Source: Haloplanus vescus (GTDB lineage Archaea > Halobacteriota > Halobacteria > Halobacteriales > Haloferacaceae). Taken from it: DNA of 64,000 nucleotides. A program made the translations under genes and the position numbers. Below the pieces are notes generated by a model. It made no database searches. It was not told where the DNA came from and worked only from the letters and a program-made list of their open reading frames with translations. Within the stretch, counting starts at the first letter, position 1. Each line of letters begins with the position of its first letter. The stretch is from contig NZ_FNQT01000001.1 of the NCBI RefSeq assembly GCF_900107665.1, positions 355,742 through 419,741 on the forward strand. The letters run 5' to 3'. This document shows positions 1-64,000 of the stretch, piece by piece.

Positions 1-522
1 GTCGCTGACCTCCTCGCCGGCTTCGAGCACCGTCGAGTCGGCGGTCACCTGAATCGACCCGTCCATGATGCGCGCTTCCGCGCCCACCTGCTGGAGCTCG
101 CCCACGAACGGACCGGGGTCGACGCCGGTGTCGCCCTCGGGAATCACGATGTCGTTGGGGGCGATTTCGCCCGCGTTGATGGGTGCGGGCGTCTTCGAGG
201 CTTCCAGCTGCTGGAAGAGTCCGAACGGGTTGTCGTCGGTTCCGATCAGCGCCACCTGCCCGTTGATGTTCTCAGCGAGCTGCTCGTGGCCCTCGCCGAC
301 CTCTTCGAGCGCTCGGCGGACGAGCGTGTTACGGCTCATCCGGACTTCGGCGCTGCCGTGGAGGTCACGGCGCATGTTCTGGAGCTGGCGACTCGGAATG
401 CCAGCGACGCCGACGACGCCGACGCTGCTGTAGGAGTCGATGAAGTCGACAAGTTCGTCGACCTCCTCCTGTTTCCACTGGGGAATCGTCTCGGTCTTGC
501 GCACCGCTTCGCTCTCGCTCAT
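1..522 (-). CDS. rpl10: Ribosomal protein L10 (acidic P0 stalk protein), 3' part outside window
   Basis: This is the N-terminal 174 residues of the large-subunit stalk base protein, which binds 23S rRNA and carries the L12 dimers that recruit translation factors. The start [17 protein letters not shown] and the stretch [16 protein letters not shown] are typical of archaeal P0/L10. The reading frame is open to the window edge, so the C-terminal L12-binding helices are missing here only because the window ends. The ATG overlaps the stop of rpl1 by 4 bp, which suggests translational coupling. An L12 gene is expected beyond coordinate 1. Confidence 0.95.
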
Positions 523-1157
523 GCGGGCACCTCCACGGACGGACCCATGGTCGTCTTGACGTAGATCGCGTCGATGTTGAGCGGCCCCTTCTCGAGAGCG
601 GCTTCGAGACGACGGACGATCACGTCGATGTTGTCGGCGATTTCTTCGTCGTCCATGTCCTCCGCGCCGACGCGCGTGTGGAACGTGCGTCGGTCACGGC
701 TTCGGAGCTGGACGGTGTTTTTCATTCGGCTCACCGTCTCGACGACGTCGTCGTCGGGCTGCAGCGGCGTCGGCATCTTACCGCGCGGCCCGAGGACGGT
801 CCCGAGATAGCGACCGATGTCCTGCATCATCGACGCTTCCGCGACGAAGAAGTCTGTTTCGTCGGCGAGATCCTTCGCGGCGTCGTCGTCGTCCCCGAGC
901 TCTTCGAGCTCGTCAGGGTCGAGGACTTCGTCCGCGACGTCTTCCGCACGAAGTGCGGTCTCACCAGTAGCAAAGACGACGATCTGTGTCTCCTGACCGG
1001 TTCCGGCCGGCAGGACGACACTCTCGTCGACACGATTCGACGGGTCGTTGAGATCGAGATCACGCAGATTCACGGCGAGGTCGACCGTCTCGCGGAAGTT
1101 CCGCGGCGGGGCCTCGTCGAGGGCGTGATTTACTGCTTCCTCTATTGTATCTGCCAT
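519..1157 (-). CDS. rpl1: Ribosomal protein L1
   Basis: L1 (212 aa) binds the 23S rRNA stalk that guides deacylated tRNA out of the E site; in archaea it also represses its own operon by binding the mRNA leader. The family signatures [14 protein letters not shown] (about residues 118-131) and the C-terminal [16 protein letters not shown] are visible, and the length is normal. It is the first gene of an rpl1-rpl10 unit. The usual partner rpl11 is not adjacent but lies 6.7 kb away, with unrelated genes in between. A GGAGGT-type ribosome binding site precedes the ATG. Confidence 0.97.
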
Positions 1158-1250
1158 CTTTCACCTCCGTAGTACGCTAAATGCTCCTACGGGTCAGTGA
1201 AACAGGCGGTGGCCTGTCTCACCGGAAAGTGGGGGAAGCCGGACTTAAAC
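1158..1250 (-). promoter_or_regulatory. Promoter and hairpin leader of the rpl1 operon
   Basis: On the minus strand a TATA-like TTTAAG lies at 1249-1244. About 25 bp downstream starts an 11-bp stem formed by 1212-1222 and 1197-1207 around a four-base loop. The single non-Watson-Crick position is a G-U pair in the minus-strand RNA but an A-C mismatch on the other strand, so the structure is selected in the rpl1 mRNA. Haloarchaeal L1 operons are known to have a short leader resembling the rRNA site of L1; this hairpin is the probable autoregulatory operator. Actual L1 binding is inferred. Confidence 0.7.
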
Positions 1251-1291
1251 CCGTCGAAGCACCGACGGTGATACTGCCGATGCGACCCGTC

Positions 1292-2266
1292 TCAGGCCGA
1301 CGTCGCCGCGTGCGTCCGGCAGACGTGAACGTCGTCGGGGACGGTCAGCCACACCCCGTCACCCACGGCGAGTGGCCGGTCCGTGAACACTTCGACAGTC
1401 GTCTCGTCGACGGCGACGGTCACGCGGTTGGTGGCGTCCTCGCGGACGATACGCTCGACAGTACCTCGAACGTCGCCGTCGTCGCCGAGCGTAATCGATT
1501 CCGGTCGGATAGCGACGACACCGCCGCCCGAATCGACTGCCTCGCGGATCGACGGAGCGTCGTCGAGGTCGACGACGTTCGACCCGGTGAAGCGAGCGAC
1601 TAACGGCGAGTCGGGGCGCTCGAAGACGTCTTCGGGCGTGCCGACCTGCACGACTTGCCCATCGTTCATCACGGCGATACGGTCGGCGAGCGCGCGGGCA
1701 GTCGTCCGGTTGTGCGTGACGTAGACGGCAGTCACGTCGGAGAGCACGTCCGCCAAGTCGTCGCGGAGCGCCTGCCGCGTCGGTACGTCGAGGGCCGCGA
1801 GCGGTTCGTCCAGCAGCATGACCTCTGGCCGGACTGCCAGCGCCCGCGCCAGCGCCACTCGTTGTTGTTCGCCACCCGAGAGCGTGGGCGGGTAGCGGTT
1901 CGTCAGCCCTCCGACGCCGAGTTCGTCAAGCAACGTGTCGGGGTCACGGATGTCGTCGTGGTACTTCCGACCGAAGGCGACGTTCTCGCGCACGGTCATG
2001 TGCGGGAAGAGCGCGTAATCCTGGAAGACGAAGCCGAAGTCACGCTTCTCGGGCGGTGTGCCACTCACGCGCTGGCCGTCGAGGGTCACGAGGCCGTCGT
2101 GGGAGTGGAACCCGGCGACTGTCTCCAGCAAGAGCGTTTTCCCGCTCCCACTGGGACCGAGGATGACCAGACTCTCGCCGCGCTCGACTTCGAACGCGGC
2201 GTCGACGTGGAACGGCTCCGCTCCGTCGGCGTCGAACGTCGCCGACACGTCCGCGTGAAAGCTCAT
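1292..2266 (-). CDS. wtpC: Tungstate/molybdate ABC transporter, ATP-binding subunit
   Basis: This 324-aa ATPase powers oxyanion import on the cytoplasmic side of the membrane. Walker A is GPSGSGKT (37-44), the Q-loop glutamine is at 82, the signature LSGGEQ is at 129-134, Walker B VMLLDEP is at 149-155 and the H-loop histidine is at 185. Residues from about 265 form a TOBE/Mop-like oxyanion-sensing domain, which is typical of Mod/Wtp/sulfate-type ATPases. Its ATG overlaps the permease stop by 4 bp. Substrate is inferred from the WtpA-like binding protein and the ModE-like regulator of the same locus; sulfate is the main alternative. Confidence 0.85.
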   Translation of the reverse strand: MSFHADVSATFDADGAEPFHVDAAFEVERGESLVILGPSGSGKTLLLETVAGFHSHDGLVTLDGQRVSGTPPEKRDFGFVFQDYALFPHMTVRENVAFGRKYHDDIRDPDTLLDELGVGGLTNRYPPTLSGGEQQRVALARALAVRPEVMLLDEPLAALDVPTRQALRDDLADVLSDVTAVYVTHNRTTARALADRIAVMNDGQVVQVGTPEDVFERPDSPLVARFTGSNVVDLDDAPSIREAVDSGGGVVAIRPESITLGDDGDVRGTVERIVREDATNRVTVAVDETTVEVFTDRPLAVGDGVWLTVPDDVHVCRTHAATSA

Positions 2267-3243
2267 ACGACACCTCCGGTGGTCGAACTGCCGCTCGTGA
2301 GGTGTCGGATGAGGAGGAAGATGACCGCCGACACGGCCAGCAGGATGAACGCGACGGCGCCACTCTCAGCGAGTCCTCCCTGCAGGTACGTCCCATAGAC
2401 GAACACGGGTGCGTGCTGGGCGGTCACCTCACCCCCGGCCGGCGGGTAGAAGAAGGAGACGGAGTAGGCGACGACGGCGACGGCGCCGAACTCGGAGACA
2501 GCCCGCGCCCACGCGAGGACACCCCCAGTGACGATTCCGCGGACCGCCAGAGGCGCCGTCACTCGGCGGAACGTGTCCCACCGACTCGCCCCGTGAATGC
2601 GCGAGGCATATTCGAGACGGTCATCGATGGATTCGAAGGCCTCTCGCGTCGCGTTGACGGCGTAGGGCGCGCTCACGAACGTCATCGCCAGAATCATGCC
2701 TATCATGCTCCCGAGGACGGAGACGTTCGGGAACGCACCACCCGAACCGAAGCCAAAGAGGATGATGATGCCCGCGACGCTGTGGGGCACGACCAGCGGC
2801 AGGTCGACCAGACTCTCGACCAACTGCTGGCCAGCGAAGCCCTCAGCGAACAGATAGGCGAGCGGGATGCCGAAAATCAGGCTGGCGAGCGCGGCGAGAA
2901 ACGGCCCGTAGATGCCGAGATAGAGCATCCGATGCACGTCTGGGTTGAACGCCTTCTCGACGACGATAGCCGGCTGTTGTCTGGCGACGAATAGGAACAG
3001 TGGGAGTCCGAGCGCGACCATCAACACGCTCCCCAGCGTCGCCGCGGCGACGATGAAGGAGTCCCGGTGGAGTACGTACGCCGTAACCGCCGTACTGGCA
3101 ATCATGAAGAACGCGTACCACGTTGGCCGGCCGACGGCGTACGCCCCCACGAACGCGAGCGCTTGCACCGCGATAAACGCCACTGCGAGCGACACCCGCC
3201 CAAAACTAATCTCAGAAAATCGTGTTTCAGTACCTGCAGCCAT
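2263..3243 (-). CDS. wtpB: Tungstate/molybdate ABC transporter, permease subunit
   Basis: This is an integral membrane protein of 326 aa with about eight hydrophobic segments, the channel of the importer. The cytoplasmic EAA-loop region that docks the ATPase reads DRLEYASRIHGASRWDTFRR followed by G about 20 residues later, as in ModB/WtpB/CysT permeases. The N-terminus carries two to three extra membrane segments (about residues 15-80) before the conserved permease core. It lies between the binding protein (48-bp gap containing an inverted repeat) and the ATPase (4-bp overlap). Confidence 0.85.
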   Translation of the reverse strand: MAAGTETRFSEISFGRVSLAVAFIAVQALAFVGAYAVGRPTWYAFFMIASTAVTAYVLHRDSFIVAAATLGSVLMVALGLPLFLFVARQQPAIVVEKAFNPDVHRMLYLGIYGPFLAALASLIFGIPLAYLFAEGFAGQQLVESLVDLPLVVPHSVAGIIILFGFGSGGAFPNVSVLGSMIGMILAMTFVSAPYAVNATREAFESIDDRLEYASRIHGASRWDTFRRVTAPLAVRGIVTGGVLAWARAVSEFGAVAVVAYSVSFFYPPAGGEVTAQHAPVFVYGTYLQGGLAESGAVAFILLAVSAVIFLLIRHLTSGSSTTGGVV

Positions 3244-3252
3244 TACTATCGT

Positions 3253-3270
3253 TATTCCCAGTTGGGAATA
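3253..3270 (-). promoter_or_regulatory. Inverted repeat between wtpA and wtpB
   Basis: TATTCCCA and TGGGAATA form a perfect 8-bp inverted repeat with a 2-bp spacer in the 48-bp gap between the binding-protein and permease genes. As RNA it folds into a 7-bp stem with a four-base loop. In ABC operons such an element often stabilises or partly terminates the mRNA behind the binding-protein gene so that more of that protein is made; a DNA operator is the alternative. The role is inferred from position. Confidence 0.5.
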
Positions 3271-3291
3271 TAGATGTGTCGGTGCTGGGCG

Positions 3292-4413
3292 TTACAGCTC
3301 GAGCGGGCCGAGACTGCTCTGAGCGGAGGCGACGTCCATGACTCGCTGTGGCACGGCGTCCTGCCCGCTCTGGGGGACGACGATAGGCTCAACTGGCACC
3401 AGACCCATGTCCTCGAGAATCGTCCGGCCAGCGTCGCTTGCGAAGTATTCGATCCACGCCGCACCCGCTTCGGGGTTTTCCGCGACGTTCGGCACCGTCA
3501 TCCCGTAGGCGATGGGAGCGCCGGTGAACGTCCCGCTGCTGGTTTCGACCTCTGCTTTTGCGTAGTGTTCGGCGTACTCGCTGGTCGCCTTCGAGAGGTC
3601 GACCTGCGGCTGGAGGTCGATGAAGGGCATGTCCGCCGTACTGGAGATAGACTGGTAGTAGAACGCGTAGTCGAGCGCGCCGGACTCGAGCTGCCCCTTG
3701 AGCTTGGTTTCGGTTCCCGTCGGCACCGTCGAGTTCTCTCGAATCTTCTGATAGGTCGAGTCGTCGTAGAGTGCCTCTCCCTGGAACTCCTCTTTCCCGA
3801 GTTGTTGAGTCATCACCGCGCGGTAGCCACCGGGGTCGACCGCCGGGTCGGCGTGGCCGACGGTGACGTCGTCACGCGAGAGAATCTCCCACCAGTTGTC
3901 CTTCGAAATCTCGTCCGCACCCGGCGAGTCCTCGCGGTACTGAATCGACATCGAGTTCGTCACGAAGATGGAGTACCAGTCGCCGTAGTCGGGGACGATT
4001 CGGTCACGGATGAGCCGGAAGTCGGAGGTTCCGAGCACGTCCGCCGAGCGTCCCTGCTGGGTGATTTTCTGGGTCGATGCGACCGAACCCTTCGGCTCGC
4101 GGTTCACGTCGACGCCGTACTCCTCCTCGAAGGTCGGTTCGGCCTCACTAAACGCCGCCGCGAGACTGCCGGCGTGGAAGATAGTCATCGAGCCGCTGAC
4201 GCCCGAGGACCCGCCCGAGCCACCGTCACTATCCGAGCCACCATCACTATCCGAGCCACCGTCACCGCCTGAACCACCTTCGCCGCCCGAGCCGCCACCA
4301 GAACAGCCGGCCAGACCAGCGATACCTGCCGCACCGAGGCCCTTCAGAACGTTACGACGCGAGCGACCGTTGACCACCTGCTTCCAGTGTTCCTTCTGTT
4401 CTCGTTGTTTCAT
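3292..4413 (-). CDS. wtpA: Tungstate/molybdate-binding lipoprotein
   Basis: This 373-aa extracellular oxyanion receptor is exported as a Tat lipoprotein: twin arginines in RSRRNVLKG (residues 17-25) and a lipobox LAGC ending at Cys37. A Gly/Ser/Asp-rich linker (about 38-70) then leads to the fold, which opens with MTIFHAGSLAAAF and contains GSVASTQKI and RSADVLGTSD, close to the archaeal WtpA pattern. The open frame continues far upstream of 4413, but only this ATG gives a signal peptide directly behind a TATA-like element. It is the first gene of wtpA-wtpB-wtpC. Confidence 0.85.
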   Translation of the reverse strand: MKQREQKEHWKQVVNGRSRRNVLKGLGAAGIAGLAGCSGGGSGGEGGSGGDGGSDSDGGSDSDGGSGGSSGVSGSMTIFHAGSLAAAFSEAEPTFEEEYGVDVNREPKGSVASTQKITQQGRSADVLGTSDFRLIRDRIVPDYGDWYSIFVTNSMSIQYREDSPGADEISKDNWWEILSRDDVTVGHADPAVDPGGYRAVMTQQLGKEEFQGEALYDDSTYQKIRENSTVPTGTETKLKGQLESGALDYAFYYQSISSTADMPFIDLQPQVDLSKATSEYAEHYAKAEVETSSGTFTGAPIAYGMTVPNVAENPEAGAAWIEYFASDAGRTILEDMGLVPVEPIVVPQSGQDAVPQRVMDVASAQSSLGPLEL

Positions 4414-4427
4414 TGGTAGCACAACGG

Positions 4428-4451
4428 CGTTATTTTTTATCCGACATAATG
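4428..4451 (-). promoter_or_regulatory. wtpA promoter with ModE-like operator
   Basis: CGTTAT (4428-4433) and ATAATG (4446-4451) form an imperfect inverted repeat, similar to the CGTTAT...ATAACG half-sites bound by bacterial ModE. Between them, on the minus strand, lies the A+T-rich TATA-like tract at 4432-4440, about 23 bp upstream of the wtpA ATG, so the transcript is probably leaderless. A repressor bound here would block the TATA element. The likely binder is the protein encoded from 4597. Confidence 0.5.
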
Positions 4452-4596
4452 TCTTCGGAGTCAGGGCGGGCGACGGTCGGAGGCACGTCACTGCCGAGAA
4501 TCGGCCGTACTGGGCAGACCAGCCGGTGGGTGGCGACGAGTCCAGTCTTTTGGTCTCGGCGGTAAGGCCTTTGACGCCTCGAGCCGTACACCACCC

Positions 4597-5292
4597 ATGG
4601 ATTTCTCGACCGAGTTCGACGCCCGAATCGGTCAGGGTGACGTGACACTCACCGCGCGGGACGTGACGCTGTTGCGGGCCATCGACGACCACGGTTCTAT
4701 CAACGCGGCGGCGACGGCGCTGGAGCGGTCCTACTCTCGAGCGCAACAGCGCATCGTGGAACTGGAAGACACCTTCGGCGACCTCGTGACGCGCGAACGC
4801 GGCGGGTCGGGCGGCGGCGGCAGTCGTCTGACGGCCGAGGCGCGTGACCTCCTCGCGCGTTACGACCGACTCCGTGCGGAGTTCAGCGGGGTCGCCGAGA
4901 CGGCAGAGACCGCCCTCGACGGGCGGGTCGTCGACCGAGAGGGCGAACTCGCAACCGTCGAGACGGACGCGGGAACCGTTCGGGCACTCGTCCCCGGCGA
5001 CACGGACGGCGAGGTTCGCCTCACCATCCGCGCCGACGCCGTGACGCTCCAGTCGCCGTCCCAGTCCCCCGACTCGGAGCGGACCAGCGCTCGCAATCGC
5101 CTGGCTGGGGTAGTCCAAAGTATCGACGCCGGCGAGTCCGTCGCTCTCGTCACAGTCGACGTCGGCAGCGTGACGCTCTCGGCGCTGGTGACCGACACCA
5201 GCGTGGAGAAACTGGACCTCCAGCCCGGAACCGAAGTCGTCGCCTCGCTCAAGGCGACGGCGACGCGGGGTATCCCCGTCGGCGGCGAGTAG
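4597..5292 (+). CDS. ModE-like molybdate/tungstate-responsive regulator
   Basis: The 231-aa protein has an N-terminal LysR-type winged helix-turn-helix (about 15-75; DDHGSINAAATALERSYSRA) as in ModE, followed by two tandem TOBE/Mop oxyanion-binding modules (about 105-160 and 170-228). Each Mop module carries the characteristic pattern of a short beta-barrel with NRLAGVVQSI-like strands. It is divergent to wtpABC across 183 bp containing a ModE-like palindrome, so it is the probable local sensor that represses uptake when Mo or W is plentiful. Low-complexity RGGSGGGGSRL is the winged-helix loop. Confidence 0.82.
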   Translation: MDFSTEFDARIGQGDVTLTARDVTLLRAIDDHGSINAAATALERSYSRAQQRIVELEDTFGDLVTRERGGSGGGGSRLTAEARDLLARYDRLRAEFSGVAETAETALDGRVVDREGELATVETDAGTVRALVPGDTDGEVRLTIRADAVTLQSPSQSPDSERTSARNRLAGVVQSIDAGESVALVTVDVGSVTLSALVTDTSVEKLDLQPGTEVVASLKATATRGIPVGGE

Positions 5293-5295
5293 GCC

Positions 5296-5321
5296 ACACC
5301 TTCGCCGGTTCCGGCAGGTGT
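5296..5321 (+). terminator. Hairpin terminator after the ModE-like gene
   Basis: ACACCT (5296-5301) pairs with AGGTGT (5316-5321), with an inner CCGG/CCGG pair, just behind the regulator stop at 5292 and before the next gene. No T-run follows, so termination activity is a guess from position and shape. Confidence 0.4.
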
Positions 5322-5348
5322 ATCGCCGCCGCGCCCCAACGGAAATTC

Positions 5349-6443
5349 GTGTCAGCTGATCTGTTTACACCGCTGGAGCTTCGTGGCACCGAGATACCGA
5401 ATCGCGTCATGGTTTCCCCGATGTGTCAGTACTCCTGCGAGGGCCGCGACGGCCTGGCGACCGACTGGCATCACACCCATCTCGCCAGTCGCGCTGTCGG
5501 CGGCGCCGGCCTCGTCATGACCGAGGCGACGGCCGTCGAGCCACGCGGCCGCATCACCCCGCACGACCTCGGTATCTGGAGCGACGACCACACCGACGCC
5601 CTCGCCGACATCACAGCCTCGATTCGCGAGCAAGGCAGCGTCCCCGGCATCCAACTCGCCCACGCCGGCCGGAAGGCCTCCAAGACCCGCCCGTGGGAGG
5701 GCAGCGACCCCATCACGGACGACGATGGCTGGGAGACGATTGCCCCCAGTGCGACCCCGTGGCCCTACGAGGAGGAGACGGTCCCGACTCGCGAGATGAC
5801 GAGCGACGACATCGACGACCTGATAGATTCCTTCCGGGCCGCCGCGGAACGCGCCCACGAGGCAGGCTTCCGCGTCGCCGAGATTCACGCCGCCCACGGC
5901 TACCTCCTCCACGAGTTCCTCTCGCCCGTCACCAACCAGCGAGACGACGAGTACGGCGGCAGCTTCCGGAATCGAACCCGTCTGCTCCGAGAAATCACGA
6001 CCGAAATCCGCGACGTGTGGCCCGACGACGACCCTCTGTTCGTCCGCATCTCCGCGACCGACTGGCTCCCCGACCGCGAATCGTGGGACGTGTCCCAGTC
6101 CGTCCGCCTGGCCGACGACCTCGCCTCCCTCGGCGTCGACCTCATCGACGTGAGCGCGGGCGGCATCCACCCCGACCAGCAGATTCCGTCGACCGGCCCG
6201 GGCTATCAGGAACGCTACGCGCGCCGCGTCAAACAGGACTCGGACGAAGACGTCGCCGTCGGCGCCGTCGGCGGCATCACCACGGCCGAACAGGCCGACG
6301 CCCTCGTCCGCAACGAGCGAGCCGACCTCGCCATCGTCGGGCGCGAACACTTGCGCGACCCCTACTTCGCCCTCCACGCCGCACAGGAACTCGACCGCCT
6401 CGACGACGTCGAGGTGCCGGTCCAGTACCACCGCGCGTTCTAA
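5349..6443 (+). CDS. Old yellow enzyme family NAD(P)H:flavin oxidoreductase (YqjM-like)
   Basis: This 364-aa TIM-barrel FMN enzyme reduces activated C=C bonds of enals, enones or related electrophiles. It starts with GTG. The thermophilic/YqjM subgroup signature SPMCQYSC places the redox-modulating cysteine at 26; the substrate-binding pair is H180/H183 in EIHAAHGYLLHEF; NQRDDEYGGS is also diagnostic. The length is normal for the group. It is convergent with the LarA-like gene (10-bp gap) and shows no operon partner, so the physiological substrate is unknown. Confidence 0.92.
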   Translation: MSADLFTPLELRGTEIPNRVMVSPMCQYSCEGRDGLATDWHHTHLASRAVGGAGLVMTEATAVEPRGRITPHDLGIWSDDHTDALADITASIREQGSVPGIQLAHAGRKASKTRPWEGSDPITDDDGWETIAPSATPWPYEEETVPTREMTSDDIDDLIDSFRAAAERAHEAGFRVAEIHAAHGYLLHEFLSPVTNQRDDEYGGSFRNRTRLLREITTEIRDVWPDDDPLFVRISATDWLPDRESWDVSQSVRLADDLASLGVDLIDVSAGGIHPDQQIPSTGPGYQERYARRVKQDSDEDVAVGAVGGITTAEQADALVRNERADLAIVGREHLRDPYFALHAAQELDRLDDVEVPVQYHRAF

Positions 6444-6453
6444 CCGACCGTCG

Positions 6454-7791
6454 CTATTCGTGACCGAGGTCCGGTGACGGCGCCTCGAAGTCGCCGTTTT
6501 CGTCGAATTCGACGTCTTCGGGGTCGACGACCACGCGCAGGTCGTCGCGGTCCCGTGCGTCTTCGATCAGCGCTGGCGAGGCGTAACACCGCTCCAGGCG
6601 CATCGTGTCGGTGACGCGCAGGAGGCGCGCCTCGTCGCCGGGAACGGGGCCGATGGTGCCGAGCGTCCCGAGGAGGCCGGCGCGGTCGTTCTCGACGACC
6701 GGCGGGAGTCGCACGCCGCGGACGGTGCTGGCGGTGATGGCGTTGATGGTCGATTTCGACCAGTCGAGCACCTCTTTCACCTCGCGGTGGGCGAAGTCCG
6801 CTTGGCCCATCCCCATCGCGTTCCCCTTGGACTTCTTGGTCAGCCCTCGGAGATAGATGCGTTTGACCGTCGGTGACTCGGGTTCGGGTTCGTTGATGGT
6901 GAAGTGGCGGCGCCCGGTGACGTTCGTGTCCATCCCCTGCCCGCTCACGTCCTTGCCGATGCGGTCGACGACGAGGACGTCGAGGTCATCGAAAGGGAGT
7001 TTCGGCATGCGGTCGTGGGCCATCTCGAGGAGTTCGCGCTCCCGTTTCAGGAAGCCCGACGCGGGCACGCCCTCGATGAGCGTCGTGTCGTCGTGTTCGT
7101 CTTCGACGATGGCGACGCCGCCGGCGACGGGGAGAGAGTCGAGCAAGAGGCTCGCGATTTCGGGGAGCATGTTGCGGAGGCTCCAGTCGACCGCCCAGTC
7201 GTGGGCCATCTTCGCGCCGCGCTGTTTCCCCATGCCGATGACGAGCATCTTCGAGAGGCCGCTCTCCACCTCACCGCTGAAGTCGGTGTGGGGCTTGATT
7301 CGGTTGACCATCACGATGCTGTCGGCGGCGACGGCGTTCGCGTCGGCGTACACCGGCACACCCCGGTCGGGCGTCTCGCCCACCGTCTCGACGTCCATCG
7401 TCGCGCGAATCTCACAGCCAATCGTCTCCTCGCTCACCCCCAGCGTCTCGAGTTTCTCGCGTTGGCCCTCGGCGGTCGCGCCGCCGTGACTTCCCATCGC
7501 CGGGAAGACGAAGGGGTCGTAGCCCTGTTCGCGGACGCCGGCGACGACGCCGCTGACGATGGCTGGGAGGTTGGCGATGCCGCGGCTTCCGGCGCCGATG
7601 GCTACCTCGCCACCATCGGGTACGTCGCCGAAATCGAGGTCGTAGGTGGCGTCGAGGGCGCGCGACTCTATCTCCTCGGTCGGAATCGGGTCGGTGTCCC
7701 AGACCTGTTCGACGACACCCATTCGGGGGATGGCGATGTCACCGACGGTCGTTCGGATGGTGTCCTCGGGGACGACGAGCGAATCGTTCAT
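6454..7791 (-). CDS. LarA-like (DUF2088) family protein
   Basis: The 445-aa protein resembles the superfamily of nickel-pincer racemases/epimerases founded by lactate racemase LarA. Visible landmarks are GSHGGATAEGQ (about 100-110), KPHTDFSG with His168 and SGLSK ending at Lys181; LarA uses histidines and a lysine in equivalent order for catalysis and cofactor attachment. The second half contains DVLVVDRIGKDVSGQGMD. No larB, larC or larE homologue, needed to make the pincer cofactor, is in the window. The substrate is unknown, and a DUF362-type function is an alternative reading. Confidence 0.65.
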   Translation of the reverse strand: MNDSLVVPEDTIRTTVGDIAIPRMGVVEQVWDTDPIPTEEIESRALDATYDLDFGDVPDGGEVAIGAGSRGIANLPAIVSGVVAGVREQGYDPFVFPAMGSHGGATAEGQREKLETLGVSEETIGCEIRATMDVETVGETPDRGVPVYADANAVAADSIVMVNRIKPHTDFSGEVESGLSKMLVIGMGKQRGAKMAHDWAVDWSLRNMLPEIASLLLDSLPVAGGVAIVEDEHDDTTLIEGVPASGFLKRERELLEMAHDRMPKLPFDDLDVLVVDRIGKDVSGQGMDTNVTGRRHFTINEPEPESPTVKRIYLRGLTKKSKGNAMGMGQADFAHREVKEVLDWSKSTINAITASTVRGVRLPPVVENDRAGLLGTLGTIGPVPGDEARLLRVTDTMRLERCYASPALIEDARDRDDLRVVVDPEDVEFDENGDFEAPSPDLGHE

Positions 7792-7836
7792 CCCGAGGGG
7801 GTAGTCGGGACGTGGAAAAGAAACCGACGGTCGGCG

Positions 7837-8325
7837 TTACGCGGCCGCTTCGTCCGCGAACCGGTCGTCGTACTCGCCGTCGTCGATGCGCTCTTTGAAC
7901 TGTCGGGGGTCGTTGCCCTCGATGGTGACACCGAGCGAGACGCAGGTGCCGACGACTTCCTTCGCGGCGTTTTTCAGGTCGTAGGCGAGCAGGTCGGACT
8001 GCTTTTGCTCGGCTATCTTCTGGACCTGTTCGACCGAGAGGTCGGCGACGAAGGTCTCTTGGGGTTCGCCGCTGCCCGTGGAGAAGCCGGCTTCGTCCTT
8101 GATGAGTTCCGCCGTCGGCGGGACGCCGACTTCGATGGTGAACGAGCCGTCATCGTCGTATTCGACGGTGATGGGAACTTCCATGCCGTCGAAAGCCGCG
8201 GTTTCGTCGTTGATCTGCTGTACGACGGCCTGCACGTCCACGGGCGTCGGGCCCAGCTCCGGTCCGAGCGGCGGGCCGGGCGTGGCCTCGCCGCCGGGAA
8301 CGAGCACTTCGATAGTTCCAGCCAT
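7837..8325 (-). CDS. rpl11: Ribosomal protein L11
   Basis: L11 (162 aa) forms the GTPase-associated centre with the stalk. The diagnostic PGPPLGPELGPTPVDV (about 16-31) and the C-terminal rRNA-binding GTCVSLGVTIEG are present. The length includes a short acidic haloarchaeal tail. A TATA-like TTAAAAG just upstream gives it its own promoter. It is separated from rpl1-rpl10 by five unrelated genes, although the gene clusters L11 with L1-L10-L12 in many haloarchaea. Confidence 0.97.
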   Translation of the reverse strand: MAGTIEVLVPGGEATPGPPLGPELGPTPVDVQAVVQQINDETAAFDGMEVPITVEYDDDGSFTIEVGVPPTAELIKDEAGFSTGSGEPQETFVADLSVEQVQKIAEQKQSDLLAYDLKNAAKEVVGTCVSLGVTIEGNDPRQFKERIDDGEYDDRFADEAAA

Positions 8326-8346
8326 ATCGCATCAAACCCGGGGGCG

Positions 8347-8356
8347 ACTTTTAACG
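8347..8356 (-). promoter_or_regulatory. TATA-like element of rpl11
   Basis: The minus strand reads CGTTAAAAGT here, about 25 bp upstream of the rpl11 ATG at 8325, compatible with a leaderless or very short-leader transcript. Confidence 0.45.
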
Positions 8357-8399
8357 GTTTTCTTTCGGCTCACGGGTGTGGCTCCCCGTCACAGGGAAC

Positions 8400-9461
8400 T
8401 CAGACGTCGACGGCGAAAGAGTCGACGTCGCCTGCGCGGTCGGCAATCGCCCCGAGGAGCGTCGCCATGGCGTCCAGGTCGTCGGTATCGATGACCTCGA
8501 CCGGCGTATGCATGTAGCGGTTCGGCAGGCCGAGATTCAGCGAGGGCGTGCCCCCGCGAGACGTGTAGAACGCGTCGGCGTCGGTGCCCGTCCGACTGCC
8601 CGCCGCCTGCGCCTGCACGTCGATATCGGCGTCTTTCGCTGCCTCTCGCGCCAGCTCGACTACGTTCGGGTGGTTGGCGCTCCCGCGGGTGACGACCGGC
8701 CCCTCGCCGAGTTCGACGGGGCCGCGGCGCTTGTCCGGAATCCCCGGCGAGTCCGTCGCGTGGGTCACGTCCACGGCGACGACGGCGTCGGGGTCGAGGT
8801 CGAAGCCGACCATCCGGGCGCCCTGCAGACCGACCTCCTCCTGAATCGTCGAGACGGCGTACACCGTCGCCGAGGCGTCGTTCTCGACGGCGCGGCGCAG
8901 GCCCTCGGCGGCCGCCCAGACGCCGATGCGGTTGTCCATGCCACGGGCGGAGACCCGGGAGCCGTGTAGGTCCTCCACCGTCGTCGAGACGGTGACGGGG
9001 TCACCCACCGACACCAGCGATTCGGCCTCGTCACCGTCGGTCGCACCGATGTCGACGTACTGTTCCTCGATGTCGTCGTAGCTCTCCTCGCCTTTCTCGC
9101 GCAGGTGGATGGCCGTCTGGCCGACGACGCCCGACACCGGTTCGTCGGCGTGGACCGTGACATGTTGGCCCTTCGAGACGGTTCGGTCGGCGCCGCCGAT
9201 AGAGCCGATGCGGACGAAGCCGTCGTCGTCGATGCGGCGGACGATGTAGCCGATTTCGTCGGCGTGGCCCGTGAGCGCGAGCTCCGTGTCGCCGCCGTCG
9301 TGGACGGCGACGGCGTTGCCGTAGTCGTCGGTCCACACGTCGTCGGCAAAGTCCGAGACGTAATCTATCCAGATGCGTTGCCCGCGCGTCTCGAAGCCAG
9401 ACGGGGTCGGCGTCTCCAGCAGTCGGTCGAGAAAGGTCCGCTGTTCGGATTCCAGTGTCAT
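8400..9461 (-). CDS. M42 family metallo-aminopeptidase (TET/FrvX type)
   Basis: This 353-aa dinuclear-metal aminopeptidase probably assembles into a cytosolic tetrahedral TET particle that trims peptides released by the proteasome. Metal ligands and catalysts follow the M42 order: His66 and Asp68 in TGHADEIGY, Asp176 in RGMDNRIG, Glu208-Glu209 in IQEEVG, Asp231 in VDVTHATD and a final His in YMHTPVEV (about 323). The length is typical. It stands alone between rpl11 and a divergent sensor kinase. Confidence 0.93.
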   Translation of the reverse strand: MTLESEQRTFLDRLLETPTPSGFETRGQRIWIDYVSDFADDVWTDDYGNAVAVHDGGDTELALTGHADEIGYIVRRIDDDGFVRIGSIGGADRTVSKGQHVTVHADEPVSGVVGQTAIHLREKGEESYDDIEEQYVDIGATDGDEAESLVSVGDPVTVSTTVEDLHGSRVSARGMDNRIGVWAAAEGLRRAVENDASATVYAVSTIQEEVGLQGARMVGFDLDPDAVVAVDVTHATDSPGIPDKRRGPVELGEGPVVTRGSANHPNVVELAREAAKDADIDVQAQAAGSRTGTDADAFYTSRGGTPSLNLGLPNRYMHTPVEVIDTDDLDAMATLLGAIADRAGDVDSFAVDV

Positions 9462-9673
9462 GCCGACGTGTACGGGAGCACGAGCAAGAATCCAGCGGTA
9501 CGTCTCGGATTTGTTTCGACACCACAGAGCCGGTCGTTCCGGACCCGGAGGGCGGAGACCCGTGCCGAAGGGAGCGACTGCTTCGAGCAGCGCACCTACG
9601 GGCCCTCCCAGTTATCAAAATAGAATACCGGGGCCGAGGTGTTTTTTAGTAGTCGATTGTTCGCGTCACTAGA

Positions 9674-11158
9674 ATGCCGGGTGACGAATCACTCTCAATC
9701 CTTCTCGTCGACGATAGCGCCTTCTTCCTCTCTTTGCTCGCCGATAAACTCGAATCCCAATACAGGATGACGACGATGACGGCGACGAACGCCGCCGAAG
9801 CCATGGTGGAACTGGGCAAGGGCTCGGTCGACTGCATCGTCAGTGATTATCGGATGCCGGAGACCAACGGCTTAGAGCTATACGAGATGGTCGCTGCACA
9901 GCACGACGTTCCGTTCATCTTGCTCACGTCCGAAGGCGACGAGGAAATCGCGAGTCGCGCCATCAGTATGGGCATCGACGAGTACCTCCAGAAGAAGTCC
10001 GTCAGGGAGGACGAACCGCTCAAGCTGCTCGTCAATCGAATCCGCACCGTCGTCGAACAGCGACGGACACAGCGAAAGTACGAACGGTTGGTCGACAACT
10101 CCCCGGACGAAATCAGCCAAATCAGCGTCGACGGGAAGATACTCGCCGCCAACGAAACGATGGCGACGGCGTTCAACGTCTCGCAATCGGAGCTAGTCGG
10201 CCAACCGTTGTCGGCGTTTCTCCCCGACGAAGTTGCCTCCAGACGACTCGAGGAAGGGAAACGGGCCATCGCTGCCGGGAGCGCAGTGACCTTTCAAGAT
10301 AGCATCGGGGTGCGGCACTTCCACAACATCGCGGTGCCACTCTCGGCGACCAGTGACGTGGATTCGATGCAGCTCGTGACCCGCGAAATAACCCTTCAGA
10401 AACGGAACGAACGGGAGTTAGAGCAGAAAAGCGAGAAGCTGGCCATGATCAACCGAATCGTCCGGCACGACATAAACAACGACGTGCAGTTGCTGACGGG
10501 GTGGGCTGACCGCCTCAAAGACCACGTCGACGAGGCGGGGATGGACACGGTGGAGCGCATCGAAGACACGGGCAACCACATCGCCGAGCTCACAGCAATC
10601 GCGAGGGACTTCGTCGAATCTCTCGAGGACGACACCGACATCGCGCTCGAACGAACCGACCTCGGCCGCACTCTCGAAGCCGAAGCGAGCAAAAAGCGAA
10701 CGGCGTACGAAGACGCAAATATCGTCGTCGACGACCTGCCACGAGTGGAGGTCCGAGCAAACGAACTGTTGACGTCCGTCTTCGGCAATCTGCTGAGCAA
10801 CGCAATCCGTCACAACGACTCCGAGCAACCAGAAGTCCGAATCCAGTCCCAAGAAACCGACACGAACGTCAGCGTTCGAGTGGCGGACAACGGTCCGGGT
10901 ATCCGGGACGACCGCAAGGAGTCGATATTCGGCAAAGGGAGCAAGGGACCCGCGAGCCCCGGTACCGGCGTCGGACTCCACCTCGTCGCCGCGCTGGTCG
11001 ACAAGTACGGCGGCGACGTGTGGATCGAAGACAACGAGCCACACGGCGCCGTCTTCGTCGTCGAACTTCCAAAACCACCCAGCAACCGAGGAAAGTCGAC
11101 GGCAGGCGAAGGTGGAACCGACAGCGAGACGGCACACTGGCCCCGGCAGACCGAATAA
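9674..11158 (+). CDS. Receiver-PAS-histidine kinase signalling protein
   Basis: The 494-aa soluble protein begins with a CheY-like receiver (about 6-125; acceptor Asp58 in CIVSDYRMP, Lys107), continues with a PAS domain (about 132-245) and ends in a kinase: H-box IVRHDINNDV with His265, N-box NLLSNAIRHND and G-box VADNGPGIRDD. No membrane segment is seen, so the signal is cytoplasmic or arrives by phosphotransfer to the receiver. This receiver-first layout is common among haloarchaeal orphan kinases. A T-rich tract just upstream (about 9642-9648) may belong to its promoter. No partner regulator is adjacent. Confidence 0.93.
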   Translation: MPGDESLSILLVDDSAFFLSLLADKLESQYRMTTMTATNAAEAMVELGKGSVDCIVSDYRMPETNGLELYEMVAAQHDVPFILLTSEGDEEIASRAISMGIDEYLQKKSVREDEPLKLLVNRIRTVVEQRRTQRKYERLVDNSPDEISQISVDGKILAANETMATAFNVSQSELVGQPLSAFLPDEVASRRLEEGKRAIAAGSAVTFQDSIGVRHFHNIAVPLSATSDVDSMQLVTREITLQKRNERELEQKSEKLAMINRIVRHDINNDVQLLTGWADRLKDHVDEAGMDTVERIEDTGNHIAELTAIARDFVESLEDDTDIALERTDLGRTLEAEASKKRTAYEDANIVVDDLPRVEVRANELLTSVFGNLLSNAIRHNDSEQPEVRIQSQETDTNVSVRVADNGPGIRDDRKESIFGKGSKGPASPGTGVGLHLVAALVDKYGGDVWIEDNEPHGAVFVVELPKPPSNRGKSTAGEGGTDSETAHWPRQTE

Positions 11159-11216
11159 CCCTACGGCGAACGCGAGACACTCGGGGGCAGACCTACGAAA
11201 CCGGTCACGAGGACGC

Positions 11217-13061
11217 TCACTCGCCGTGTCGCGTCACGCAGGTCGACAGCCCCGTCAGCTCCACCGGTTCGGAGTTGTCCGGCGAGTAGACCACCATCTG
11301 GCCTTTCTCCATGTAGGGCACTTTGTCCTCGAGTTTCGGCGGGATGTTGACGCTCTTGATGGCGTCCTCGTCCCCGAGGTTGAGGACGAGTTTCGTGTTT
11401 ACCTGCTTGAACACCGAATCCGCGATGTCCTGTGGGTCCTGCGTGATGAGGAATAGGCCCAGTCGCTCCTTGCGGCCCTGTTTGGCCGCTTCGGTGAACT
11501 TCGTGATGACCTTCCGGGCCTGCACGCTCTCGGCGTCGGTGAGGAAGTTGTGGGCCTCGTCCATCCCCACGAGCAACGGCGTCTCCTTGATGCGGTCGTA
11601 CGTGGGGTCGTTCGACAGTTTCTCGTCGACGAGCAGACTGGCGACGGCGAGGACGACGAGTTCCGTCGCCCGCGAGTCGTTGACGTGGTACGTCGGGACG
11701 ACGGTCAGGCCGCCGGGCCGGACGAGTTCGTGAACGAGGTCGGTGACCGGGCGGGCGTCTTGGTCGAAGACACGACGGAACGCGCTCCCGAGGGCGCGCC
11801 GGCGCACGGCGTCGAACGTCGCCTCGTGGACGCGGCCCGCCTCGTCGAGTTCCTCGCGGAGCGCCGGGTCGTCGAGGTACGTCGTGAACTGGTCGTAGGT
11901 GGCGTCGGCGCCGTAGTCGTCGAAGAAACGCCCGAGGAGGTGGTCGAGCGCCTGATACTGATTGTCGTTGAGGCTGGCGCCCGCGACGAGCCATGGCCGG
12001 TGTCGGACCATGCTGAAGGGGATGGTGAAGGGCACCTGTTCGGCGCGGTGGTTGGCGCCGCCGTAGGACGCCCCCTCGATTTCGGGCGCGAACGCGATGG
12101 TGTCGTCGTGGCCGCCGTGGGCGATTCCCTCGCGGTCCAGTCGGCGCGCCGTCTCCTCGTCCATCGCGGGGTTGTCGTCGTGCATCTGGGCGTACTCGTC
12201 CTGCGGGTCGAACTGGACGACAGCCGTCGACACCTCGCGTCCGTCGTCCATCGGATACGTCGTATCGAGGTACTGTCGGAGGACGTTCTTCGAGGCGTGG
12301 GTCTTGCCCGACCCCGTGCCGCCTGCGACGAGCGTATGTCGGAAGACGAGAGGGTCGCCGTCGGCGTAGTCGTCTTTCAACCGGTAGTCGATGGTCGGCG
12401 GATTCGCCGCCGTCCGCACCGTCTCGCCACCTACCGAGAGGTGGCCGAGGAAGGTGCCGTCGCTCGGAATGGCGAGCCCAGTTTTGATTTGTTCGGCATC
12501 GGTCGCCTCACCCACGATGGCGCCGGGTTTCGGGACGCGGTCGACCATCCGTCGCTTGAGTTCGCTACCACCGGACTCCGTCCGGTTCTCCGAGGCGCTA
12601 CCCGCCTCGCCATCCTCGAACAGAACCGCAACCGGGTCGAGTTCGGCCACGAACTTGTAGTCGCGTTCGGTGAAGTCGTCGCGGCGCATCGCCCGCCGCG
12701 CGTGAATCTCTGTCGCGTCGTCGGCCTCGAACTCCTGATCGTATTCGAGCGCCGTGATGCGACAGAAGAGCGTCTCGCCGTCCGGATAGGGGACGAGGAG
12801 GTACTTCCCCAGACGGACGGACTCGCGGTTGTCGCTGGTGACGAAGGCCTTTAGCGCCGTGTCGTCGCCGTCCTCGGCCACCCGGAGGCCCTGCGAGACG
12901 GAGATAGAGCCGAGCCCTTGGTCCGTGCCGGTGGGCGAGACGTCGTAGGATTCGAAGTCGTCGATCGCGGACTCGGACGGCGGGTCGTCGCCGTCGTCGT
13001 CCGCGGAGAAGCCGGTGAAATCGCCGAGGTCGGACATGTCCGCTACCACGGGAGACTGCAT
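11217..13061 (-). CDS. herA: HerA-like hexameric DNA translocase/ATPase
   Basis: The 614-aa protein belongs to the HerA/FtsK-like ATPases that work with NurA in DNA end resection. An N-terminal acidic segment (1-50) precedes a HAS-barrel-like region (about 50-150). Walker A is GGTGSGKT (247-254); the post-Walker segment is VVQFDPQDEYAQ; Walker B is LLVGMDEAHNFL with D501/E502; the sensor region reads FLITQDPQDIAD. The frame is open further upstream, but codons there are a shadow of the DUF5305 gene. The start at 13061 is preferred; an in-frame ATG at 13037 is possible. The 22-bp gap suggests cotranscription with the upstream gene. NurA lies 5.8 kb away. Confidence 0.85.
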   Translation of the reverse strand: MQSPVVADMSDLGDFTGFSADDDGDDPPSESAIDDFESYDVSPTGTDQGLGSISVSQGLRVAEDGDDTALKAFVTSDNRESVRLGKYLLVPYPDGETLFCRITALEYDQEFEADDATEIHARRAMRRDDFTERDYKFVAELDPVAVLFEDGEAGSASENRTESGGSELKRRMVDRVPKPGAIVGEATDAEQIKTGLAIPSDGTFLGHLSVGGETVRTAANPPTIDYRLKDDYADGDPLVFRHTLVAGGTGSGKTHASKNVLRQYLDTTYPMDDGREVSTAVVQFDPQDEYAQMHDDNPAMDEETARRLDREGIAHGGHDDTIAFAPEIEGASYGGANHRAEQVPFTIPFSMVRHRPWLVAGASLNDNQYQALDHLLGRFFDDYGADATYDQFTTYLDDPALREELDEAGRVHEATFDAVRRRALGSAFRRVFDQDARPVTDLVHELVRPGGLTVVPTYHVNDSRATELVVLAVASLLVDEKLSNDPTYDRIKETPLLVGMDEAHNFLTDAESVQARKVITKFTEAAKQGRKERLGLFLITQDPQDIADSVFKQVNTKLVLNLGDEDAIKSVNIPPKLEDKVPYMEKGQMVVYSPDNSEPVELTGLSTCVTRHGE

Positions 13062-13083
13062 GAAACCCCTTTCGGCGCCCGCG

Positions 13084-14211
13084 TCAGTCGTCGGCTTCGT
13101 CGCCCTCGCCGTCCTCGTCGAGCATCGCGTCGAGTCTGGGCGTCGGTGCCTCGTAGACGTACAGCAGCCCCTCGTGCGGGACGTAGAACGCCTCCCCGTC
13201 CGGGCGCTCGAAGACGCGCGCGTCGACGTCGATGGCCGTGTCGACCAGTCCGTCGAGCGAGTCGACGTCGACCCGCGGGCGGTTGAGGACCGTCGACGGG
13301 AGGCGGGCGGTCGTAATCCAGTCGTCGAACTCGTCGCGGGTGGATTCGAAGTCGAGTCGGTTGCGTTCGGCTTCCGAGACGGTGAATCGGTCGTCGTAGC
13401 GGCCGTAGGCGAGGCCGGCCACGCCGGCGAGTCCGAGCACCAACAGTACCGGCCCGCCAACCGTCCAGAGCGGGCCGTACGTTCGCTGACGGGTGAGCGT
13501 CTCGGTGGTCGAACCAGTCATCGCCTGCCCCTCAGTTGCGGCGGGCGAGTACGTCGACCCCTCGATGCCGATGGGGAGTCGATACGTCGCGGTTCGCTCC
13601 ACCTGCTGGCCGTTGACTTCGCCGTCCAGCGCCACCGTGTTGACGACCATGATCTGGACCGACCCCGGCGTTCCGCCGAGTCGCTCGCTGATGTTCGACG
13701 CTCGGACCGCTATCTGACTGACGTTCCGGGAGAACGTCGTCTGTACCGCTTCGCCGGAGGCGACGCCACTCGCCGTCGTGCCGCCGAGCGATTCCTCTAT
13801 TCGCCAGTATTCGGTCGTCGCCTCGTCTCCGTCGCCCCCGACAGACCGGATGACGAGCGTTTGCTGGACCGCCACGTCGGCCGTCCCGCCGCCGCTTGCC
13901 TGGTACTCGAAGGCGAACGTCCCGTCGAGTCGCGGGCTGACCGCCATGAAGTACGCGGGCCGGTCCGAGAGTTCGGTCCCCTGCGCGTAGAGCGGGTTGG
14001 GTTCGCTCACCGTCGCGGCAGTCGTGTAACTGCCGTTACCCTCCCAACTCGACACCTGTCGCTCCTCCGTCACGGTCCCCGGAGTCGCGTGTGCCGTATA
14101 CGCTGCGTATCCACCAATTCCGGCGATTACGACAGCAACCAGGGCAATCACCCAGAACCACTCGTCGATCACCGCACGACGCCGACCGTTGCGGTCTCCC
14201 CCCATCGGCAT
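13084..14211 (-). CDS. DUF5305-type membrane-anchored extracytoplasmic protein
   Basis: The 375-aa protein has a membrane segment near the N-terminus (about 18-42), a large beta-rich outside domain (about 45-245) and a second membrane segment (about 255-280; LWTVGGPVLLVLGLAGVAG), followed by a charged cytoplasmic tail. This is the layout of haloarchaeal DUF5305 proteins, which frequently accompany signal peptidase I. It lies 50 bp downstream of such a peptidase here. A role in processing or assembling surface proteins is inferred from the neighbourhood only. Confidence 0.7.
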   Translation of the reverse strand: MPMGGDRNGRRRAVIDEWFWVIALVAVVIAGIGGYAAYTAHATPGTVTEERQVSSWEGNGSYTTAATVSEPNPLYAQGTELSDRPAYFMAVSPRLDGTFAFEYQASGGGTADVAVQQTLVIRSVGGDGDEATTEYWRIEESLGGTTASGVASGEAVQTTFSRNVSQIAVRASNISERLGGTPGSVQIMVVNTVALDGEVNGQQVERTATYRLPIGIEGSTYSPAATEGQAMTGSTTETLTRQRTYGPLWTVGGPVLLVLGLAGVAGLAYGRYDDRFTVSEAERNRLDFESTRDEFDDWITTARLPSTVLNRPRVDVDSLDGLVDTAIDVDARVFERPDGEAFYVPHEGLLYVYEAPTPRLDAMLDEDGEGDEADD

Positions 14212-14261
14212 GGGAGGTCCATTTCCCGCGTGGGGTTATGAAGGTTGAGTCCCGACAGTTC

Positions 14262-15413
14262 TCAGCCAAACCGGTTCGCCAACCGGCGGAGCTTGGACGG
14301 GCCGCCGCGGGAACGGGTGCGGACGCGCTCACTCCCGATGAGCGACATCCCGAGGAGGTAGAGTGCACCCCCGAGCAACGCGTCGATGACGACGATTGGG
14401 AGCCACGGGTGGACCCGATAGAGGCCGTCGATGACCGGTTCGGGGAGGAGCGCGAGATAGCGGTATTCGACGAGATACCGGCGATAGTAACCCGTCTCTG
14501 GTGGTGCGTGGAGCGTCATCGTCGCGTTGGCAGTCGCTCGGCCACCCACGTAGACCGTCCCGGGAGCGACTTCGACGTCGTCGCTTCCGGGCTCTAAATA
14601 CACGTAGACGGGTATTAGCCCCGCGTTCGTGGCGGTGTAGTCAAGCGACGACGACTCGCCTTGAGGAATAGTCGTCGGCCTCTCGGAATCGAACTCGGCA
14701 CTGACGATGCCGTACTCCTGTGTCCCCGCAGGGACGACCATGGCAGCCGTGGCGGTGACGACCAACACGGCGGCGAAGCCTCCGACGAGGAGACGGGGTG
14801 AAATTCCCTCGTCGCGGTTCCGTGAGCGAGAGCGACCTCGTCCGCTCCCGTCGCTGGCGAGGATATCGAAGACGTACAGGAGCACCGACAACCCGAGGAG
14901 GATGTACATGAGACCTTGGGAACCGAGAAGCGAGCGAGTGCCCAGCAGCGCCGCGAGTCGAGTCTGTACGTCGCTGGCCGCCGTCTGAATGCCCATCACC
15001 GCAGTCCCAAGATTCGGAATGACGACGACTGACCCACCGGGCTGCCACGCCTTGGCGACGATCTGTGGGTCCTTGACGGGAGGTTCGTCGCCGTCTTGAT
15101 CGGTGAACGGGTTCGCGTCGCCGCGAGTGATGTATCCTCGCTCCGTCTCGCCGACCACACGGTGCGTGGTGAGGCCGCCACCGTGGAGTTGCTGGGCGCG
15201 GAAGACGATTACGTCACCCTCCTCGATATCGTCGTCGAGTGCCGTAGGGACTGCGACGAAGCCGTCGCCGGGGTTCAGCGTCGGCGCCATGCTACCGGTC
15301 TCGACGAAGCCGAGCAACACGGGGTAGCCGAGCACCTGTCCGGCGACGAGCGAAACGACGAAGACGATTGCGAGCACCTCCCCCCCTAACGTGACCGTTC
15401 GCCGTATCGACAT
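14262..15413 (-). CDS. Signal peptidase I (archaeal Sec11/SipW-like) with C-terminal extension
   Basis: The 383-aa membrane protease removes signal peptides outside the membrane. The catalytic Ser41 in ETGSMAPTL, His84 in TTHRVVG and Asp99 in RGDAN match the Ser-His-Asp type (Sec11, SipW) rather than the Ser-Lys bacterial type. A first membrane segment spans about 10-30; two more (about 165-185 and 210-230) lead into an Ig-like outside domain and a fourth segment near 345-365. The extension roughly doubles a minimal Sec11. It is transcribed toward DUF5305 and lies behind two DUF1102 genes, its likely dedicated substrates. Confidence 0.88.
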   Translation of the reverse strand: MSIRRTVTLGGEVLAIVFVVSLVAGQVLGYPVLLGFVETGSMAPTLNPGDGFVAVPTALDDDIEEGDVIVFRAQQLHGGGLTTHRVVGETERGYITRGDANPFTDQDGDEPPVKDPQIVAKAWQPGGSVVVIPNLGTAVMGIQTAASDVQTRLAALLGTRSLLGSQGLMYILLGLSVLLYVFDILASDGSGRGRSRSRNRDEGISPRLLVGGFAAVLVVTATAAMVVPAGTQEYGIVSAEFDSERPTTIPQGESSSLDYTATNAGLIPVYVYLEPGSDDVEVAPGTVYVGGRATANATMTLHAPPETGYYRRYLVEYRYLALLPEPVIDGLYRVHPWLPIVVIDALLGGALYLLGMSLIGSERVRTRSRGGPSKLRRLANRFG

Positions 15414-15559
15414 TCGAGTTATCGGGTTGATACGGTCAACAGGTAAAAAACCATCTCGGCGTCCGTGCGACGCTCACTGTCGGACCATCAACGGTCGCGT
15501 CATCGGACGATTGGGGAATGCAATAGGATATGGGAGGCGGGATTGCTTGTCTCCCGCTA

Positions 15560-15682
15560 CTATTCAGTGAACAGTTCTTCGAGTTCTTGATTGATGGCTT
15601 CTCGACTCACGTCTTGATCTGAGAGGTCGAATTCAGCGTCGACCATCTCCGCGTACGTACTCAGAGTGGGTTTTTCAGCCAT
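15560..15682 (-). CDS. 40-residue acidic protein in the surface-protein cluster
   Basis: The ORF encodes MAEKPTLSTYAEMVDAEFDL followed by 20 more residues ending in EELFTE. It has 9 Glu and 5 Asp against 2 basic residues, one probable amphipathic helix and no membrane segment or cysteine. It starts 3 bp after the stop of the DUF1102 gene at 15686, so the two are almost certainly cotranscribed and translationally coupled. Acidic composition and spacing argue that it is real. No family is recognised; a cytosolic chaperone or adaptor for the secreted proteins is only a guess. Confidence 0.6.
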   Translation of the reverse strand: MAEKPTLSTYAEMVDAEFDLSDQDVSREAINQELEELFTE

Positions 15683-15685
15683 AGT

Positions 15686-16342
15686 TTACACCTTATGTGC
15701 GGCGATGTTTAGCCGATCGTTAATACTCGTACTCCCGATGGAACTTTCCGGGAGCACGATTCCGAGGAGGCTGAACTTCAGCTTCTGTCCCGGGGAGAGA
15801 TTTTTGACGGCGATGAATCCAGTCGGGAATTTGACTTCGGTTTCACCAAGCCAAGGGAGATCGACTATCTTTGTCCCCCATTCCACGTCGACATTCTCAT
15901 CGGGGTTATCAGGAACAAGTAGCACAACTAATGCTCCTTCGAGATCCTCCGGGAAATCCGTTCCATTGATAGCAACATCCCCGTATGTGAGTGGTGACGC
16001 TGCCACTTCGAGGGTGTGCATACCCTGATTCTTGATTTCGAAGACGTCCGCGATGCTGGTAGTAGCGTTGGCGTTCAGGCCTTGACCACTAGCAATTCCA
16101 TCCCCTCGGTTTTTGTTGCTTCCCGTGAGATCGATCGCGAGTGCGTCGTCCGAAGTAGTGTCGACGTAGTTCCCGTTTTTGCCGTCCGTCGGCTGAATCC
16201 CGAGGTACGCGCTCGCGTCTCCAGCGACAGCCACATCGACGTTGCGCTGGGATTCGACGCTGTCGAACGCCCCCGTTCCCATAGTGGCCGCCCCTCCTCC
16301 CGCGAGCACGCCGAGGCTCGCAACGAATTGTCTACGATTCAT
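15686..16342 (-). CDS. DUF1102-family secreted protein (TasA/camelysin-like candidate)
   Basis: The 218-aa protein starts with a Tat-like signal, MNRRQFVASLGVLAGGG, and then GTGAFDSVESQRNVDVAVAG, the pattern of DUF1102 proteins in archaea. The rest is a beta-rich domain with VFEIKNQGMHTLEVAA. The hydrophobic C-terminus FSLLGIVLPESSIG is not a clear anchor. It is a paralogue of the next gene upstream (16359-16901), sharing VAGDASAYL and the D-V-F-x-I-x-N-Q-G core. With a Sec11/SipW-like peptidase downstream, the arrangement recalls TasA-SipW fibre loci of bacteria and TasA-like bundling pili of archaea; that role is inferred. Confidence 0.7.
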   Translation of the reverse strand: MNRRQFVASLGVLAGGGAATMGTGAFDSVESQRNVDVAVAGDASAYLGIQPTDGKNGNYVDTTSDDALAIDLTGSNKNRGDGIASGQGLNANATTSIADVFEIKNQGMHTLEVAASPLTYGDVAINGTDFPEDLEGALVVLLVPDNPDENVDVEWGTKIVDLPWLGETEVKFPTGFIAVKNLSPGQKLKFSLLGIVLPESSIGSTSINDRLNIAAHKV

Positions 16343-16358
16343 GTTCTGTTCCCCTCAG

Positions 16359-16901
16359 TTAGGTCGCGTCGGCGTTGAAGGTCACCGAATCGAGGAGCTT
16401 GTCGCCATCGCCCACGCTATCGCCTTCGGTGTCGATCTCGATACTAACCTTGGTGCTGGCACCCGTTCCCAGCGTGACATCGGTCGAACTGAGAGGAGAT
16501 CCGTCGTATGACTCGCCCTCGGGGTAGAATTTGACTAGGCTAGGGGCAGTTCCTCCCGTCTTCGACAGGCCGACGTTCACCTCTTGCGTGCCCTGATTCT
16601 CGATCGTGAAGACGTCATCCAGCTGCGTGACTGCGTCGGGGTTGACGCCGGTTCCTCCCTTGTCGGTTGAGTTGCTCGAATCGAGATCGATCGAGAGGGT
16701 GCTTCCGTTTCCGTCACTGGTGACGTAATGGGAGTTGTCTCCGCCAGTCCCCTCGAGTCGGAGGTACGCGGACGCGTCTCCGGCCACTTCGACATCGACG
16801 TTTCGCGTTGCCGTCACACTCGTAAACGCACCAGTACCAGTTGCAGCCGCCGCGCCGGCGGCGAGCGATCCCACACCAGCGATGAACTTTCGTCGTTGCA
16901 T
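16359..16901 (-). CDS. DUF1102-family secreted protein, first gene of the cluster
   Basis: The 180-aa paralogue of the 15686-16342 product has a twin-arginine signal MQRRKFIAGVGSLAAGAAAA and then GTGAFTSVTATRNVDVEVAG. The mature part is about 150 residues, beta-rich, with no cysteine and no C-terminal anchor, and contains DVFTIENQGTQEVNVGLS. Both paralogues share the same spacing between signal and core, which fits recognition by one peptidase. It is the promoter-proximal gene of the minus-strand unit, and its upstream region carries the phased repeat array at 16970-17067. A fibre subunit is the favoured inference; a soluble surface protein is the alternative. Confidence 0.7.
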   Translation of the reverse strand: MQRRKFIAGVGSLAAGAAAATGTGAFTSVTATRNVDVEVAGDASAYLRLEGTGGDNSHYVTSDGNGSTLSIDLDSSNSTDKGGTGVNPDAVTQLDDVFTIENQGTQEVNVGLSKTGGTAPSLVKFYPEGESYDGSPLSSTDVTLGTGASTKVSIEIDTEGDSVGDGDKLLDSVTFNADAT

Positions 16902-16969
16902 AGTCGTTCACGTGCCCCGTCTGGAGCACATCACACCCCTGAACCCCTACCCCGTTTGTAGTGAGCCGA

Positions 16970-17067
16970 TTGAAACCAGTACAACGGCGGATAGAACCGG
17001 TTCAACGAAGTGATTTCTCGGTTTCAACGGATACGAGATATCGGTTCAATCACACCTTGAGAACCGG
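16970..17067. promoter_or_regulatory. Phased GGTT(T)CAA repeat array in the divergent surface-protein promoter
   Basis: Within the 268-bp gap between the two divergent surface-protein units lie TTGAAACC (16970-16977, reverse orientation), CGGTTCAA (16998-17005), CGGTTTCAA (17019-17027) and CGGTTCAA (17042-17049), plus a GAACCGG half-site at 17061-17067. The forward copies start 21 and 23 bp apart, about two helical turns, so a protein could bind them on one DNA face. The neighbouring HTH protein (17170) is the first candidate binder. The rest of the gap shows only a TATA-like TTACTTATG at 17100-17108. Confidence 0.6.
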
Positions 17068-17169
17068 CTTGCCGCGCCTGAAGCCCCCGACACCACCGAT
17101 TACTTATGTGTGATTGTGCAGAGAGGTTAGACCGTCCCAGACGCGTTCAACTGGGGGGGCACGAACGAA

Positions 17170-17703
17170 ATGAATCTGGCACGAGACGACGTTTACGAGG
17201 TGTTGAGCAACCGGCGTCGGCGGTTCGTCCTACACTATCTTCGGGGGAACGGACCGCGGGCGGCGCTCGGAACGATTGCGGAACACGTCGCGGCGTGGGA
17301 GAACGACATCGATATCGCTGACGTGGGGTCGGACGCGCGAAAGAACGTCTACACATCGCTCCAGCAGTTCCACCTGCCGAAGATGGAGGAGCTGAATCTC
17401 GTCCGCTTCGACCAGCGGGCGGGTGAGGTGGAACTCACGGACGAGGCCGATAGTGTAGACGTATACCTAGAGGTCGTCGAGGGCCACGATGTACCCTGGA
17501 GCCTCTACTATCTCGGCATCGGTGGGCTAACCGGCGCAGTGACGCTGGGGCACGCGCTCGGGTTGCCGTTACTCTCCGGCCTCACTGAGGTCGGCTGTGC
17601 AGTCTTCACTGTCACTGCCATCGGCGCTCTGGCACTGATTCACACCTATTACACGCGGACGATGCGCCTCGGAACCGATGGAACACCGCCCGAAATCGAC
17701 TGA
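17170..17703 (+). CDS. Membrane-anchored winged-helix protein (DUF7344-like)
   Basis: The 177-aa protein has an N-terminal winged helix (about 5-95; DDVYEVLSNRRRRFVLHYL, then NVYTSLQQFHLPKMEEL), the standard form of haloarchaeal DUF7344 DNA-binding modules. Two hydrophobic segments follow (about 113-135 and 138-160; WSLYYLGIGGLTGAVTLG and CAVFTVTAIGALALI). A DNA-binding domain tethered to the membrane could link surface-protein export to transcription. It is divergent from the DUF1102 unit across the repeat array and overlaps the next secreted-protein gene by 1 bp (TGATG). Confidence 0.75.
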   Translation: MNLARDDVYEVLSNRRRRFVLHYLRGNGPRAALGTIAEHVAAWENDIDIADVGSDARKNVYTSLQQFHLPKMEELNLVRFDQRAGEVELTDEADSVDVYLEVVEGHDVPWSLYYLGIGGLTGAVTLGHALGLPLLSGLTEVGCAVFTVTAIGALALIHTYYTRTMRLGTDGTPPEID

Positions 17704-18395
17704 TGAGTCATCGAACTCGACGGATAGTCGCGGTGTTCGCACTCTGTGTAGCCGTGAGTCTGTCTTTCGGTGTCGGAAGCTTCTCTTCGGCATCTGCGGA
17801 ACGGGGTGTGAACGTGACCGTCGTCGAGAACGAAAATGCGTATCTCAGCTTTGACAGAGGCCTTCGGTGTGGCCCCGGCCGTAGCGCTGGAAGGAGCCAA
17901 TCCATCGTCCACAACCAGTTCGGATCGAAGATTACCCACGTCGAGATGCAGGTTACAGCTCTCGACGGCCACGCCCGCGTCAGGGCGGCCGAAACCCCGC
18001 ACGCTGGTGGGTCCAAATCGTTGGGACCGGCGGATTCGACCCGTATCGTGTTCGACGATACGTACCAACCCGGAGAAAGCATCGACCTGGAGGTATCCGG
18101 ACCAGCAGGCCTCGGAAACAAGACCGGTGCCTATGAACTCCAGATAAAAATCTTAGAAGCCACGGGACCGGGTATCCGAGTCACGGACACGATCAAGACG
18201 TACACGGTGAGGTGTCCTGGTCAAAAGAGTTCCACAGCACAGGGAGACGAAGACAGCGGCAGCGATGAAGAAGAAGAGAACAGTAGCGGCGGCAACGGCA
18301 ACAACGGAAACGGAAACGGCAACAACGGCAACGGTAACAACGGTAACAACGGCAACGGAAACAGCAACGGTAACGGCAACGGCAACGGAGATTGA
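17703..18395 (+). CDS. DUF1102-like secreted protein with Asn-Gly tail
   Basis: The 230-aa protein has a Sec-type signal (about 1-32) and then ERGVNVTVVENENAYLSF, which aligns with the VDVAVAGDASAYLGI region of the two DUF1102 proteins across the promoter. The domain (about 33-175) carries two cysteines (C56 and one near C173). An acidic stretch (about 176-192) leads into a tail of roughly 38 residues made almost only of Asn and Gly. Such a tail is unusual in this acidic proteome and could be a flexible stalk or self-association segment. It is coupled to the HTH gene upstream. Confidence 0.72.
   Translation: MSHRTRRIVAVFALCVAVSLSFGVGSFSSASAERGVNVTVVENENAYLSFDRGLRCGPGRSAGRSQSIVHNQFGSKITHVEMQVTALDGHARVRAAETPHAGGSKSLGPADSTRIVFDDTYQPGESIDLEVSGPAGLGNKTGAYELQIKILEATGPGIRVTDTIKTYTVRCPGQKSSTAQGDEDSGSDEEEENSSGGNGNNGNGNGNNGNGNNGNNGNGNSNGNGNGNGD
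18288..18389 (+). repeat. Low-complexity Asn-Gly codon repeat
   Basis: A run of GGCAAC, GGAAAC and AACGGC/AACGGT units repeats about 17 times inside the 3' end of the secreted-protein gene. Codon usage within the units varies (GGC, GGA, GGT), so the protein sequence rather than the DNA repeat appears maintained. It is not a CRISPR or an intergenic satellite. Confidence 0.8.
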
Positions 18396-18561
18396 CCTCT
18401 TCGGGTCTTTCGACGATATTTCTGATTATCACGCTCGTTCGGAACTTCTGACTGTGAGTAGAATCGGACGACAGGCCTCACTCGACTCCGACGCCACACT
18501 CGTCCAGAGTCCGAACCCTCGTGACCCACGCCTTTTACGTCGCGTCCACCTACGAAGAGCA

Positions 18562-18900
18562 ATGCTACTCATCCGGGGCAACGGCGGCGGTACGACGCTC
18601 ACCGGAACCGTGTACGAACGGGGGGAGAACGCTCCCTCGTTCCAAGGCGCGCCCGACGAGGACGCCGCCTACGTGTGGGTCTGCGACGAGTTCTACGAGG
18701 TCGAAAGCGGGGGGTCGACGACGCAAATCGACGGCCGAGACGTACAGATAGCCTTCGAGTCGCCGATGCCCCGCGGCTTCGACACCCGCGAGCAGGCCAT
18801 CTCGGCCGCGAAAGAGCACCTCCGAACGCAGTTCGCGCGGGTCGGCGTCCCGGCGTCGACGGTCGAGGTCGAAATCGAGAAGGCCGACCCGGCCGACTAG
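18562..18900 (+). CDS. Conserved haloarchaeal hypothetical protein
   Basis: The 112-aa protein begins MLLIRGNGGGTTLTGTVYE and ends with a charged tail EVEIEKADPAD. It has no signal peptide, membrane segment or metal motif; a mixed alpha/beta cytosolic fold is likely (RDVQIAFESP, then a helix SAAKEHLRTQFARVG). The open frame extends upstream into the Asn-Gly gene, but a start at 18562 fits the composition. It is tail-to-tail with nurA and shares the four bases CTAG of the two stops. Function is unknown. Confidence 0.7.
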   Translation: MLLIRGNGGGTTLTGTVYERGENAPSFQGAPDEDAAYVWVCDEFYEVESGGSTTQIDGRDVQIAFESPMPRGFDTREQAISAAKEHLRTQFARVGVPASTVEVEIEKADPAD

Positions 18901-20126
18901 AACTCCCCCTCCCAGCGCACGTCGTCGTAGGTGCGGACGAAGTCCGAGCCGAGACGCTCCTCGAACTTCCGTCGGAGCGCCGCCTTCTCGTCGACACCGA
19001 TGCGCGCGAGGGCGTCGGCGCGTTCGACCACCGGCGGCGGGCCGCGCGACACGGCAACATCGCGGAGCACCTGTCGCGTGAGACGGTCACGAGCGTCGTC
19101 GTCCCGAGTCAGTCCCGCGGGGGCTTCGACCCGGTAACAGAGGTCCTCGCGCGGGTCGTAGACGACGAAGAAGGTCACTTCGTAGTCCTCGGCCGGACGC
19201 TCGCGTTCGACGCCGAGGGCGTCGCCGTCGGCGGCGAGGGTCCGGTCCGACCCGCCTCGAGAGTAGAACCAGTTGGTGAACGTGAGACGATAGTCGTCGC
19301 CGTCGGCTGGCTCCAGCAGTCGCGTGAAGAAGGCGGTGTCGTCGACCCAGGGCGCGTCGACGCCCTTCTGTCGGAGCGCGCGAGTGATGAGTTTCGGCGA
19401 CGGATTCTTGACGAACCCCGCGAGGGCGACGTCCCGGTCCAGCATCCGCTCGACGAGGCGGACGTAGTTCTCGACGATGGCGCGGGGTTTGGCCTCCGTC
19501 GTCAGCGCGCCGAGTTCGGCGTCGCGGTCCTGCCAGTTGAGGAGTTCCTTCGGGTACAGGGGGCCGTCGAGGACGAGACAGTCGTCGACGGCGTCGGCGT
19601 GTTCGAGCGCGTGCGAACTCTCGGCGAGATAGAGCGCGAGGGCGTGCACGACGCCCTCGGCGTAGCGGTTCACGCGCGGCGCGTGGAGCACCTTCCGCCG
19701 GACGTAGCCCTCGTCGCGGCGGACCCAATCGGACTCTAGCGCGAGTGTGGGGTCGTTGGCGTGGACCGTCGTCACCAGCGTCCGGGCGCGATGGAGGTCG
19801 AGGTCCGAGGGGTCGGCGGCCATCGCGGCGTGAGCCACGTCGAGGACCAATCCGTTCTTGAACGTGGTCGGGTTGATGGTGCCCGAGTCGAGGCCGTGGA
19901 CGGTGGGATAGGGGTCGTCCACCAGCGCAACGTCGTCGATGGCGACCGACCGCAGGCGACGGTCGCCGAGGGGTTCGACGACCGACCGGCCGTCGACGCG
20001 GAGGGGGTCCAACCACTCCTCGAACGCCGTGCGCGCCAGGTCGTCGTGGTCGGTGGCGTCGACGCGCGTCGCGAGATAGCCCGCGAGGTCCGCAATCTCG
20101 TCGACGTGGACCGGGTCGAGGGTCAT
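18897..20126 (-). CDS. nurA: NurA-family 5'-3' nuclease
   Basis: This 409-aa nuclease partners HerA in resecting double-strand breaks. The first metal-binding aspartate lies in HGLDSGTINP (Asp80), followed by a helix and the FKNGLVLDVAHAAM strand; a later VKNPSPKLITRAL and DTAFFTRLLEP agree with haloarchaeal NurA. An upstream ATG at 20150 would add eight residues; the start at 20126 is chosen because MTLDPVHVDEIADL begins the conserved region and a GGGTGG tract precedes it. HerA is 5.8 kb downstream, beyond the surface-protein cluster. Confidence 0.82.
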   Translation of the reverse strand: MTLDPVHVDEIADLAGYLATRVDATDHDDLARTAFEEWLDPLRVDGRSVVEPLGDRRLRSVAIDDVALVDDPYPTVHGLDSGTINPTTFKNGLVLDVAHAAMAADPSDLDLHRARTLVTTVHANDPTLALESDWVRRDEGYVRRKVLHAPRVNRYAEGVVHALALYLAESSHALEHADAVDDCLVLDGPLYPKELLNWQDRDAELGALTTEAKPRAIVENYVRLVERMLDRDVALAGFVKNPSPKLITRALRQKGVDAPWVDDTAFFTRLLEPADGDDYRLTFTNWFYSRGGSDRTLAADGDALGVERERPAEDYEVTFFVVYDPREDLCYRVEAPAGLTRDDDARDRLTRQVLRDVAVSRGPPPVVERADALARIGVDEKAALRRKFEERLGSDFVRTYDDVRWEGEF

Positions 20127-20223
20127 GCCCACCCATCCCACCCGAGACACAAAGAGCGTCGTGGTCGACGGCGAGACTGCGGGAAGACGGCACCCTCATA
20201 CTCGTCGGTCGCGTAGCGGGGAT

Positions 20224-20877
20224 ATGGACACCGCGGCGGTCGCGTTCGACCTCGACGACACGCTGGCGGTCACGCGCGTCGACCGCGAGACGCTCCTGCA
20301 GGAGGCACTCGACGCGGTCGATGCCCCAGACCGGTCACGACAGGCGTATCTCGACGCACACGCCGACAACCTGACCGCCGAGAGTCGCGAACCCGTGTTC
20401 GAACGACTCCTCGACGGGACGAACGCCGACCCGACGGCGCTGGCGCGGGCGTACCGGGAGCGAGTGAACGACGCACTCGAACCCGTTCCGGGCGTCGAAT
20501 CGATGCTGGCGACGCTCCGCGAGGAGTATCGACTCGGGCTACTGACGAACGGGCCGGTCGTCGCCCAGCGGTCGAAACTCGATGCGCTCGGCTGGACCGA
20601 CGTCTTCGACGTGGCGCTGGTGACGGGCGAACTATCTGCGGGCAAACCCGACAGGGCGGCGTTCGAGACGCTCCTCGGAGAACTCGGGACCGAGGCTGGC
20701 GAGACGGTGTTCGTCGGCGACGACGTGACGGCGGACATCCAGGGGGCGACCGACGCCGGACTCGACGCGGTACAGGTCTGTTACCCCGGCGGCCCGGAAC
20801 GCACGCCGGCGGCCATCGCCCACATCGACCGTGCGGACCTCCCGACGCGCCTCTCTTCAATTCTCTCCCGGCGCTAA
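20224..20877 (+). CDS. HAD-superfamily hydrolase
   Basis: The 217-aa enzyme is a phosphatase-type HAD protein: motif I FDLDDTL (Asp9 nucleophile, Asp11 acid/base), motif II LLTNGP, motif III lysine in SAGKPD and motif IV VGDDVTADIQGA. The helical cap (about 20-85) places it in subfamily I, like phosphoglycolate phosphatase, pyrimidine 5'-nucleotidases or haloacid dehalogenases. The substrate cannot be told from sequence. It is divergent from nurA and its stop overlaps the next minus-strand gene by 4 bp. Confidence 0.88.
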   Translation: MDTAAVAFDLDDTLAVTRVDRETLLQEALDAVDAPDRSRQAYLDAHADNLTAESREPVFERLLDGTNADPTALARAYRERVNDALEPVPGVESMLATLREEYRLGLLTNGPVVAQRSKLDALGWTDVFDVALVTGELSAGKPDRAAFETLLGELGTEAGETVFVGDDVTADIQGATDAGLDAVQVCYPGGPERTPAAIAHIDRADLPTRLSSILSRR

Positions 20878-21239
20878 ACGAGCGATTCGACGACGCGAAG
20901 TGCGCGCTTCACGTCGGCACCATTCTCGACGAAGACGACGGTTCGCGGTGGCTCGCCGGCCGTGGGGCGAACCCGCAGCTCCGCCTCTCGGGCGGCGTCG
21001 AGGGCCGCGTCCACGCGACGCTCGACGTCGACGCGAGCGCGGTCCGGGTGGACGAACACCGTCGCGAGGCGGTCGCCGTCGGCGCGGATTCGATAGGCCA
21101 CCGCGCCGTCGGTCGTGGGTTCGACGTCCGGGTCGGCGTCGGTGACCGTCACGGCGTCGAGTCGACCCTCGTGACCGACGAGTTCGGAGGCGAGGAGTTG
21201 GGCGATGCGGACGCCGTCGTCGAGTTCGGTCGTGACCAT
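20874..21239 (-). CDS. Conserved haloarchaeal hypothetical protein
   Basis: The 121-aa protein MVTTELDDGVRIAQLLASEL... is a small alpha/beta protein with no cysteine or membrane segment. It contains YRIRADGDRLATVFVHPDR and RTVVFVENGADVKRALRV, suggesting two beta-alpha units. The frame extends upstream to 21335 but the ATG at 21239 lies 31 bp after the DUF2240 stop and gives the expected acidic N-terminus. It is probably cotranscribed with the DUF2240 gene. No function is recognised. Confidence 0.65.
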   Translation of the reverse strand: MVTTELDDGVRIAQLLASELVGHEGRLDAVTVTDADPDVEPTTDGAVAYRIRADGDRLATVFVHPDRARVDVERRVDAALDAAREAELRVRPTAGEPPRTVVFVENGADVKRALRVVESLV

Positions 21240-21270
21240 ATTCTCACTACACGGCGGAGGACCGTGAACG

Positions 21271-21726
21271 TCAGGACTCGTCGTCGACGAGTTCGGCGAG
21301 CGCGCGGTCCGCGGCGTCGTCGACGTCGACGCCACGCTTGCGGGCGTAGAGGACCGCCGCGGCCTCGATGGTGACGCCGAGGTCGCGCTGGCGTTCGTTG
21401 ATGTCGGCGACGGCTTGCTGTTTCTCGACGCCGGTGGCGACGAGTGCGTCGAGGACGCGCTCGAACGTCGACTGCTCGCGGAGGACGGACTCGTCGGGGA
21501 CGAACCCGTCGGGGATGGTGACGCTCGTCGGGTCGAACGCCGCGACGAGTTCGTCGTCGTCGCGGGTGAGGAGGCCGCGCCCGGCGGCGACGTCGACGAG
21601 GCGCTTGGCCTGGTCGGGGGTGAACCAGTCGCGGTCGAGCGACAGGGCGACGACGAACTCCCCCTCGCCGAGGCGGTCGCGCCCCCGGTCGCGGAAGGGC
21701 GCGGCCACGGCTACCTCGAGACTCAT
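21271..21726 (-). CDS. DUF2240 family protein
   Basis: The 151-aa protein has the layout of archaeal DUF2240: an N-terminal MSLEVAVAAPFRDRGRDRL, a winged-helix-like middle (WFTPDQAKRLVDVAAGRGLL), then VTIPDGFVPDESVL and a helical C-terminal half with RKRGVDVDDAADRAL. Its function is not established; the winged-helix character suggests nucleic-acid binding. The frame is open upstream past 22000, but 21726 is the only start consistent with the family. It is divergent from rps8e. Confidence 0.78.
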   Translation of the reverse strand: MSLEVAVAAPFRDRGRDRLGEGEFVVALSLDRDWFTPDQAKRLVDVAAGRGLLTRDDDELVAAFDPTSVTIPDGFVPDESVLREQSTFERVLDALVATGVEKQQAVADINERQRDLGVTIEAAAVLYARKRGVDVDDAADRALAELVDDES

Positions 21727-21846
21727 AGCAGCAACCCGGGTGACCGGCCCACTAAATCCTGTCGTGTCTCGCCGTCCGCGCGTGTGAGACCCCGTCGCCG
21801 GGCCACGTTCGACAGTCTCAAGTATCTCCTTGGACTGGATAGCCGT

Positions 21847-22218
21847 ATGAAAGACCAGGGACGCTCCACGCGGAAGCGCACTGGGGGTCGTCTTCGACCT
21901 TCCCGAAACAAGAAGCGATACCAGCTGGGTCGCGAACCCGCCGAGACGACGGTCGGCGAACCCCGATTCCAGACGGTCGACTCCCGTGGCAACGAGACGA
22001 AGACCCGAGCGCTCGCCACGAACGTCGCCCACGTCGCCGACGGTGACGAGACGGTCGAGGCCGAAATCGAGAACGTGACCGAGAACCCCTCGAACGTCAA
22101 CTACGCCCGTCGAAACATCATCACGAAAGGCGCCATCATCGAGACGAGCGAGGGCGACGCTCGCGTCACCTCCCGACCCGGACAGAGCGGTCAGGTCAAC
22201 GCGGTCCTGCTGGACTGA
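21847..22218 (+). CDS. rps8e: Ribosomal protein S8e
   Basis: S8e (123 aa) is an archaeal/eukaryotic small-subunit protein. The conserved basic N-terminus MKDQGRSTRKRTGGRLRPSR and the GAIIETSEGDARVTSRPGQ C-terminal strand are diagnostic, and the length is standard for archaea. It has its own promoter region in the 120 bp behind the divergent DUF2240 gene. It ends 5 bp before the stop of the convergent PhoU-like gene, so the two transcripts must overlap. Confidence 0.96.
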   Translation: MKDQGRSTRKRTGGRLRPSRNKKRYQLGREPAETTVGEPRFQTVDSRGNETKTRALATNVAHVADGDETVEAEIENVTENPSNVNYARRNIITKGAIIETSEGDARVTSRPGQSGQVNAVLLD

Positions 22219-22222
22219 ATTT

Positions 22223-23224
22223 TTACGGCGTCGGCGCTGCCTTCTGGAGCGCCGTTTCGGCGATGTTACCACCGTAGTCGGCGCTCCGTGAGAGCGAGTC
22301 GACAAGGAGGCCGAGCAGCTGCGCTCGCGTCGGGTCGAGTTCTCGAAGGAGTTCGTCGATGGAGCGGGCGTGGCTGTCGATGCCCTGTACCGATTCGCGG
22401 GCCTCGTTGGCGCGGCGCGTGGCGTCGTCGCTGTCGTCGAGGAAGAGCGCGTCCATCGCCCCGTCGATGACGCCCGCGGCGTCGGCGTGTAGCTCTTCGA
22501 GGGCGTCGCACACGTCGTCGGGGAGTGGGTCGTCGACGTTGAGCGAGAGGTGGGCGATTTTGGTGGCGTGGTCGGCGACGCGTTCGAGTTGCCGGGCCGC
22601 CGATTGGTAGTCGAAACACACCTCGCGGGAGACGCCGAGTTCCTCGGCGGCGCGGGGGCTTCGGAGCGTCGAGCGGAAGATACGAGAGACGACCATCCAC
22701 AGGCGGTCCACGTCGTCGTCGCGTTGAATCACGTCGCGCGCGAGGTCCGCGTCGAGTTCTATCATCGACGTTACGGCGTCTTCGAGCATGGAGAGTGCGA
22801 TGAGACGCATCCGGGTGACAGCGTTGTTGATCGAGAGTTCCGAGGAGTCGAGCAAGTCACGAATCACCACGCGGTCGCGCGTCTCCTCCAGGACTTCGAG
22901 GCCGACGAGGCTCTGGGTGGCCTCTCTGATGGTCCGTCGCTGGTCGGTCGTGATGCGGGCGCTCTCGAGGGCGATGATGTCGAACCCACTGACGTACATC
23001 GTCATGACGGCGCGGATGAGTTCCTCGCCGGAGAGGTCGCCGATGTCGAGGGTTCCCTCGGTCCGTTCGTCCTCGGTTCGCGGCGTCATGAACAGGGAGT
23101 CGCCTTCGGGGTAGAACGCCACCTCGCTCCCCGCCGAAACGCCGTTGTCGGTCGCCCAGTCTTTCGGAATCGACACCGTGTACGTCGACCCGCCCGTCAC
23201 CTGCACCTTTCGAGTCTCGACCAT
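22223..23224 (-). CDS. AbrB-PhoU fusion, phosphate uptake regulator
   Basis: The 333-aa protein joins an N-terminal AbrB/SpoVT DNA-binding barrel (about 1-48; VQVTGGSTYTVSIPKDWA) to a PhoU-type helical bundle pair (about 60-325) with metal-binding-style ERVADHATKIAHL and related helices. This architecture is common in haloarchaea next to pst operons. It is divergent from pstS and shares a TATCTATATA-type promoter motif with it, so it probably senses Pst status and regulates the shared region. The second, AbrB-less PhoU lies downstream of pstB. Confidence 0.88.
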   Translation of the reverse strand: MVETRKVQVTGGSTYTVSIPKDWATDNGVSAGSEVAFYPEGDSLFMTPRTEDERTEGTLDIGDLSGEELIRAVMTMYVSGFDIIALESARITTDQRRTIREATQSLVGLEVLEETRDRVVIRDLLDSSELSINNAVTRMRLIALSMLEDAVTSMIELDADLARDVIQRDDDVDRLWMVVSRIFRSTLRSPRAAEELGVSREVCFDYQSAARQLERVADHATKIAHLSLNVDDPLPDDVCDALEELHADAAGVIDGAMDALFLDDSDDATRRANEARESVQGIDSHARSIDELLRELDPTRAQLLGLLVDSLSRSADYGGNIAETALQKAAPTP

Positions 23225-23544
23225 GTTCGGAGAGAACGACGTATCCGAAATAAAACCTTGTATATCTATATACTCCTGCCGGTTCGGCGAATCACAGCGA
23301 ACAGCGCACGCGAGAACAGTCGATGTGCGACGAGAATCGCAGTCACGTTCTGCGGGTTCTGAGCTTTAATAGCGCCTAAATCACGGCATTTGTCGTCCAT
23401 ATCGATACATAGCGACCGTGCTGAAATGCCGAACACAGCGACGGCACTCGCACCGTCACAGATACCCCGTCATCGGTTCCCGTACTGATATCTATATAGT
23501 TATCATAGAAGGGTACTTACGGCCTAGCCGGCCACGTTCGGGTG
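23225..23544. promoter_or_regulatory. Divergent pst / AbrB-PhoU promoter region
   Basis: This 320-bp gap is A+T-richer than its surroundings. It carries the matching motif TATCTATATA twice, at 23263-23272 (39 bp from the PhoU-fusion start) and 23489-23498 (47 bp from the pstS start), each placed where a TATA box or an overlapping regulator site would lie. A CATAG half-site follows at 23504-23508. No ORF in the gap is convincing. Confidence 0.55.
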
Positions 23545-24540
23545 ATGACGGACGACTCTACGAGTGGACGTGTGTCGCGCCGAAAGTTCCTCGCGGCTTC
23601 CGGAACGGTCGGAGCGATTGGGCTGGCTGGCTGTACCCAGAGCGGTGACAACGGCGGCCAGAGCGAGGGGCTCTCCGGAACCATCGACATCGCGGGGAGT
23701 TCGACGGTGTTCCCGCTGGCGACGGCGATGGCCGAGCGGTTCCAGTCCGAGCACTCGGGTGTCAACATCAACATTCAGTCCACCGGCTCCGGTGGCGGCT
23801 TCGCCAACCACTTCTGCCCCGGGCGGACGGACTTCAACAACGCCTCGCGACCCATCCAGTCCGAAGAGGAAGAGGTGTGTTCCGGGAACGACGTTGCGCC
23901 CGTCGAGCTCACCGTCGCGACGGACGCGTTGACCGTTGTCGTCAACGACGAGGCCGACTGGGTCGACTGCATGACTGTCGAGGAGCTCCGACAGATCTGG
24001 TCGGCCGAGAACCCGCCGTCGATGTGGAGCGACGTGAACTCCGACTGGCCCGACGAACCGCTCGAACTCTACGGTCCCACTGACGCCTCCGGCACCTACG
24101 ACTACTTCATCGAGGCCATCCTCGGCGAGGAAGGCCCCGGTCACCGACAGGACTACTCCGCGACCGAGCAGGACCGTACCATCATCCAGGGTGTCGAAGG
24201 CTCCGAGAACGCCATCGGCTATCTCGGCTTCGCGTACTACACGGAGAACCAGGACCGCGTGAAGGCACTCGGCATCGACGACGGTGACGGCTGTGTCGAG
24301 CCATCGCTCGAAACCGCCCGCGCCGGCGAGTACACGCCGCTCTCCCGACCCCTGTTCACCTACGCCAAACAGGAATCGCTCGCGGAAGAGCACGTCGCCG
24401 AGTTCGCCCGCTTCTGGATAGAGAACGCCACGAGCCAGGAAATCGTCGCCGACGAAGTGGGTTACGTCCCCCTGAACGACTCGGACCAGCAGGAAGCGAT
24501 GGACGCGCTCGAAGCGGCCATCGAAGAAGCACAGGGCTAA
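23545..24540 (+). CDS. pstS: Phosphate-binding lipoprotein PstS
   Basis: The 331-aa extracellular receptor of the high-affinity phosphate importer has a Tat lipoprotein signal: SRRKFLAASG and a lipobox LAGC. The phosphate-site segments are visible: GTIDIAGSSTVFPL, STGSGGGF and ASGTYDYF. The ATG is preceded in frame by a GTG; the ATG is preferred. It is first in pstS-pstC-pstA-pstB-phoU. Cysteines in NHFCPG, EEVCSG and VDCMT suggest disulfides, which are uncommon in haloarchaeal secreted proteins. Confidence 0.95.
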   Translation: MTDDSTSGRVSRRKFLAASGTVGAIGLAGCTQSGDNGGQSEGLSGTIDIAGSSTVFPLATAMAERFQSEHSGVNINIQSTGSGGGFANHFCPGRTDFNNASRPIQSEEEEVCSGNDVAPVELTVATDALTVVVNDEADWVDCMTVEELRQIWSAENPPSMWSDVNSDWPDEPLELYGPTDASGTYDYFIEAILGEEGPGHRQDYSATEQDRTIIQGVEGSENAIGYLGFAYYTENQDRVKALGIDDGDGCVEPSLETARAGEYTPLSRPLFTYAKQESLAEEHVAEFARFWIENATSQEIVADEVGYVPLNDSDQQEAMDALEAAIEEAQG

Positions 24541-24593
24541 CGCCGACCGAACGAAGAGTTTTTTCGCCCCAGCCGAAAATCTCAATCCAGTAG

Positions 24594-25553
24594 ATGAGCA
24601 CAGACGACATCACGCGGGACCTCACCCGTCGCACGGAAAACTCGCCGCGAGAACTCCTGACTCGCTCGTTTTTCTTCCTGTGTGCGGTGTTATCTATCGT
24701 CACCACCGTCAGCATCATCCTGATGTTGACCACCGAGGCGGCGAAGTTCTTCTCGGTCACCGCGCCGCTGATGGGTATCGAGGGACCCACCGCGTCGGTC
24801 GTCGACTTCTTCACGGGAACGGAGTGGGTCATCAACAACGAGCAGTTCGGCGTGCTACCGCTCGTCTCGGCGACGCTCGCGGTCACTATCGGCTCCGCCG
24901 TCGTGGCCATCCCCCTCGGCGTCGCCACCGCCATCTATCTCAGCGAGTACGCGAGCTCGCGCGCACAGCGCGTGTTGAAACCCGCCCTCGAAGTGCTCGC
25001 GGGCGTTCCGACCGTCGTCTACGGCTTCTTCGCCGTCGTCTACATCACGCCCGCACTCAAGACGGTCATCCCCGGTCTCGGGACCTTCAACATGCTCTCG
25101 GCGAGCATCGTCGTCGGTATCATGATCATCCCGATGGTCGCCTCCATCAGCGAGGACGCGATGTCCGCCGTCCCCGACTCGCTCCGACAGGCGGGCTACG
25201 GGATGGGCGCGACGAAGTTCGACGTCTCCGTCGGCATCGTCGTTCCCGCCTCGCTGTCGGGCATCTTCTCTTCGTTCATCCTCGCGCTCTCGCGCGCCAT
25301 CGGCGAGACGATGGCCGTCACCGTCGCCGCCGGGTCGCAGGCGAACCTCCTGAACCCGCTGAACCCCACCGCGTACCTTGAGGGCGCACTCCCGATGACC
25401 GCCGCGATGGTGAACCTCCTCACCGGCGACGTCACCGGCGGCGGTGTCGCCTACCGGAGCCTGTTCGCTATCGGTCTCACCCTCTTCGTCATCACGCTCA
25501 TCATGAACATCATCAGCGACCTAGTCGCCCAACGATACCGGGAGGAGTACTGA
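24594..25553 (+). CDS. pstC: Phosphate ABC transporter permease PstC
   Basis: This 319-aa permease has about six membrane segments. The cytoplasmic coupling loop reads DSLRQAGYGMGATKFDVSVG, and LAGVPTVVYGFFAVVYI is the conserved PstC helix. It pairs with PstA to form the channel. The gene lies 53 bp behind pstS, where A+T-rich sequence could be an mRNA processing site, and one base before pstA. Confidence 0.95.
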   Translation: MSTDDITRDLTRRTENSPRELLTRSFFFLCAVLSIVTTVSIILMLTTEAAKFFSVTAPLMGIEGPTASVVDFFTGTEWVINNEQFGVLPLVSATLAVTIGSAVVAIPLGVATAIYLSEYASSRAQRVLKPALEVLAGVPTVVYGFFAVVYITPALKTVIPGLGTFNMLSASIVVGIMIIPMVASISEDAMSAVPDSLRQAGYGMGATKFDVSVGIVVPASLSGIFSSFILALSRAIGETMAVTVAAGSQANLLNPLNPTAYLEGALPMTAAMVNLLTGDVTGGGVAYRSLFAIGLTLFVITLIMNIISDLVAQRYREEY

Positions 25554-25554
25554 T

Positions 25555-27156
25555 ATGGCAACACGAGAGGACGTCATCGAAGACTTCGGCCACGTAAGCC
25601 GGACTGCCGGCACCGTCTTCCGATATCTGCTGCTCGCGGCGACGCTGTTCGGCATCGTCGCGCTGGCGGTCCTGTTGCTATACGTCGCCAACGACGCCAT
25701 CCAACCGCTGACCGCCGACCCCGGTTGGCATCTCACCTTCTTCCTGACGCTCGTCGTGCCCACACTCGCCGTGAGCGGCTACCTCTTCCGAACCGACCCG
25801 GTATCGTTCCGCTTCGGCGCCAGCATCGTCGGCCTACTCGCCGTCAGTACCATGTTCGCGGGTGGCATGGCGATGATATTCGTCGACATCGTCCCGCCGG
25901 TGGTCTGGTTCGGCTACGTCCTCGCGCTCTGTCTCTCACTCGCGGGCGTCGTCGTCATCGAGCGCTTCGACCGCCAGCTCCCCTTCCTCGCGCGGTTCGT
26001 CGCTGCGGGCGCAGTCGTCGTCGGCGCCTTCGCCGTCGTACCCGGACTCGTCCAGTCGCTGCCGGTGTATCCGACGGACGACATCCTGCTCACGCTCTCC
26101 TTTGGCGCACCCATCGCCGCTGTCGTCGGCCGGTACGCCGCCGCCGACGCTGGCCGGCGCGGGCGACTGCTCGCTATCGGAGCCGGCGTCGTCGCCATCG
26201 GTCTGGGGGGCGTGGTCGGACCACTCCTGGGTGTCACGCCCGTCCCGGCGACGGTGATTCTCTCCCTCGCCGTTGTCCCCACCGCAGGCTACGCCGTCGG
26301 CACCGTCCGCCGACACCCCGCGCGCCGGGCAGGACTGGTCCTCACGGCCGTCGTCCTCCTCGGCGCGTTCGGTGGCGCAGCTGCCGTCGACGCCCTCGGC
26401 TTCGCCGGACCGCAGTCGTGGGTCGACTGGCAGTTCCTCACCAACGCCCACAGCGGGGACGCGGTCGATGCCGGTCTCTACCCCGCCATCGGTGGCTCCA
26501 TCCTCCTGATGGTCACCGTCGCCGCACTCTCCTTCCCCCTCGGTGTCGGGGCCGCGGTGTATCTCGAGGAGTACGCCCCGGACAACCGCTTCACGCGCTT
26601 TATCGACGTGAACATCTCCAACCTGGCCGGCGTCCCCTCTGTCGTCTACGGACTGCTCGGACTCGCCGTGTTCGTCACGTACCTCGGTCAGCCGACGGGG
26701 ACGGTGCTCATCGGCGGCGCGACGCTCGCCCTCCTCATCCTGCCCATCGTCATCATCTCCGCGCGCGAGGCGCTCCGGAGCGTACCGGATTCGATGCGAC
26801 AGGCCTCCTACGGCATGGGCGCGACGCGCTGGCAGACGATTCGGAACGTCGTCCTCCCCCGGGCGTTCCCCGGAATCTTGACGGGGACGATTCTCGCCCT
26901 CGGCCGCGCCATCGGCGAGACGGCGCCGCTCATCATGATTGGCGCGCCGAACGTCCTCTTCTCGCTGCCGACGGGGCTCTCCTCGAAGGTGAGCGCGATG
27001 CCCCTGCAGGTGTACGCCTGGGCGAGTCTCTTCGCCAGCGACCCGTTCTATCAGGCCGCCGTCCCTGCGGGCGTCGTCGTGTTGCTCGTCGTCCTACTCA
27101 GCATGAACTCCGTGGCAATCGTGCTCCGCAACAAATATCAGAGTGATTCGCAATGA
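25555..27156 (+). CDS. pstA: Phosphate ABC transporter permease PstA with long N-terminal membrane extension
   Basis: The C-terminal ~250 residues (about 285-533) are a standard PstA, with [20 protein letters not shown], the coupling loop [18 protein letters not shown] and [17 protein letters not shown]. The first ~280 residues add about eight extra hydrophobic segments, roughly doubling the usual 280-300 aa. The extension is hydrophobic and continuous with the core, so it is not a missed upstream gene. Its function is unknown. The gene overlaps pstB by 4 bp. Confidence 0.92.
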
Positions 27157-28022
27157 CCGACAATTCAGAGCAAGAGTACACTGCATCGACCGACGACCCG
27201 ACGGCCGACGAGATGAGCATCGAGACTGACGTGAGCACGAGCGTTTCGTCGTCCGACACGACCCAGCACGCGAACACCGTCGTCAGCGCGGAGAACGTCA
27301 GCGTCTGGTACAACGACGAACAGGCGTTGCAGGACATCACGCTCGACATCCCCGAGAATCAGGTGACCGCGATGATTGGACCCTCGGGGTGTGGCAAGTC
27401 CACGTTCCTCCGGTGTATCAACCGGATGAACGACCTGATAGACGCCGCGCACGTCGAGGGTGACCTCCACCTCCGCGGCAAGAACGTCTACGACGACGAT
27501 GTCGACCCCGTCGCACTCCGCCGTCGCGTCGGGATGGTCTTCCAGTCGCCCAACCCCTTCCCCAAGAGCATCTACGACAACGTGGCCTACGGCCTTGAGA
27601 TTCAGGACAAGGAGGGCGACTACGACGAAATCGTCGAGCAGTCGCTGAAGCGAGCGGCGCTGTGGGACGAGGTGAAAGACCAACTCGACCAGTCCGGCCT
27701 CGAACTCTCCGGCGGGCAACAACAGCGACTCTGTATCGCCCGAGCCATCGCCCCCGACCCCGAGGTCATCCTGATGGACGAACCCGCCTCCGCGCTCGAC
27801 CCCGTCGCAACCTCCCAAATCGAGGACCTCATCTCGGAGCTCGCTGAGGAGTACACGGTGGTCATCGTCACCCACAACATGCAACAGGCGGCACGCATCT
27901 CGAACAAGACGGCCGTCTTCCTCACCGGCGGCGAACTCGTCGAGTTCGACGACACCGAGAAAATCTTCGAGAACCCCGAGAGCCAACGCGTCGAGGACTA
28001 CATCACCGGGAAGTTCGGGTAG
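27153..28022 (+). CDS. pstB: Phosphate ABC transporter ATPase PstB
   Basis: This 289-aa ATPase energises phosphate uptake. Walker A GPSGCGKS is at 76-83; RCINRMNDL is the PstB-specific follow-up; [14 protein letters not shown] and [13 protein letters not shown] complete the ABC site; [12 protein letters not shown] holds the switch histidine. The first ~45 residues are an acidic Ser/Thr-rich leader not found in bacterial PstB. It closes the transporter part of the operon. Confidence 0.96.
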
Positions 28023-28024
28023 CG

Positions 28025-28064
28025 CTATAGAGCCGTCCCGAGGAAACTATAGACCTCTCTATAG
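28025..28064 (+). promoter_or_regulatory. Triple CTATAG motif upstream of phoU
   Basis: The palindrome CTATAG occurs at 28025-28030, 28047-28052 and 28059-28064, inside the 94-bp gap between pstB and phoU. It resembles the CTATATA cores of the pst promoter. It could give phoU its own phosphate-controlled promoter or be a regulator-binding cluster; this is inferred from recurrence only. Confidence 0.45.
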
Positions 28065-28116
28065 CCAACAGTAGATACGGGACAACGTTTTAGGTTGCTC
28101 CCGCCGAGCGTGGTGT

Positions 28117-28803
28117 ATGGCGAGAACGGACTATCAGTCGTCGTTGGAGGAACTCCGCGACGACATCCTCTACATGAGCGAAGTGGTCGCGGAGCGGCTC
28201 CGGACGGGGCTGGACGCGCTCGAACGGAAGGACGAACGGCTGGCTCGCGAGGTGATCGATGGCGACGACGAAATCAACGAGATGTATCTCAAACTGGAAG
28301 GCGACTGTGTCGACCTCATCGCCCTCCAGCAACCCGTGGCGAGCGACCTTCGCTTCATCGCCGCCTCGTTCAAGATAATCACCGACCTCGAACGCATCGG
28401 CGACCTGGCTGTCAACCTCGGCGGCTACACGCTGGACGCCGAGCGCGACCTCTTCCCCGACGTGGACATGCAGCGCATCGGGCGAACGACGCTCGATATG
28501 CTCGAAGACGCGATGGACGCCTACGCGAACGAGGACGTGGAGGCGTGTTACGCCGTCGCCGACCACGACGACGAGGTGGACGCGATGTGTGAAGCCGCGA
28601 GCGAACTCGTCGTGCGCGACCTCATCGAGAGCGACCGCCTCGCCGACGACCTCGACGACGACGAGGAGATGGAGTCGCTGATGCAGGACGTCTCACGCCT
28701 TCTGCTCACCATCCGCGACCTCGAACGCATCGGCGACCACGCGGTCAACATCGCCGCCCGCACGCTCTACATGGCCGAGAACGACGACGAACTGCTCTAC
28801 TAA
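28117..28803 (+). CDS. phoU: PhoU phosphate signalling protein
   Basis: The 228-aa all-helical protein has two PhoU repeats, each carrying the metal-binding pattern DLERIGDLAVNL (about 108-119) and DLERIGDHAVNIA (about 203-215). PhoU restrains the Pst importer and signals phosphate sufficiency. Unlike the divergent fusion at 22223 it has no DNA-binding domain, so the locus combines a transcriptional and a non-transcriptional PhoU. Its stop overlaps that of the convergent HTH gene by 4 bp. Confidence 0.95.
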   Translation: MARTDYQSSLEELRDDILYMSEVVAERLRTGLDALERKDERLAREVIDGDDEINEMYLKLEGDCVDLIALQQPVASDLRFIAASFKIITDLERIGDLAVNLGGYTLDAERDLFPDVDMQRIGRTTLDMLEDAMDAYANEDVEACYAVADHDDEVDAMCEAASELVVRDLIESDRLADDLDDDEEMESLMQDVSRLLLTIRDLERIGDHAVNIAARTLYMAENDDELLY

Positions 28804-29453
28804 TCGCTGGCGCGTCGCATCACTGTCGCCTCCGCCTTGCGGAGATGTTCTGCGGCCGTCCCCGGTGCGATATCCAAGTCGTCGGCCACGTCGGCGACCG
28901 TTCCGGAACGTGGTGAGTCGTAGTATCCACACTCGACAGCGGCAGCGACGGCCTCGCGCTGTCGGTCGGTGAGACGCCAGTCCGACTCGCCGGCCCGGCG
29001 TCGGTACGGGCCGACGGATTCGATAGTGGCACGCAGTCCGTCGGGCAACTCCGTGACTGCGGCGTCGAGGTCGGCCGCGGTGCCGACCAGCGTGACTGCC
29101 GTCGTCCCGTCGGGTTCGAACTCGACGGGTGGCACCACCACGAGCGTCCCCCGCGCGAACGCGTCGATATATCCGCGGTCGGCGTCTGTCACTCGGTCGC
29201 GAACGCAGCAGTAGAAGACGCCTTCGACGGCGTCGGTGAGGCTGAACGCCTCCGTCGCGTCGCGCGCCTCGAGTTTCGCGCGGAACGGCGCCGGGTCGCC
29301 CCGAACCCGGAACACCATCGTGTTCGTCTCGTCGAGGACCGTGTTCCAGTGAAGGAGCGACGCGCGTTCGATGGCCTCGTGGTCCATCTCGAAGGCGTGC
29401 ATCGGGTGGAGGGTATCCGGGTCGTGATGAACCCGCAGTCGCGCGTACTTCAT
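28800..29453 (-). CDS. Bat-type helix-turn-helix regulator
   Basis: The 217-aa protein ends in the HTH_10 (Bat) domain, about 155-210: LTDRQREAVAAAVECGYYDS followed by VADDLDIAPGTAAEHLRKAE. The first 150 residues are a variable sensory region with two cysteines in YCCVRDR. Related haloarchaeal proteins control bacteriorhodopsin, DMSO respiration and metal responses; the ligand here is unknown. A start at 29453 is chosen from MKYARLRVHHD, the usual N-terminus of the family, behind an A+T-rich AATAAATAAAA tract. It faces phoU tail-to-tail. Confidence 0.88.
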   Translation of the reverse strand: MKYARLRVHHDPDTLHPMHAFEMDHEAIERASLLHWNTVLDETNTMVFRVRGDPAPFRAKLEARDATEAFSLTDAVEGVFYCCVRDRVTDADRGYIDAFARGTLVVVPPVEFEPDGTTAVTLVGTAADLDAAVTELPDGLRATIESVGPYRRRAGESDWRLTDRQREAVAAAVECGYYDSPRSGTVADVADDLDIAPGTAAEHLRKAEATVMRRASD

Positions 29454-29535
29454 CGGTCGGTGCTCGTACGCCAATAAATAAAACCCTCGTGTGTGAGGCA
29501 GTTTCGACTCGGGTCGTCGGGAGAGAGGCTGATAC

Positions 29536-30123
29536 ATGAGCCTACTCGGCTTCGCGTTCGCGGCCGGCATCGTGTCGGCCGCCGGCGTATACGTACTCGT
29601 CGTCGCAACGCTGCTGACCGACCACGAGTGGTGGCCGCCCGGCGACCGAACGCCGGCGTACTACTGCCACTGGACGCTCGTTGGCGTCTTCGACGTGGCA
29701 GTACTCGGGACTGCTATCCTCGATTTCGGTGCGTGGGGACTGCCCCGTGCCCTCTCTCTTCTCGGTGTCGTCGCCGCTCTCGTCGGTACCGCCGTCTTCG
29801 CGTGGGGGACGCGGACGATGCGCGCCGCGGAGACGATGGGCGTCACGGGCACCCTCTACACCGACGGCCCGTACGCCTACACGCGCAACCCGCAGTACGT
29901 GGGCATGGTCGTCGGTGTGCCCGGATTCGCACTGGCCGTCGATTCGGCGCTGGTGGCGGTTCTCGCTGCCGTCCACGTCGGTTGGGTCCTCCTCTTGCCC
30001 CGCGCCGAAGAGCCACACCTACGCGCCGAGTTCGGGGAGGCGTACGACCGCTACGCGGCGCGCGTCCCGCGATTCGTGGGTCTCGGAACACTCCGTCGCG
30101 CCCTCGACGCTGCGCGGTCCTGA
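29536..30123 (+). CDS. Isoprenylcysteine/phospholipid methyltransferase-family membrane protein
   Basis: The 195-aa protein has about five hydrophobic segments and the C-terminal motif of the PEMT/ICMT fold: GPYAYTRNPQYVGM, then a helix, an EEPHLRAEFG stretch and YDRYAARVPRFV. These enzymes methylate membrane or lipophilic substrates with SAM; many archaeal members have no known substrate. It is the first gene of a short plus-strand group. Confidence 0.82.
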   Translation: MSLLGFAFAAGIVSAAGVYVLVVATLLTDHEWWPPGDRTPAYYCHWTLVGVFDVAVLGTAILDFGAWGLPRALSLLGVVAALVGTAVFAWGTRTMRAAETMGVTGTLYTDGPYAYTRNPQYVGMVVGVPGFALAVDSALVAVLAAVHVGWVLLLPRAEEPHLRAEFGEAYDRYAARVPRFVGLGTLRRALDAARS

Positions 30124-30157
30124 AAGAGTTAACCGCTATCGGCCTATCCATTCGGGC

Positions 30158-30529
30158 ATGAATGCGGCGGCGACGATTCGCGAGTATTACGAGTCGCTCC
30201 GGCGAGGCGAACCGCTCTACCCCTACTTTGCCGAGCATCCCGACGTGGTGAAGTTCGGCGTCGGCGAACGCCTCGTCGGCTACGACGCCGTCGCCGAGGG
30301 CCTACGCGAACAGACGCGAACGACCGACGACTGGACCGTCCAGAGCCAAGATCTCCGCGTCATCGAACGCGACGACCACGCGCACTTCTCCGATGCGGTG
30401 TTCATGTCGTGGACCACGCCGGAAACCGAGTACGCCCTCTCGACGCGATGGAGCGGGACGCTCGAACGCCGCGACGACGAGTGGGTGTTCGTGGGGATGC
30501 ACGTCAGCACGCCCTACGTCGACGGCTGA
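30158..30529 (+). CDS. SnoaL/NTF2-like fold protein
   Basis: The 123-aa protein has the cone-shaped NTF2-like pattern: an N-terminal helix AATIREYYESLRRGE, a strand with VVKFGVGERLVGYDAVAEGL and a C-terminal sheet with RWSGTLERRDDEWVFVGMHVS. Such domains act as small hydrolases, isomerases or binding modules; no catalytic residues are certain. It overlaps the following membrane-protein gene by one base (TGATG). Confidence 0.75.
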   Translation: MNAAATIREYYESLRRGEPLYPYFAEHPDVVKFGVGERLVGYDAVAEGLREQTRTTDDWTVQSQDLRVIERDDHAHFSDAVFMSWTTPETEYALSTRWSGTLERRDDEWVFVGMHVSTPYVDG

Positions 30530-30750
30530 TGGTGGGGCCGAGTTTCACCGAGGAGGACCGCCGCACCGCGACGCGCCGCCTCAAACTCGGCTTCATCGGC
30601 CTTGTCGGCCTCTCCGGCGGCCTCGTCAGCCTCGCCGTCGGCGCGACGCTGGTACAGACCCTCGTTGCCCTCGCTGTCGGCTGTCTCGTCGGCTGGGCGC
30701 TCGTCGCCTACCTCGGCCGGGTCGGGCGCGAGTGGCAGCAGAACCGCTAG
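30529..30750 (+). CDS. Small membrane protein
   Basis: The 73-aa protein has a charged N-terminus (SFTEEDRRTATRRLKLG) and two hydrophobic segments (about 20-38 and 41-60) ending in GRVGREWQQNR. It is coupled to the SnoaL-like gene and its stop shares CTAG with the convergent metalloprotease gene. No family or function is recognised. Confidence 0.65.
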   Translation: MVGPSFTEEDRRTATRRLKLGFIGLVGLSGGLVSLAVGATLVQTLVALAVGCLVGWALVAYLGRVGREWQQNR

Positions 30751-31709
30751 ACCCGCGCCAGCCACTGCTCGGGGTCGTCGAGTTCCGCGTCCGTCGGTAG
30801 GTTTTCTGGCTGTTCCCACACGATGCTCGCACCCGCCAGCCCTCGGTCGTCCGCGACGGCGTGGAAGAAGTCCGCGCCGCGTTCGTACTGCCGACGCTTC
30901 AGGCCGAGTCCGAGGAGGCGGCGAGCGAGTTGGGCGACCGGGCCACCACCCTGTCGACGGGCGTCGAGTTTCGCCCGCAGGTCGGCGTAGTCGTCGTCGA
31001 ACGCCCGGTCCATCAGCAGTTCGGCGTACCCCTCGACTGCCGTCATCGCGGTATCCAACTCCGCGAACGCCTCGCGGTCGACGTCGCCAGCGGCGAGGGC
31101 GTCGACGCCGCGCTCCACCCGCCGTTCGAGATAGGTCGAGAGCCACGGTGCGGCGCCGAACTCGGCGGCGTGTGACACCTCGTGGAACGCGATCCAGCGC
31201 CGGAACCGCGGGAGCGACACGTCGAGGTCCGTCGCCACCTGCACGATGTTCGGGTGGACGAAGTAGAGCGCGTGGTTCCGGTCGTCGGGCGCCGCCTCCG
31301 CGAGGAGGAGCGGGTCGTACTGCCCGAGGACGTTCCGCCCGAGGAAAGCGAGCATGAAAGAGAGCGTGCCCGTGTTGACGACGCGACTGACGCCGGGGAA
31401 GAGCGTCTGTGGCACCTCGCGTTCGACGGGCGCCATCACGCGGCGGAAGGTGTCGACGTTGGCGTCGATCCAGTGGTGGCGGTTCTGGATTTCGACCGTG
31501 TCCGGCAGGTCGAACTCGACGCCGCCGAGCGACCGGAGGCGGTCACGCGCGTCGCGCACGTCCGTCGCGTATCCCGAGCGGTCGGCCTCGCTCAACTCAA
31601 GCGACCCGGCCGCCGTGCTGGCCTTGGCGGCGTCGGCGACGGCGGTCCAGTCGACGTGGCCGTCGCCCGACGCGCTGGTGACGGTGCGGACGCTCCGAAA
31701 GATGTCCAT
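30747..31709 (-). CDS. Zinc-dependent metalloprotease-like protein (F420-associated family)
   Basis: The 320-aa protein has the zincin motif HEVSH (His176, Glu177, His180) in WIAFHEVSHAAEFGA and belongs to the DUF2342-type family found in actinobacteria and haloarchaea, often called coenzyme F420-associated. FVHPNIVQVATDLDV and VVNTGTLSFMLAFLGRNVLGQYD match its core. There is no signal peptide, so it should be cytosolic. Catalysis has not been shown for most members. It lies downstream of the rps2 operon but has its own 71-bp upstream gap. Confidence 0.85.
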   Translation of the reverse strand: MDIFRSVRTVTSASGDGHVDWTAVADAAKASTAAGSLELSEADRSGYATDVRDARDRLRSLGGVEFDLPDTVEIQNRHHWIDANVDTFRRVMAPVEREVPQTLFPGVSRVVNTGTLSFMLAFLGRNVLGQYDPLLLAEAAPDDRNHALYFVHPNIVQVATDLDVSLPRFRRWIAFHEVSHAAEFGAAPWLSTYLERRVERGVDALAAGDVDREAFAELDTAMTAVEGYAELLMDRAFDDDYADLRAKLDARRQGGGPVAQLARRLLGLGLKRRQYERGADFFHAVADDRGLAGASIVWEQPENLPTDAELDDPEQWLARV

Positions 31710-31780
31710 ACGCAGTCGTGTCGGTAGTGACTAAAAACGCTTCCGCGCAAACGAATCGGCTACGAAAAGTCCGTCTCCCC

Positions 31781-32551
31781 TTAGATGCCCGCCTCGAAGT
31801 CTTCGAGGGCGTAGCTGGGTTCGGCGCCGCGGCGGTCGAGCGTCTCGTTGGCCAAGAGCCAGTAGACGACCGACAGCGCGCGTCGGCCCTTGTTGTTCGT
31901 CGGGATGACGAGGTCGACGTTGCTGAGCTGGTTGTTCGAGTCGCACATGGCGATGACGGGGATGCCGACCGTGATGGCCTCCTTGACCGCCTGCGAGTCG
32001 CCGATGGGGTCAGTCACGACCAGCACGTCCGGTTCGATGTAGCCATCGTAGTCCGGGTTGGTCAGCGTGCCGGGGATGAAGCGACCGGTGCGAGCGCGGG
32101 CGCCGATGGCTTCCGCGAACTTCTCGGCCGGGAAGCGGCCGTACTGGCGCGAGGAGGTCACGAGGACCTGCTCGGGCGAGTAGTTCGCGAGGAAGTCCGC
32201 GGCGGTGCGGATGCGCTGGTCGGTCTGGCTCACGTCCAGCACGTACAGGCCGTCGTCACGGACGCGGTGGATGAACCGGCCCATGTCGTCGGTCTTCTGC
32301 TGGGTCCCGATGTGGACACCGGCGCCCAGGTAATCCTCGACGGGGATGAGAAGGTCGGCCTCGTCGTCGGGCATGACGTTCTCGTCGAACGGCGAGCCTG
32401 GCTCCTCCTCGGCCTCCACGTCGTCAGTCTCTGCCTCGGCCGCCTCGTCGGCTGCCTCGGCGGTCGGTTCCTCCGCGGTCTCGGCGGGGGCGTCCTCGTC
32501 GGCCGCCTCCTCGCCGTCCGGGGTCTCGAGTTCGTTATCGTTGTCTGTCAT
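31781..32551 (-). CDS. rps2: Ribosomal protein S2 with acidic N-terminal extension
   Basis: The core (about 66-256) is a normal archaeal S2: [39 protein letters not shown] and [18 protein letters not shown]. The first ~65 residues are an Asp/Glu/Ala-rich low-complexity leader, typical of halophile S2. It closes the rpl18e-rpl13-rps9-rpoN-rpoK-eno-rps2 operon with a 4-bp overlap to eno. The isoprenoid genes that follow rps2 in many archaea are absent here. Confidence 0.95.
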
Positions 32552-33753
32552 ACAGCGTCCTCCGCGATGCGGATGAGTTCGTTGAGTTTGGCAGTTCGCT
32601 CGCCGCCGACCGTCCCCGTCTTGATGAACGGGGCGTTGGTCGCCACGGCGAGGTGTGCAATCGTCGCGTCCTCGGTTTCACCCGAGCGATGCGAGACGAC
32701 GGCGTCCAGCCCGTTTCGGGTCGCGAGCTCCACCGCGTCGACGGCGTCGGAGAGCGTCCCGATCTGGTTGGGCTTGACGAGGATGGCGTTGCCTGCCCCC
32801 TCGTCGATGCCGCGTTGCAGGCGCTCGACGTTGGTGACGAACAGGTCGTCACCGCAGAGCACCGTCCGGTCGCCAACCCGTTCCGTCAGGTCGGCGAAGC
32901 CGTCGAAGTCGTTCTCCTCGACGGGGTCCTCGACGTACGCGAGGTCGTACTCATCGACGAGGTCGGCCATGTAGTCGACCTGTTCCGCCGGCGTCCGCTC
33001 CACGTCGCCGTAGCGGTACACCTCGTCCTCGGGGTCGTACAGTTCCGAGGCGGCCACGTCGAGACCGACGCCGATGTCGAAGCCCACGTCGTCGGCCACG
33101 TCTTCCGTCGCCTGCGCGACGATTTCGAACGCCGTGGCGTCGTCGACGGCGGGCGCCCACGCGCCTTCGTCGCCCTTGCCGGCGGGAACGCCCCGCTCGT
33201 CGAGCAGTTCGCCGATGCGCTCGTGGACGGCGGCGTTGGCGAAGACGGCTTCGGAGACGCTCGGCGCACCGATTGGCGCGGCGAGGAACTCCTGAATGTG
33301 GGTCGCTTCCTTGGCGTGTTCACCGCCCCCGACGACGTTCCCGAGCGGAACCGGGAAACTGTCGCCGCGGAAGGTGCCGCCGAGGTGCTGGAACAGCGGC
33401 GCACCCAGCACGTCGGCACCGGCTTTCGCCGCCGCCATGGAGATGGCGACGGCGCTGTTGGCGCCGATGATCGAGAAGTCGTCGGTGCCGTCCGAACCGT
33501 GCAGAGCGGCGTCGACGTCGCGCTGGTTGCCCGCGTGTACTTCGCCGACCAGTCGGGGGACGGCGTGCTGGCGGGCGGCGGCGATAGCCTCGCCCGTCGG
33601 CAGTTCGATAGCCTCGTACTCGCCGGTCGAGGCACCGCTCGGTGCGGCCGCGCGGCCGAAGCCACCCGACTCGGTCAACACGTCGGCCTCGACGGTCGGG
33701 TTCCCCCGCGAGTCGAGAATCCGACGCAGACTCACCGAGCGAATCAGCGTCAT
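32548..33753 (-). CDS. eno: Enolase
   Basis: The 401-aa glycolytic/gluconeogenic enzyme interconverts 2-phosphoglycerate and phosphoenolpyruvate. Conserved features include [16 protein letters not shown], the substrate loop [11 protein letters not shown], the metal-site [24 protein letters not shown] with the catalytic lysine, and [17 protein letters not shown]. The embedding between rpoK and rps2 with ATGA overlaps on both sides is the standard archaeal arrangement. Confidence 0.97.
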
Positions 33754-33929
33754 TTGCCCTCCCGCCTCACCGTGAAGGGGAGCACGCCGGCGTCGTACTC
33801 CTCGGCCGCGACGAGAATCGGCTCGCTCTGGTCAGTCTCGACGAGGACGGGGGCCCCGTACGACACCTGCAGGGCTCGCGCCCCGAGGATGCGTGCCTTC
33901 TCGTAGCGATTGTAGCGTCCCTGACTCAT
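33750..33929 (-). CDS. rpoK: RNA polymerase subunit K (omega/Rpb6 homologue)
   Basis: The 59-aa assembly subunit begins [20 protein letters not shown] and ends PFTVRREGK, both conserved in archaeal RpoK. It overlaps rpoN upstream and eno downstream by 4 bp each, so its frame is fixed from both sides. It wraps the largest subunit's C-terminus in the enzyme. Confidence 0.95.
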
Positions 33930-34117
33930 TGGTAGGGGGAGACTACGTCGACCAGGTCCTTGTGCGAGACGAACATCCGTCGACAGCAGTGCCGGGTCAC
34001 GTCCAGGTCGTCGAGCACCTCTTCGGGGTCCTCGCCGTCATCGAGTCGAGCCTGGTACTCCTCCCAGTGCTCGCCGATGACTTTCCCGCACGTGAAACAC
34101 CGGACTGGGATCATCAT
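33926..34117 (-). CDS. rpoN: RNA polymerase subunit N (Rpb10 homologue)
   Basis: The 63-aa zinc protein shows the atypical zinc site CFTCG (Cys7, Cys10) and HCCRR (Cys44, Cys45), the invariant RpoN pattern, and the sequence [17 protein letters not shown]. Two ATGs stand side by side at the start; the second would shorten it by one residue. It follows rps9 after a 12-bp gap and overlaps rpoK. Confidence 0.97.
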
Positions 34118-34129
34118 GGGTGAATCACC

Positions 34130-34528
34130 TTAGCGGTAGGACTTCTGGTAGCGGGCCCGCGCACCGGGACCGCCCCACTTCTTGGGTTCGGACTGCCGGA
34201 CGTCGTTGACCAGCAGCGACCGGTCGAACTCCATGAACGCATCGCGGAGTTCGGCATCGTTGTTGTGCTGCACCAACCCGCGGGCGATGGCCGTTCGGAC
34301 GGCGTCTGCCTGTCCGGCGAAGCCGCCACCGGAGACGTCGACGTCGATGTCGACCGTCTCGCGGAGGTCGTCGCCGGCGATGCGGAACGGCTCCAGCATC
34401 TTCAGCTTCGACAGCTCCGGTTCGACCAGCTCGACGGGCTGAGAGTTGATTCGAACGCGACCCTCGCCCTCACGCACGGTGGCGCGGGCGACGGCCGTCT
34501 TCTTCTTGCCGCTCGTGTTAGTTACCAT
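34130..34528 (-). CDS. rps9: Ribosomal protein S9
   Basis: S9 (132 aa) contacts P-site tRNA with its C-terminal tail. [22 protein letters not shown] at the N-terminus and [17 protein letters not shown] at the end are diagnostic. It overlaps rpl13 by 7 bp, in the usual archaeal order L18e-L13-S9-RpoN-RpoK. Confidence 0.97.
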
Positions 34529-34959
34529 GTGACGTTCGCACCCAGTTCTTTGGAGACGTCTCCGAGGGAGACGAAGTTGATGTTCGAGAGTCGGTCCAGC
34601 GACGTACCCTCGAGGACCTCGGCGTCCTCATCGAAGGGGTTGCCGACGTAGACACGGACGTTCTCGAACGCCTCGCGTCCGCGCGGCTTCTTGTACGGGA
34701 CCATGCCGCGGACGGCCCGCTTGAAGATGCGGTCCGGCCGCTTGGGGTAGTACGGCCCACTGTCGGAGCCCAGATTCGCACGCTTGCGGTAGGTCTCCAT
34801 CGTGGATTCTGCGTTACCCGTGATGACTGCGTCCTCGGCGTTGATGATAGCCACGCGCTCACCGTCGAGCGCGGACTGGGCCACTTCGCTCGCGACCCGG
34901 CCCATGATACAGTCGCGGGCGTCTACGACGACGTCGGCGTCGAACTCTGCAAGACTCAT
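34522..34959 (-). CDS. rpl13: Ribosomal protein L13
   Basis: L13 (145 aa), an early assembly protein of the large subunit, shows [19 protein letters not shown] and [19 protein letters not shown]. The length is normal for archaea. It overlaps rpl18e by 4 bp and rps9 by 7 bp. Confidence 0.97.
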
Positions 34960-35306
34960 CGAATCACCCGCACGTTGGAACCTTCGGGGTTGCGTTCGGC
35001 GACCTGTTCGAGCTGCTCGGCGTCACCGACCTGTTCGATCTTCGTCCGCGCCGTCGACGAGAAGTCGACAGCGGCGACGGTAACTTCTTTTTCGAGCACA
35101 CCACTGCCCAGCACCTTGCCGGGCACGACGACGGTCTCGTCTTCTCGGGCGTATCGTTCGATCTGCCCGAGGTTGACCTCTGCGTGGGTGCGCCGTGGCT
35201 TCTCCAGGCGGTCTGCGACGTCTTGCCAAACACCGGCACCAGACTCGCGCGCAACCGCCTTCAACTCGGCGATGAGACTATTGAGTCTCGGATTCGTTTT
35301 ACTCAT
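34956..35306 (-). CDS. rpl18e: Ribosomal protein L18e
   Basis: L18e (116 aa) is an archaeal/eukaryotic large-subunit protein; [35 protein letters not shown] and [19 protein letters not shown] are conserved. It is the first protein gene of the operon, 20 bp behind tRNA-Leu, so the tRNA and the operon probably share one transcript that is cut by tRNA processing. Confidence 0.97.
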
Positions 35307-35326
35307 TGTCTTCCTCCAGAAAGGAG

Positions 35327-35411
35327 TGCAGGGAGCAGGATTTGAACCTGCGGACCCCTATGGGACAGCGCCCTGAACGCTGCGCCGTTGGCCTGACTTG
35401 GCTATCCCTGC
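35327..35411 (-). tRNA. tRNA-Leu (anticodon CAG)
   Basis: The minus strand folds into a complete class II cloverleaf: acceptor GCAGGGA/TCCCTGC, an anticodon stem CAGCG/CGCTG with loop TTCAGGG giving CAG, a long variable arm, T-loop TTCAAAT and discriminator A. The length is 85 nt. It sits directly upstream of the rpl18e operon, as in other haloarchaea. Confidence 0.95.
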
Positions 35412-35457
35412 ACGCATAGCGCAGTATCGGTCGCCCCTTCAAACCACTTTCGGTCCC

Positions 35458-35510
35458 CGCTCCGAATCGGGTGGAGCGAACGCCGTCGCTCGCGGTCGAT
35501 GCGAGCGACG
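35458..35510 (-). terminator. Tandem hairpins downstream of rpoD
   Basis: A perfect 10-bp inverted repeat (35484-35493 with 35501-35510, 7-bp loop) is followed on the minus strand by a second 6-bp stem (35458-35463 with 35473-35478). They lie 30 bp past the rpoD stop and before tRNA-Leu, so they probably end the rps13-rps4-rps11-rpoD transcript. No T-run is present. Confidence 0.55.
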
Positions 35511-35539
35511 ATGGGATGGTGTGTCGGGGCATTGGGGTC

Positions 35540-36289
35540 CTAAACTGCGACTTTGGTTTCCAGTTCCGCCGCGCGGTCGCCGATGGACTCGACGGCGCGC
35601 GTGACCAGTTCCTCGACGCTGAACGACCCGTCCGTCTCCACGTGGAAGACGAACGCGTCGGACACGTCATGAATCTCCAGTTCCTTGCCGGGGTATCGGT
35701 TGGTGAGGTCGTGGTCGAACTCGCTCGTTGCGACGAGTTCGCCGTCCTCGGTCTCGATGACCCCGCGAAGGATGTTCGGTTCCTGTTCGTCGAACTCGCC
35801 AGCGTCGTCGACGACTTCGACGTGCTGCAGGTGACGGTAGCCGACGGCCACGCCGCCCTGATGTTTGGCGTGGTCGCGGCCACGGTCCAGCACGGCGTCG
35901 GCCTCGAGTTCGATCCGCTGTTGCTCTTTGAGTTCGATGATGGGGATGTTGTCGTCCGCCGGTTTGACGAAGTCGTCGGACGTCTCGATGTCGCCCGAGT
36001 ACGCCGTCGCCGGCCCCTCGACGTCAAGCGCCAGCGTCACTTCGTCGCCCACCTCGAAGTCGTCGAGGGGGGTCGTCAGTGGCACCAGCCCCAGTCGAAG
36101 GCCGATCATCTCGTCGAACATGACCGAGGAGTTCTCCACGAACCGAACGGTGTCAATGGAGAACGTCGGGACGTCGGCGACCATCGCCCGGCGAATGCCG
36201 TTGGCGAAGGCCGGCGTCACACCCCGGACTAGGAACCGGGCGTTCCGGTCGTCGCGTTCGATGAACTCGACTTCGAAGTCGGCTACCAT
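35540..36289 (-). CDS. rpoD: RNA polymerase subunit D (Rpb3/alpha homologue)
   Basis: The 249-aa assembly-platform subunit pairs with Rpo[21 protein letters not shown] is the alpha-like dimerisation motif. No cysteine occurs anywhere in the protein, so the Fe-S cluster bound by RpoD of several other archaea cannot form here. It follows rps11 after 4 bp. Confidence 0.95.
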
Positions 36290-36293
36290 AATG

Positions 36294-36686
36294 TTAGAGG
36301 CGGCTGTTTTTGGGTGCTCGCGTGCCGTCGTGCGGAATCGGGGTCACGTCCTCGATGCGACCGATTTCCAGGCCGGCACGAGCGAGCGCGCGGATGGTTG
36401 CCTGCGCGCCGGGCCCGGGGGACTTGTTGCCGTTGCCACCGGGACCGCGGACGCGAACGTGAACGCCTTCGACGCCCGCGGCGATGGCTTCCTCGGCGAC
36501 GACTTCGGCCATCTGCATCGCGGCGTACGGGGACGCCTCGTCTCGGTTCTGCTTCACGACCGTCCCGCCGCTCGACTTCGCGAGGGTTTCGGCACCCGTC
36601 TGGTCCGTGATGGTGATCAGGGTGTTGTTGAACGACGCGTGGACGTGGGCGATGCCCCACTTGCTCTCTTGTTCTTCAGCACTCAT
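36294..36686 (-). CDS. rps11: Ribosomal protein S11
   Basis: S11 (130 aa) shapes the platform near the mRNA exit. [20 protein letters not shown] and [20 protein letters not shown] are diagnostic, and the C-terminus [14 protein letters not shown] is typical for archaea. It overlaps rps4 by 4 bp. Confidence 0.97.
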
Positions 36687-37210
36687 TCTTGACCCTCCGC
36701 GCGTTCGGGGTGGAGGTCGTCCGCGAGCGGACTCGTCTCGTCGAACTCGATAGCGCTCTGCTCGTCGGCCTCGACTTTCTTCGAGGGCGTCTGCACGCGT
36801 GCGCCCTCGACCGTGATGTGGCCGTGACTGACGAACTGACGAGCCTGCTGGGGCGTGTGTGCCAGCCCCTTCCGGTAGACGACCGTCTGCAGGCGTCGTT
36901 CGAGCAGGTCCGTCACTTCGAGCGAGAGGACGTCACTGATGTCGTCCTCACCGCCGAGGATGCCGAGTCGCTGGAGTCGAGCGACGAACTCGGCGCCAGC
37001 GTCGGCGGCTTCCTCGACGTTACCCTGTGCGTCGCCCAGCAGTCGTCGCGCCTCGCGGCGCATCTCTCGCAGTTCGGACTGGGCTCGCCAGAGTTCTTCT
37101 TTGTTCTTCAGGCCGTAGCGTCCGAGGAGGTCGGCCTCCTCGGCGATGCGCTCGCCCTGGTAGGGGTGATTCGGCGTCTCGTAGAACTTGGTGTTCTTGC
37201 CGGTGCTCAT
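36683..37210 (-). CDS. rps4: Ribosomal protein S4
   Basis: S4 (175 aa) is a primary 16S-binding protein. Its S4 RNA-binding module is visible as [20 protein letters not shown] followed by [15 protein letters not shown]. The N-terminus [18 protein letters not shown] is archaeal. An acidic C-terminal tail is a halophile trait. The gap to rps13 is 3 bp. Confidence 0.97.
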
Positions 37211-37213
37211 TGA

Positions 37214-37735
37214 TTACTCCTCCTCGCCCGCTTCCTCTTCGGCCATGTCTTCCTTGATGGCCTCGACGTTGACGCCGATGGTGCCTTCGGTGCGGCCGGT
37301 GGACTTCGTCCGCTGGCCGCGCACCTTCTGTCCGCGCTTGTGTCGGACGCCACGGTAGGAATCAATCATCTTCATGCGATTGATGTCCTGCGTGCGCGTC
37401 TGACTGAGGTTGGAGCCGACGATGTGGTCGCTCTCGCCGGTGTAGAAGTCGTTACGCCGATTGACCATCCACTCGGGGACTTCGTCGGCGAAGTTCTCCA
37501 CTGCCTCGACTACGCGGTCGATTTCGTCGTCGTCGAGTCGGCCAAACGTGGCGGTTCGGTCCACGTCAGCCGAGTCGGCGACGATGCGCGCCGTGCGCTT
37601 GCCGATGCCGTTCATGTCGGTGAGGCTCCGCTCGACAGCCTTCGTGCCGTCGAGGTCGGTCTGTCCGATTCGGACGAAGTACCGAAGGTCTTCGTCGTCC
37701 TCGGGGGAGCCGTCCTGTGGTTCTTCTGCACTCAT
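37214..37735 (-). CDS. rps13: Ribosomal protein S13
   Basis: S13 (173 aa) bridges the subunits at the head. YFVRIGQTDLDGTKAVERSL, the HhH motif MNGIGKRTARIVA and the basic RGVRHKRGQKVRGQRTKST are conserved. Acidic residues at both ends are haloarchaeal additions. It is the first protein gene after tRNA-Ser(GCU). Confidence 0.97.
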   Translation of the reverse strand: MSAEEPQDGSPEDDEDLRYFVRIGQTDLDGTKAVERSLTDMNGIGKRTARIVADSADVDRTATFGRLDDDEIDRVVEAVENFADEVPEWMVNRRNDFYTGESDHIVGSNLSQTRTQDINRMKMIDSYRGVRHKRGQKVRGQRTKSTGRTEGTIGVNVEAIKEDMAEEEAGEEE

Positions 37736-37751
37736 GGATATGGGGTGCCAG

Positions 37752-37836
37752 CGTTGCGGCGGGGATTCGAACCCCGGAGGCTTGACGCCACAGAGTTAGC
37801 AACCCTGCGCCTTGGGCCAGGCTTGGCTACCGCAAC
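37752..37836 (-). tRNA. tRNA-Ser (anticodon GCT)
   Basis: A full class II cloverleaf: acceptor GTTGCGG/CCGCAAC, anticodon stem CAGGG/CTCTG with loop TTGCTAA giving GCT, a long variable arm, T-loop TTCGAAT and discriminator G as required by archaeal seryl-tRNA synthetase. The length is 85 nt. It is cotranscribed with rps13. Confidence 0.95.
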
Positions 37837-37916
37837 ACCTGCGTTCTGTATTGTCGCCCTTGCGGACTCGGGGCCGAACGCCCCTGCAGCATGCATTCGA
37901 ATCAACCCGGGGCCAG

Positions 37917-37925
37917 TACTTAAAC
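37917..37925 (-). promoter_or_regulatory. TATA box of the tRNA-Ser/rps13 operon
   Basis: The minus strand reads GTTTAAGTA here, about 80 bp upstream of the mature tRNA-Ser 5' end, leaving a leader of roughly 55 nt to be trimmed by RNase P. Confidence 0.5.
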
Positions 37926-38003
37926 ATCACGAAAGGGCGAGCCGCATGTGGTCGCCTCACAGCGTCGGTGAGAAGAGTCCCGCGTCGCACGCGGGCGAAC
38001 AGA

Positions 38004-38972
38004 TTACGCGGTCGGTGCGCCGATGTACTTCTCGTTGATCTCCCACTCGCCGTCGTCGTTCTGGACCATGTACTCGCCGTAGTAGGGCACGCGGTTGGCG
38101 ACGGTCTCTTTGAACGTCTCGCGAATCTCGTCGCGCGTCATGTCGCCCATCGAGCGCAGGTCGTCGTTGCGGTTGAGACAACCCTTCAGGTAGCCCTCGT
38201 GGGTGACTCGGACCCGGTGGCAGTTGGCACAGAACGTCGGGTTCTCGACGGGGTCGACGATTTCGACCATCCCGCCGTTGACCCAGTAGCGCTTGCGGTC
38301 GTGCATCTCGCGGTGCTCGATTTCGTCGGACACGTCCGCAAGCCAGTCGTGAACGCGCCCGATGTCGATGTTCCACTCGGGCTTGCCGGTCAGTTCGGGC
38401 ATGTACTCGATGAGCTGGAGCTGGAGCCCATCGTTCTCGGCGACGTGGTTGACCATCCCCTCGACGTAGCCGGCGGTGTGCTCGAAGACGACCATGTTGA
38501 GTTTCACCGGGTCGAGGCCAGCGTCGAGTGCCGCCTCGACGCCCTCCATCACCTTGTCGTACGCTCCGGATTTCGTTATCTCGGCGAACTCCTCGGGGTC
38601 GAGGGCGTCCTGCGAGACGTTGACGCGTTCGAGACCGGCGTCCACGAGGTCCTGCGCCCGACCGGGGAGATAGGTACCGTTCGTCGTCATCGACACCTCC
38701 ATCGAGTCCGGCGTCCGGCGGATTATCTCCTCCAAGTCGTCGCGGAGCATCGGCTCCCCGCCGGTGAATTTCACGCTGTCGACGTCGAACTCCGCCGCGA
38801 CCTCCAGAAAGCGAACAATCTCGTCCGCCGACATCTCGTCGTCTTGTGCCTCCATCGGCCCGCGAGTGTCACCGAGTCCCTCGTTGTGACAGTAGACACA
38901 GTCGAAGTTACAGCGGTCGGTGAGCGACACCCGCACGCCAGTCACCTCTCGACCGAAATCGTCCTCCAGCAT
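38004..38972 (-). CDS. moaA: GTP 3',8-cyclase MoaA (molybdopterin biosynthesis)
   Basis: This 322-aa radical-SAM enzyme starts molybdenum/tungsten cofactor synthesis by rearranging GTP. The SAM cluster cysteines are C21, C25 and C28 in [17 protein letters not shown] is the SAM-contact motif; the C-terminal cluster uses [10 protein letters not shown] and GYLKGCL. The C-terminal Gly-Gly seen in bacterial MoaA is absent. It is divergent from mrp. Together with the WtpABC importer it shows that this organism uses Mo or W. Confidence 0.95.
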
Positions 38973-39131
38973 TCTACTTCCTCCTTCGTCCCAAGAGGCT
39001 TAAATTCGCGCCATCCGGACCCGGTTGCGTAACTGTATTCGATTACTATCGGCGTCGTCTCGTTCGTTGCCGGAGTTTCGCTCACGGGGTGTGACAAAAC
39101 TCTTATCCGCGCCTCACGCCCACGCTGCGGC

Positions 39132-40160
39132 ATGGACGAAGCCGACGTGCGGGAGAAACTCCGCCGGGTCGAGGACCCGGACCTCGGCGACGACATCGTG
39201 TCGCTCGGCCTGGTCAACGCCATCGCCGTCGAGGACGGTGTCGCGAAGGTGTCGCTCGCACTCGGGGCCCCCTACGCTCCCACCGAGCGGGATATCGCCA
39301 CGCGGGTCCGGGAGGTCCTCGGCGAGGCCGGCATCGACGTGGAACTCACGGCGAAACAACCCGCCTCGCTGCGCGACGAGGACGTGCTTCCCGGCGTGAA
39401 AAACATCATCGCCGTCGCCTCGGGCAAGGGCGGCGTCGGGAAATCCACCGTCGCCGTCAACATCGCCGCCGGCCTCTCGAAGCTCGGCGCCCGCGTCGGC
39501 CTGTTCGACACCGACGTCTACGGTCCGAACGTCCCCCAGATGCTCGGCTCCGAGGAGTCACCGACGACCACCGAGGACGACACCATCATCCCCCCGGAGC
39601 GGTACGGCGTGCGCCACATCAGCATGGCCTACCTCGTCGGCGAGGACGACCCCGTGATTTGGCGGGGGCCGATGGTGCATCAGGTGCTCACCCAGCTCGT
39701 CGACGACGTGGAGTGGGGTGACCTCGACTACCTCGTCCTCGACCTGCCGCCGGGGACGGGCGACACCCAACTCACCATCCTCCAGACGCTCCCGCTGACC
39801 GGCGCGGTCATCGTCACGACGCCCGAGGAAGTGGCCATCGACGACGCGCGGAAGGGCGTCGAGATGTTCGGCCGCCACGACACGAACGTCCTCGGCCTCG
39901 TCGAGAACATGAGTTCGTTCGTCTGCCCGGACTGTGGCGGCCAACACGACGTGTTCGGCTCCGGCGGGGGGCAGGCGCTCGCCGAAACGACCGACATCCC
40001 CTACCTCGGTGGCATCCCCCTCGACCCGGCGATTCGAACCGATGGCGACCCGATAGTGTTGAAAGACGACGACCAGACGGCCGACGCCTTCCGCGTCGTC
40101 ACCGAGGAGGTGGCCAACAACGTCGGCGTCATCAACCGACGGCGCGCCTCGGAAACGTGA
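39132..40160 (+). CDS. mrp: Mrp/NBP35 family Fe-S cluster carrier ATPase
   Basis: The 342-aa protein has an N-terminal MIP18/DUF59 domain (about 1-80) and a P-loop ATPase domain with the deviant Walker A GKGGVGKS (98-105), LFDTDVYGPNVPQML and LDLPPGTGDTQLT. The CPDCGG pair near residue 258 can hold a bridging [4Fe-4S] cluster at the dimer interface. It delivers clusters to target proteins such as the neighbouring Fe-S enzymes. Confidence 0.94.
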   Translation: MDEADVREKLRRVEDPDLGDDIVSLGLVNAIAVEDGVAKVSLALGAPYAPTERDIATRVREVLGEAGIDVELTAKQPASLRDEDVLPGVKNIIAVASGKGGVGKSTVAVNIAAGLSKLGARVGLFDTDVYGPNVPQMLGSEESPTTTEDDTIIPPERYGVRHISMAYLVGEDDPVIWRGPMVHQVLTQLVDDVEWGDLDYLVLDLPPGTGDTQLTILQTLPLTGAVIVTTPEEVAIDDARKGVEMFGRHDTNVLGLVENMSSFVCPDCGGQHDVFGSGGGQALAETTDIPYLGGIPLDPAIRTDGDPIVLKDDDQTADAFRVVTEEVANNVGVINRRRASET

Positions 40161-40202
40161 CGCTGTCAGTCCGCTTTTGTGGGCGGAGGGCGAGGTGAGA
40201 GC

Positions 40203-40844
40203 GTGGACCCAGCACAGGAATCTCCCGAGAACCCGTTCGGTATGGACGCCGACTGTCAGAACTGCGCGGACCTCTGTGAGACCCGCACGAACGTCGTCCA
40301 CGGCTACGGCGACGCAGGCGCGGAGTTCCTGTTCGTCGGCGGGCAACCCAGTCCCGGCGCCGACCGGACCGGCATCCCCTTCACCGGCGACGATACCGGG
40401 CGCCGACTCCAGTACATCCTCGGCGAGTTGGGCTTCTCGAACTCGTCGCCCGACGCCGACCGGCCGGAACTCGACAACGCCTATCTGACGTATCTCACCC
40501 GGTGTCACCACCCCGAGCGCGGCCCGACCGACGCGGAGATAACCACCTGCGACCCCTATCTCACCGCCGACCTCCGGATGATAAACCCGGAGATAATCGT
40601 CCCCATCGGGACGACGGCGCTCCGCGGCGTGGCCGTCGAACACACGACACGCGACCCCGAAACGCTCGACGCCGACGACCTGCACGCGACGACGGTTCGG
40701 GGCCGTGGCTTCGAACTCGTGCCGATGAAATCTCTGGACGACCAGACCGACGCCGACACCGAGGCGTTCGTCGAGCATCTCGCCGAGTCGGTGCTCGGCC
40801 GGGACTACCGACAGACGAAGGGTCGAAGCGGCGCCCACGACTGA
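40203..40844 (+). CDS. Uracil-DNA glycosylase-family protein with Fe-S cysteines
   Basis: The 213-aa protein (GTG start) has the UDG superfamily core: FLFVGGQPSPGADRTGIPFTG resembles motif A of family 4/5 enzymes, and GRRLQYILGELGF follows. Four cysteines occur in the family-4 order (CQNC near the N-terminus, then RCHHP and TTCDP), consistent with a [4Fe-4S] cluster. The expected HP of motif B is replaced by VPMKSL, so glycosylase activity is uncertain. The paralogue at 61645 shares NPFGM but lacks the cluster cysteines. Confidence 0.78.
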   Translation: MDPAQESPENPFGMDADCQNCADLCETRTNVVHGYGDAGAEFLFVGGQPSPGADRTGIPFTGDDTGRRLQYILGELGFSNSSPDADRPELDNAYLTYLTRCHHPERGPTDAEITTCDPYLTADLRMINPEIIVPIGTTALRGVAVEHTTRDPETLDADDLHATTVRGRGFELVPMKSLDDQTDADTEAFVEHLAESVLGRDYRQTKGRSGAHD

Positions 40845-40896
40845 GCCGTCCGCGCGGACCGGCGCGTTCAAGGGCGCGCCGCCACGAGCGAGTGAC

Positions 40897-41652
40897 ATGA
40901 CTACTATCGCCGTGCTGGCAGCCCCGCCGCGGCCGGGCCTCGTCGCGACAGACCTCGCGGCGACGAGTCCGCTGAGCGAGTCTCAAGCTGCTGCGTGGTA
41001 CGAGGCCGTCTTGAAAGACATCGCCGTCGCCGTCGAGCGGTCGGGCGGCGACCTCCTCGTCAACTACCGCCCCGACGACCTCCTGCCGGACGACCACGTC
41101 ACGGAGACGACCTCTGAAGCGGCGGTGCGGGCCGTCGTGGCGTCCGCCCTCGACGACATCGACGACGTGCGCTTCGAGCCACAGGTAGGGTCGACGGTCG
41201 ACGCCCGCGCCGGCAACACCGTCACCCACCTCCTCCGCGAGGAGGGTGTCAACTCCGCGGCCGTCGTCGACCCGACCATCCCCTTCCTCACGCGACCGGT
41301 CATCGACAACGCGGCGATGAAACTCCGGCGCTCGAACGTGGTGCTGGGTACGTCGACCCGCGGCCGCGTGTACTACGCGGGCTTCACCGACCCCATCGAC
41401 TTCGACGGCGCCTTCGCCGACCCGGCGCTGGAGACGCTAACCGCTCGCGGCCGCGACGCCGGCGGCGAAATCGACTTCCTCCCGATTCACCCCGTCGTGG
41501 AGACGGGTGCGGACCTGCTCGACGCCCTCCCGATTCTGAAGGCGCGCATCGACGCCGAGCGCGCCGTCCCCGTTCACACGGCCACCGTCGTCGACGAACT
41601 CGGCCTGCGCGTCGCCCGCGACGGCGACGAGCCACGACTGGTCGTCGACTAG
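40897..41652 (+). CDS. DUF2064-like GT-A fold protein
   Basis: The 251-aa protein resembles the DUF2064 group of nucleotide-diphospho-sugar transferase-like proteins, with VVLGTSTRGRVYYAGFTDPI in place of the usual strand and a conserved VETGADLLDALPIL near the end. No DxD metal motif is obvious. It has no signal or membrane segment. The call is weak; a haloarchaeal conserved hypothetical is the safe description. Confidence 0.5.
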   Translation: MTTIAVLAAPPRPGLVATDLAATSPLSESQAAAWYEAVLKDIAVAVERSGGDLLVNYRPDDLLPDDHVTETTSEAAVRAVVASALDDIDDVRFEPQVGSTVDARAGNTVTHLLREEGVNSAAVVDPTIPFLTRPVIDNAAMKLRRSNVVLGTSTRGRVYYAGFTDPIDFDGAFADPALETLTARGRDAGGEIDFLPIHPVVETGADLLDALPILKARIDAERAVPVHTATVVDELGLRVARDGDEPRLVVD

Positions 41653-41692
41653 GCCCGGGCTTCTTGGGGCCGAGACGCTTCCTTCGCGGTAG

Positions 41693-42631
41693 ATGCTGGA
41701 CCGTCGAACCTACCTCCAGAGCGCGGCGCTCACGCTCGCCGCCCCCGCGGGTGTCGACTATCTCGCCGCGATGGGCGACCGACGCTGGACGGCCGTCGAG
41801 ACGCCGACGAGTCGAACCCTCGAAGCGGCGGTGCAGACGCCGGTCGGCGCGTTCGCCGCGGGGAGCAACGGTATCCTCCTCGAACGGACGAGCGACGGGT
41901 GGACGGTCCGGCGACGGAACGGTCCCAGCGGGAACGGCAACGACCTCCACGCGGTGGACGTGGACGACGACGGGACGCAGATCTGGATGGCCGGGGCCAG
42001 CGGTGCGCTCGGCGCGTACGACGTGTACGCGGCCGAACTCACCGACCACACGGCGCCGGACGACGTGACGGACACCCTCACGGCCCTGTCGGTCACCGGG
42101 TCGGGCGACGAGGCGACCGTCTACCTCGGTGACGCCTCGGGCAACGTCCACGTCTCCCGCGACGGCGGGGCGTCCTGGACGCACCTGACGCCCGGGTCGG
42201 GCGCGACGATTCACGGCCTCGACACCGACGACGAGACACACGCCGCCCTCGTCGACGGAACCGGGTCGGTCTTCGAGACGACCACGGGGACCGAGTGGGA
42301 GCGCGCCGGACTCGACGCCGAGAGCCACCTCGAAGCGGTCGCCGTCGAGGACGAGGTGACTGTCGTCGGCTCGAAGGTCCACGAGCGGACCGACGACGGC
42401 TGGCGGACCGTGGACGTGACGGACGCGGCGCTGACCGACGTGGCTATCTGCGCCTGTGGCGGCGTCCACGCCGTCGGCGTCGACGGCGATGTCGTCCACC
42501 GCCCCGGCGAGAAACAGGACGAACCCGGAGCGTGGCGAGTGTCGTCACCGACGGAGGCCACGCTTCACGGCGTCACCGTCGGTCATCCACACGTCGCCGT
42601 CGGCGCGTCGGGGACGATACTGGAACGCTGA
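41693..42631 (+). CDS. Secreted beta-propeller protein (Ycf48/BNR-like)
   Basis: The 312-aa protein begins with a Tat-like signal MLDRRTYLQSAALTLAAPAG and continues with about six repeats of 40-45 residues, each with a GxxGxxxxxxDGGxxW-like core (for example VHVSRDGGASWTHL). This is the pattern of a six- or seven-bladed propeller related to Ycf48 and sialidase Asp-boxes. An ICACGG segment adds two cysteines. The function is unknown; binding or assembly at the cell surface is likely. Confidence 0.75.
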   Translation: MLDRRTYLQSAALTLAAPAGVDYLAAMGDRRWTAVETPTSRTLEAAVQTPVGAFAAGSNGILLERTSDGWTVRRRNGPSGNGNDLHAVDVDDDGTQIWMAGASGALGAYDVYAAELTDHTAPDDVTDTLTALSVTGSGDEATVYLGDASGNVHVSRDGGASWTHLTPGSGATIHGLDTDDETHAALVDGTGSVFETTTGTEWERAGLDAESHLEAVAVEDEVTVVGSKVHERTDDGWRTVDVTDAALTDVAICACGGVHAVGVDGDVVHRPGEKQDEPGAWRVSSPTEATLHGVTVGHPHVAVGASGTILER

Positions 42632-42639
42632 CCGTCGAC

Positions 42640-42783
42640 TTACAGGCCGGGGTCGCTGAACCGGCCCTCTTGCTCGTAGATGTTGACGAGCTCCTCGATG
42701 AACTCCTCGATGGATTCGTCTTCTGCTCGGTGTTCGTCGAGTCGGTCCGCAAGGTCGTCGCTGAGTTCGACGGTCCGTGACAT
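42640..42783 (-). CDS. Small ribbon-helix-helix-like protein
   Basis: The 47-aa ORF reads MSRTVELSDDLADRLDEHRA and continues EDESIEEFIEELVNIYE, the pattern of small haloarchaeal RHH-type proteins (strand then two helices), often DNA-binding or antitoxin-like. No toxin gene is beside it. It lies between the propeller gene (8-bp gap, convergent) and tRNA-Ser(UGA), and has a TATA-like GATTTTAACG on the minus strand at about 42816-42807. Confidence 0.75.
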   Translation of the reverse strand: MSRTVELSDDLADRLDEHRAEDESIEEFIEELVNIYEQEGRFSDPGL

Positions 42784-42923
42784 GGGTTGACTGTGGACGG
42801 CCGGACGTTAAAATCCCGGCCCTCATCGCGGGAGGCCGACGGGAACGATAGCTTCAACAGCGTCGGGCGTTTGCGTACGACCGACTCCGGTGGCGTTGGT
42901 CGCCCGCCGGGCGATTCGCGTGT

Positions 42924-43007
42924 GGTGGGATGGCAGAGCGGCCTATTGCGCCTGCCTTGAAAGCAGGTAGCCTCACGGCTTCCTGGGTTCGAATCCCAGT
43001 CCCACCG
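42924..43007 (+). tRNA. tRNA-Ser (anticodon TGA)
   Basis: The cloverleaf is complete: acceptor GGTGGGA/TCCCACC, D-arm beginning TGGCAGAG, anticodon stem CCTGC/GCAGG with loop CTTGAAA giving TGA, class II variable arm, T-loop TTCGAAT and discriminator G. The length is 84 nt. Its 3' end is repeated 108 bp downstream, marking it as an integration target. Confidence 0.95.
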
Positions 43008-43116
43008 CTTCTCCGCGAACACTAGTGAGCGGAGAGCGACCGCTGTGGTTCGAATCAGGGAGTGACGCGAACGGACGTGAGCGAAACGACCGTGGTTCGA
43101 ATCCCAGTCCCACCGC
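42986..43116 (+). repeat. Direct repeat of the tRNA-Ser 3' end (putative att pair)
   Basis: Twenty-three bases ending the tRNA gene (42986-43008, starting GGTTCGAATCCCAG) occur again without change at 43094-43116. A third partial copy, GTGGTTCGAATC, lies near 43044-43055. Tyrosine integrases of haloarchaeal viruses and plasmids typically use tRNA 3' ends and leave such duplicates. The 85 bp between the full copies hold no gene, so this looks like a scar or stacked insertion remnants. Confidence 0.7.
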
Positions 43117-43123
43117 ATATTCC

Positions 43124-43137
43124 TACAGTTAACTGTA
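43124..43137. promoter_or_regulatory. Perfect 14-bp palindrome beside the second att-like copy
   Basis: TACAGTTAACTGTA is a perfect palindrome starting 8 bp after the second tRNA-end copy and marks the sharp switch from G+C-rich to A+T-rich DNA. It could be an operator or recombination-protein site left by the element. From here to the ORF start at 43270 the sequence is A+T-rich with TATA-like tracts (about 43189-43212). Confidence 0.45.
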
Positions 43138-43269
43138 TAGCAATTGGTGGTGATTCATAGTTCACTCTCGCGGCGCTTACACACAAATATATATTATTTT
43201 ATTATATGATATGACTTCGTGACTTGCTGAAGCGGAGCTTAATAAATCACCCGTCAAAGTACAATAGCG

Positions 43270-43839
43270 ATGGAGGACAGCCTATGGGCTATTGCTAAAA
43301 TACTGTTGCGAGATGCCATCCCTATGGAATCTTTAACAAAATCCTGGAATTCTCTCTCTGAAAAAGATTGGATCATATTTTTCCGAATGATTGGACAGGT
43401 AGGATTTATCATTCAGACAGGTTGTGCCTCGGTTATTGCTGTCGTATTTGTTCTAAGAAACGTTGTCACTGCGCCAAATTTGCTATCTGGTCTGATCAGA
43501 CTAATATCTCAATCAATAATACTAGCTGCCGTAATTCTGGTAGCGACCTGGTTGATTTCCCAGCCTATAGATGAACTAACAGGTGAAAAAGCACCAAGAA
43601 CGGAACTTGGTTCATTTAGCGCATTCAAATTATATACTTCCGGATTGCTGTGGGTTGCTCTCTCCCTATTCTGGAGATATAGTATATTTCAGTTAGAGAT
43701 TCCGCTTGTCAAGGATAATTTTGCACAGACAGTTGGCTATCTGATTGGCATAGTGATTTCAGACGGATTATATTTTGGCGGTTTAATGGTTGGACTTGGA
43801 ATTATCTCGCAAGTCTATTTGATTCAATCTCGTAATTGA
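43270..43839 (+). CDS. Orphan multi-span membrane protein of foreign composition
   Basis: The 189-aa protein has four hydrophobic segments (about 40-63, 70-95, 118-140 and 148-183) separated by short loops and a charged N-terminus. Three sampled lines of the gene are 42-47% G+C, far below the flanking genes, and codons are A/T-ending (ATA, TTA, AGA), so it was acquired recently. The protein is also less acidic than its neighbours. No family is recognised. It lies between the tRNA-Ser att-like repeats and the chromosomal zinc-finger gene. Candidate roles are a viral or plasmid membrane protein or an immunity/defence effector; neither is supported beyond context. Confidence 0.7.
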   Translation: MEDSLWAIAKILLRDAIPMESLTKSWNSLSEKDWIIFFRMIGQVGFIIQTGCASVIAVVFVLRNVVTAPNLLSGLIRLISQSIILAAVILVATWLISQPIDELTGEKAPRTELGSFSAFKLYTSGLLWVALSLFWRYSIFQLEIPLVKDNFAQTVGYLIGIVISDGLYFGGLMVGLGIISQVYLIQSRN

Positions 43840-44000
43840 ATGCGGAATTACGCCCTGGGCTAACCCGTCGGCAAATTATATTGTGTGCTTATCTTCTGTT
43901 ACTTAGGAAACCCACACATTCCCTGTAATTGTCTCCCGCTAGTGCCACGGTACCACCCACCTGAAGAACCATTATATACCTGTAGAGCCAAGAATTGCGT

Positions 44001-44120
44001 ATGTCGACACAGCAGCCGTCGGCGACCGAAGCGCACCAGTGCGGGTGTGGTGAGACGTTCGACTCCACCGAGGAACTCCTCGACCACGCACGCACGGTAC
44101 ACCACTTCTCTCCGCTGTAG
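44001..44120 (+). CDS. 39-residue C2H2-like zinc-finger protein
   Basis: The ORF contains CGCGETFDSTEELLDHARTV and then HHF, that is C-x-C, twelve to thirteen residues, H and a second His pair: a classical small zinc finger. A strong TATA sequence TTATATA at 43972-43978 lies about 26 bp upstream of the ATG, so the mRNA should be leaderless. Very short zinc-finger proteins are widespread in haloarchaea and some act as regulators. Codons are G+C-rich, so this gene belongs to the chromosome rather than the island. Confidence 0.75.
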   Translation: MSTQQPSATEAHQCGCGETFDSTEELLDHARTVHHFSPL

Positions 44121-44176
44121 CGGCCGGATTGCTGGACACCCGTAACGGCTTTGGGCCGTGCGACCAACTCCCGGAC

Positions 44177-44491
44177 ATGGACTGGCCACACGACCCGGAC
44201 GGCGAGGAGGGGAGCGAAGGCCGACGCAAGTACGGCCACGCCGTCATCGCCAAGAAAATCGACGAAGAGGAGGACTTCCCCCTCGACGTCGCTGCGTTCG
44301 TCGACGAACACGGTGACGAACCCGTTCGAATCGACTTCGAGACGGTCGTCTCGGTTCGGGACGTCTTCGAAGGCGTCGACGGCGACGAGTTCGAGGACTT
44401 CGTCACCCTCCATCAGGCACTCGGCGAGGCGATGCGCGAACAGGGCTACTGGTTCTACGAGGGCGCGGACGCGTCCGTCGGCGGCGCCTGA
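44177..44491 (+). CDS. DUF5785 family protein
   Basis: The 104-aa protein MDWPHDPDGEEGSEGRRKYG is a typical member of the haloarchaeal DUF5785 family; VIAKKIDEEEDFPLDVAAFV and the helix EDFVTLHQALGEAMREQGYW complete it. No membrane segment or metal site is visible. The function is unknown. The upstream in-frame ATG at 44129 falls outside the family boundary. Confidence 0.82.
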   Translation: MDWPHDPDGEEGSEGRRKYGHAVIAKKIDEEEDFPLDVAAFVDEHGDEPVRIDFETVVSVRDVFEGVDGDEFEDFVTLHQALGEAMREQGYWFYEGADASVGGA

Positions 44492-44533
44492 ACACGTCGG
44501 AACTGACTTGCCGCGCGTCGCCGTACGGCCGCC

Positions 44534-45016
44534 GTGGTCACCGTCGAATCCGCGACGCCGGCCGACGCCGACGCCGTCGCCGACCTCTGGGTCGAACTCG
44601 CCCGCGACCAGCGACGCCACGGGTCACACCTCCGGGCGGACGCGAACCGCGACACAGTTCGACGGTCGCTGGCCGAACACGCTGCCGACGGGGGACTGCT
44701 CGTCGCTCGCGACGACGGCCTCGTCGGGTTCGTCTGCTTCAGAATCGAGCGCGGGCCGCTAGTCCAAGACTGCACCCGCGGCGTCGTCCGCGACCTGTAC
44801 GTTCGGGCGGGGCGACGCGGCGAGCGCGTGGGAACGCAGTTGCTCGACGCCGCCGAGGCAGCACTCGACGACCGCGGTGTCGACACGGTGGCGGTGGAGG
44901 CACTCGCGCCCAACGAGGACGCGGTCCGTTTCTACGAACGGCAGGGCTACCGGCCGCATCGAATCGAATTCGAGCGCGAGGTCGAAAACGATAAACGCCC
45001 GCACGGGGACCGATAA
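44534..45016 (+). CDS. GNAT family N-acetyltransferase
   Basis: The 160-aa protein (GTG start) shows acetyl-CoA motif A, VRDLYVRAGRRGERVGTQLL, and motif B with NEDAVRFYERQGYRPH. Family members acetylate amines of small molecules, antibiotics or protein N-termini; the substrate cannot be assigned. It ends 11 bp before tRNA-Thr. Confidence 0.9.
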   Translation: MVTVESATPADADAVADLWVELARDQRRHGSHLRADANRDTVRRSLAEHAADGGLLVARDDGLVGFVCFRIERGPLVQDCTRGVVRDLYVRAGRRGERVGTQLLDAAEAALDDRGVDTVAVEALAPNEDAVRFYERQGYRPHRIEFEREVENDKRPHGDR

Positions 45017-45027
45017 CCTGCCGTCGC

Positions 45028-45101
45028 GCCAGGGGAGCATGGGCGGTTCATGCACTCGACTTGTAATCGAGACTTCGTGGGTTCAAATCCCACCCCTGGC
45101 T
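45028..45101 (+). tRNA. tRNA-Thr (anticodon TGT), atypical D-arm
   Basis: The acceptor GCCAGGG/CCCTGGC, anticodon stem CTCGA/TCGAG with loop CTTGTAA, T-stem GTGGG/CCCAC with TTCAAAT and discriminator T are perfect, giving anticodon TGT. Position 8 is G instead of the near-universal T, and the D-loop GGGCGGTTC lacks A14 and A21, so the usual 8-14 tertiary pair cannot form in its standard form. It remains the likely UGU isoacceptor because the rest is intact. Confidence 0.85.
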
Positions 45102-45497
45102 TCGAACGAACGGTTCAAAGCCATTCTCGCAGGACCTCTATCGAATCTTTCACTCTCCCACAGCGTTGCGACTCCGTTTTCGACGTGGACCCGTCGAATC
45201 AGGGTCACCAGTATCTGGGGGAGACTGGAATACGCAGCCGAAAACCATGGGCAATGGCCCATGGTGGGCAGCTGGACAGGAGTCGCACAGCTGAAGCGGA
45301 CGGGGAGGTGGGAACCCCTGCCAGTCTCGGGGAGGACAGCAGGGGCAACTGGACAGAGGAACGGGTCCAAGATATTGCCATCGAAGACTACAACGCGAAT
45401 TGCAGTTTCCGGGACGGCGCGACCGCTGAAAGGTGTGCGCTCGATATCGCGAGCATATCGAGGCGGTCGGTCGGCCGTCCGACTCGATCCGGTCCCG
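45102..45497 (+). ncRNA. Hairpin-rich segment, candidate structured RNA or decayed element
   Basis: No convincing gene fills these 396 bp. Within it, GAGACTGG (45221-45228) pairs with CCAGTCTC (45321-45328) and encloses a perfect 9-bp hairpin (45244-45265, AATG loop), a CAGCTG-closed hairpin (45269-45293) and a GGGG/CCCC stem (45302-45318). A further GGAC/GTCC stem lies at 45351-45368. G+C is lower than in neighbours. It does not show the conserved cores of RNase P or SRP RNA. It may be an unassigned RNA or the 3' remnant (guide-RNA end) of a TnpB-type element; both are tentative. Confidence 0.3.
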
Positions 45498-45773
45498 CTA
45501 CCGCTTCACCGACACGACTTCGAACCCCTCGTCGGTCCGCTGGACGTACAACAGGACGGCGTCGGGACCGGGGTCGGTCACGTCGTCGACGGCGGGTGCA
45601 CACCCCGCCATCCCGACTTCGTTGAAGCCACAGGTGCCACAGACGGCCTCGTCGGCTATCGGTTCGTACGTCGCGCCGCGGTCGGTCGCCGGGAGATAGC
45701 CCGCGTCGTCGATGCTCGTCCCACAGAGCGAACAGGTGAGCGACTCGGGTGACGGCTGGAGTTCCGTTGCCAC
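45498..45773 (-). CDS. Small zinc-ribbon protein
   Basis: The 91-aa protein holds two CxxC knuckles, LTCSLCG (about 13-16) and VCGTCGFNEVGMAGC (about 46-59), enough for one or two zinc sites, and ends with a beta-hairpin VLLYVQRTDEGFEVVSVKR. GTG codons at 45773 or 45782 are possible starts; no ATG is suitably placed. Family and role are unknown. Confidence 0.6.
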   Translation of the reverse strand: MATELQPSPESLTCSLCGTSIDDAGYLPATDRGATYEPIADEAVCGTCGFNEVGMAGCAPAVDDVTDPGPDAVLLYVQRTDEGFEVVSVKR

Positions 45774-45906
45774 GGCGCTCACCTCCGCGGGCGCCGAGCG
45801 CGTTGGGATGTGTAGTCGACGCCGAGACGAGTAGTGTGAACCATGTGCCGTGGTATCGCACACGACACGTTAAGCGTGGGGACCGCGGGAAATCTGGCCA
45901 GCGGCG

Positions 45907-46911
45907 TCAGTCGGAGTCGATATCGACGCAAGTCGAGTCGTCCACGTCGAGTGCGTCTGCGTCGAGGACGTCCACGGAGTCGCCGGCCCGGTCACGGAGT
46001 CTGTCGAGGGCCGCGCGAACGTCGATGGACTCGCTCCCGAGGACGGCGAAGCCGACGAAGATGGTGACGAAGCCACCGACCGCGAGTTGGGAGACGACTT
46101 CGCCGAGCAACGCCCACCCGCCAAGCGCGGCGACGACGGGGACGGCGTAGAACACGAGGTTCGCGCGAATCGCGCCGGCCGCGTCGAGCAAGCCGAAGTA
46201 CGCGATGTAGGCGACGGCGCCCGCGAGCAGGCCCACGTACGCGAGTGCGAGGATTGCCTCGGTGTTCCACGTGATGGTGCGTGCGGACTCGCCAGCCGTC
46301 CAACTGAGGAAGTGACAGAGGACGGCGGCGAAGGGCAGGCCCCACGCGGTGCGGGCAGTGCTGGAGAGCGACCCGCCGGCCCAGCGGATGAGGACGCTCC
46401 CCAGCGCACCGGCGACGGCGCCCGCGAGCAGGATGGCCTTCCCGACGCCGAGGTCGAGGAGCATCGCGGGGTCGGGATTGACCACGAGCGCCACGCCCAC
46501 GAATCCGAGCGCCATGCCCGCGAGGCCGCGTCGCGAGAGGCGCTCGTCCGCCAGCACGAGTGCGGCGAAGACGGGCGTCAGAATCGGGTTGAGGCTGAAG
46601 ACGATGGCGGCGACAGCGCTCGTCGTGTGCGTCTGCCCCACGAACAGGAGGGCGTTCGTCAGGCCGATGGCGAGGACGCCCGTCGCCAACACGCCAGCCA
46701 CGTCCCGCGGCGTGCGCGGAAGGAGTTCGCCACGCGGCGTCGTCGCCGCGGCGTACGCGAGGAGGGCGACGGCCGCGATATCGAACCGAAGGGCGACGAA
46801 GAGCAGCGGCGGGAAGTAGTCGAGCCCAGCCTTCACCGCGACGAACGTCCCCCCGAAGAGGACGCTGGCGACGACGAACGCGCCGAGCGACCGGCGGTCT
46901 GCCGTCGTCAC
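45907..46911 (-). CDS. EamA/DMT family transporter
   Basis: The 334-aa protein (GTG start) has ten hydrophobic segments in two EamA halves; GTFVAVKAGLDYFPPLLFV and ALRFDIAAVALLAYA open the first, and SVLIRWAGGSL marks the middle. Members export or import amino acids, nucleotides or drugs. The last ~35 residues are a hydrophilic acidic tail. It is divergent from the regulator at 47126 across two palindromic operators and is probably its target. Confidence 0.88.
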   Translation of the reverse strand: MTTADRRSLGAFVVASVLFGGTFVAVKAGLDYFPPLLFVALRFDIAAVALLAYAAATTPRGELLPRTPRDVAGVLATGVLAIGLTNALLFVGQTHTTSAVAAIVFSLNPILTPVFAALVLADERLSRRGLAGMALGFVGVALVVNPDPAMLLDLGVGKAILLAGAVAGALGSVLIRWAGGSLSSTARTAWGLPFAAVLCHFLSWTAGESARTITWNTEAILALAYVGLLAGAVAYIAYFGLLDAAGAIRANLVFYAVPVVAALGGWALLGEVVSQLAVGGFVTIFVGFAVLGSESIDVRAALDRLRDRAGDSVDVLDADALDVDDSTCVDIDSD

Positions 46912-47015
46912 TCCGCACCCTCCCGACCGTCGCGTTCGCGCGTCGATACCGAATCCGAAATCCACAGAGAGCCGTGCATATCTACACGTACGAGCTGCCG
47001 ACGTATAGTTTAATT

Positions 47016-47086
47016 CGTAAAAATTTTCACGGCAAGAAAGGCTCGCACTCCCCGTGTCGGTACACACGGCGTGAAATAGTTTCACG
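47016..47086. promoter_or_regulatory. Twin palindromic operators between exporter and regulator
   Basis: CGTGAAA-TAG-TTTCACG at 47070-47086 is a perfect 7-bp inverted repeat with 3-bp spacer. A second site CGTAAAA-AT-TTTCACG at 47016-47031 matches with one change. The centres are about 54 bp apart, roughly five helical turns. One site is close to the regulator start (47126), the other is nearer the exporter start (46911), fitting joint autoregulation and exporter control by the winged-helix protein. Confidence 0.65.
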
Positions 47087-47125
47087 GGGCGAAAACGGTT
47101 TGCCGGCTCGGAGAGCAGAGGTGGT

Positions 47126-47920
47126 ATGGAGTCGGCACTGGCGGACATCGAGTTCCTCGCGCTCTCGCCCAATCGCGTGTCGGTGCTCCGATTGCTCGCC
47201 GAGGAGCGTCACACGCGACGGGACCTCGCGGTGACGACCGGCGCTTCACAGGCCACGCTCGGTCGTATCCTCCGCGATTTCGAGGAGCGGTCGTGGATAG
47301 AGCGGGTCGACGGCGCCTACGTCGCCACCGCGACTGGCGAACTCGTCGCCGACGCTTTTCTGGATTTGCTGTCGGTCGTCGAGACGGAACACGACCTGCG
47401 GCCCATCGTCGAGTATCTCCCGACGGCGGCGCTGGGGTTCGACCTTCGACGCCTCGGCGATGCGACCATCACCGTCCCAAGCGGGACGAAACCCAACGCG
47501 CCCATTCGGCGCGTCCTCGACCTCTTGCGGGAATCGTCGTCGGTCCGCGTGTTCTCCCACGCCTTCAACGAGGGGAGTCTCGACGTCATCGAGCGCCGCG
47601 TCACCGACGGCGAGATGACCTTCGAGGGCGTCTTCTCGCGCGACGCCATCGACGCCGTGGCCGACGACGAGGGCCTGCGCAGCCGCCTGACATCACTACT
47701 CGACGCCCCCGAGGCGAGCCTCCGCGTTCGCGACGACGACATCCCCGTGGCGACGACTGTCGCCGACGACGTGGTCCACCTACTGTTGCGAGACGTGAAC
47801 GGCGTCCTGCAGGCCTCCGTCGACACCGACGACCGAGCCGTGAGCGACTGGGCCCACGACACCTTCGAGACGTACTGGGACGCGGCGTCGCCACTCGACG
47901 CCGCGGACATTCGCGAGTGA
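47126..47920 (+). CDS. Winged-helix transcriptional regulator
   Basis: The 264-aa protein has an ArsR-like winged helix (about 8-70; PNRVSVLRLLAEERHTRRDL then GASQATLGRILRDFEERSW) and a C-terminal sensory domain of about 190 residues with RVFSHAFNEGSLDVIERRV. This is the common haloarchaeal HTH plus DUF1724-like layout. It is divergent from an exporter and preceded by a palindrome, so it is a probable local repressor. The ligand is unknown. Confidence 0.83.
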   Translation: MESALADIEFLALSPNRVSVLRLLAEERHTRRDLAVTTGASQATLGRILRDFEERSWIERVDGAYVATATGELVADAFLDLLSVVETEHDLRPIVEYLPTAALGFDLRRLGDATITVPSGTKPNAPIRRVLDLLRESSSVRVFSHAFNEGSLDVIERRVTDGEMTFEGVFSRDAIDAVADDEGLRSRLTSLLDAPEASLRVRDDDIPVATTVADDVVHLLLRDVNGVLQASVDTDDRAVSDWAHDTFETYWDAASPLDAADIRE

Positions 47921-47926
47921 GCGACG

Positions 47927-48046
47927 CTACGGCCCGGAGCGAGCCCGCAGGTAGTTCACCAGCCGACCACCACAGGTCGGACAGGTCATCCGGAACGGCC
48001 CCGCTTCCAGTTCTCGGTCACAGCCCGGGCAGACGTAACGTGCCAT
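47927..48046 (-). CDS. 39-residue zinc-ribbon protein
   Basis: The ORF MARYVCPGCDRELEAGPFRM continues with TCPTCGGRLVNYLRA. Two CPxC knuckles give a complete four-cysteine zinc ribbon. It is too short for usual gene callers but has ideal spacing and codon use. Similar one-ribbon proteins are frequent in haloarchaea and their function is unknown. It ends 6 bp from the convergent regulator gene. Confidence 0.75.
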   Translation of the reverse strand: MARYVCPGCDRELEAGPFRMTCPTCGGRLVNYLRARSGP

Positions 48047-48063
48047 CACACAGACAGTATTGT

Positions 48064-48129
48064 GCGCGTTCAATTAAGTATTTCCGTGGTATAAGTTTAC
48101 GAACGCGCTATTTTTTCACTATTTAGTGA
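48064..48129. promoter_or_regulatory. Inverted repeats in a divergent A+T-rich promoter region
   Basis: GCGCGTTC (48064-48071) and GAACGCGC (48101-48108) form an 8-bp inverted repeat around 29 A+T-rich bases, and TCACTA-TT-TAGTGA (48116-48129) is a perfect palindrome. They lie between two divergent zinc-ribbon genes and could bind a shared regulator. Confidence 0.45.
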
Positions 48130-48190
48130 CGTTCCACCGTATCGGTGCCCGAGCGAAAACACTTAGCACGCGCCCGGCGGAGGGTCGACC

Positions 48191-48811
48191 ATGACCCAGT
48201 TGCGGTCCTGTTATTTCTGTGGCGCCGTCGGTGACTCGTTACAGGAGTACGATGTCGTGCCCGACCGACTGGCGTCGGCCGACGAGTCGCGGTCGGCGGT
48301 GCTCTGTTCGACCTGTCAGGAGAAGCTCCGGCGCGTCCTGGAACCCGTCCTCGACGCCGCGGAAGAACCTCCCTCACCCGACGACACCGTCGACGCACTC
48401 GACGAAGTGACCTTCGAGTCCGGTGAAACGAGCGAGACCGAGTCGGAGACGCGACCGGACGAGTCCGAGGACGCGGGAGAATCAAGCGACGAACGGCCGG
48501 ACGAAAGCGCCGATGCCGACGAGAGCGACGCGACGCCCGAAGCGAGTGCAGACGGCGACGAGAAGAGGACGAAGACAGATTTCGACGCGAGCGAGAACAC
48601 GGAGACCGACGACGACCTCCCGGAGGACTACTACCGGGTGCTCCGACTGCTCCAGAACCGCGAATTCCCCATGGAGCGTGCCGACCTGACGGCCATCGTG
48701 ACGGGCGCCTACGACGTGACGGGGCCACAGTGTGAGCGCATCCTCGAGACGGCCGTGGAGCGCGGCGTCTTGGTCGAAGACGGGACGGCGGTCGACCTCG
48801 GTCGGAACTGA
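48191..48811 (+). CDS. Haloarchaeal zinc-finger protein with acidic linker
   Basis: The 206-aa protein has an N-terminal zinc site CYFCG plus LCSTCQEKL (about 7-45), an acidic Ser/Asp/Glu-rich linker of about 75 residues (60-135) and a C-terminal winged-helix-like domain (about 140-206; YYRVLRLLQNREFPMERADL then ERILETAVERGVLVE). The combination suggests a nucleic-acid-binding protein. No name is known to me. Confidence 0.72.
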   Translation: MTQLRSCYFCGAVGDSLQEYDVVPDRLASADESRSAVLCSTCQEKLRRVLEPVLDAAEEPPSPDDTVDALDEVTFESGETSETESETRPDESEDAGESSDERPDESADADESDATPEASADGDEKRTKTDFDASENTETDDDLPEDYYRVLRLLQNREFPMERADLTAIVTGAYDVTGPQCERILETAVERGVLVEDGTAVDLGRN

Positions 48812-48831
48812 TAGGTTCTCGTACCTGTCCG

Positions 48832-48864
48832 TCGGTTCTCGCCGGCGCGTCTGGCGAGAACCGA
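48832..48864. terminator. Bidirectional hairpin terminator
   Basis: TCGGTTCTCGCC (48832-48843) and GGCGAGAACCGA (48853-48864) form a perfect 12-bp inverted repeat with a 9-bp loop, in the 81-bp gap between two convergent genes. Its symmetry and place suit termination of both transcripts. Confidence 0.7.
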
Positions 48865-48892
48865 GGATGATTTCCGAGAAACTCTACGACCG

Positions 48893-50062
48893 TCAGTCGC
48901 TACCGGGCAGTCGCGTCGGGTCGCCCGAGCGGAGGATGTACTCGATGGCGATGCCGTTGAGCGGCGAGTCCGCTTCGTCCGCGTGGGCGCGCGCCAAGTC
49001 GAAGTACTCCGTCGCGATGTCGACCACGTTCTCGTAGGCCGCCTCGTCGGACGGCGCCAAGACGTACTCGGCGGTGACGGGGGTGAGCTGTCCCTCCTCC
49101 ACGTCGTCGCGGTAGTCGTCCACGTCGTCGAGCCAGATTTGGGCGCCGATGATGGCGAGGACGATGGACGTGCCGAACGCCTCGGGAATCTCGAAGCCGA
49201 TGCCGCGGTAGGCGTCGAGCATCCCCTTGTAGATGACGCCCACGCGGTCGTACTGCGTCTTGAGGTAGGGCAAGTCGCGTTCGCCCTCGTCGAAGGGGGC
49301 GTCGGCGGGCATCGCGGCGAACTTGTACTCGTCTTCGATGGCCTGCCTCGCGTCTTCGTCGCCGTCGAGGGCGTTGTCGAACAGCACGCGGAAATGGTCG
49401 TCTTGGTCCTGGTGGGCCTCGGAGATATCGACGGCGTCGTCGTAGGCGTCGCGAACGGCGTCCGGCGCGCGGTCGAACGCCGCTTCCACGACGCGTTGGA
49501 GGTGCGACTGGGCGCACTCGGCGACGCGGCGTGGGTCGGGGTCGGACTCGCCGGCGACCCGCACCTCGAAGTCCTCGAACTCGTCGTCGTTGATGGCGTC
49601 GCGCATGTCGCCGTCGAGCAAGGCTTGGACGATGAGCGCCGTCGCCTCCTCGGCGGCCTCGACGTACTCGCGGGCCTCGCGGTTGGCGTCCGCGTCGGCG
49701 TCGCCCCGGGAGAGCCAGCCACCCGACTCGTCGGTGATGGGGTCGTAGCCGTCGGTCGAACGAGCGAGCGCCCGGCGATAGAGGTAGCCGAGCGTCAGTT
49801 CCGCGGGGAGGGTGAGCTTCGTCTCGTAGCTGAACTCCACCTCGTCGACGCCGAGGTCGGCGGCAATCTCCGACGCTATCTCCGCGTACACGTCGTCGAG
49901 AATCTCGTCGAGGGTGTCGTCGACGGCCGACTTGATGCGGAGGGCGCGGTAGTCGAACCGCCCCGTCTCGGCGTAGTACCCGAGGATGGCCCGCTGGGCG
50001 GTCGACAGTCGGTCGACGGCGGCCAGACGGTCGGCGGCGGCGCGGACGGGTGACCGACTCAC
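48893..50062 (-). CDS. Conserved haloarchaeal helical protein
   Basis: The 389-aa protein appears almost wholly alpha-helical and acidic, with no membrane segment or cysteine pair for metal binding. A segment AIIGAQIWLDDVDDYRDDVE followed by EGQLTP resembles the second Asp-rich motif and its context in prenyl-synthase-like folds, but no clear first motif is seen, so this is only a hint. It starts at 50062 beside the divergent membrane protein and ends behind the shared terminator. Function unknown. Confidence 0.65.
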   Translation of the reverse strand: MSRSPVRAAADRLAAVDRLSTAQRAILGYYAETGRFDYRALRIKSAVDDTLDEILDDVYAEIASEIAADLGVDEVEFSYETKLTLPAELTLGYLYRRALARSTDGYDPITDESGGWLSRGDADADANREAREYVEAAEEATALIVQALLDGDMRDAINDDEFEDFEVRVAGESDPDPRRVAECAQSHLQRVVEAAFDRAPDAVRDAYDDAVDISEAHQDQDDHFRVLFDNALDGDEDARQAIEDEYKFAAMPADAPFDEGERDLPYLKTQYDRVGVIYKGMLDAYRGIGFEIPEAFGTSIVLAIIGAQIWLDDVDDYRDDVEEGQLTPVTAEYVLAPSDEAAYENVVDIATEYFDLARAHADEADSPLNGIAIEYILRSGDPTRLPGSD

Positions 50063-50245
50063 CGTTTCGGGCGGTCGACGTCCACGACCGCCGCGTTCAC
50101 CTCCGCTGGGCTGTCTCGGGGGCGCATTGGCGGGACGTGCCCGGCGACGCGTATCAACTTTGCCATCGGCTGGCGGCGCGAACGCTCGACCGCCGCCCCC
50201 GGACTCCGGCTATATATGCGAGGGATGCGAAGCCCGGCGTGACGA

Positions 50246-51076
50246 ATGGTCCCCGCTCACGCCGGACGCGACGAGACGGAGTGGAATCTCGACGTCGACG
50301 CCTCGCCCCTCTCTCTCGCGCTCGCCTACGTCTTCCCGAGCGTCCTCGGCGGCGCCGTCGTACTCGTCGGCGGGGCGCTGGTGGTGTTTTTCGCCGCGTC
50401 GGTCTTGGCCGGCAACTTCCGACGCGCTATCGCCGCAGTCGTCGTCACCGCCCTCGCACTCGTCTCCCGACGATACCTCCCAGCGGCACTCGAGACGAAC
50501 GCGACGAACTCGTTTTTCGAGCGCTTCTCGCGTCGCGGACTGCTCGTCGGGAGCCTCCTCGGCGCACTCGTCCTCCTCGGGAGCGCGTTGGTGAACGACG
50601 CCGCCCCGTTCGTCGTCTTCGTGGCCAGTTGGGTGCCGCTCGTGGTCACCGCGACGTTCCCGACGAGCGGTCGCGCGGACCCGTCGACGGGGACGCTCGT
50701 CGTCGACGGGGACGAGGTTCCCCTCCAGCAGGTGTGGCGCGTCCGAACCCTCTCGCTCGGCGCCATCGCCGTCTGCTGGCTCTCGTACGTCCGCGGCGCG
50801 CCGACTGCCCCACGCTTCGTAATCGTCCCCGCCGACGCAGTCGGCGTCGTGACGCGTCTGGTCGAGCGGGCACCGGAGTCGACGCCTGACGACCAGTCGA
50901 CCATCGGCCGGCCAGAGCGAGTCGTCGCCGGGCTGTTCGGCGTGGGACTGCTCGCGATAGGGCCTGTCCTCTGGGTCGCCCTCCCGTCGGGGGACGCGCG
51001 GGTCATCGCACTCTACGCCGGCGCGCTGTTCGACCTCTTCGGCCTGCTCTTGCTCTGGTACGCGTATCGGGCCTGA
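50246..51076 (+). CDS. Multi-span membrane protein of unknown function
   Basis: The 276-aa protein shows about seven hydrophobic segments (about 25-50, 58-75, 95-112, 117-135, 165-180, 228-248 and 252-272). No transport or enzyme motif is recognised. A TATATATG element about 35 bp upstream supports the start. It is convergent with a second small membrane-protein gene. Confidence 0.65.
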   Translation: MVPAHAGRDETEWNLDVDASPLSLALAYVFPSVLGGAVVLVGGALVVFFAASVLAGNFRRAIAAVVVTALALVSRRYLPAALETNATNSFFERFSRRGLLVGSLLGALVLLGSALVNDAAPFVVFVASWVPLVVTATFPTSGRADPSTGTLVVDGDEVPLQQVWRVRTLSLGAIAVCWLSYVRGAPTAPRFVIVPADAVGVVTRLVERAPESTPDDQSTIGRPERVVAGLFGVGLLAIGPVLWVALPSGDARVIALYAGALFDLFGLLLLWYAYRA

Positions 51077-51093
51077 ACGCGCGAGTGCCGACG

Positions 51094-51423
51094 CTACCCC
51101 GACCGCACGCGCCACCGACTTCCGACCGCGTAGCCGACACAGAGGAACGCAGTGAACGCGGTCCCGATACCGAGAAACCACAGTAGCAGTTCGTACGGCG
51201 TCCGGACCACGAGCGGCCAGCCGAACAGCAGGTGGACCTGCCGGAACAGCGGTCCCCGCAGCGCGAAGACGACGACGAAGCCGACGAGGCTCAGACTCCC
51301 GACGCCGAGCGTCCACAGGTGTTTCGTTCGACTCGGGAGTTCGCGTCGCTGGGCGTCACCGAAGACGACACCCATCGCGAGCGCCACGATTGGAGGGACG
51401 AAGAGGAACGGATGGAGGACCAT
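51094..51423 (-). CDS. Small three-span membrane protein
   Basis: The 109-aa protein MVLHPFLFVPPIVALAMGVV has three hydrophobic segments (about 3-21, 38-56 and 75-100) and short charged loops. The frame runs upstream, but residues before the ATG at 51423 are a low-complexity shadow of psmA. No family is recognised. Confidence 0.65.
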   Translation of the reverse strand: MVLHPFLFVPPIVALAMGVVFGDAQRRELPSRTKHLWTLGVGSLSLVGFVVVFALRGPLFRQVHLLFGWPLVVRTPYELLLWFLGIGTAFTAFLCVGYAVGSRWRVRSG

Positions 51424-51517
51424 GTGGGAGCGAAGGCGGAGACGAAGATAAATCTGCGTGACGAGCGAGGCGATTCGAAACGGAAAGAGAAGCGGAGACG
51501 GCGAAGACGCGGTGTCC

Positions 51518-52288
51518 TTACTCCTCGTTCGACTCGTCCTCGTCGCCCTCGGTGGGCAGGAGGTCGAAGTCGTCGAGGTGGGTCTCGATCTCGTCGTTGT
51601 CGAGTTCGTGGAACTCCTCGCTGTCGACGTCGACCGTCCCGACGTCGACGCCCGAGGGTTCGAGCGTGTCCTCGTTGGTCGTCGCGAGGGCGCGGAGCGC
51701 CAGCTCGATACCGTCGTCGATGTCGAGACCGTCCGACCCCGTGTAGTTCTCTTCGAGGTACTCCTGCAGGTCGCCACGGTTGGCGCCGATGGAGACGGCC
51801 TTCCACTCGTAGGGCGTTCCCGAGGGGTCGGTCTCGTAGAGACGGGGTTCGCCGTCTTCGATGCCGCCGATGAGGAGGGCGACGCCGAAGGGACGAGCGC
51901 CACCGACCTGCGTGTACTGCTGGATGTGGTCGGTGACTTCCTTCGTGAGCGCCTCGATGCCGATGGGTTCGCTGTAGCGGAGGTGGTTGACCTGCGCCTG
52001 TCGGCGAGCGAAGTCTATCAGCTGGCGTGCGTCAGCCACGTGGCCCGCGGAGGCGATGCCCGCGTGGTCGTCTGCCTTGTGAATTTTCTCGACGCTCGTC
52101 GGCTCCATCAGCGGCGAGCGGGAGCGTTTGTCCGCTGCGAGGACGACGCCGTCCTCCGTTCGGATGCCGATACTGGCTGTTCCTCGCTTGACTGCCTCTC
52201 GGGCGTATTCGACCTGATAGAGGCGGCCATCGGGCGAGAAGATCGTTATCCCACGGTCGTATGCCTGCTGTTGGGCTTGTCCCTGCAT
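51518..52288 (-). CDS. psmA: 20S proteasome alpha subunit
   Basis: The 256-aa ring subunit gates the proteasome. QQQAYDRGITIFSPDGRLYQ, VEYAREAVKRGTASIGI and GVVLAADKRSRSPL are conserved, including the Y-D-R gate residues at the N-terminus. The C-terminal ~45 residues are an acidic halophile tail. In many haloarchaea psmA follows the RNase P protein genes rnp3-rnp2 on the same strand; here a dioxygenase gene on the other strand separates them. Confidence 0.97.
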   Translation of the reverse strand: MQGQAQQQAYDRGITIFSPDGRLYQVEYAREAVKRGTASIGIRTEDGVVLAADKRSRSPLMEPTSVEKIHKADDHAGIASAGHVADARQLIDFARRQAQVNHLRYSEPIGIEALTKEVTDHIQQYTQVGGARPFGVALLIGGIEDGEPRLYETDPSGTPYEWKAVSIGANRGDLQEYLEENYTGSDGLDIDDGIELALRALATTNEDTLEPSGVDVGTVDVDSEEFHELDNDEIETHLDDFDLLPTEGDEDESNEE

Positions 52289-52292
52289 TGTA

Positions 52293-52424
52293 TCACGTTG
52301 ACTGTGACTCGAGATCGAGTTCGGTCGCGTTCACGACGCCTGCTACGTGGCGGGCCGCCGCGGTACCGTCGCGGCGCAATCCACGCCCACTGGCGGTCTC
52401 GAACACGACGTATCTCTCGGCCAA
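52293..52424 (-). CDS. Candidate 43-residue leaderless ORF upstream of psmA
   Basis: A TTG-started frame reads LAERYVVFETASGRGLRRDG and ends ATELDLESQST, stopping 4 bp before the psmA ATG. A TATA-like TATTTAG (52448-52442) lies about 20-24 bp upstream of the TTG, so transcription would begin at or near the codon. The composition is protein-like, about 74% of third positions being G or C. It could be a real peptide, or simply the psmA 5' leader. The rest of the 373-bp psmA-PhyH gap shows nothing else. Confidence 0.4.
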   Translation of the reverse strand: MAERYVVFETASGRGLRRDGTAAARHVAGVVNATELDLESQST

Positions 52425-52661
52425 ATTTCCGGGCCGGCGTCCTAAATACCTTTCCTGTTGAGACTGCGCCGTCGACTGCCGTATTAGCGTCCACGCTTAT
52501 CAGTGTCGACAGTGCGCTCGACGGCCGGGAGCGAGGCGAACACGGGCGTCCAGCGCACGTCGGTTTCGATTTCCTCGGACACGTCGCTGGTGTCGTGCGT
52601 CGGCAGAGGGAAGCCGAACCCAACCCAGCACATTCATGACTCACGACTACCACCGAGAGGT

Positions 52662-53435
52662 ATGTCGCTCAGCGACCGACAGTTCGAACAGTATCAGCGG
52701 GACGGCTACGTCGTCGTCGAGGACTTGCTCTCGGACGACGAGGTGGCCCGCGTCACCGACCGCATCCGCGAGTACGTCGCCGGCGACCGGACCGAGACGA
52801 CGTTCAGTCGGATGCTCGAACCCGACATCGACCCCGACGAGTTCGACCACGAGGGCGACCCGGTTCGGAAGTTCGAGGGCGTCAGCATGGCCCGCGAAGA
52901 CGACGTGTTCGCCGACCTCGCCCACCACGAGGGCATCCTCGAAGTCATCCAGCAGCTCCAGGGTCCGAACGTCGACCTCCTCCGGAGCGCCGCGATGCTC
53001 AAGCCGCCACAGGTCGGGAGCGAGAAGAAGTTCCACCAAGACGCCGCGTACTACCCGATTCAGCCCCGTGACCACGTAACCGTCTGGATTGCACTCGACG
53101 AGGCGACGACGGACAACGGTTGTATGCGCGTCGTGCCGGGCGCGCACACGGACGGCCTCATCGGCCACGAGGCCATCGAGTACGACACGGACATCGCCAT
53201 CACGGAGCGTGACTACGACATCGACGATACCGTGGCCCTCCCGATGGAACCGGGGAGCGTCCTCTTCCAGCACTGTCTCCTGCCCCACTACACCGCGCCG
53301 AACACGACCGAGACGTGGCGGCGGGCGTTCATCCTCGCGTACATGCGGTCTCGGTCCCGCTTCACGGACGACGAACCGCCCGAGTGGGTCGACTCGTTGC
53401 ACGTCGCCGGCGACGAGTTCCCCGGGTGCGTCTGA
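52662..53435 (+). CDS. Phytanoyl-CoA dioxygenase (PhyH) family protein
   Basis: This 257-aa Fe(II)/2-oxoglutarate dioxygenase has the metal triad His125-x-Asp127 in KKFHQDAAY and a distal His204 or His209 in FQHCLLPHYT, with the 2-oxoglutarate arginine in TTETWRRAFIL. The length and the start GYVVVEDLLSDDE fit the family. Substrates in archaea are unknown; modified lipids, ectoines and small metabolites are all hydroxylated by relatives. It interrupts the rnp2-psmA neighbourhood. Confidence 0.9.
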   Translation: MSLSDRQFEQYQRDGYVVVEDLLSDDEVARVTDRIREYVAGDRTETTFSRMLEPDIDPDEFDHEGDPVRKFEGVSMAREDDVFADLAHHEGILEVIQQLQGPNVDLLRSAAMLKPPQVGSEKKFHQDAAYYPIQPRDHVTVWIALDEATTDNGCMRVVPGAHTDGLIGHEAIEYDTDIAITERDYDIDDTVALPMEPGSVLFQHCLLPHYTAPNTTETWRRAFILAYMRSRSRFTDDEPPEWVDSLHVAGDEFPGCV

Positions 53436-53522
53436 GACGGGGTAGTGGAACTCAGGCCGGAAATTCGCCGAGACGAGCCCTCAAATCTCCCGAAAACAGT
53501 CACATACCCCGTACGACGCCGC

Positions 53523-53864
53523 TCAGTCGAGATACGTCTCTTCGCAGGCGCGAATCGTTCCCGAGACGCCCCGGACCCAGACACCGACCGAGTCGCCGTC
53601 GATGTCGTGGACGCAGGCCAGCGCCGCCCGCGCCGGCCCCACCTCGCCGCGCCGCGCGCGGACGACGGCCTCGCCAGTCCCGTCCTCGAAATCGAATCGA
53701 AGGACTCGCAGGTCGGCATCGGCGCTTCCCGGGTCGCCGAGTAGGTTGCTGGCCGCGTACCACACCGCGCGCTGAAACGCGCTCCGCGAGAGGTCGGCCT
53801 CCGCTTCTAGCCCGACGGCGAGATAGCGCCAGTGCGGGCGGAGGTGTTTGGGGAGGTGCTTCAC
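53523..53864 (-). CDS. rnp2: RNase P protein component 2 (Pop5 homologue)
   Basis: The 113-aa protein (GTG start) begins KHLPKHLRPHWRYLAVGLEA and has the Rpp14/Pop5 fold, with LRVLRFDFEDGTGEAVVRARR. With Rnp3 it forms a heterotetramer that stabilises the catalytic RNA of RNase P. The start overlaps the rnp3 stop by 4 bp. Confidence 0.9.
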   Translation of the reverse strand: MKHLPKHLRPHWRYLAVGLEAEADLSRSAFQRAVWYAASNLLGDPGSADADLRVLRFDFEDGTGEAVVRARRGEVGPARAALACVHDIDGDSVGVWVRGVSGTIRACEETYLD

Positions 53865-54559
53865 GACTCGTCCTCCTCGTATCGTCCGCGTTCGACGCCG
53901 GGGCTGACGTAGGACTCGGACTGCCGGTGGCGATTGCGCTCGGCGAGGGCGCCCCACTCGCGAAGCCCCGCACGAACCGTCTCGGGGTCGAAGCCGACGA
54001 CTTCGCCGACGGCGACGAGTTCGCGCGGCGCTCGCAGGTCGAGATGGGAGTCCGGCGTCGCGCTGACGACGTAGGGTGCGTCGGCGTCGGCGACGAGTTC
54101 GCGGAGTTTCCGCAGGTCACGGAGCGCGCGAACGCGCTCCCCGCCTGTTGAGCGCAACACCGGGCCGAAGTCGAACTCGATGCGGACGCCGTTGGTCGCC
54201 GCCCGGTTGGCGAGGACGTGGTTCACGTCGCCGTCGCCGTCCATCGGGCGCGTGAGTACGTCGACGCGTTCGTTCTCGACGGCGAAGCGATTGAGGCGGT
54301 CGGTCCCGCCGCGGACGCAGACGAGCGTATGGTCCGGGCGCTCGCCGCCCACCGAACCACTCGCGCGTTCGGGGTCGGGGGCGACGATTTCGACGGCATC
54401 GACGACGTCGATGCCCGCGGACTCGCGGAGCGAGTCGTAGTCGGGCGTCGCCTCCCGCGCCCGAATCACGACGCCCTCGTAGCCCACGCGAGCCGCAGTC
54501 GTGGCGAATCGCGTCGCCGTGCTCGTCCCGTCGGGGTGGGCGTGGACCGCCTCGTACAT
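53861..54559 (-). CDS. rnp3: RNase P protein component 3 (Rpp30 homologue)
   Basis: The 232-aa TIM-barrel protein MYEAVHAHPDG... carries GYEGVVIRARE, DRLNRFAVENERVDVLTRP and VRIEFDFGPVLRSTGG, typical of archaeal Rpp30. It partners Rnp2, encoded next. The start MYEAVHAHP at 54559 is preferred over one four codons upstream. Confidence 0.9.
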   Translation of the reverse strand: MYEAVHAHPDGTSTATRFATTAARVGYEGVVIRAREATPDYDSLRESAGIDVVDAVEIVAPDPERASGSVGGERPDHTLVCVRGGTDRLNRFAVENERVDVLTRPMDGDGDVNHVLANRAATNGVRIEFDFGPVLRSTGGERVRALRDLRKLRELVADADAPYVVSATPDSHLDLRAPRELVAVGEVVGFDPETVRAGLREWGALAERNRHRQSESYVSPGVERGRYEEDES

Positions 54560-54597
54560 GTGCCAACCCAAACCCCCGAGGCGCTTGGGGATTGCGC

Positions 54598-55710
54598 TTA
54601 TCCCCGGAGCGCCGCGAGGGCGTCGGTCAGCGCCGTCGCCGCGCGCTCCACGTCGGCGACGCGGACGTACTCCCGGTCGGCGTGGGCGACGGGGCCCGTC
54701 TCGTCGGCGAGGACGCCCGGCCCGAAGACGACGGTGGGCGCGGGCGAGAAGTAGGACGCCTCAGTCGCGGCGGTAAATGGACGAACGTCGCCCGCGTCGC
54801 CGTCGGTGACGCCCGTCGCGGCCGCCGCGAGGTGACGCACCACCGGCGCGTCGGCGTCCGTCGCGAAGGCTTCGAGAAACGGCGTCGGGCGGTCGGTGAG
54901 CTCGAAGTCGACGCCCACGTCGGCATGCGTGGCGTCGTCGACGGTGGCTTCGAGCGAGTCGCGGAACCCCTCGGCCGATTCGGGGGGAACGCTCCGCCGG
55001 TCGACGGTGAGCGCACAGTCGGCCGGCACCTGATTCGTCACCTTGCCGCCCTCGACGACTGTCGGCGTCAGCGTCGCCGGGCCGAGGTCCGGGTGCGGGT
55101 CGCGCTCGGCGTCGAACTCCCGAATCGCCGCCAGCGCCCCCTCCGCGGCGGCGACGGCGTTGACGCCGGAGTCGGGGTCGGCGGCGTGGGCGTTCCGCCC
55201 CGAGAGGTGGAGCGTCCCCTCGAAGCGCCCCTTCGCGGCCGTACAGACGTCCAGCCCGGTCGGCTCGCCGACGACGTAGCAGTCGCCGTCGGTGTCGACA
55301 TCCGGTAGGACGGTCACGTCGAGCGCCGCGGCGCCCGTCGAGTAGACTTCCTCGTCGGGCGTGACGGCGAGGGTGACCCGTCCCGAGCGGTCGGTGTCGA
55401 CGGCGAAGAAGGCGGCAAGGAGCGCCGCGAGCGGTCCCTTCGCGTCACAGGAGCCACGGCCGCGAATCACGTCGCCGTCGCGCTCGTAGGGGATATGCGG
55501 CGAGACGGTGTCGATGTGGGTGTTGAGGACGATATGGGGCGACCCCTCGCCCCGCGTCGCGAGCGTGTTGCCCGCGTCGTCGACGAGTGGGTCCGCGCCG
55601 TTCGCTTCGAGCGTCTCCACGAGGAACTCACGCATTGCCGTCACGTCCTCGTGGGAGTCGATTGGGACCGCGGATTCAAGGAAGTCGACGGGGTCGAAGG
55701 CGTCGCTCAC
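54598..55710 (-). CDS. dapE: Succinyl-diaminopimelate desuccinylase
   Basis: This 370-aa M20 metallopeptidase-type enzyme removes succinate from N-succinyl-LL-diaminopimelate. Metal-binding motifs are LNTHIDTVSPH, RGSCDAKGPLAALLAAF with the bridging Asp, TPDEEVYS and GEPTGLDVCTAAKGRFEG. It is the last gene of the lysine operon, which identifies the substrate among M20 relatives such as acetylornithine deacetylase. Confidence 0.9.
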   Translation of the reverse strand: MSDAFDPVDFLESAVPIDSHEDVTAMREFLVETLEANGADPLVDDAGNTLATRGEGSPHIVLNTHIDTVSPHIPYERDGDVIRGRGSCDAKGPLAALLAAFFAVDTDRSGRVTLAVTPDEEVYSTGAAALDVTVLPDVDTDGDCYVVGEPTGLDVCTAAKGRFEGTLHLSGRNAHAADPDSGVNAVAAAEGALAAIREFDAERDPHPDLGPATLTPTVVEGGKVTNQVPADCALTVDRRSVPPESAEGFRDSLEATVDDATHADVGVDFELTDRPTPFLEAFATDADAPVVRHLAAAATGVTDGDAGDVRPFTAATEASYFSPAPTVVFGPGVLADETGPVAHADREYVRVADVERAATALTDALAALRG

Positions 55711-56591
55711 GCCTCGGGGACCTCCAGTTCGTCCTCGAACTCGTACTCGACCGGGCCGGTGAGCGTCGCCGGTTCGTCGTCGGGGACGACGATGACGAGG
55801 TCACCGCCCGGTGGCGACACCCGGACGGGGCCCTCGGTGTCGAGGCGGCCCGTCCGCTTCGCGGCGGCGACGATGGCCACCGCGCCCGTCCCGCAGGCCA
55901 TCGTCTCGCCTTCGACGCCGCGCTCGAAGGTGCGCTGGCGGAAGGCCGCCGTCTGCCCGGGCGCCCCCTCGCGAGCGTCGTCGTCCAGACGCACGCGGGA
56001 GGCGAGGGTGACGTTCGCGCCCTCGGGGAACACGTCGGCGTGCCGGACCGGCGGCGCGACGTTGGGGAGGTCCACGTCGTCCACGTCGTCGACGAACGCG
56101 ACGGCGTGGGGGACGCCGGTGTCGACGGCGGTGACAGTCAGTCCCTCGACGGACTCCTCAACGAGTTGGTTGCCGTGGTCGGGCACGAGGGGTACGTCGG
56201 TCGGGTCGAACGACGGGTGACCCATCTCGACGGTGACGCCCTCGCTCTGCACGACGGCGTGGCGGTCGCCCGCGGGCGTCTCGATGACGACTTCGCGCGC
56301 GCCGGTCGCCCGCGCCGCCCAGACGGCGGTGACGCGCGCGCCGTTGCCACACATCTCGGCGATAGAGCCGTCGGGTTGGACGAGCGTCATCGTCACCCGG
56401 ACGGGCGTGGCCGACGAGTCGAGGTCCAAGAAGAGCACGCCGTCGGCCCCGGTTCGCTCGCCGCGCACGCCCGTCTCGCGGTCACAGTGGACGCGAGCGA
56501 AGGCCGCGCGGTCCGTCACCGGCGCGTCGGCGGGCAGGACGAGGAAGTCGTTGGCCGTCCCGTGGTACTTCTCGGCGGTGACGGTGCTCAT
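55707..56591 (-). CDS. dapF: Diaminopimelate epimerase
   Basis: The 294-aa cofactor-free enzyme converts LL- to meso-diaminopimelate using two cysteines, visible as EMCGNGAR and MACGTGAVA. KYHGTANDFLVLPA is the conserved N-terminus. It overlaps lysA and dapE by 4 bp each. Confidence 0.95.
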   Translation of the reverse strand: MSTVTAEKYHGTANDFLVLPADAPVTDRAAFARVHCDRETGVRGERTGADGVLFLDLDSSATPVRVTMTLVQPDGSIAEMCGNGARVTAVWAARATGAREVVIETPAGDRHAVVQSEGVTVEMGHPSFDPTDVPLVPDHGNQLVEESVEGLTVTAVDTGVPHAVAFVDDVDDVDLPNVAPPVRHADVFPEGANVTLASRVRLDDDAREGAPGQTAAFRQRTFERGVEGETMACGTGAVAIVAAAKRTGRLDTEGPVRVSPPGGDLVIVVPDDEPATLTGPVEYEFEDELEVPEA

Positions 56592-57847
56592 CGGTCCACC
56601 TCCAGCGCGGTGAGGCCGGCGATGGTCTCGCGCTCGCGGGCGAGACGAACCTTGTCGCCGTCGAGTACGACCTCAGCGGGCCGGGGCCGCGAGTTGTACG
56701 TACTCGCCATCTCGTAGCCGTAGGCGCCCGCGTTGCCGATTGCGAGCAAGTCGTCGCGACGCGGGGCGGGCATCGGTCGCTCCTCGCAGAACAGGTCCGC
56801 CGTCTCGCAGACGGGGCCGGCGACGGTCACCGGCCGTTCCGGACGCTGGTCGGTCAGGTTTCGAATCGCGTGGTAGGCGTCGTACATCGCCGGCCGGAGC
56901 AACGTCGTCATGCCGGCGTCGACGCCGGCGACGACGGGCACGCTCCCGGTCGACCCCTCGTCGTCGACGGGCTTGACCGTGTTCACCCGCGTCAGGAGGA
57001 CGCCCGCGTCGGCGACGACGTAGCGCCCGGGTTCGACCGCAAGCGTGGCGTCTACGGGGCCGAGTGCGTCCTTCGTCGCGTCGGCGACGGCGTCTAGGTC
57101 GAGCGGCGCGTCGGCCTCGCGGTAGGGGACGCCGAACCCGCCGCCGATGTCGACGAACTCCAGCGGGCCCACCGAGCGCGCCAGGTCGCCCATCCGCGAG
57201 ACGAGCTCGCGGTGGGCCTCCAGGTCGTCGCCGCTGATGCCGCTACCGGCGTGGGCGTGAATCCCGACCACGTCGAAGTCGGCCCGCGCGTCGTCGACGA
57301 GGGCCGCCGCGCGGTCGTAGGGGACGCCGAACTTGGCGTGGCCGCCGGTCGTCACCTTCTCGTGATGGCCGGCGCCGACGCCGGGGTTGACCCGAATCGC
57401 GAGGCGGCCGTCGAAACCGCGCTCGCGGAGGCGCGTCACGGTATCCCGAGCACCGGCGACGATAGTCACCTCGGCACCGTCGCGCCAGCGGTCGAGAACG
57501 ACGTCGAGGTCCTCGGCCGGCGGGTTGACCGCCGTGTACTGCACGCTGTCGTAGCCGGCGTCGAGGGCGCGCACCACCTCGCCGGCGGACGCACACTCGG
57601 CGCCGAGGCCGCTCTCGCGGACCGTCTCCAAGACGGCCCGGCCGGTGTGGGCCTTGACGGCGTAACGAACGTCGACGTCGTCGGTGTCGGCGTCGAAGGC
57701 CGCCCGGAGGCGGGTCGCGTTCTCGCGCACCCGGTCGAGGTCGGTCACGTAGAGCGGCGTGCCGTACTCGTCGGCGAGGTCGGCGAGGTCGGCAGCCGAC
57801 CAGTCGGCGAGGCGTCGCACGGCCGGGCCGGCCGCCTGCGCGTTCAT
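56588..57847 (-). CDS. lysA: Diaminopimelate decarboxylase
   Basis: This 419-aa PLP enzyme makes L-lysine from meso-diaminopimelate. The PLP lysine is in VRYAVKAHTGRAVL; HAHAGSGI, FVDIGGGFGVPY, EPGRYVVADAG and VCETADLF supply phosphate- and substrate-binding residues. The length is normal. Confidence 0.95.
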   Translation of the reverse strand: MNAQAAGPAVRRLADWSAADLADLADEYGTPLYVTDLDRVRENATRLRAAFDADTDDVDVRYAVKAHTGRAVLETVRESGLGAECASAGEVVRALDAGYDSVQYTAVNPPAEDLDVVLDRWRDGAEVTIVAGARDTVTRLRERGFDGRLAIRVNPGVGAGHHEKVTTGGHAKFGVPYDRAAALVDDARADFDVVGIHAHAGSGISGDDLEAHRELVSRMGDLARSVGPLEFVDIGGGFGVPYREADAPLDLDAVADATKDALGPVDATLAVEPGRYVVADAGVLLTRVNTVKPVDDEGSTGSVPVVAGVDAGMTTLLRPAMYDAYHAIRNLTDQRPERPVTVAGPVCETADLFCEERPMPAPRRDDLLAIGNAGAYGYEMASTYNSRPRPAEVVLDGDKVRLARERETIAGLTALEVDR

Positions 57848-58677
57848 TCCCGGAGCGCCTCCTCCCGCTTCGTGGCGTCTCGGGTGTCGGCCTCGATGTC
57901 CATCGCGACCACCGCGGGCTTGTACGCGCCGCCCGCGAACAGGTCGTGGTCACCGATGGAGGACTCGACCATCCGGGTGAAGGCGCGGCGCTCCGGCGGC
58001 AGGTGACCGTAGATGACCTCCTCCTCGACGAGGTCGTACACCGGGATGCGCGGCGACAGGAGCGTGTTCTCGCCGACGACCGTGTTCTCGCCGACGACGA
58101 ACCCGCTCGTGACCCGACAGCCGGCACCGAGCGAGACGCCGTCCTCGACGATGACTGGCGCGTCCTCGACGGGTTCGAGGACGCCGCCGATGAGCGTGTT
58201 GGCGCCGAGCTTGACGTTCTCGCCGATTTGGGCACAGGAGCCGACGGTGTCACAGGAGTCGACGAGGGTGCCGTCGCCGACGTGGGCACCGATGTTGACG
58301 AAGGAGGGACTCATCATGATGCAGTCGGCGCCGAGGTAGGCGCCGCGGCGGATGGTCGTTCCGTCGGGCGTGTTGCGCGTGCCCCGGTCGCCGAGGTCAC
58401 CCGTCTCGCGCAGGGGCAGGACGTCGTGGTAGTCGACGCCGCCGTAGGAGCGTGCCTCCGTCGCGCGCAGGCCGAAGTTGAGCAGGATGCCCTGCTTCAC
58501 CCATTCGTTGGCCTCCCACTCGTCGCCCTGCTTCTCGGCGGCGCGAATCTCGCCCGCCTCGAGAGCGTCGAGGAAGGCGTCGATAGTCGCCATGTCGTCG
58601 GTCGTCGCCGTCTCGGCGTCGACCGCGTCGTCGTCGTAGCGCTGCCACAGGTCGGATACGTCGGATTGGAGTGTCAT
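57844..58677 (-). CDS. dapD: Tetrahydrodipicolinate N-succinyltransferase
   Basis: The 277-aa trimeric left-handed beta-helix enzyme shows hexapeptide repeats from GAYLGADCIMMSPSFVNIGA through GENTVVGENTLL. The tail IYGHLPPERRAFTRMVESS is also conserved. Its presence shows that the organism uses the succinylase branch of the DAP pathway. Confidence 0.93.
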   Translation of the reverse strand: MTLQSDVSDLWQRYDDDAVDAETATTDDMATIDAFLDALEAGEIRAAEKQGDEWEANEWVKQGILLNFGLRATEARSYGGVDYHDVLPLRETGDLGDRGTRNTPDGTTIRRGAYLGADCIMMSPSFVNIGAHVGDGTLVDSCDTVGSCAQIGENVKLGANTLIGGVLEPVEDAPVIVEDGVSLGAGCRVTSGFVVGENTVVGENTLLSPRIPVYDLVEEEVIYGHLPPERRAFTRMVESSIGDHDLFAGGAYKPAVVAMDIEADTRDATKREEALRE

Positions 58678-59429
58678 ACTGTGTCCTCGAAGTCGTACTC
58701 GCCGGCCGGGCGGCCGACGAGCCAGTCGGCGGCATCGAGCGCACCCTCGGCGAAGACGCCGCGGGACTCGGCTCGATGCGTGAGCGTCAGCACCTCGTGG
58801 TTCCCCGCAAGTAGTAGTTCGTGTTCGCCTCTGATGTCGCCGGCTCGGAGCGCGTGGACGCCCACCTCGTCACCCTCTCGGGGCTGGTCGCCCTCGCGGC
58901 CGTGCACGCGGTCAAAGTCGCCGCGAATCTCCTCGATGTCGTCGAGGATGTCGTTTGCCGTCCCCGAGGGAGCGTCTCGCTTGCGGTTGTGGTGGGTCTC
59001 CGAGAGCTCGATGTCGTAGTCGTCGAGCGCGGCGACGGCCTCCCGAATCACGTCCCGAAACGCCGTCATGGCGCGCGAGAAGTTCGGGGCTCGGAGTAGG
59101 GGAATCTCTCTGGCGGCGTCGGCGAGGAGTTCGAGTTGGGCGTCCGAGAAGCCGGTCGTCCCGACGACGGCGGCGACGCCCGCGTCGGCACAGGCCTCGA
59201 CGTAGCGCGTGCTCGCGTCGGGGACGGTGAAATCCACCAGCACGTCGGGGTCGTGCTCTTCGAGGAGTCGCGGCAGGTCCCCCTCGTCCTCGACGGTGGT
59301 ACCCGCGATGGGCGGGACGGACGTGCGGTTGACCGCGAAGGCGGCCGCCATGTCCTCGCGGTCGGCGACCGCTTCGAGCACCTCGCGACCCATCTGGCCG
59401 CCGGCGCCGGTGACGGCGACCGTTATCAT
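58674..59429 (-). CDS. dapB: 4-hydroxy-tetrahydrodipicolinate reductase
   Basis: The 251-aa NAD(P)H enzyme has the Rossmann loop VTGAGGQMGREV, the DFTVPDAS strand, VVGTTGFS and the catalytic ETHHNRKRDAPSGTA. It acts directly after DapA and its gene overlaps dapA and dapD by 4 bp. Confidence 0.95.
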   Translation of the reverse strand: MITVAVTGAGGQMGREVLEAVADREDMAAAFAVNRTSVPPIAGTTVEDEGDLPRLLEEHDPDVLVDFTVPDASTRYVEACADAGVAAVVGTTGFSDAQLELLADAAREIPLLRAPNFSRAMTAFRDVIREAVAALDDYDIELSETHHNRKRDAPSGTANDILDDIEEIRGDFDRVHGREGDQPREGDEVGVHALRAGDIRGEHELLLAGNHEVLTLTHRAESRGVFAEGALDAADWLVGRPAGEYDFEDTV

Positions 59430-60328
59430 GCCTCCACCTCCACGGGGTCGAGGTCGTCGAGGACGGCCGCCAAGTCGTCACGCAGGTCCTCGGAGAGGCG
59501 GGTGAGCGGGAGTCGGACGTTGCCCGGGCCGTCGCCGCGGATGGCCATCGCCTCGTTGACGGGAATCGGGTTCGTCTCCCAGAACAGCGCGCGCATCAGC
59601 GGACCGAGTTCGTGGTGGCGCTCGCGGGCGTGTTCGTAGTCGTCATCGAGCGCCGAGTGGACCATATCGACCGTCCGCTCGGGTTCGATATTGGCGACGA
59701 CGCTGATGGTCCCCGTCCCACCGACCGAGAGGGTGGGGAGGATGAGGCCGTCGTCGCCGGCGAGGACGTGAAAGTCCTCGTCGCGGGTGCGTTCGACGAC
59801 CTCGGACACCTGACTCAAGTCGCCGCTCGCGGCCTTGTACCCCAAGATGTTGGGATGGCTGGCGAGTTCGACCGCGGTGTCGACGGTGATGTTCTGGCCC
59901 GTCCGGCCGGGGACGTTGTAGACGATTTGGGGGAGGTCCACCTCGTCGGCGATGGTGCGGTAGTGGTCGACCATCCCGGCGGGTTCGGGCTTGTTGTAGT
60001 ACGGCGAGATGAGGAGGAGGGCGTCGGCGCCCGCCTCGGCGGAGCGCCGGGAGAGTTCGAGCGCTTCGCGGGTGTTGTTCGACCCGGACCCGGCGATGAT
60101 GGGCACTTCGTCGCCGACGGCGTCGATGACGGCTTCGACCACCTCGATGTGTTCGTCGTGGCTGAGCGTCGCGCTCTCGCCGGTCGACCCGACGGGCACG
60201 AGGCCGTCGACGCCGGCGTCAACGAGGCGGTGGGCGTCCTCGCGTAACGTTTCGAAATCGATGCTGCCGTCCTCGTGGAACGGCGTCGTCATGGCGGGAT
60301 AGACCCCGCGGAACTCGGTGAGTGTCAT
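59426..60328 (-). CDS. dapA: 4-hydroxy-tetrahydrodipicolinate synthase
   Basis: The 300-aa TIM-barrel aldolase condenses pyruvate with aspartate semialdehyde. The Schiff-base lysine is Lys165 in LGYKAASGD, the proton-relay tyrosine is Tyr137 in YNVPGRTGQN, and LVPVGSTGESATL binds substrate. It is the first gene of dapA-dapB-dapD-lysA-dapF-dapE. The aminotransferase step has no gene here and is probably done by an ArgD-type enzyme elsewhere. Confidence 0.96.
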   Translation of the reverse strand: MTLTEFRGVYPAMTTPFHEDGSIDFETLREDAHRLVDAGVDGLVPVGSTGESATLSHDEHIEVVEAVIDAVGDEVPIIAGSGSNNTREALELSRRSAEAGADALLLISPYYNKPEPAGMVDHYRTIADEVDLPQIVYNVPGRTGQNITVDTAVELASHPNILGYKAASGDLSQVSEVVERTRDEDFHVLAGDDGLILPTLSVGGTGTISVVANIEPERTVDMVHSALDDDYEHARERHHELGPLMRALFWETNPIPVNEAMAIRGDGPGNVRLPLTRLSEDLRDDLAAVLDDLDPVEVEA

Positions 60329-60396
60329 GTGCTCTGATGGGGCGTCTGCGCTGTTAGTCGTGTCGGAACGATTCGGTCGGCAACCGCCCGAGACGG

Positions 60397-60409
60397 GGGC
60401 GCTACGCCC
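60397..60409 (-). promoter_or_regulatory. Short hairpin in the lysine-operon leader
   Basis: GGGCG (60397-60401) and CGCCC (60405-60409) form a 5-bp stem with a 3-base loop between the leader ORF stop (60422) and the dapA start (60328). It may affect read-through into the operon; this is inferred from position. Confidence 0.3.
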
Positions 60410-60421
60410 GCCACGAGCGAA

Positions 60422-60508
60422 CTACCGACCGCGTTTCTTCAGGAAAGCGGCGGGGCCACGCGTCGCTGGCGAGCGACGAGCACCGACGGCGACGCGTGGG
60501 ACGTTCAC
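60422..60508 (-). CDS. Candidate 28-residue leader ORF of the lysine operon
   Basis: A GTG-started frame reads VNVPRVAVGARRSPATRGPA and ends AFLKKRGR. The minus strand carries CGTATAATAA at 60540-60531, about 26 bp upstream, so the transcript would be leaderless at this codon. The peptide is strongly basic, contrary to the proteome, and has two adjacent lysine codons near its end. It may be a regulatory leader peptide or a chance frame in a ~180-nt leader of the dapA operon. Confidence 0.3.
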   Translation of the reverse strand: MNVPRVAVGARRSPATRGPAAFLKKRGR

Positions 60509-60558
60509 GGTCGTACACGGGTGGCCCTCGTTATTATACGTTTCGTCGTCGGCTAGCG

Positions 60559-61059
60559 TCACTCCGTTCGCTCGGCGGTGAGGAGGACACCGCCGAACAG
60601 GCAGAGGAAGACGACGCCAATCGGAATCGGCAGGCCGCCGAACCCCCGCGAGAGGAGGAGAGACGTCGCGCCCGCGAAGACGAGACCGGTGCCGAGAAGC
60701 AGGCCGCCGAGGAGGCGAACGGGGTCGACGGGCCACGACTCCGCCCACGCCTCGTCGCGGTAGTAGAGGACCGAGACGGCGAGCGCAACGACGAAGACGG
60801 CGGCGCCGGCGGCCCACACCTGATAGGCGAGTTCGATGGGTTGGCCCTCTTGGAAGGCAATCGCCGAGAGCGGGTCGGCGACGGCGACGCTGCGGGCAAG
60901 GGCGATGCCGAAGACGTATCGCACCTGCACCAGCGGGAAGCGAACGAACACCACCGACGCGCCGGACGCCGACGCGAACGAAACGTTCCACGGGATGAAC
61001 GCGGACAGCCACGTCAAGAGGACGGCCAGTTCGCCGGCGTACTCGGACCGGACCCACAT
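60559..61059 (-). CDS. Five-span haloarchaeal membrane protein
   Basis: The 166-aa protein MWVRSEYAGELAVLLTWLSA has about five hydrophobic segments (about 9-30, 35-58, 80-100, 118-135 and 140-160) and contains PVDPVRLLGGLLLGTGLVF. It resembles small haloarchaeal membrane proteins of unknown function; no catalytic motif is seen. The ATG at 61059 is the first that begins with the membrane region. Confidence 0.65.
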   Translation of the reverse strand: MWVRSEYAGELAVLLTWLSAFIPWNVSFASASGASVVFVRFPLVQVRYVFGIALARSVAVADPLSAIAFQEGQPIELAYQVWAAGAAVFVVALAVSVLYYRDEAWAESWPVDPVRLLGGLLLGTGLVFAGATSLLLSRGFGGLPIPIGVVFLCLFGGVLLTAERTE

Positions 61060-61170
61060 ACGCGTGCCCGATGAGAGCCACCAGATAAAACCCATCGGCC
61101 GGCGCCGACAGACGGCGACCGCGCGGGGCGTTACGTTCATACCGCCTGAACTCAAAGGTGGTTATAAGGA

Positions 61171-61641
61171 ATGAGGCGCGACCACTTCGAGTTGGAAGTA
61201 CACAACGTCGACTGGGTGGAGTCGGGGGAGCCGCCAGCAGAGCCGCGCGTCGTCATCGACTTCACGGGGCCGGAGGACACACTGACCGAGCGACTGACGG
61301 GGGCCGACGGCGACTTGCTCGATGCCTCGGAGACGGACGTTGCCTTCCGACTCCAAGACCCACTCGACAGCCCGGACGCGGCAGGGGTCGTGAGCGTCAC
61401 CGACCGCATCACCGGTGACTTCCTCCTCGAACTCAACGAAGACGCCGACGACGTGTTACAGTTCGTCCGCGCCGCCCGCGAGTACGGGCAGACGACCGAC
61501 GACGGCGGACAGTACAGCGTCGTCATCCGCGTCGACGGCGACACCGTCGCCACCTACGAGAAGAGCACCTTCCTCGTCTACGACGCCAACGGGAGTCTGC
61601 TTCGCTCCAAGAGTCTGATCCCGTCGGGCGTCGAACTCTAG
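61171..61641 (+). CDS. DUF5793 family protein
   Basis: The 156-aa protein MRRDHFELEVHNVDWVES contains GVVSVTDRITGDFLLELNED and a C-terminal sheet SVVIRVDGDTVATYEKSTFL, typical of the haloarchaeal DUF5793 family. It is soluble and acidic. Function unknown. The next gene starts 3 bp later, so the two are cotranscribed. Confidence 0.78.
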   Translation: MRRDHFELEVHNVDWVESGEPPAEPRVVIDFTGPEDTLTERLTGADGDLLDASETDVAFRLQDPLDSPDAAGVVSVTDRITGDFLLELNEDADDVLQFVRAAREYGQTTDDGGQYSVVIRVDGDTVATYEKSTFLVYDANGSLLRSKSLIPSGVEL

Positions 61642-61644
61642 GCC

Positions 61645-62271
61645 GTGCGAACCGTCACCGACCGCATCAGCAATCCGTTCGGTATGGAACCGCCCTGTGA
61701 GCGGTTCGTCCCCGGCTACGGCGACGCCAACGCCCACTTTCACGTCGTCGGCGACCACCCCGGTGTCCACGGCGGGAGCGAGACGGGCGTCCCCTTCACC
61801 GACTGCGAGGCCGGCCACCGACTCCAGCGCGCGCTCCACGATGCCGGCCTCTTGGAGTCGACGGGCGACGAACCCAGCGTCGACTCGACGTACCTCTCCT
61901 ATCTCCATACCTGCGTCCCCGATGGCGACCCGACTGAGGACGACTACGCCCGGATGGAGCCCTTTTTCGACGCGGAACTCCGCGCCATCGCCGCGCACGT
62001 CCTCCTCCCAGTGGGCGAACGAGCCACGCGACACGTACTCGAAACCTGCACGGCTCGCAACCCCGACGACGTCGACATCGACGCCCTCCATGCGACGGAA
62101 GTGCTCGGGAGTGGCTGGCTGGTGTTGCCGATTCGGGAGCCGACGGCGTGGGCGTCCGACGACGCGACGCAGTTGGTCGACGCCATCGACACTCTCCGTG
62201 CCACCGACTACCGCCGCGAGACGGACCTCGGCCGGTTCGTCGCCGGCAACGAACCGTATCTCGTTCGCTGA
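61645..62271 (+). CDS. Uracil-DNA glycosylase-family paralogue lacking Fe-S cysteines
   Basis: The 208-aa protein (GTG start) resembles the product at 40203-40844: NPFGMEPPCERF, VVGDHPGVHGGSETGVPFTD and HRLQRALHDAGLLES align with the other's motifs. The CxxC and the later cluster cysteines are not kept, and the motif B region reads LPIREP. It may have lost Fe-S binding and perhaps glycosylase activity. It follows DUF5793 with a 3-bp gap. Confidence 0.7.
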   Translation: MRTVTDRISNPFGMEPPCERFVPGYGDANAHFHVVGDHPGVHGGSETGVPFTDCEAGHRLQRALHDAGLLESTGDEPSVDSTYLSYLHTCVPDGDPTEDDYARMEPFFDAELRAIAAHVLLPVGERATRHVLETCTARNPDDVDIDALHATEVLGSGWLVLPIREPTAWASDDATQLVDAIDTLRATDYRRETDLGRFVAGNEPYLVR

Positions 62272-62657
62272 GTGGCTTTTCTCGACGCAGTCGCCGCTGG
62301 GTCCGTAGCGTCGGCTGGGTGCAGCGCTACGTACGACTATGTTGACGAGTATATGACTACTGATGGAGAGAATAGTGGCCGATATTATTCTTATCAACAG
62401 ATTTTTTAACACATACGTAAACCTAGGAACCGACGCGGTCGGTGTTTGACCGAACGCGTCACGGCATCGAAGCACATTGCGAGTCAGGTGCTCCTCGCAG
62501 TGGCTTGGTCAGTCGGATGGCCACCACGTGTGGTCCCGTACGTTCTCCGTTCGGGGGACGCCATTTCGGCGTCGCCCGTTCGTTCGGAGCGGCCGACTGC
62601 CGTTTCTCGGCGTCGACAGACGAAACCTTGAAACGCGAACCACGGGTATCCAAGGGT
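62272..62657. other. Gene-free spacer upstream of rpoL
   Basis: These 386 bp contain no supported gene. An A+T-rich patch lies at about 62336-62430 with TTTTTTAAC near 62401-62409, the rest being G+C-rich. Short frames here lack haloarchaeal codon bias. It may hold the rpoL promoter or a decayed insertion. Confidence 0.5.
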
Positions 62658-62942
62658 ATGGAACTGCGGGTCATCGAGAAGACGGACGAGGAACTGCGGA
62701 TGGAGATTGCCGGGGAGGACCACACGTTCATGAACGTCCTGAAGGGGGCGTTGCTGGAGACGGCGGGCGTCGAAGCCGCCACCTACGACATGAACCCCGA
62801 ACAGTCCGGTGGGCAGACCGACCCCATCCTCTCGGTCAAGACCGAGGACGGCACCGACCCACTCGACGCCGTCGGTGACGCGTCCCGACGCGTGCAGGAC
62901 CTCGCGGACGACTTCACGGCCGCGTTCGACGCGGCGGCTTAG
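62658..62942 (+). CDS. rpoL: RNA polymerase subunit L (Rpb11 homologue)
   Basis: The 94-aa subunit pairs with RpoD to nucleate polymerase assembly. [20 protein letters not shown] and [20 protein letters not shown] are conserved, and the length is normal. Its stop overlaps that of hisF by 4 bp. Confidence 0.95.
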
Positions 62943-63754
62943 AGCCGAACCGGGACGCCTCGTTCGTCGAGATACTCCTTCACGTCGCGGATGCTGTACT
63001 CGTCGAAGTGGAAGATAGAGGCCGCGAGCGCCGCGTCCGCCCCCGCTTCGGTGAACACCTCGTAGGCGTCCTCCGGACCACCACACCCCGACGACGCGAT
63101 GACTGGCGTCGAGACGTTCTCACAGACGGCGCGGGTGAGCGGAATGTCGTAGCCGTCCTTGGTGCCGTCGGCGTCGATGGAGTTGACGAAGAGCTCGCCG
63201 GCGCCGCGCGATTCGACCTCTCGCGCCCACTCGACGACGTCGACGCCGGTGCCCTCGCGTCCGCCCTTGATGGTGCATTCGAACCAGCAGGACTCGCCGT
63301 CCACCTGTTCGTAGTGTTCGCCCTGTTCATCGTAGCGCCGGCGCGCGTCGACGCTGATGACGATGCACTGACTGCCGAAGGCGGCGGCGCCCTCGTTCAC
63401 CAGGTCGGGATTCTCGATGGCCGCGGTGTTGATCGATACCTTGTCCGCGCCCGCTCGGAGCGTCTCCTTGATGTCCTCACGGGTGCGGATGCCGCCGCCG
63501 ACAGTGAGGGGGATGAACACCTCGTCGGCAATCTGTTCGACGACGTGGAGCATCGTCTCGCGCCCCTCGGCGCTGGCCGTGATGTCGAGGAAGACGAACT
63601 CGTCGGCGCCGGCCTGATTGTACTCTCGCGCCATCTCGACGGGGTCGCCCGTATACTCCAAGTCCTCGAAGTTGACGCCCGTGTAGACGGCGGCGTTGCC
63701 GTCGTCGTCGATGTCCACGTCGATACAGGGAATGATGCGCTTGGTTACGGCCAT
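62939..63754 (-). CDS. hisF: Imidazole glycerol phosphate synthase, cyclase subunit
   Basis: The 271-aa TIM-barrel enzyme forms imidazole glycerol phosphate and AICAR in histidine synthesis with His[14 protein letters not shown] holds the catalytic Asp of strand 1; [13 protein letters not shown] and the second catalytic Asp in [10 protein letters not shown] are present; [13 protein letters not shown] ends the phosphate site. HisH is not in the window. Confidence 0.96.
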
Positions 63755-63844
63755 CCGTATCGCGAACTACGCCGGGGGCTGTCAAAAGGCGCCCGGTGTC
63801 GCCAATCAGGTGTGTTTTTGTAGCCCGACGCCGCAGGATGAGAC

Positions 63845-63994
63845 ATGGACGACCACGCTCACGACGACCACCACGAGGAAACGGGCCGCGTCACGTCGCC
63901 GATGCAGGACTTCACGGCCGGGCAGGCCGGTGTCGGCTTCGTCGTCCTCCTCGTCGGTCTCGCGGTGACGTTCGGTCTGCCGCTGGTGTTCTGA
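63845..63994 (+). CDS. 49-residue single-span membrane peptide
   Basis: The ORF has a His/Asp-rich N-terminus (MDDHAHDDHHEETGRV), then SPMQDFTAGQAG and one hydrophobic helix (about 29-49) ending in FGLPLVF. Such His-rich one-span peptides are conserved among haloarchaea and could bind metal or join a membrane complex. It is divergent from hisF. Function unknown. Confidence 0.72.
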   Translation: MDDHAHDDHHEETGRVTSPMQDFTAGQAGVGFVVLLVGLAVTFGLPLVF

Positions 63995-64000
63995 GACTCA

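Follow-up and report, generated by a model that had tools for sequence, protein, structure and literature searches.

A probable tafi-type pilus locus in Haloplanus vescus, with a predicted PapD-like domain on its signal peptidase

The window analysed here, a stretch of 64,000 nucleotides from Haloplanus vescus, contains a locus (13084-18395) that probably encodes a Tat-dependent pilus assembled by donor-strand exchange, as a diverged variant of the haloarchaeal Tat-fimbriae, or 'tafi' (Galeva et al. 2025, iScience, as reported in PMC12687288). It is the only tafi-type locus of this Haloplanus genome. On the forward strand, the gene of a helix-turn-helix (HTH) protein is followed by that of the secreted protein Pil3, whose start overlaps the HTH stop; divergently, on the reverse strand, the order is Pil1, Pil2, a small open reading frame (sORF), the SipW-like signal peptidase and a DUF5305 protein. 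An earlier sequence-only reading of this DNA had named these elements and arranged them in two divergent units: all of them are real, and its open reading frame coordinates hold.

The gene set and its recurrence in haloarchaea

Full-length haloarchaeal loci were sampled with the peptidase as the sole selection criterion. Since 58 of the 63 loci chosen in this way also carry the HTH, DUF5305 and pilin genes, the co-occurrence is more than expected by chance, and the layout is common to haloarchaea. A HerA-like ATPase gene (11217-13040) was considered as part of the locus and rejected: it adjoins only two of the 63 named loci, both from Haloplanus, and is a neighbour only.

The peptidase (14262-15413, reverse strand, 383 residues) is a SipW-like archaeal type I signal peptidase, and its gene is present in single copy in the genome. 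Its score against TIGR02228 exceeds the cut-off (57.1 versus 51.85 bits) and Ser41, His84, Asp99 and Asp105 are invariant across 22 homologues, which bears out the Ser-His-Asp signal peptidase recognized from sequence. From the N-terminus, the protein consists of a first transmembrane segment, the catalytic domain with these residues, a second transmembrane segment, an Arg-rich loop, a third segment, an external beta-sandwich, a fourth segment and a basic tail.

The two non-pilin partners were also correctly described. The DUF5305 protein (13084-14211, reverse strand, 375 residues), a candidate fibre anchor or terminator, scores 176.8 bits against PF17231 (cut-off 29) and has two hydrophobic segments (residues 19-37 and 250-268); its gene is single copy in the genome, and DUF5305 lies at most 400 bp from the peptidase gene in 58 of the 63 loci. 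The membrane-tethered HTH protein (17170-17703, forward strand) is a winged-helix protein of the DUF7344 family (PF24035, 99 bits) with a C-terminal hydrophobic region; present in 60 of the 63 loci, it is likely a local regulator. The divergent promoter region (16902-17169) contains a recurrent element that is new here, TTCAGGC/GCCTGAA, at 17076-17082. The TTCAGGC motif occurs in 35 of 84 homologous promoter regions, against a mean of 2.3 and a maximum of 6 after shuffling. A search for simple repeats in the divergent promoter found none.

Another new observation concerns a site common to other Haloplanus, where the Pil1-Pil2-sORF cassette has taken the place of the subunit genes. Such an exchange of subunit cassettes at a fixed assembly locus would fit surface fibres under phage pressure.

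Secreted subunits and their predicted fold

Pil1 (16359-16901, reverse strand, 180 residues) and Pil2 (15686-16342, reverse strand, 218 residues) carry Tat-type signal regions, which run from MQRRKF and MNRRQF, respectively, to GTGA, with Phe as the next residue. Pil1, the candidate main pilin, passes the Pfam DUF1102 cut-off (25.4 versus 22.2 bits); a Pfam search with Pil2 and Pil3 gave no match. Pil3 (17703-18395, forward strand, 230 residues) is a TafC-like secreted protein with a hydrophobic signal segment and a Gly/Asn-rich tail, and its family was connected to the TafC family by profile comparison (probability 98.8, E = 6e-17). All three proteins match the NCBIfam TafE model under its cut-off of 155 bits (68.8 for Pil1, 58.6 for Pil2 and 28.9 for Pil3). 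They had been called three DUF1102-like secreted paralogues: these weak TafE matches make the word paralogues acceptable, whereas DUF1102-like applies strictly to Pil1 alone.

Sequence comparison leads from both Tat-type subunits to 9P0A, the tafi pilus of Natrinema sp. J7-2, with E-values of 7.6e-13 for Pil1 (sequence search), 7.3e-13 for Pil2 (phmmer) and 1e-31 for the subunit profile. The fold attributed to Pil1 rests on this homology. Pil2 was modelled as a monomer, with its signal peptide retained and the sORF appended by read-through; the model is moderate (pLDDT 70, pTM 0.62). With Foldseek, its first match was 9P0A (E = 1e-6) and the second was 7UEG, the bundling pili of Pyrobaculum (E = 1.6e-4), followed by 7PNB, the Sulfolobus thread, and then largely by Fim/Pap subunits, these fold matches having low TM-scores; TasA was absent from the top 50. 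For Pil2, the structure prediction proposed in the sequence-only reading pointed to a donor-strand pilin fold, with the AbpA entry, 7UEG, in second place.

The N-terminal region points the same way. A twin-arginine pair is found in 202 of 225 subunit homologues, the GAF motif is conserved to at least 95% at each position among the 225, and alternating valines at +12, +14 and +16 form a conserved xVxVxV arm that follows the signal region. This arm, a candidate for the N-terminal donor strand that the earlier reading had proposed to look for past the predicted cleavage site, is unstructured and unpaired in the Pil2 monomer model; together with the fold matches, it supports the grouping of the subunits with donor-strand pili. 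For 9P0A, the chain comprises 215 residues, its Met being at position 3, whereas the structure library has 188; should the 27 absent residues all lie at the N-terminus, the modelled part would begin at the Phe of the GAF motif.

Two other views of these proteins were considered. They could be secreted as monomers, or bound to the surface layer, and never polymerise, an idea with which a genome devoid of a TafA orthologue and of TafF would agree. The conserved alternating-valine arm, the match to the solved pilus subunit 9P0A and the proximity of their genes to those of the same peptidase, HTH protein and DUF5305 protein nevertheless make this quite unlikely. Alternatively, the subunits might build a biofilm matrix fibre of the TasA type, a homologue of Bacillus TasA-SipW and not a tafi pilus: the logic is the same (a dedicated SipW-type peptidase, small beta-rich subunits and a cut before a Phe-led arm), and the peptidase weakly matches NF046067, the Bacillus SipW model, at 29.8 bits. 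That score is however far under the cut-off of 190, the subunits carry twin-arginine signals, and the top 50 fold matches, headed by 9P0A and 7UEG, are free of TasA, so that we consider this highly improbable. A pilus of the tafi type remains our preferred explanation.

The small protein, the peptidase extension and a possible assembly route

The sORF (15560-15682, reverse strand) encodes a 40-residue acidic protein with no signal peptide or transmembrane segment. It is a conserved coding gene, which is new here and confirms that the 40-residue frame seen earlier is a real gene: it is conserved directly after Pil2 in 24 of 391 haloarchaeal genomes, and dN is well below dS. In the window, its start is in frame with Pil2 and lies 3 nucleotides past the Pil2 stop, and wherever the gap was measured the start lies between -4 and +7 nucleotides from that stop. 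In one locus (L049) it is fused in frame to Pil2, a single instance that may reflect a sequencing indel. A role as donor-strand mimic (VEFDLSD compared with VDVEVAGD) was discarded, the read-through model giving two helices.

The Ig-like extension noted earlier on the peptidase (residues 226-332; 14418-14738, reverse strand) is predicted by AlphaFold2 as a confident beta-sandwich (pLDDT 94.2). MSP/PapD-like folds dominate its Foldseek matches: MSP/VAP and a CEP192 PapD-like domain come at the top, and the chaperones CupB2, YadV, Caf1M and FaeE, as well as FixG, are also found, all individually weak (best E = 2.6e-3) and belonging to a fold with many uses. In Pfam, Cep192_D3 is matched by 20 of 67 extension homologues (best 4.6e-6), and ASH and others were matched too. 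We are confident that the predicted structure is a PapD-like beta-sandwich (MSP/ASH superfamily), the fold class of the chaperone-usher chaperones, which is new here; a literature search found no paper describing a PapD-like domain attached to a peptidase. Because the extension is of this fold class, the model suggests that a peptidase and an assembly chaperone are united in one protein.

In a tafi-type pilus, Pil1 and Pil2 would fold in the cytoplasm and be exported by the Tat pathway. The dedicated peptidase would then cut both between GTGA and Phe, freeing the N-terminal arm (FTSVTATRNVDVEV in Pil1), which would complete the sheet of the subunit that follows. Until assembly, the cut subunits are probably held by the external PapD-like domain, which would make the enzyme a peptidase-chaperone tethered to the membrane. 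A role at the membrane base or the tip is possible for DUF5305 and for the TafC-like Pil3, the HTH protein would control the divergent promoter, and the 40-residue protein may be a Pil2-specific helper. More specifically, the fused protein might cut a folded subunit and hold it at once by donor-strand complementation, a chaperone-usher-like step in a one-membrane archaeon with no usher, here with a signal-less 40-residue partner travelling with one subunit. We propose this only tentatively, and find it rather doubtful. If true, it would answer how pre-folded Tat-exported subunits avoid early polymerisation, by placing a chaperone-like domain on the very enzyme that frees the donor strand, and it is testable.

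Two steps of this scheme have competing interpretations. The extension could be a generic Ig-like domain for anchoring or interaction, devoid of a chaperone role, and here we see the balance as even: many functions are known for MSP/ASH-type domains, and the fold and sequence matches extend beyond chaperones, but the domain is carried by the one peptidase that a donor-strand pilus system has here, and tafi and non-tafi loci alike have kept it. The small protein, for its part, could be a regulator in the cytoplasm with no part in subunit export, as its acidic, predicted helical nature and its lack of a signal peptide or membrane segment would allow. Its tight spacing to the Pil2 stop, the in-frame fusion in one genome and the fact that it accompanies the subunit genes rather than the HTH gene speak against this, and leave it a possible, somewhat unlikely alternative to a Pil2-specific helper.

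Comparison with tafi and other fibre systems

The sequence-only reading had held that the system was not described. This is not so: tafi use the same kit, and the window is a diverged sister of the published-type loci (L098-L109), defined by TafA, TafC, TafE and TafF above NCBIfam cut-offs. These loci have the same SipW-like peptidase with the same extension, a DUF7344 HTH gene followed by a TafC-like gene, and DUF5305; as in tafi, the subunits are Tat-type, have the GAF motif and are homologous to 9P0A. A literature search found no paper on the Natrinema tafi structure. The differences lie in the subunits, in the extra 40-residue gene and in the gene order. TafA (NF052520) reaches at best 40.4 bits in the window, at its N-terminus only (cut-off 190), and a search of the genome gave no match at E = 1e-20. 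TafF has no match in the Haloplanus genome, against 581.7 bits in a control genome. TafC gives 17 bits (cut-off 410), Pil3 reaching that family by profile comparison only, and the subunits do not exceed 69 bits to TafE. TafA and TafF being missing from the genome, the filament composition must therefore differ from that of published tafi.

An analogy had also been drawn with TasA-SipW and with archaeal bundling pili. The likeness to the AbpA fold of Pyrobaculum calidifontis stood, at only 11% identity in the fold alignment and with 7UEG not found by sequence search. TasA as the nearest relative did not: because of the Tat-type signals and the lack of TasA among the top 50 fold matches, the closest relative is tafi and not Bacillus TasA. 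Bacillus TasA forms donor-strand fibres, its mature chain begins with Phe, and it is exported by the Sec route. The TasA-TapA-SipW system shares with the window a dedicated SipW-type peptidase, from which the window enzyme is distant by its NF046067 score, and we know of no PapD-like extension on Bacillus SipW. Chaperone-usher pili (Fim, Pap, Caf, Csu) resemble the locus in the fold class of the subunits, which match Fim, Pap and Csu, and in the PapD-like domain, found here in the assembly enzyme; unlike them, the window has no usher, a single membrane is involved, and the chaperone-like domain is not a free protein but is joined to the signal peptidase in one chain. Tafi-type pili, for which TafA is above cut-off in only a minority of haloarchaea (22 of 292 genomes), are thereby extended to a form whose subunits are found in 224 of the 292.

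Composition and distribution of the locus

The genes found at 13084-18395 match those described in the sequence-only reading, and Pfam and NCBIfam identify among them a DUF5305 protein (13084-14211, reverse strand), an archaeal type I signal peptidase of SipW type (14262-15413, reverse) and a winged-helix HTH protein of family DUF7344 (17170-17703, forward). Three secreted subunit-type proteins accompany them: Pil1 (16359-16901, reverse), Pil2 (15686-16342, reverse) and Pil3 (17703-18395, forward). All three had been called DUF1102-like, a description that holds for one, Pil1; the other two have no Pfam match, and weakly match the same NCBIfam fimbrial families. The genome (genus Haloplanus, 2.78 Mb in 10 contigs) contains the peptidase once, the DUF5305 protein once and three subunits, and this is therefore the sole such system there. 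A HerA-like ATPase gene (11217-13040) is adjacent in the examined Haloplanus loci, not elsewhere, and is a neighbour rather than a part of the system.

Scanning the reference genomes with the peptidase alone as query yielded 80 named loci, 63 of them with enough flank. Among these 63, DUF5305 was present in 61 (in 58 no more than 400 bp from the peptidase), the HTH protein in 60 and at least two subunits in 63; all three occurred together in 58. In the commonest gene order, HTH followed by Pil3 diverges from one or more Pil genes followed by the peptidase and DUF5305. Pil1 homologues occur in 224 of the 292 haloarchaeal genomes sampled. Of 84 divergent regions compared after removal of redundancy, 35 contain the element GCCTGAA/TTCAGGC (shuffle mean 2.3, maximum 6), with a match at 17076-17082 in the divergent promoter of the window; the simplest reading is a putative binding site for the HTH protein.

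Elsewhere in the window, the 3' end of a tRNA-Ser gene (42924-43008) is repeated over 23 bp at 43094-43116, 86 bp downstream of the gene, in low-G+C surroundings with no called gene until 44177. This region looks like an old integration site.

The peptidase and its extension

Ser41, His84, Asp99 and Asp105 are invariant in the peptidase. Judging from its hydrophobic segments, the catalytic domain and the extension (residues 226-332) would share the outer face, with the Arg-rich TM2-TM3 loop inside. The extension is predicted with a pLDDT of 94, and its top fold matches, individually of weak E-value (2.6e-3 to 5e-2), belong almost entirely to the MSP/PapD-like class, among them the pilus chaperones CupB2, YadV, Caf1M and FaeE. 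Pfam Cep192_D3, matched in 20 of 67 homologues (best 4.6e-6), is itself a PapD-like domain, so that sequence agrees with the fold class. Mean identity to the window is 70% for the catalytic part and 57% for the extension, which is better conserved than the other non-catalytic parts (52% and 49%). A literature search found no paper combining 'signal peptidase', 'PapD-like' and 'archaea'. Fold class and context suggest, tentatively, that the extension may be an assembly chaperone.

Subunits, cassette exchange and the 40-aa ORF

The N-termini of 225 distinct subunits follow the consensus M-x-R-R-K-F ... G-T-G-A-F-T-S-V-x-A-x-R-x-V-x-V-x-V, with the RR pair in 202 and each residue of GAF at least 95% conserved. 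Tat signals are expected to lack a strongly hydrophobic segment and Sec signals to have one; such a segment is present in Pil3, and absent from Pil1 and Pil2. The chain of the Natrinema tafi (Tat-fimbriae) pilus structure, 9P0A, has 215 residues, with Met at position 3, and 188 are in the structure library. If the missing 27 are all N-terminal, the modelled chain starts at the GAF Phe, and cleavage is therefore predicted at A25|F26 in Pil1 and Pil2. Residues 26-46 of Pil2 are largely without strand in the monomer model, as would be expected of a donor arm lacking its acceptor.

Same-site Haloplanus loci are the closest to the window's HTH (73-81%), DUF5305 (57-70%) and HerA neighbour (84-86%), and the window's peptidase falls within the Haloplanus group of its tree (SH-aLRT 92), inside a starred clade. 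The closest relatives of Pil1, Pil2 and the 40-aa sORF are instead in Haloarchaeobius, in genome G127 and in an unlinked Haloplanus ruber copy; the subunit tree places Pil1 in a starred clade made up of other genera and the H. ruber copy, apart from the Haloplanus subunits found at the same site. We conclude that the subunit genes have been replaced at this locus and the machinery retained. The H. ruber copy (L037:7778-9041) is a Pil1-Pil2-sORF cassette with no peptidase or HTH gene nearby, whose products are presumably processed in trans. The remaining Haloplanus loci carry different subunits and, at the position of the tafi family TafF, a gene for a secreted protein of about 500 aa, which gave no TafF match.

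The sORF (15560-15682, reverse) is present in 24 of 391 genomes, one copy each, across 11 genera and four families. Its start lies -4 to +7 nt from the Pil2 stop wherever the distance is measurable, and its dN is 0-0.28 against a dS of 0.08-1.4. One locus (L049:7303-8064) has a natural in-frame Pil2-sORF fusion in which the sORF lacks its own start codon, a single instance and possibly an artefact; three others (L050, L051, L123) lack the sORF and encode a short Pil2 of 179-181 aa. A donor-strand role is not favoured, since the sORF is modelled as two helices. That it helps Pil2 seems somewhat probable, and our preferred guess is a Pil2-specific export or folding helper. In some Natrinema/Natribaculum-type loci a conserved 140-aa protein lies between sORF and peptidase (L040 9311-9733, L045 6207-6629, L181 9210-9632).

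Relation to Tat-fimbriae

Pil2 was modelled with read-through into the sORF (alignment of 68 rows). The best fold match is 9P0A ('Natrinema sp. J7-2 Tafi pilus'); next come Pyrobaculum bundling pili and the Sulfolobus thread, and most of the matches after these are Fim/Pap-type subunits. By sequence, Pil1 and Pil2 each match 9P0A at E 7e-13 and the subunit-family profile does so at 1e-31; the matches of all three secreted proteins to NCBIfam TafE and TafA fall well under cut-off. We consider it highly probable that the locus is of the tafi pilus type, and infer assembly of its products.

Haloarchaeal Tat-fimbriae are described by Galeva et al. 2025 (iScience 28:111793), as reported in PMC12687288. 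The window's system differs in having neither TafA, absent from window and genome, nor TafF, absent from the genome in a search that gives 581.7 bits in a control genome. It is a tafi-type system, but not a TafA-type one. True TafA exceeds its cut-off in 22 of 292 genomes. One locus with true TafA (L098), where TafC, TafE and TafF also exceed their cut-offs, has the same peptidase, HTH and DUF5305 proteins as the window. The peptidase extension is likewise shared with tafi loci, and Pil3 occupies the TafC position behind the HTH gene, its family matching the TafC family by profile.
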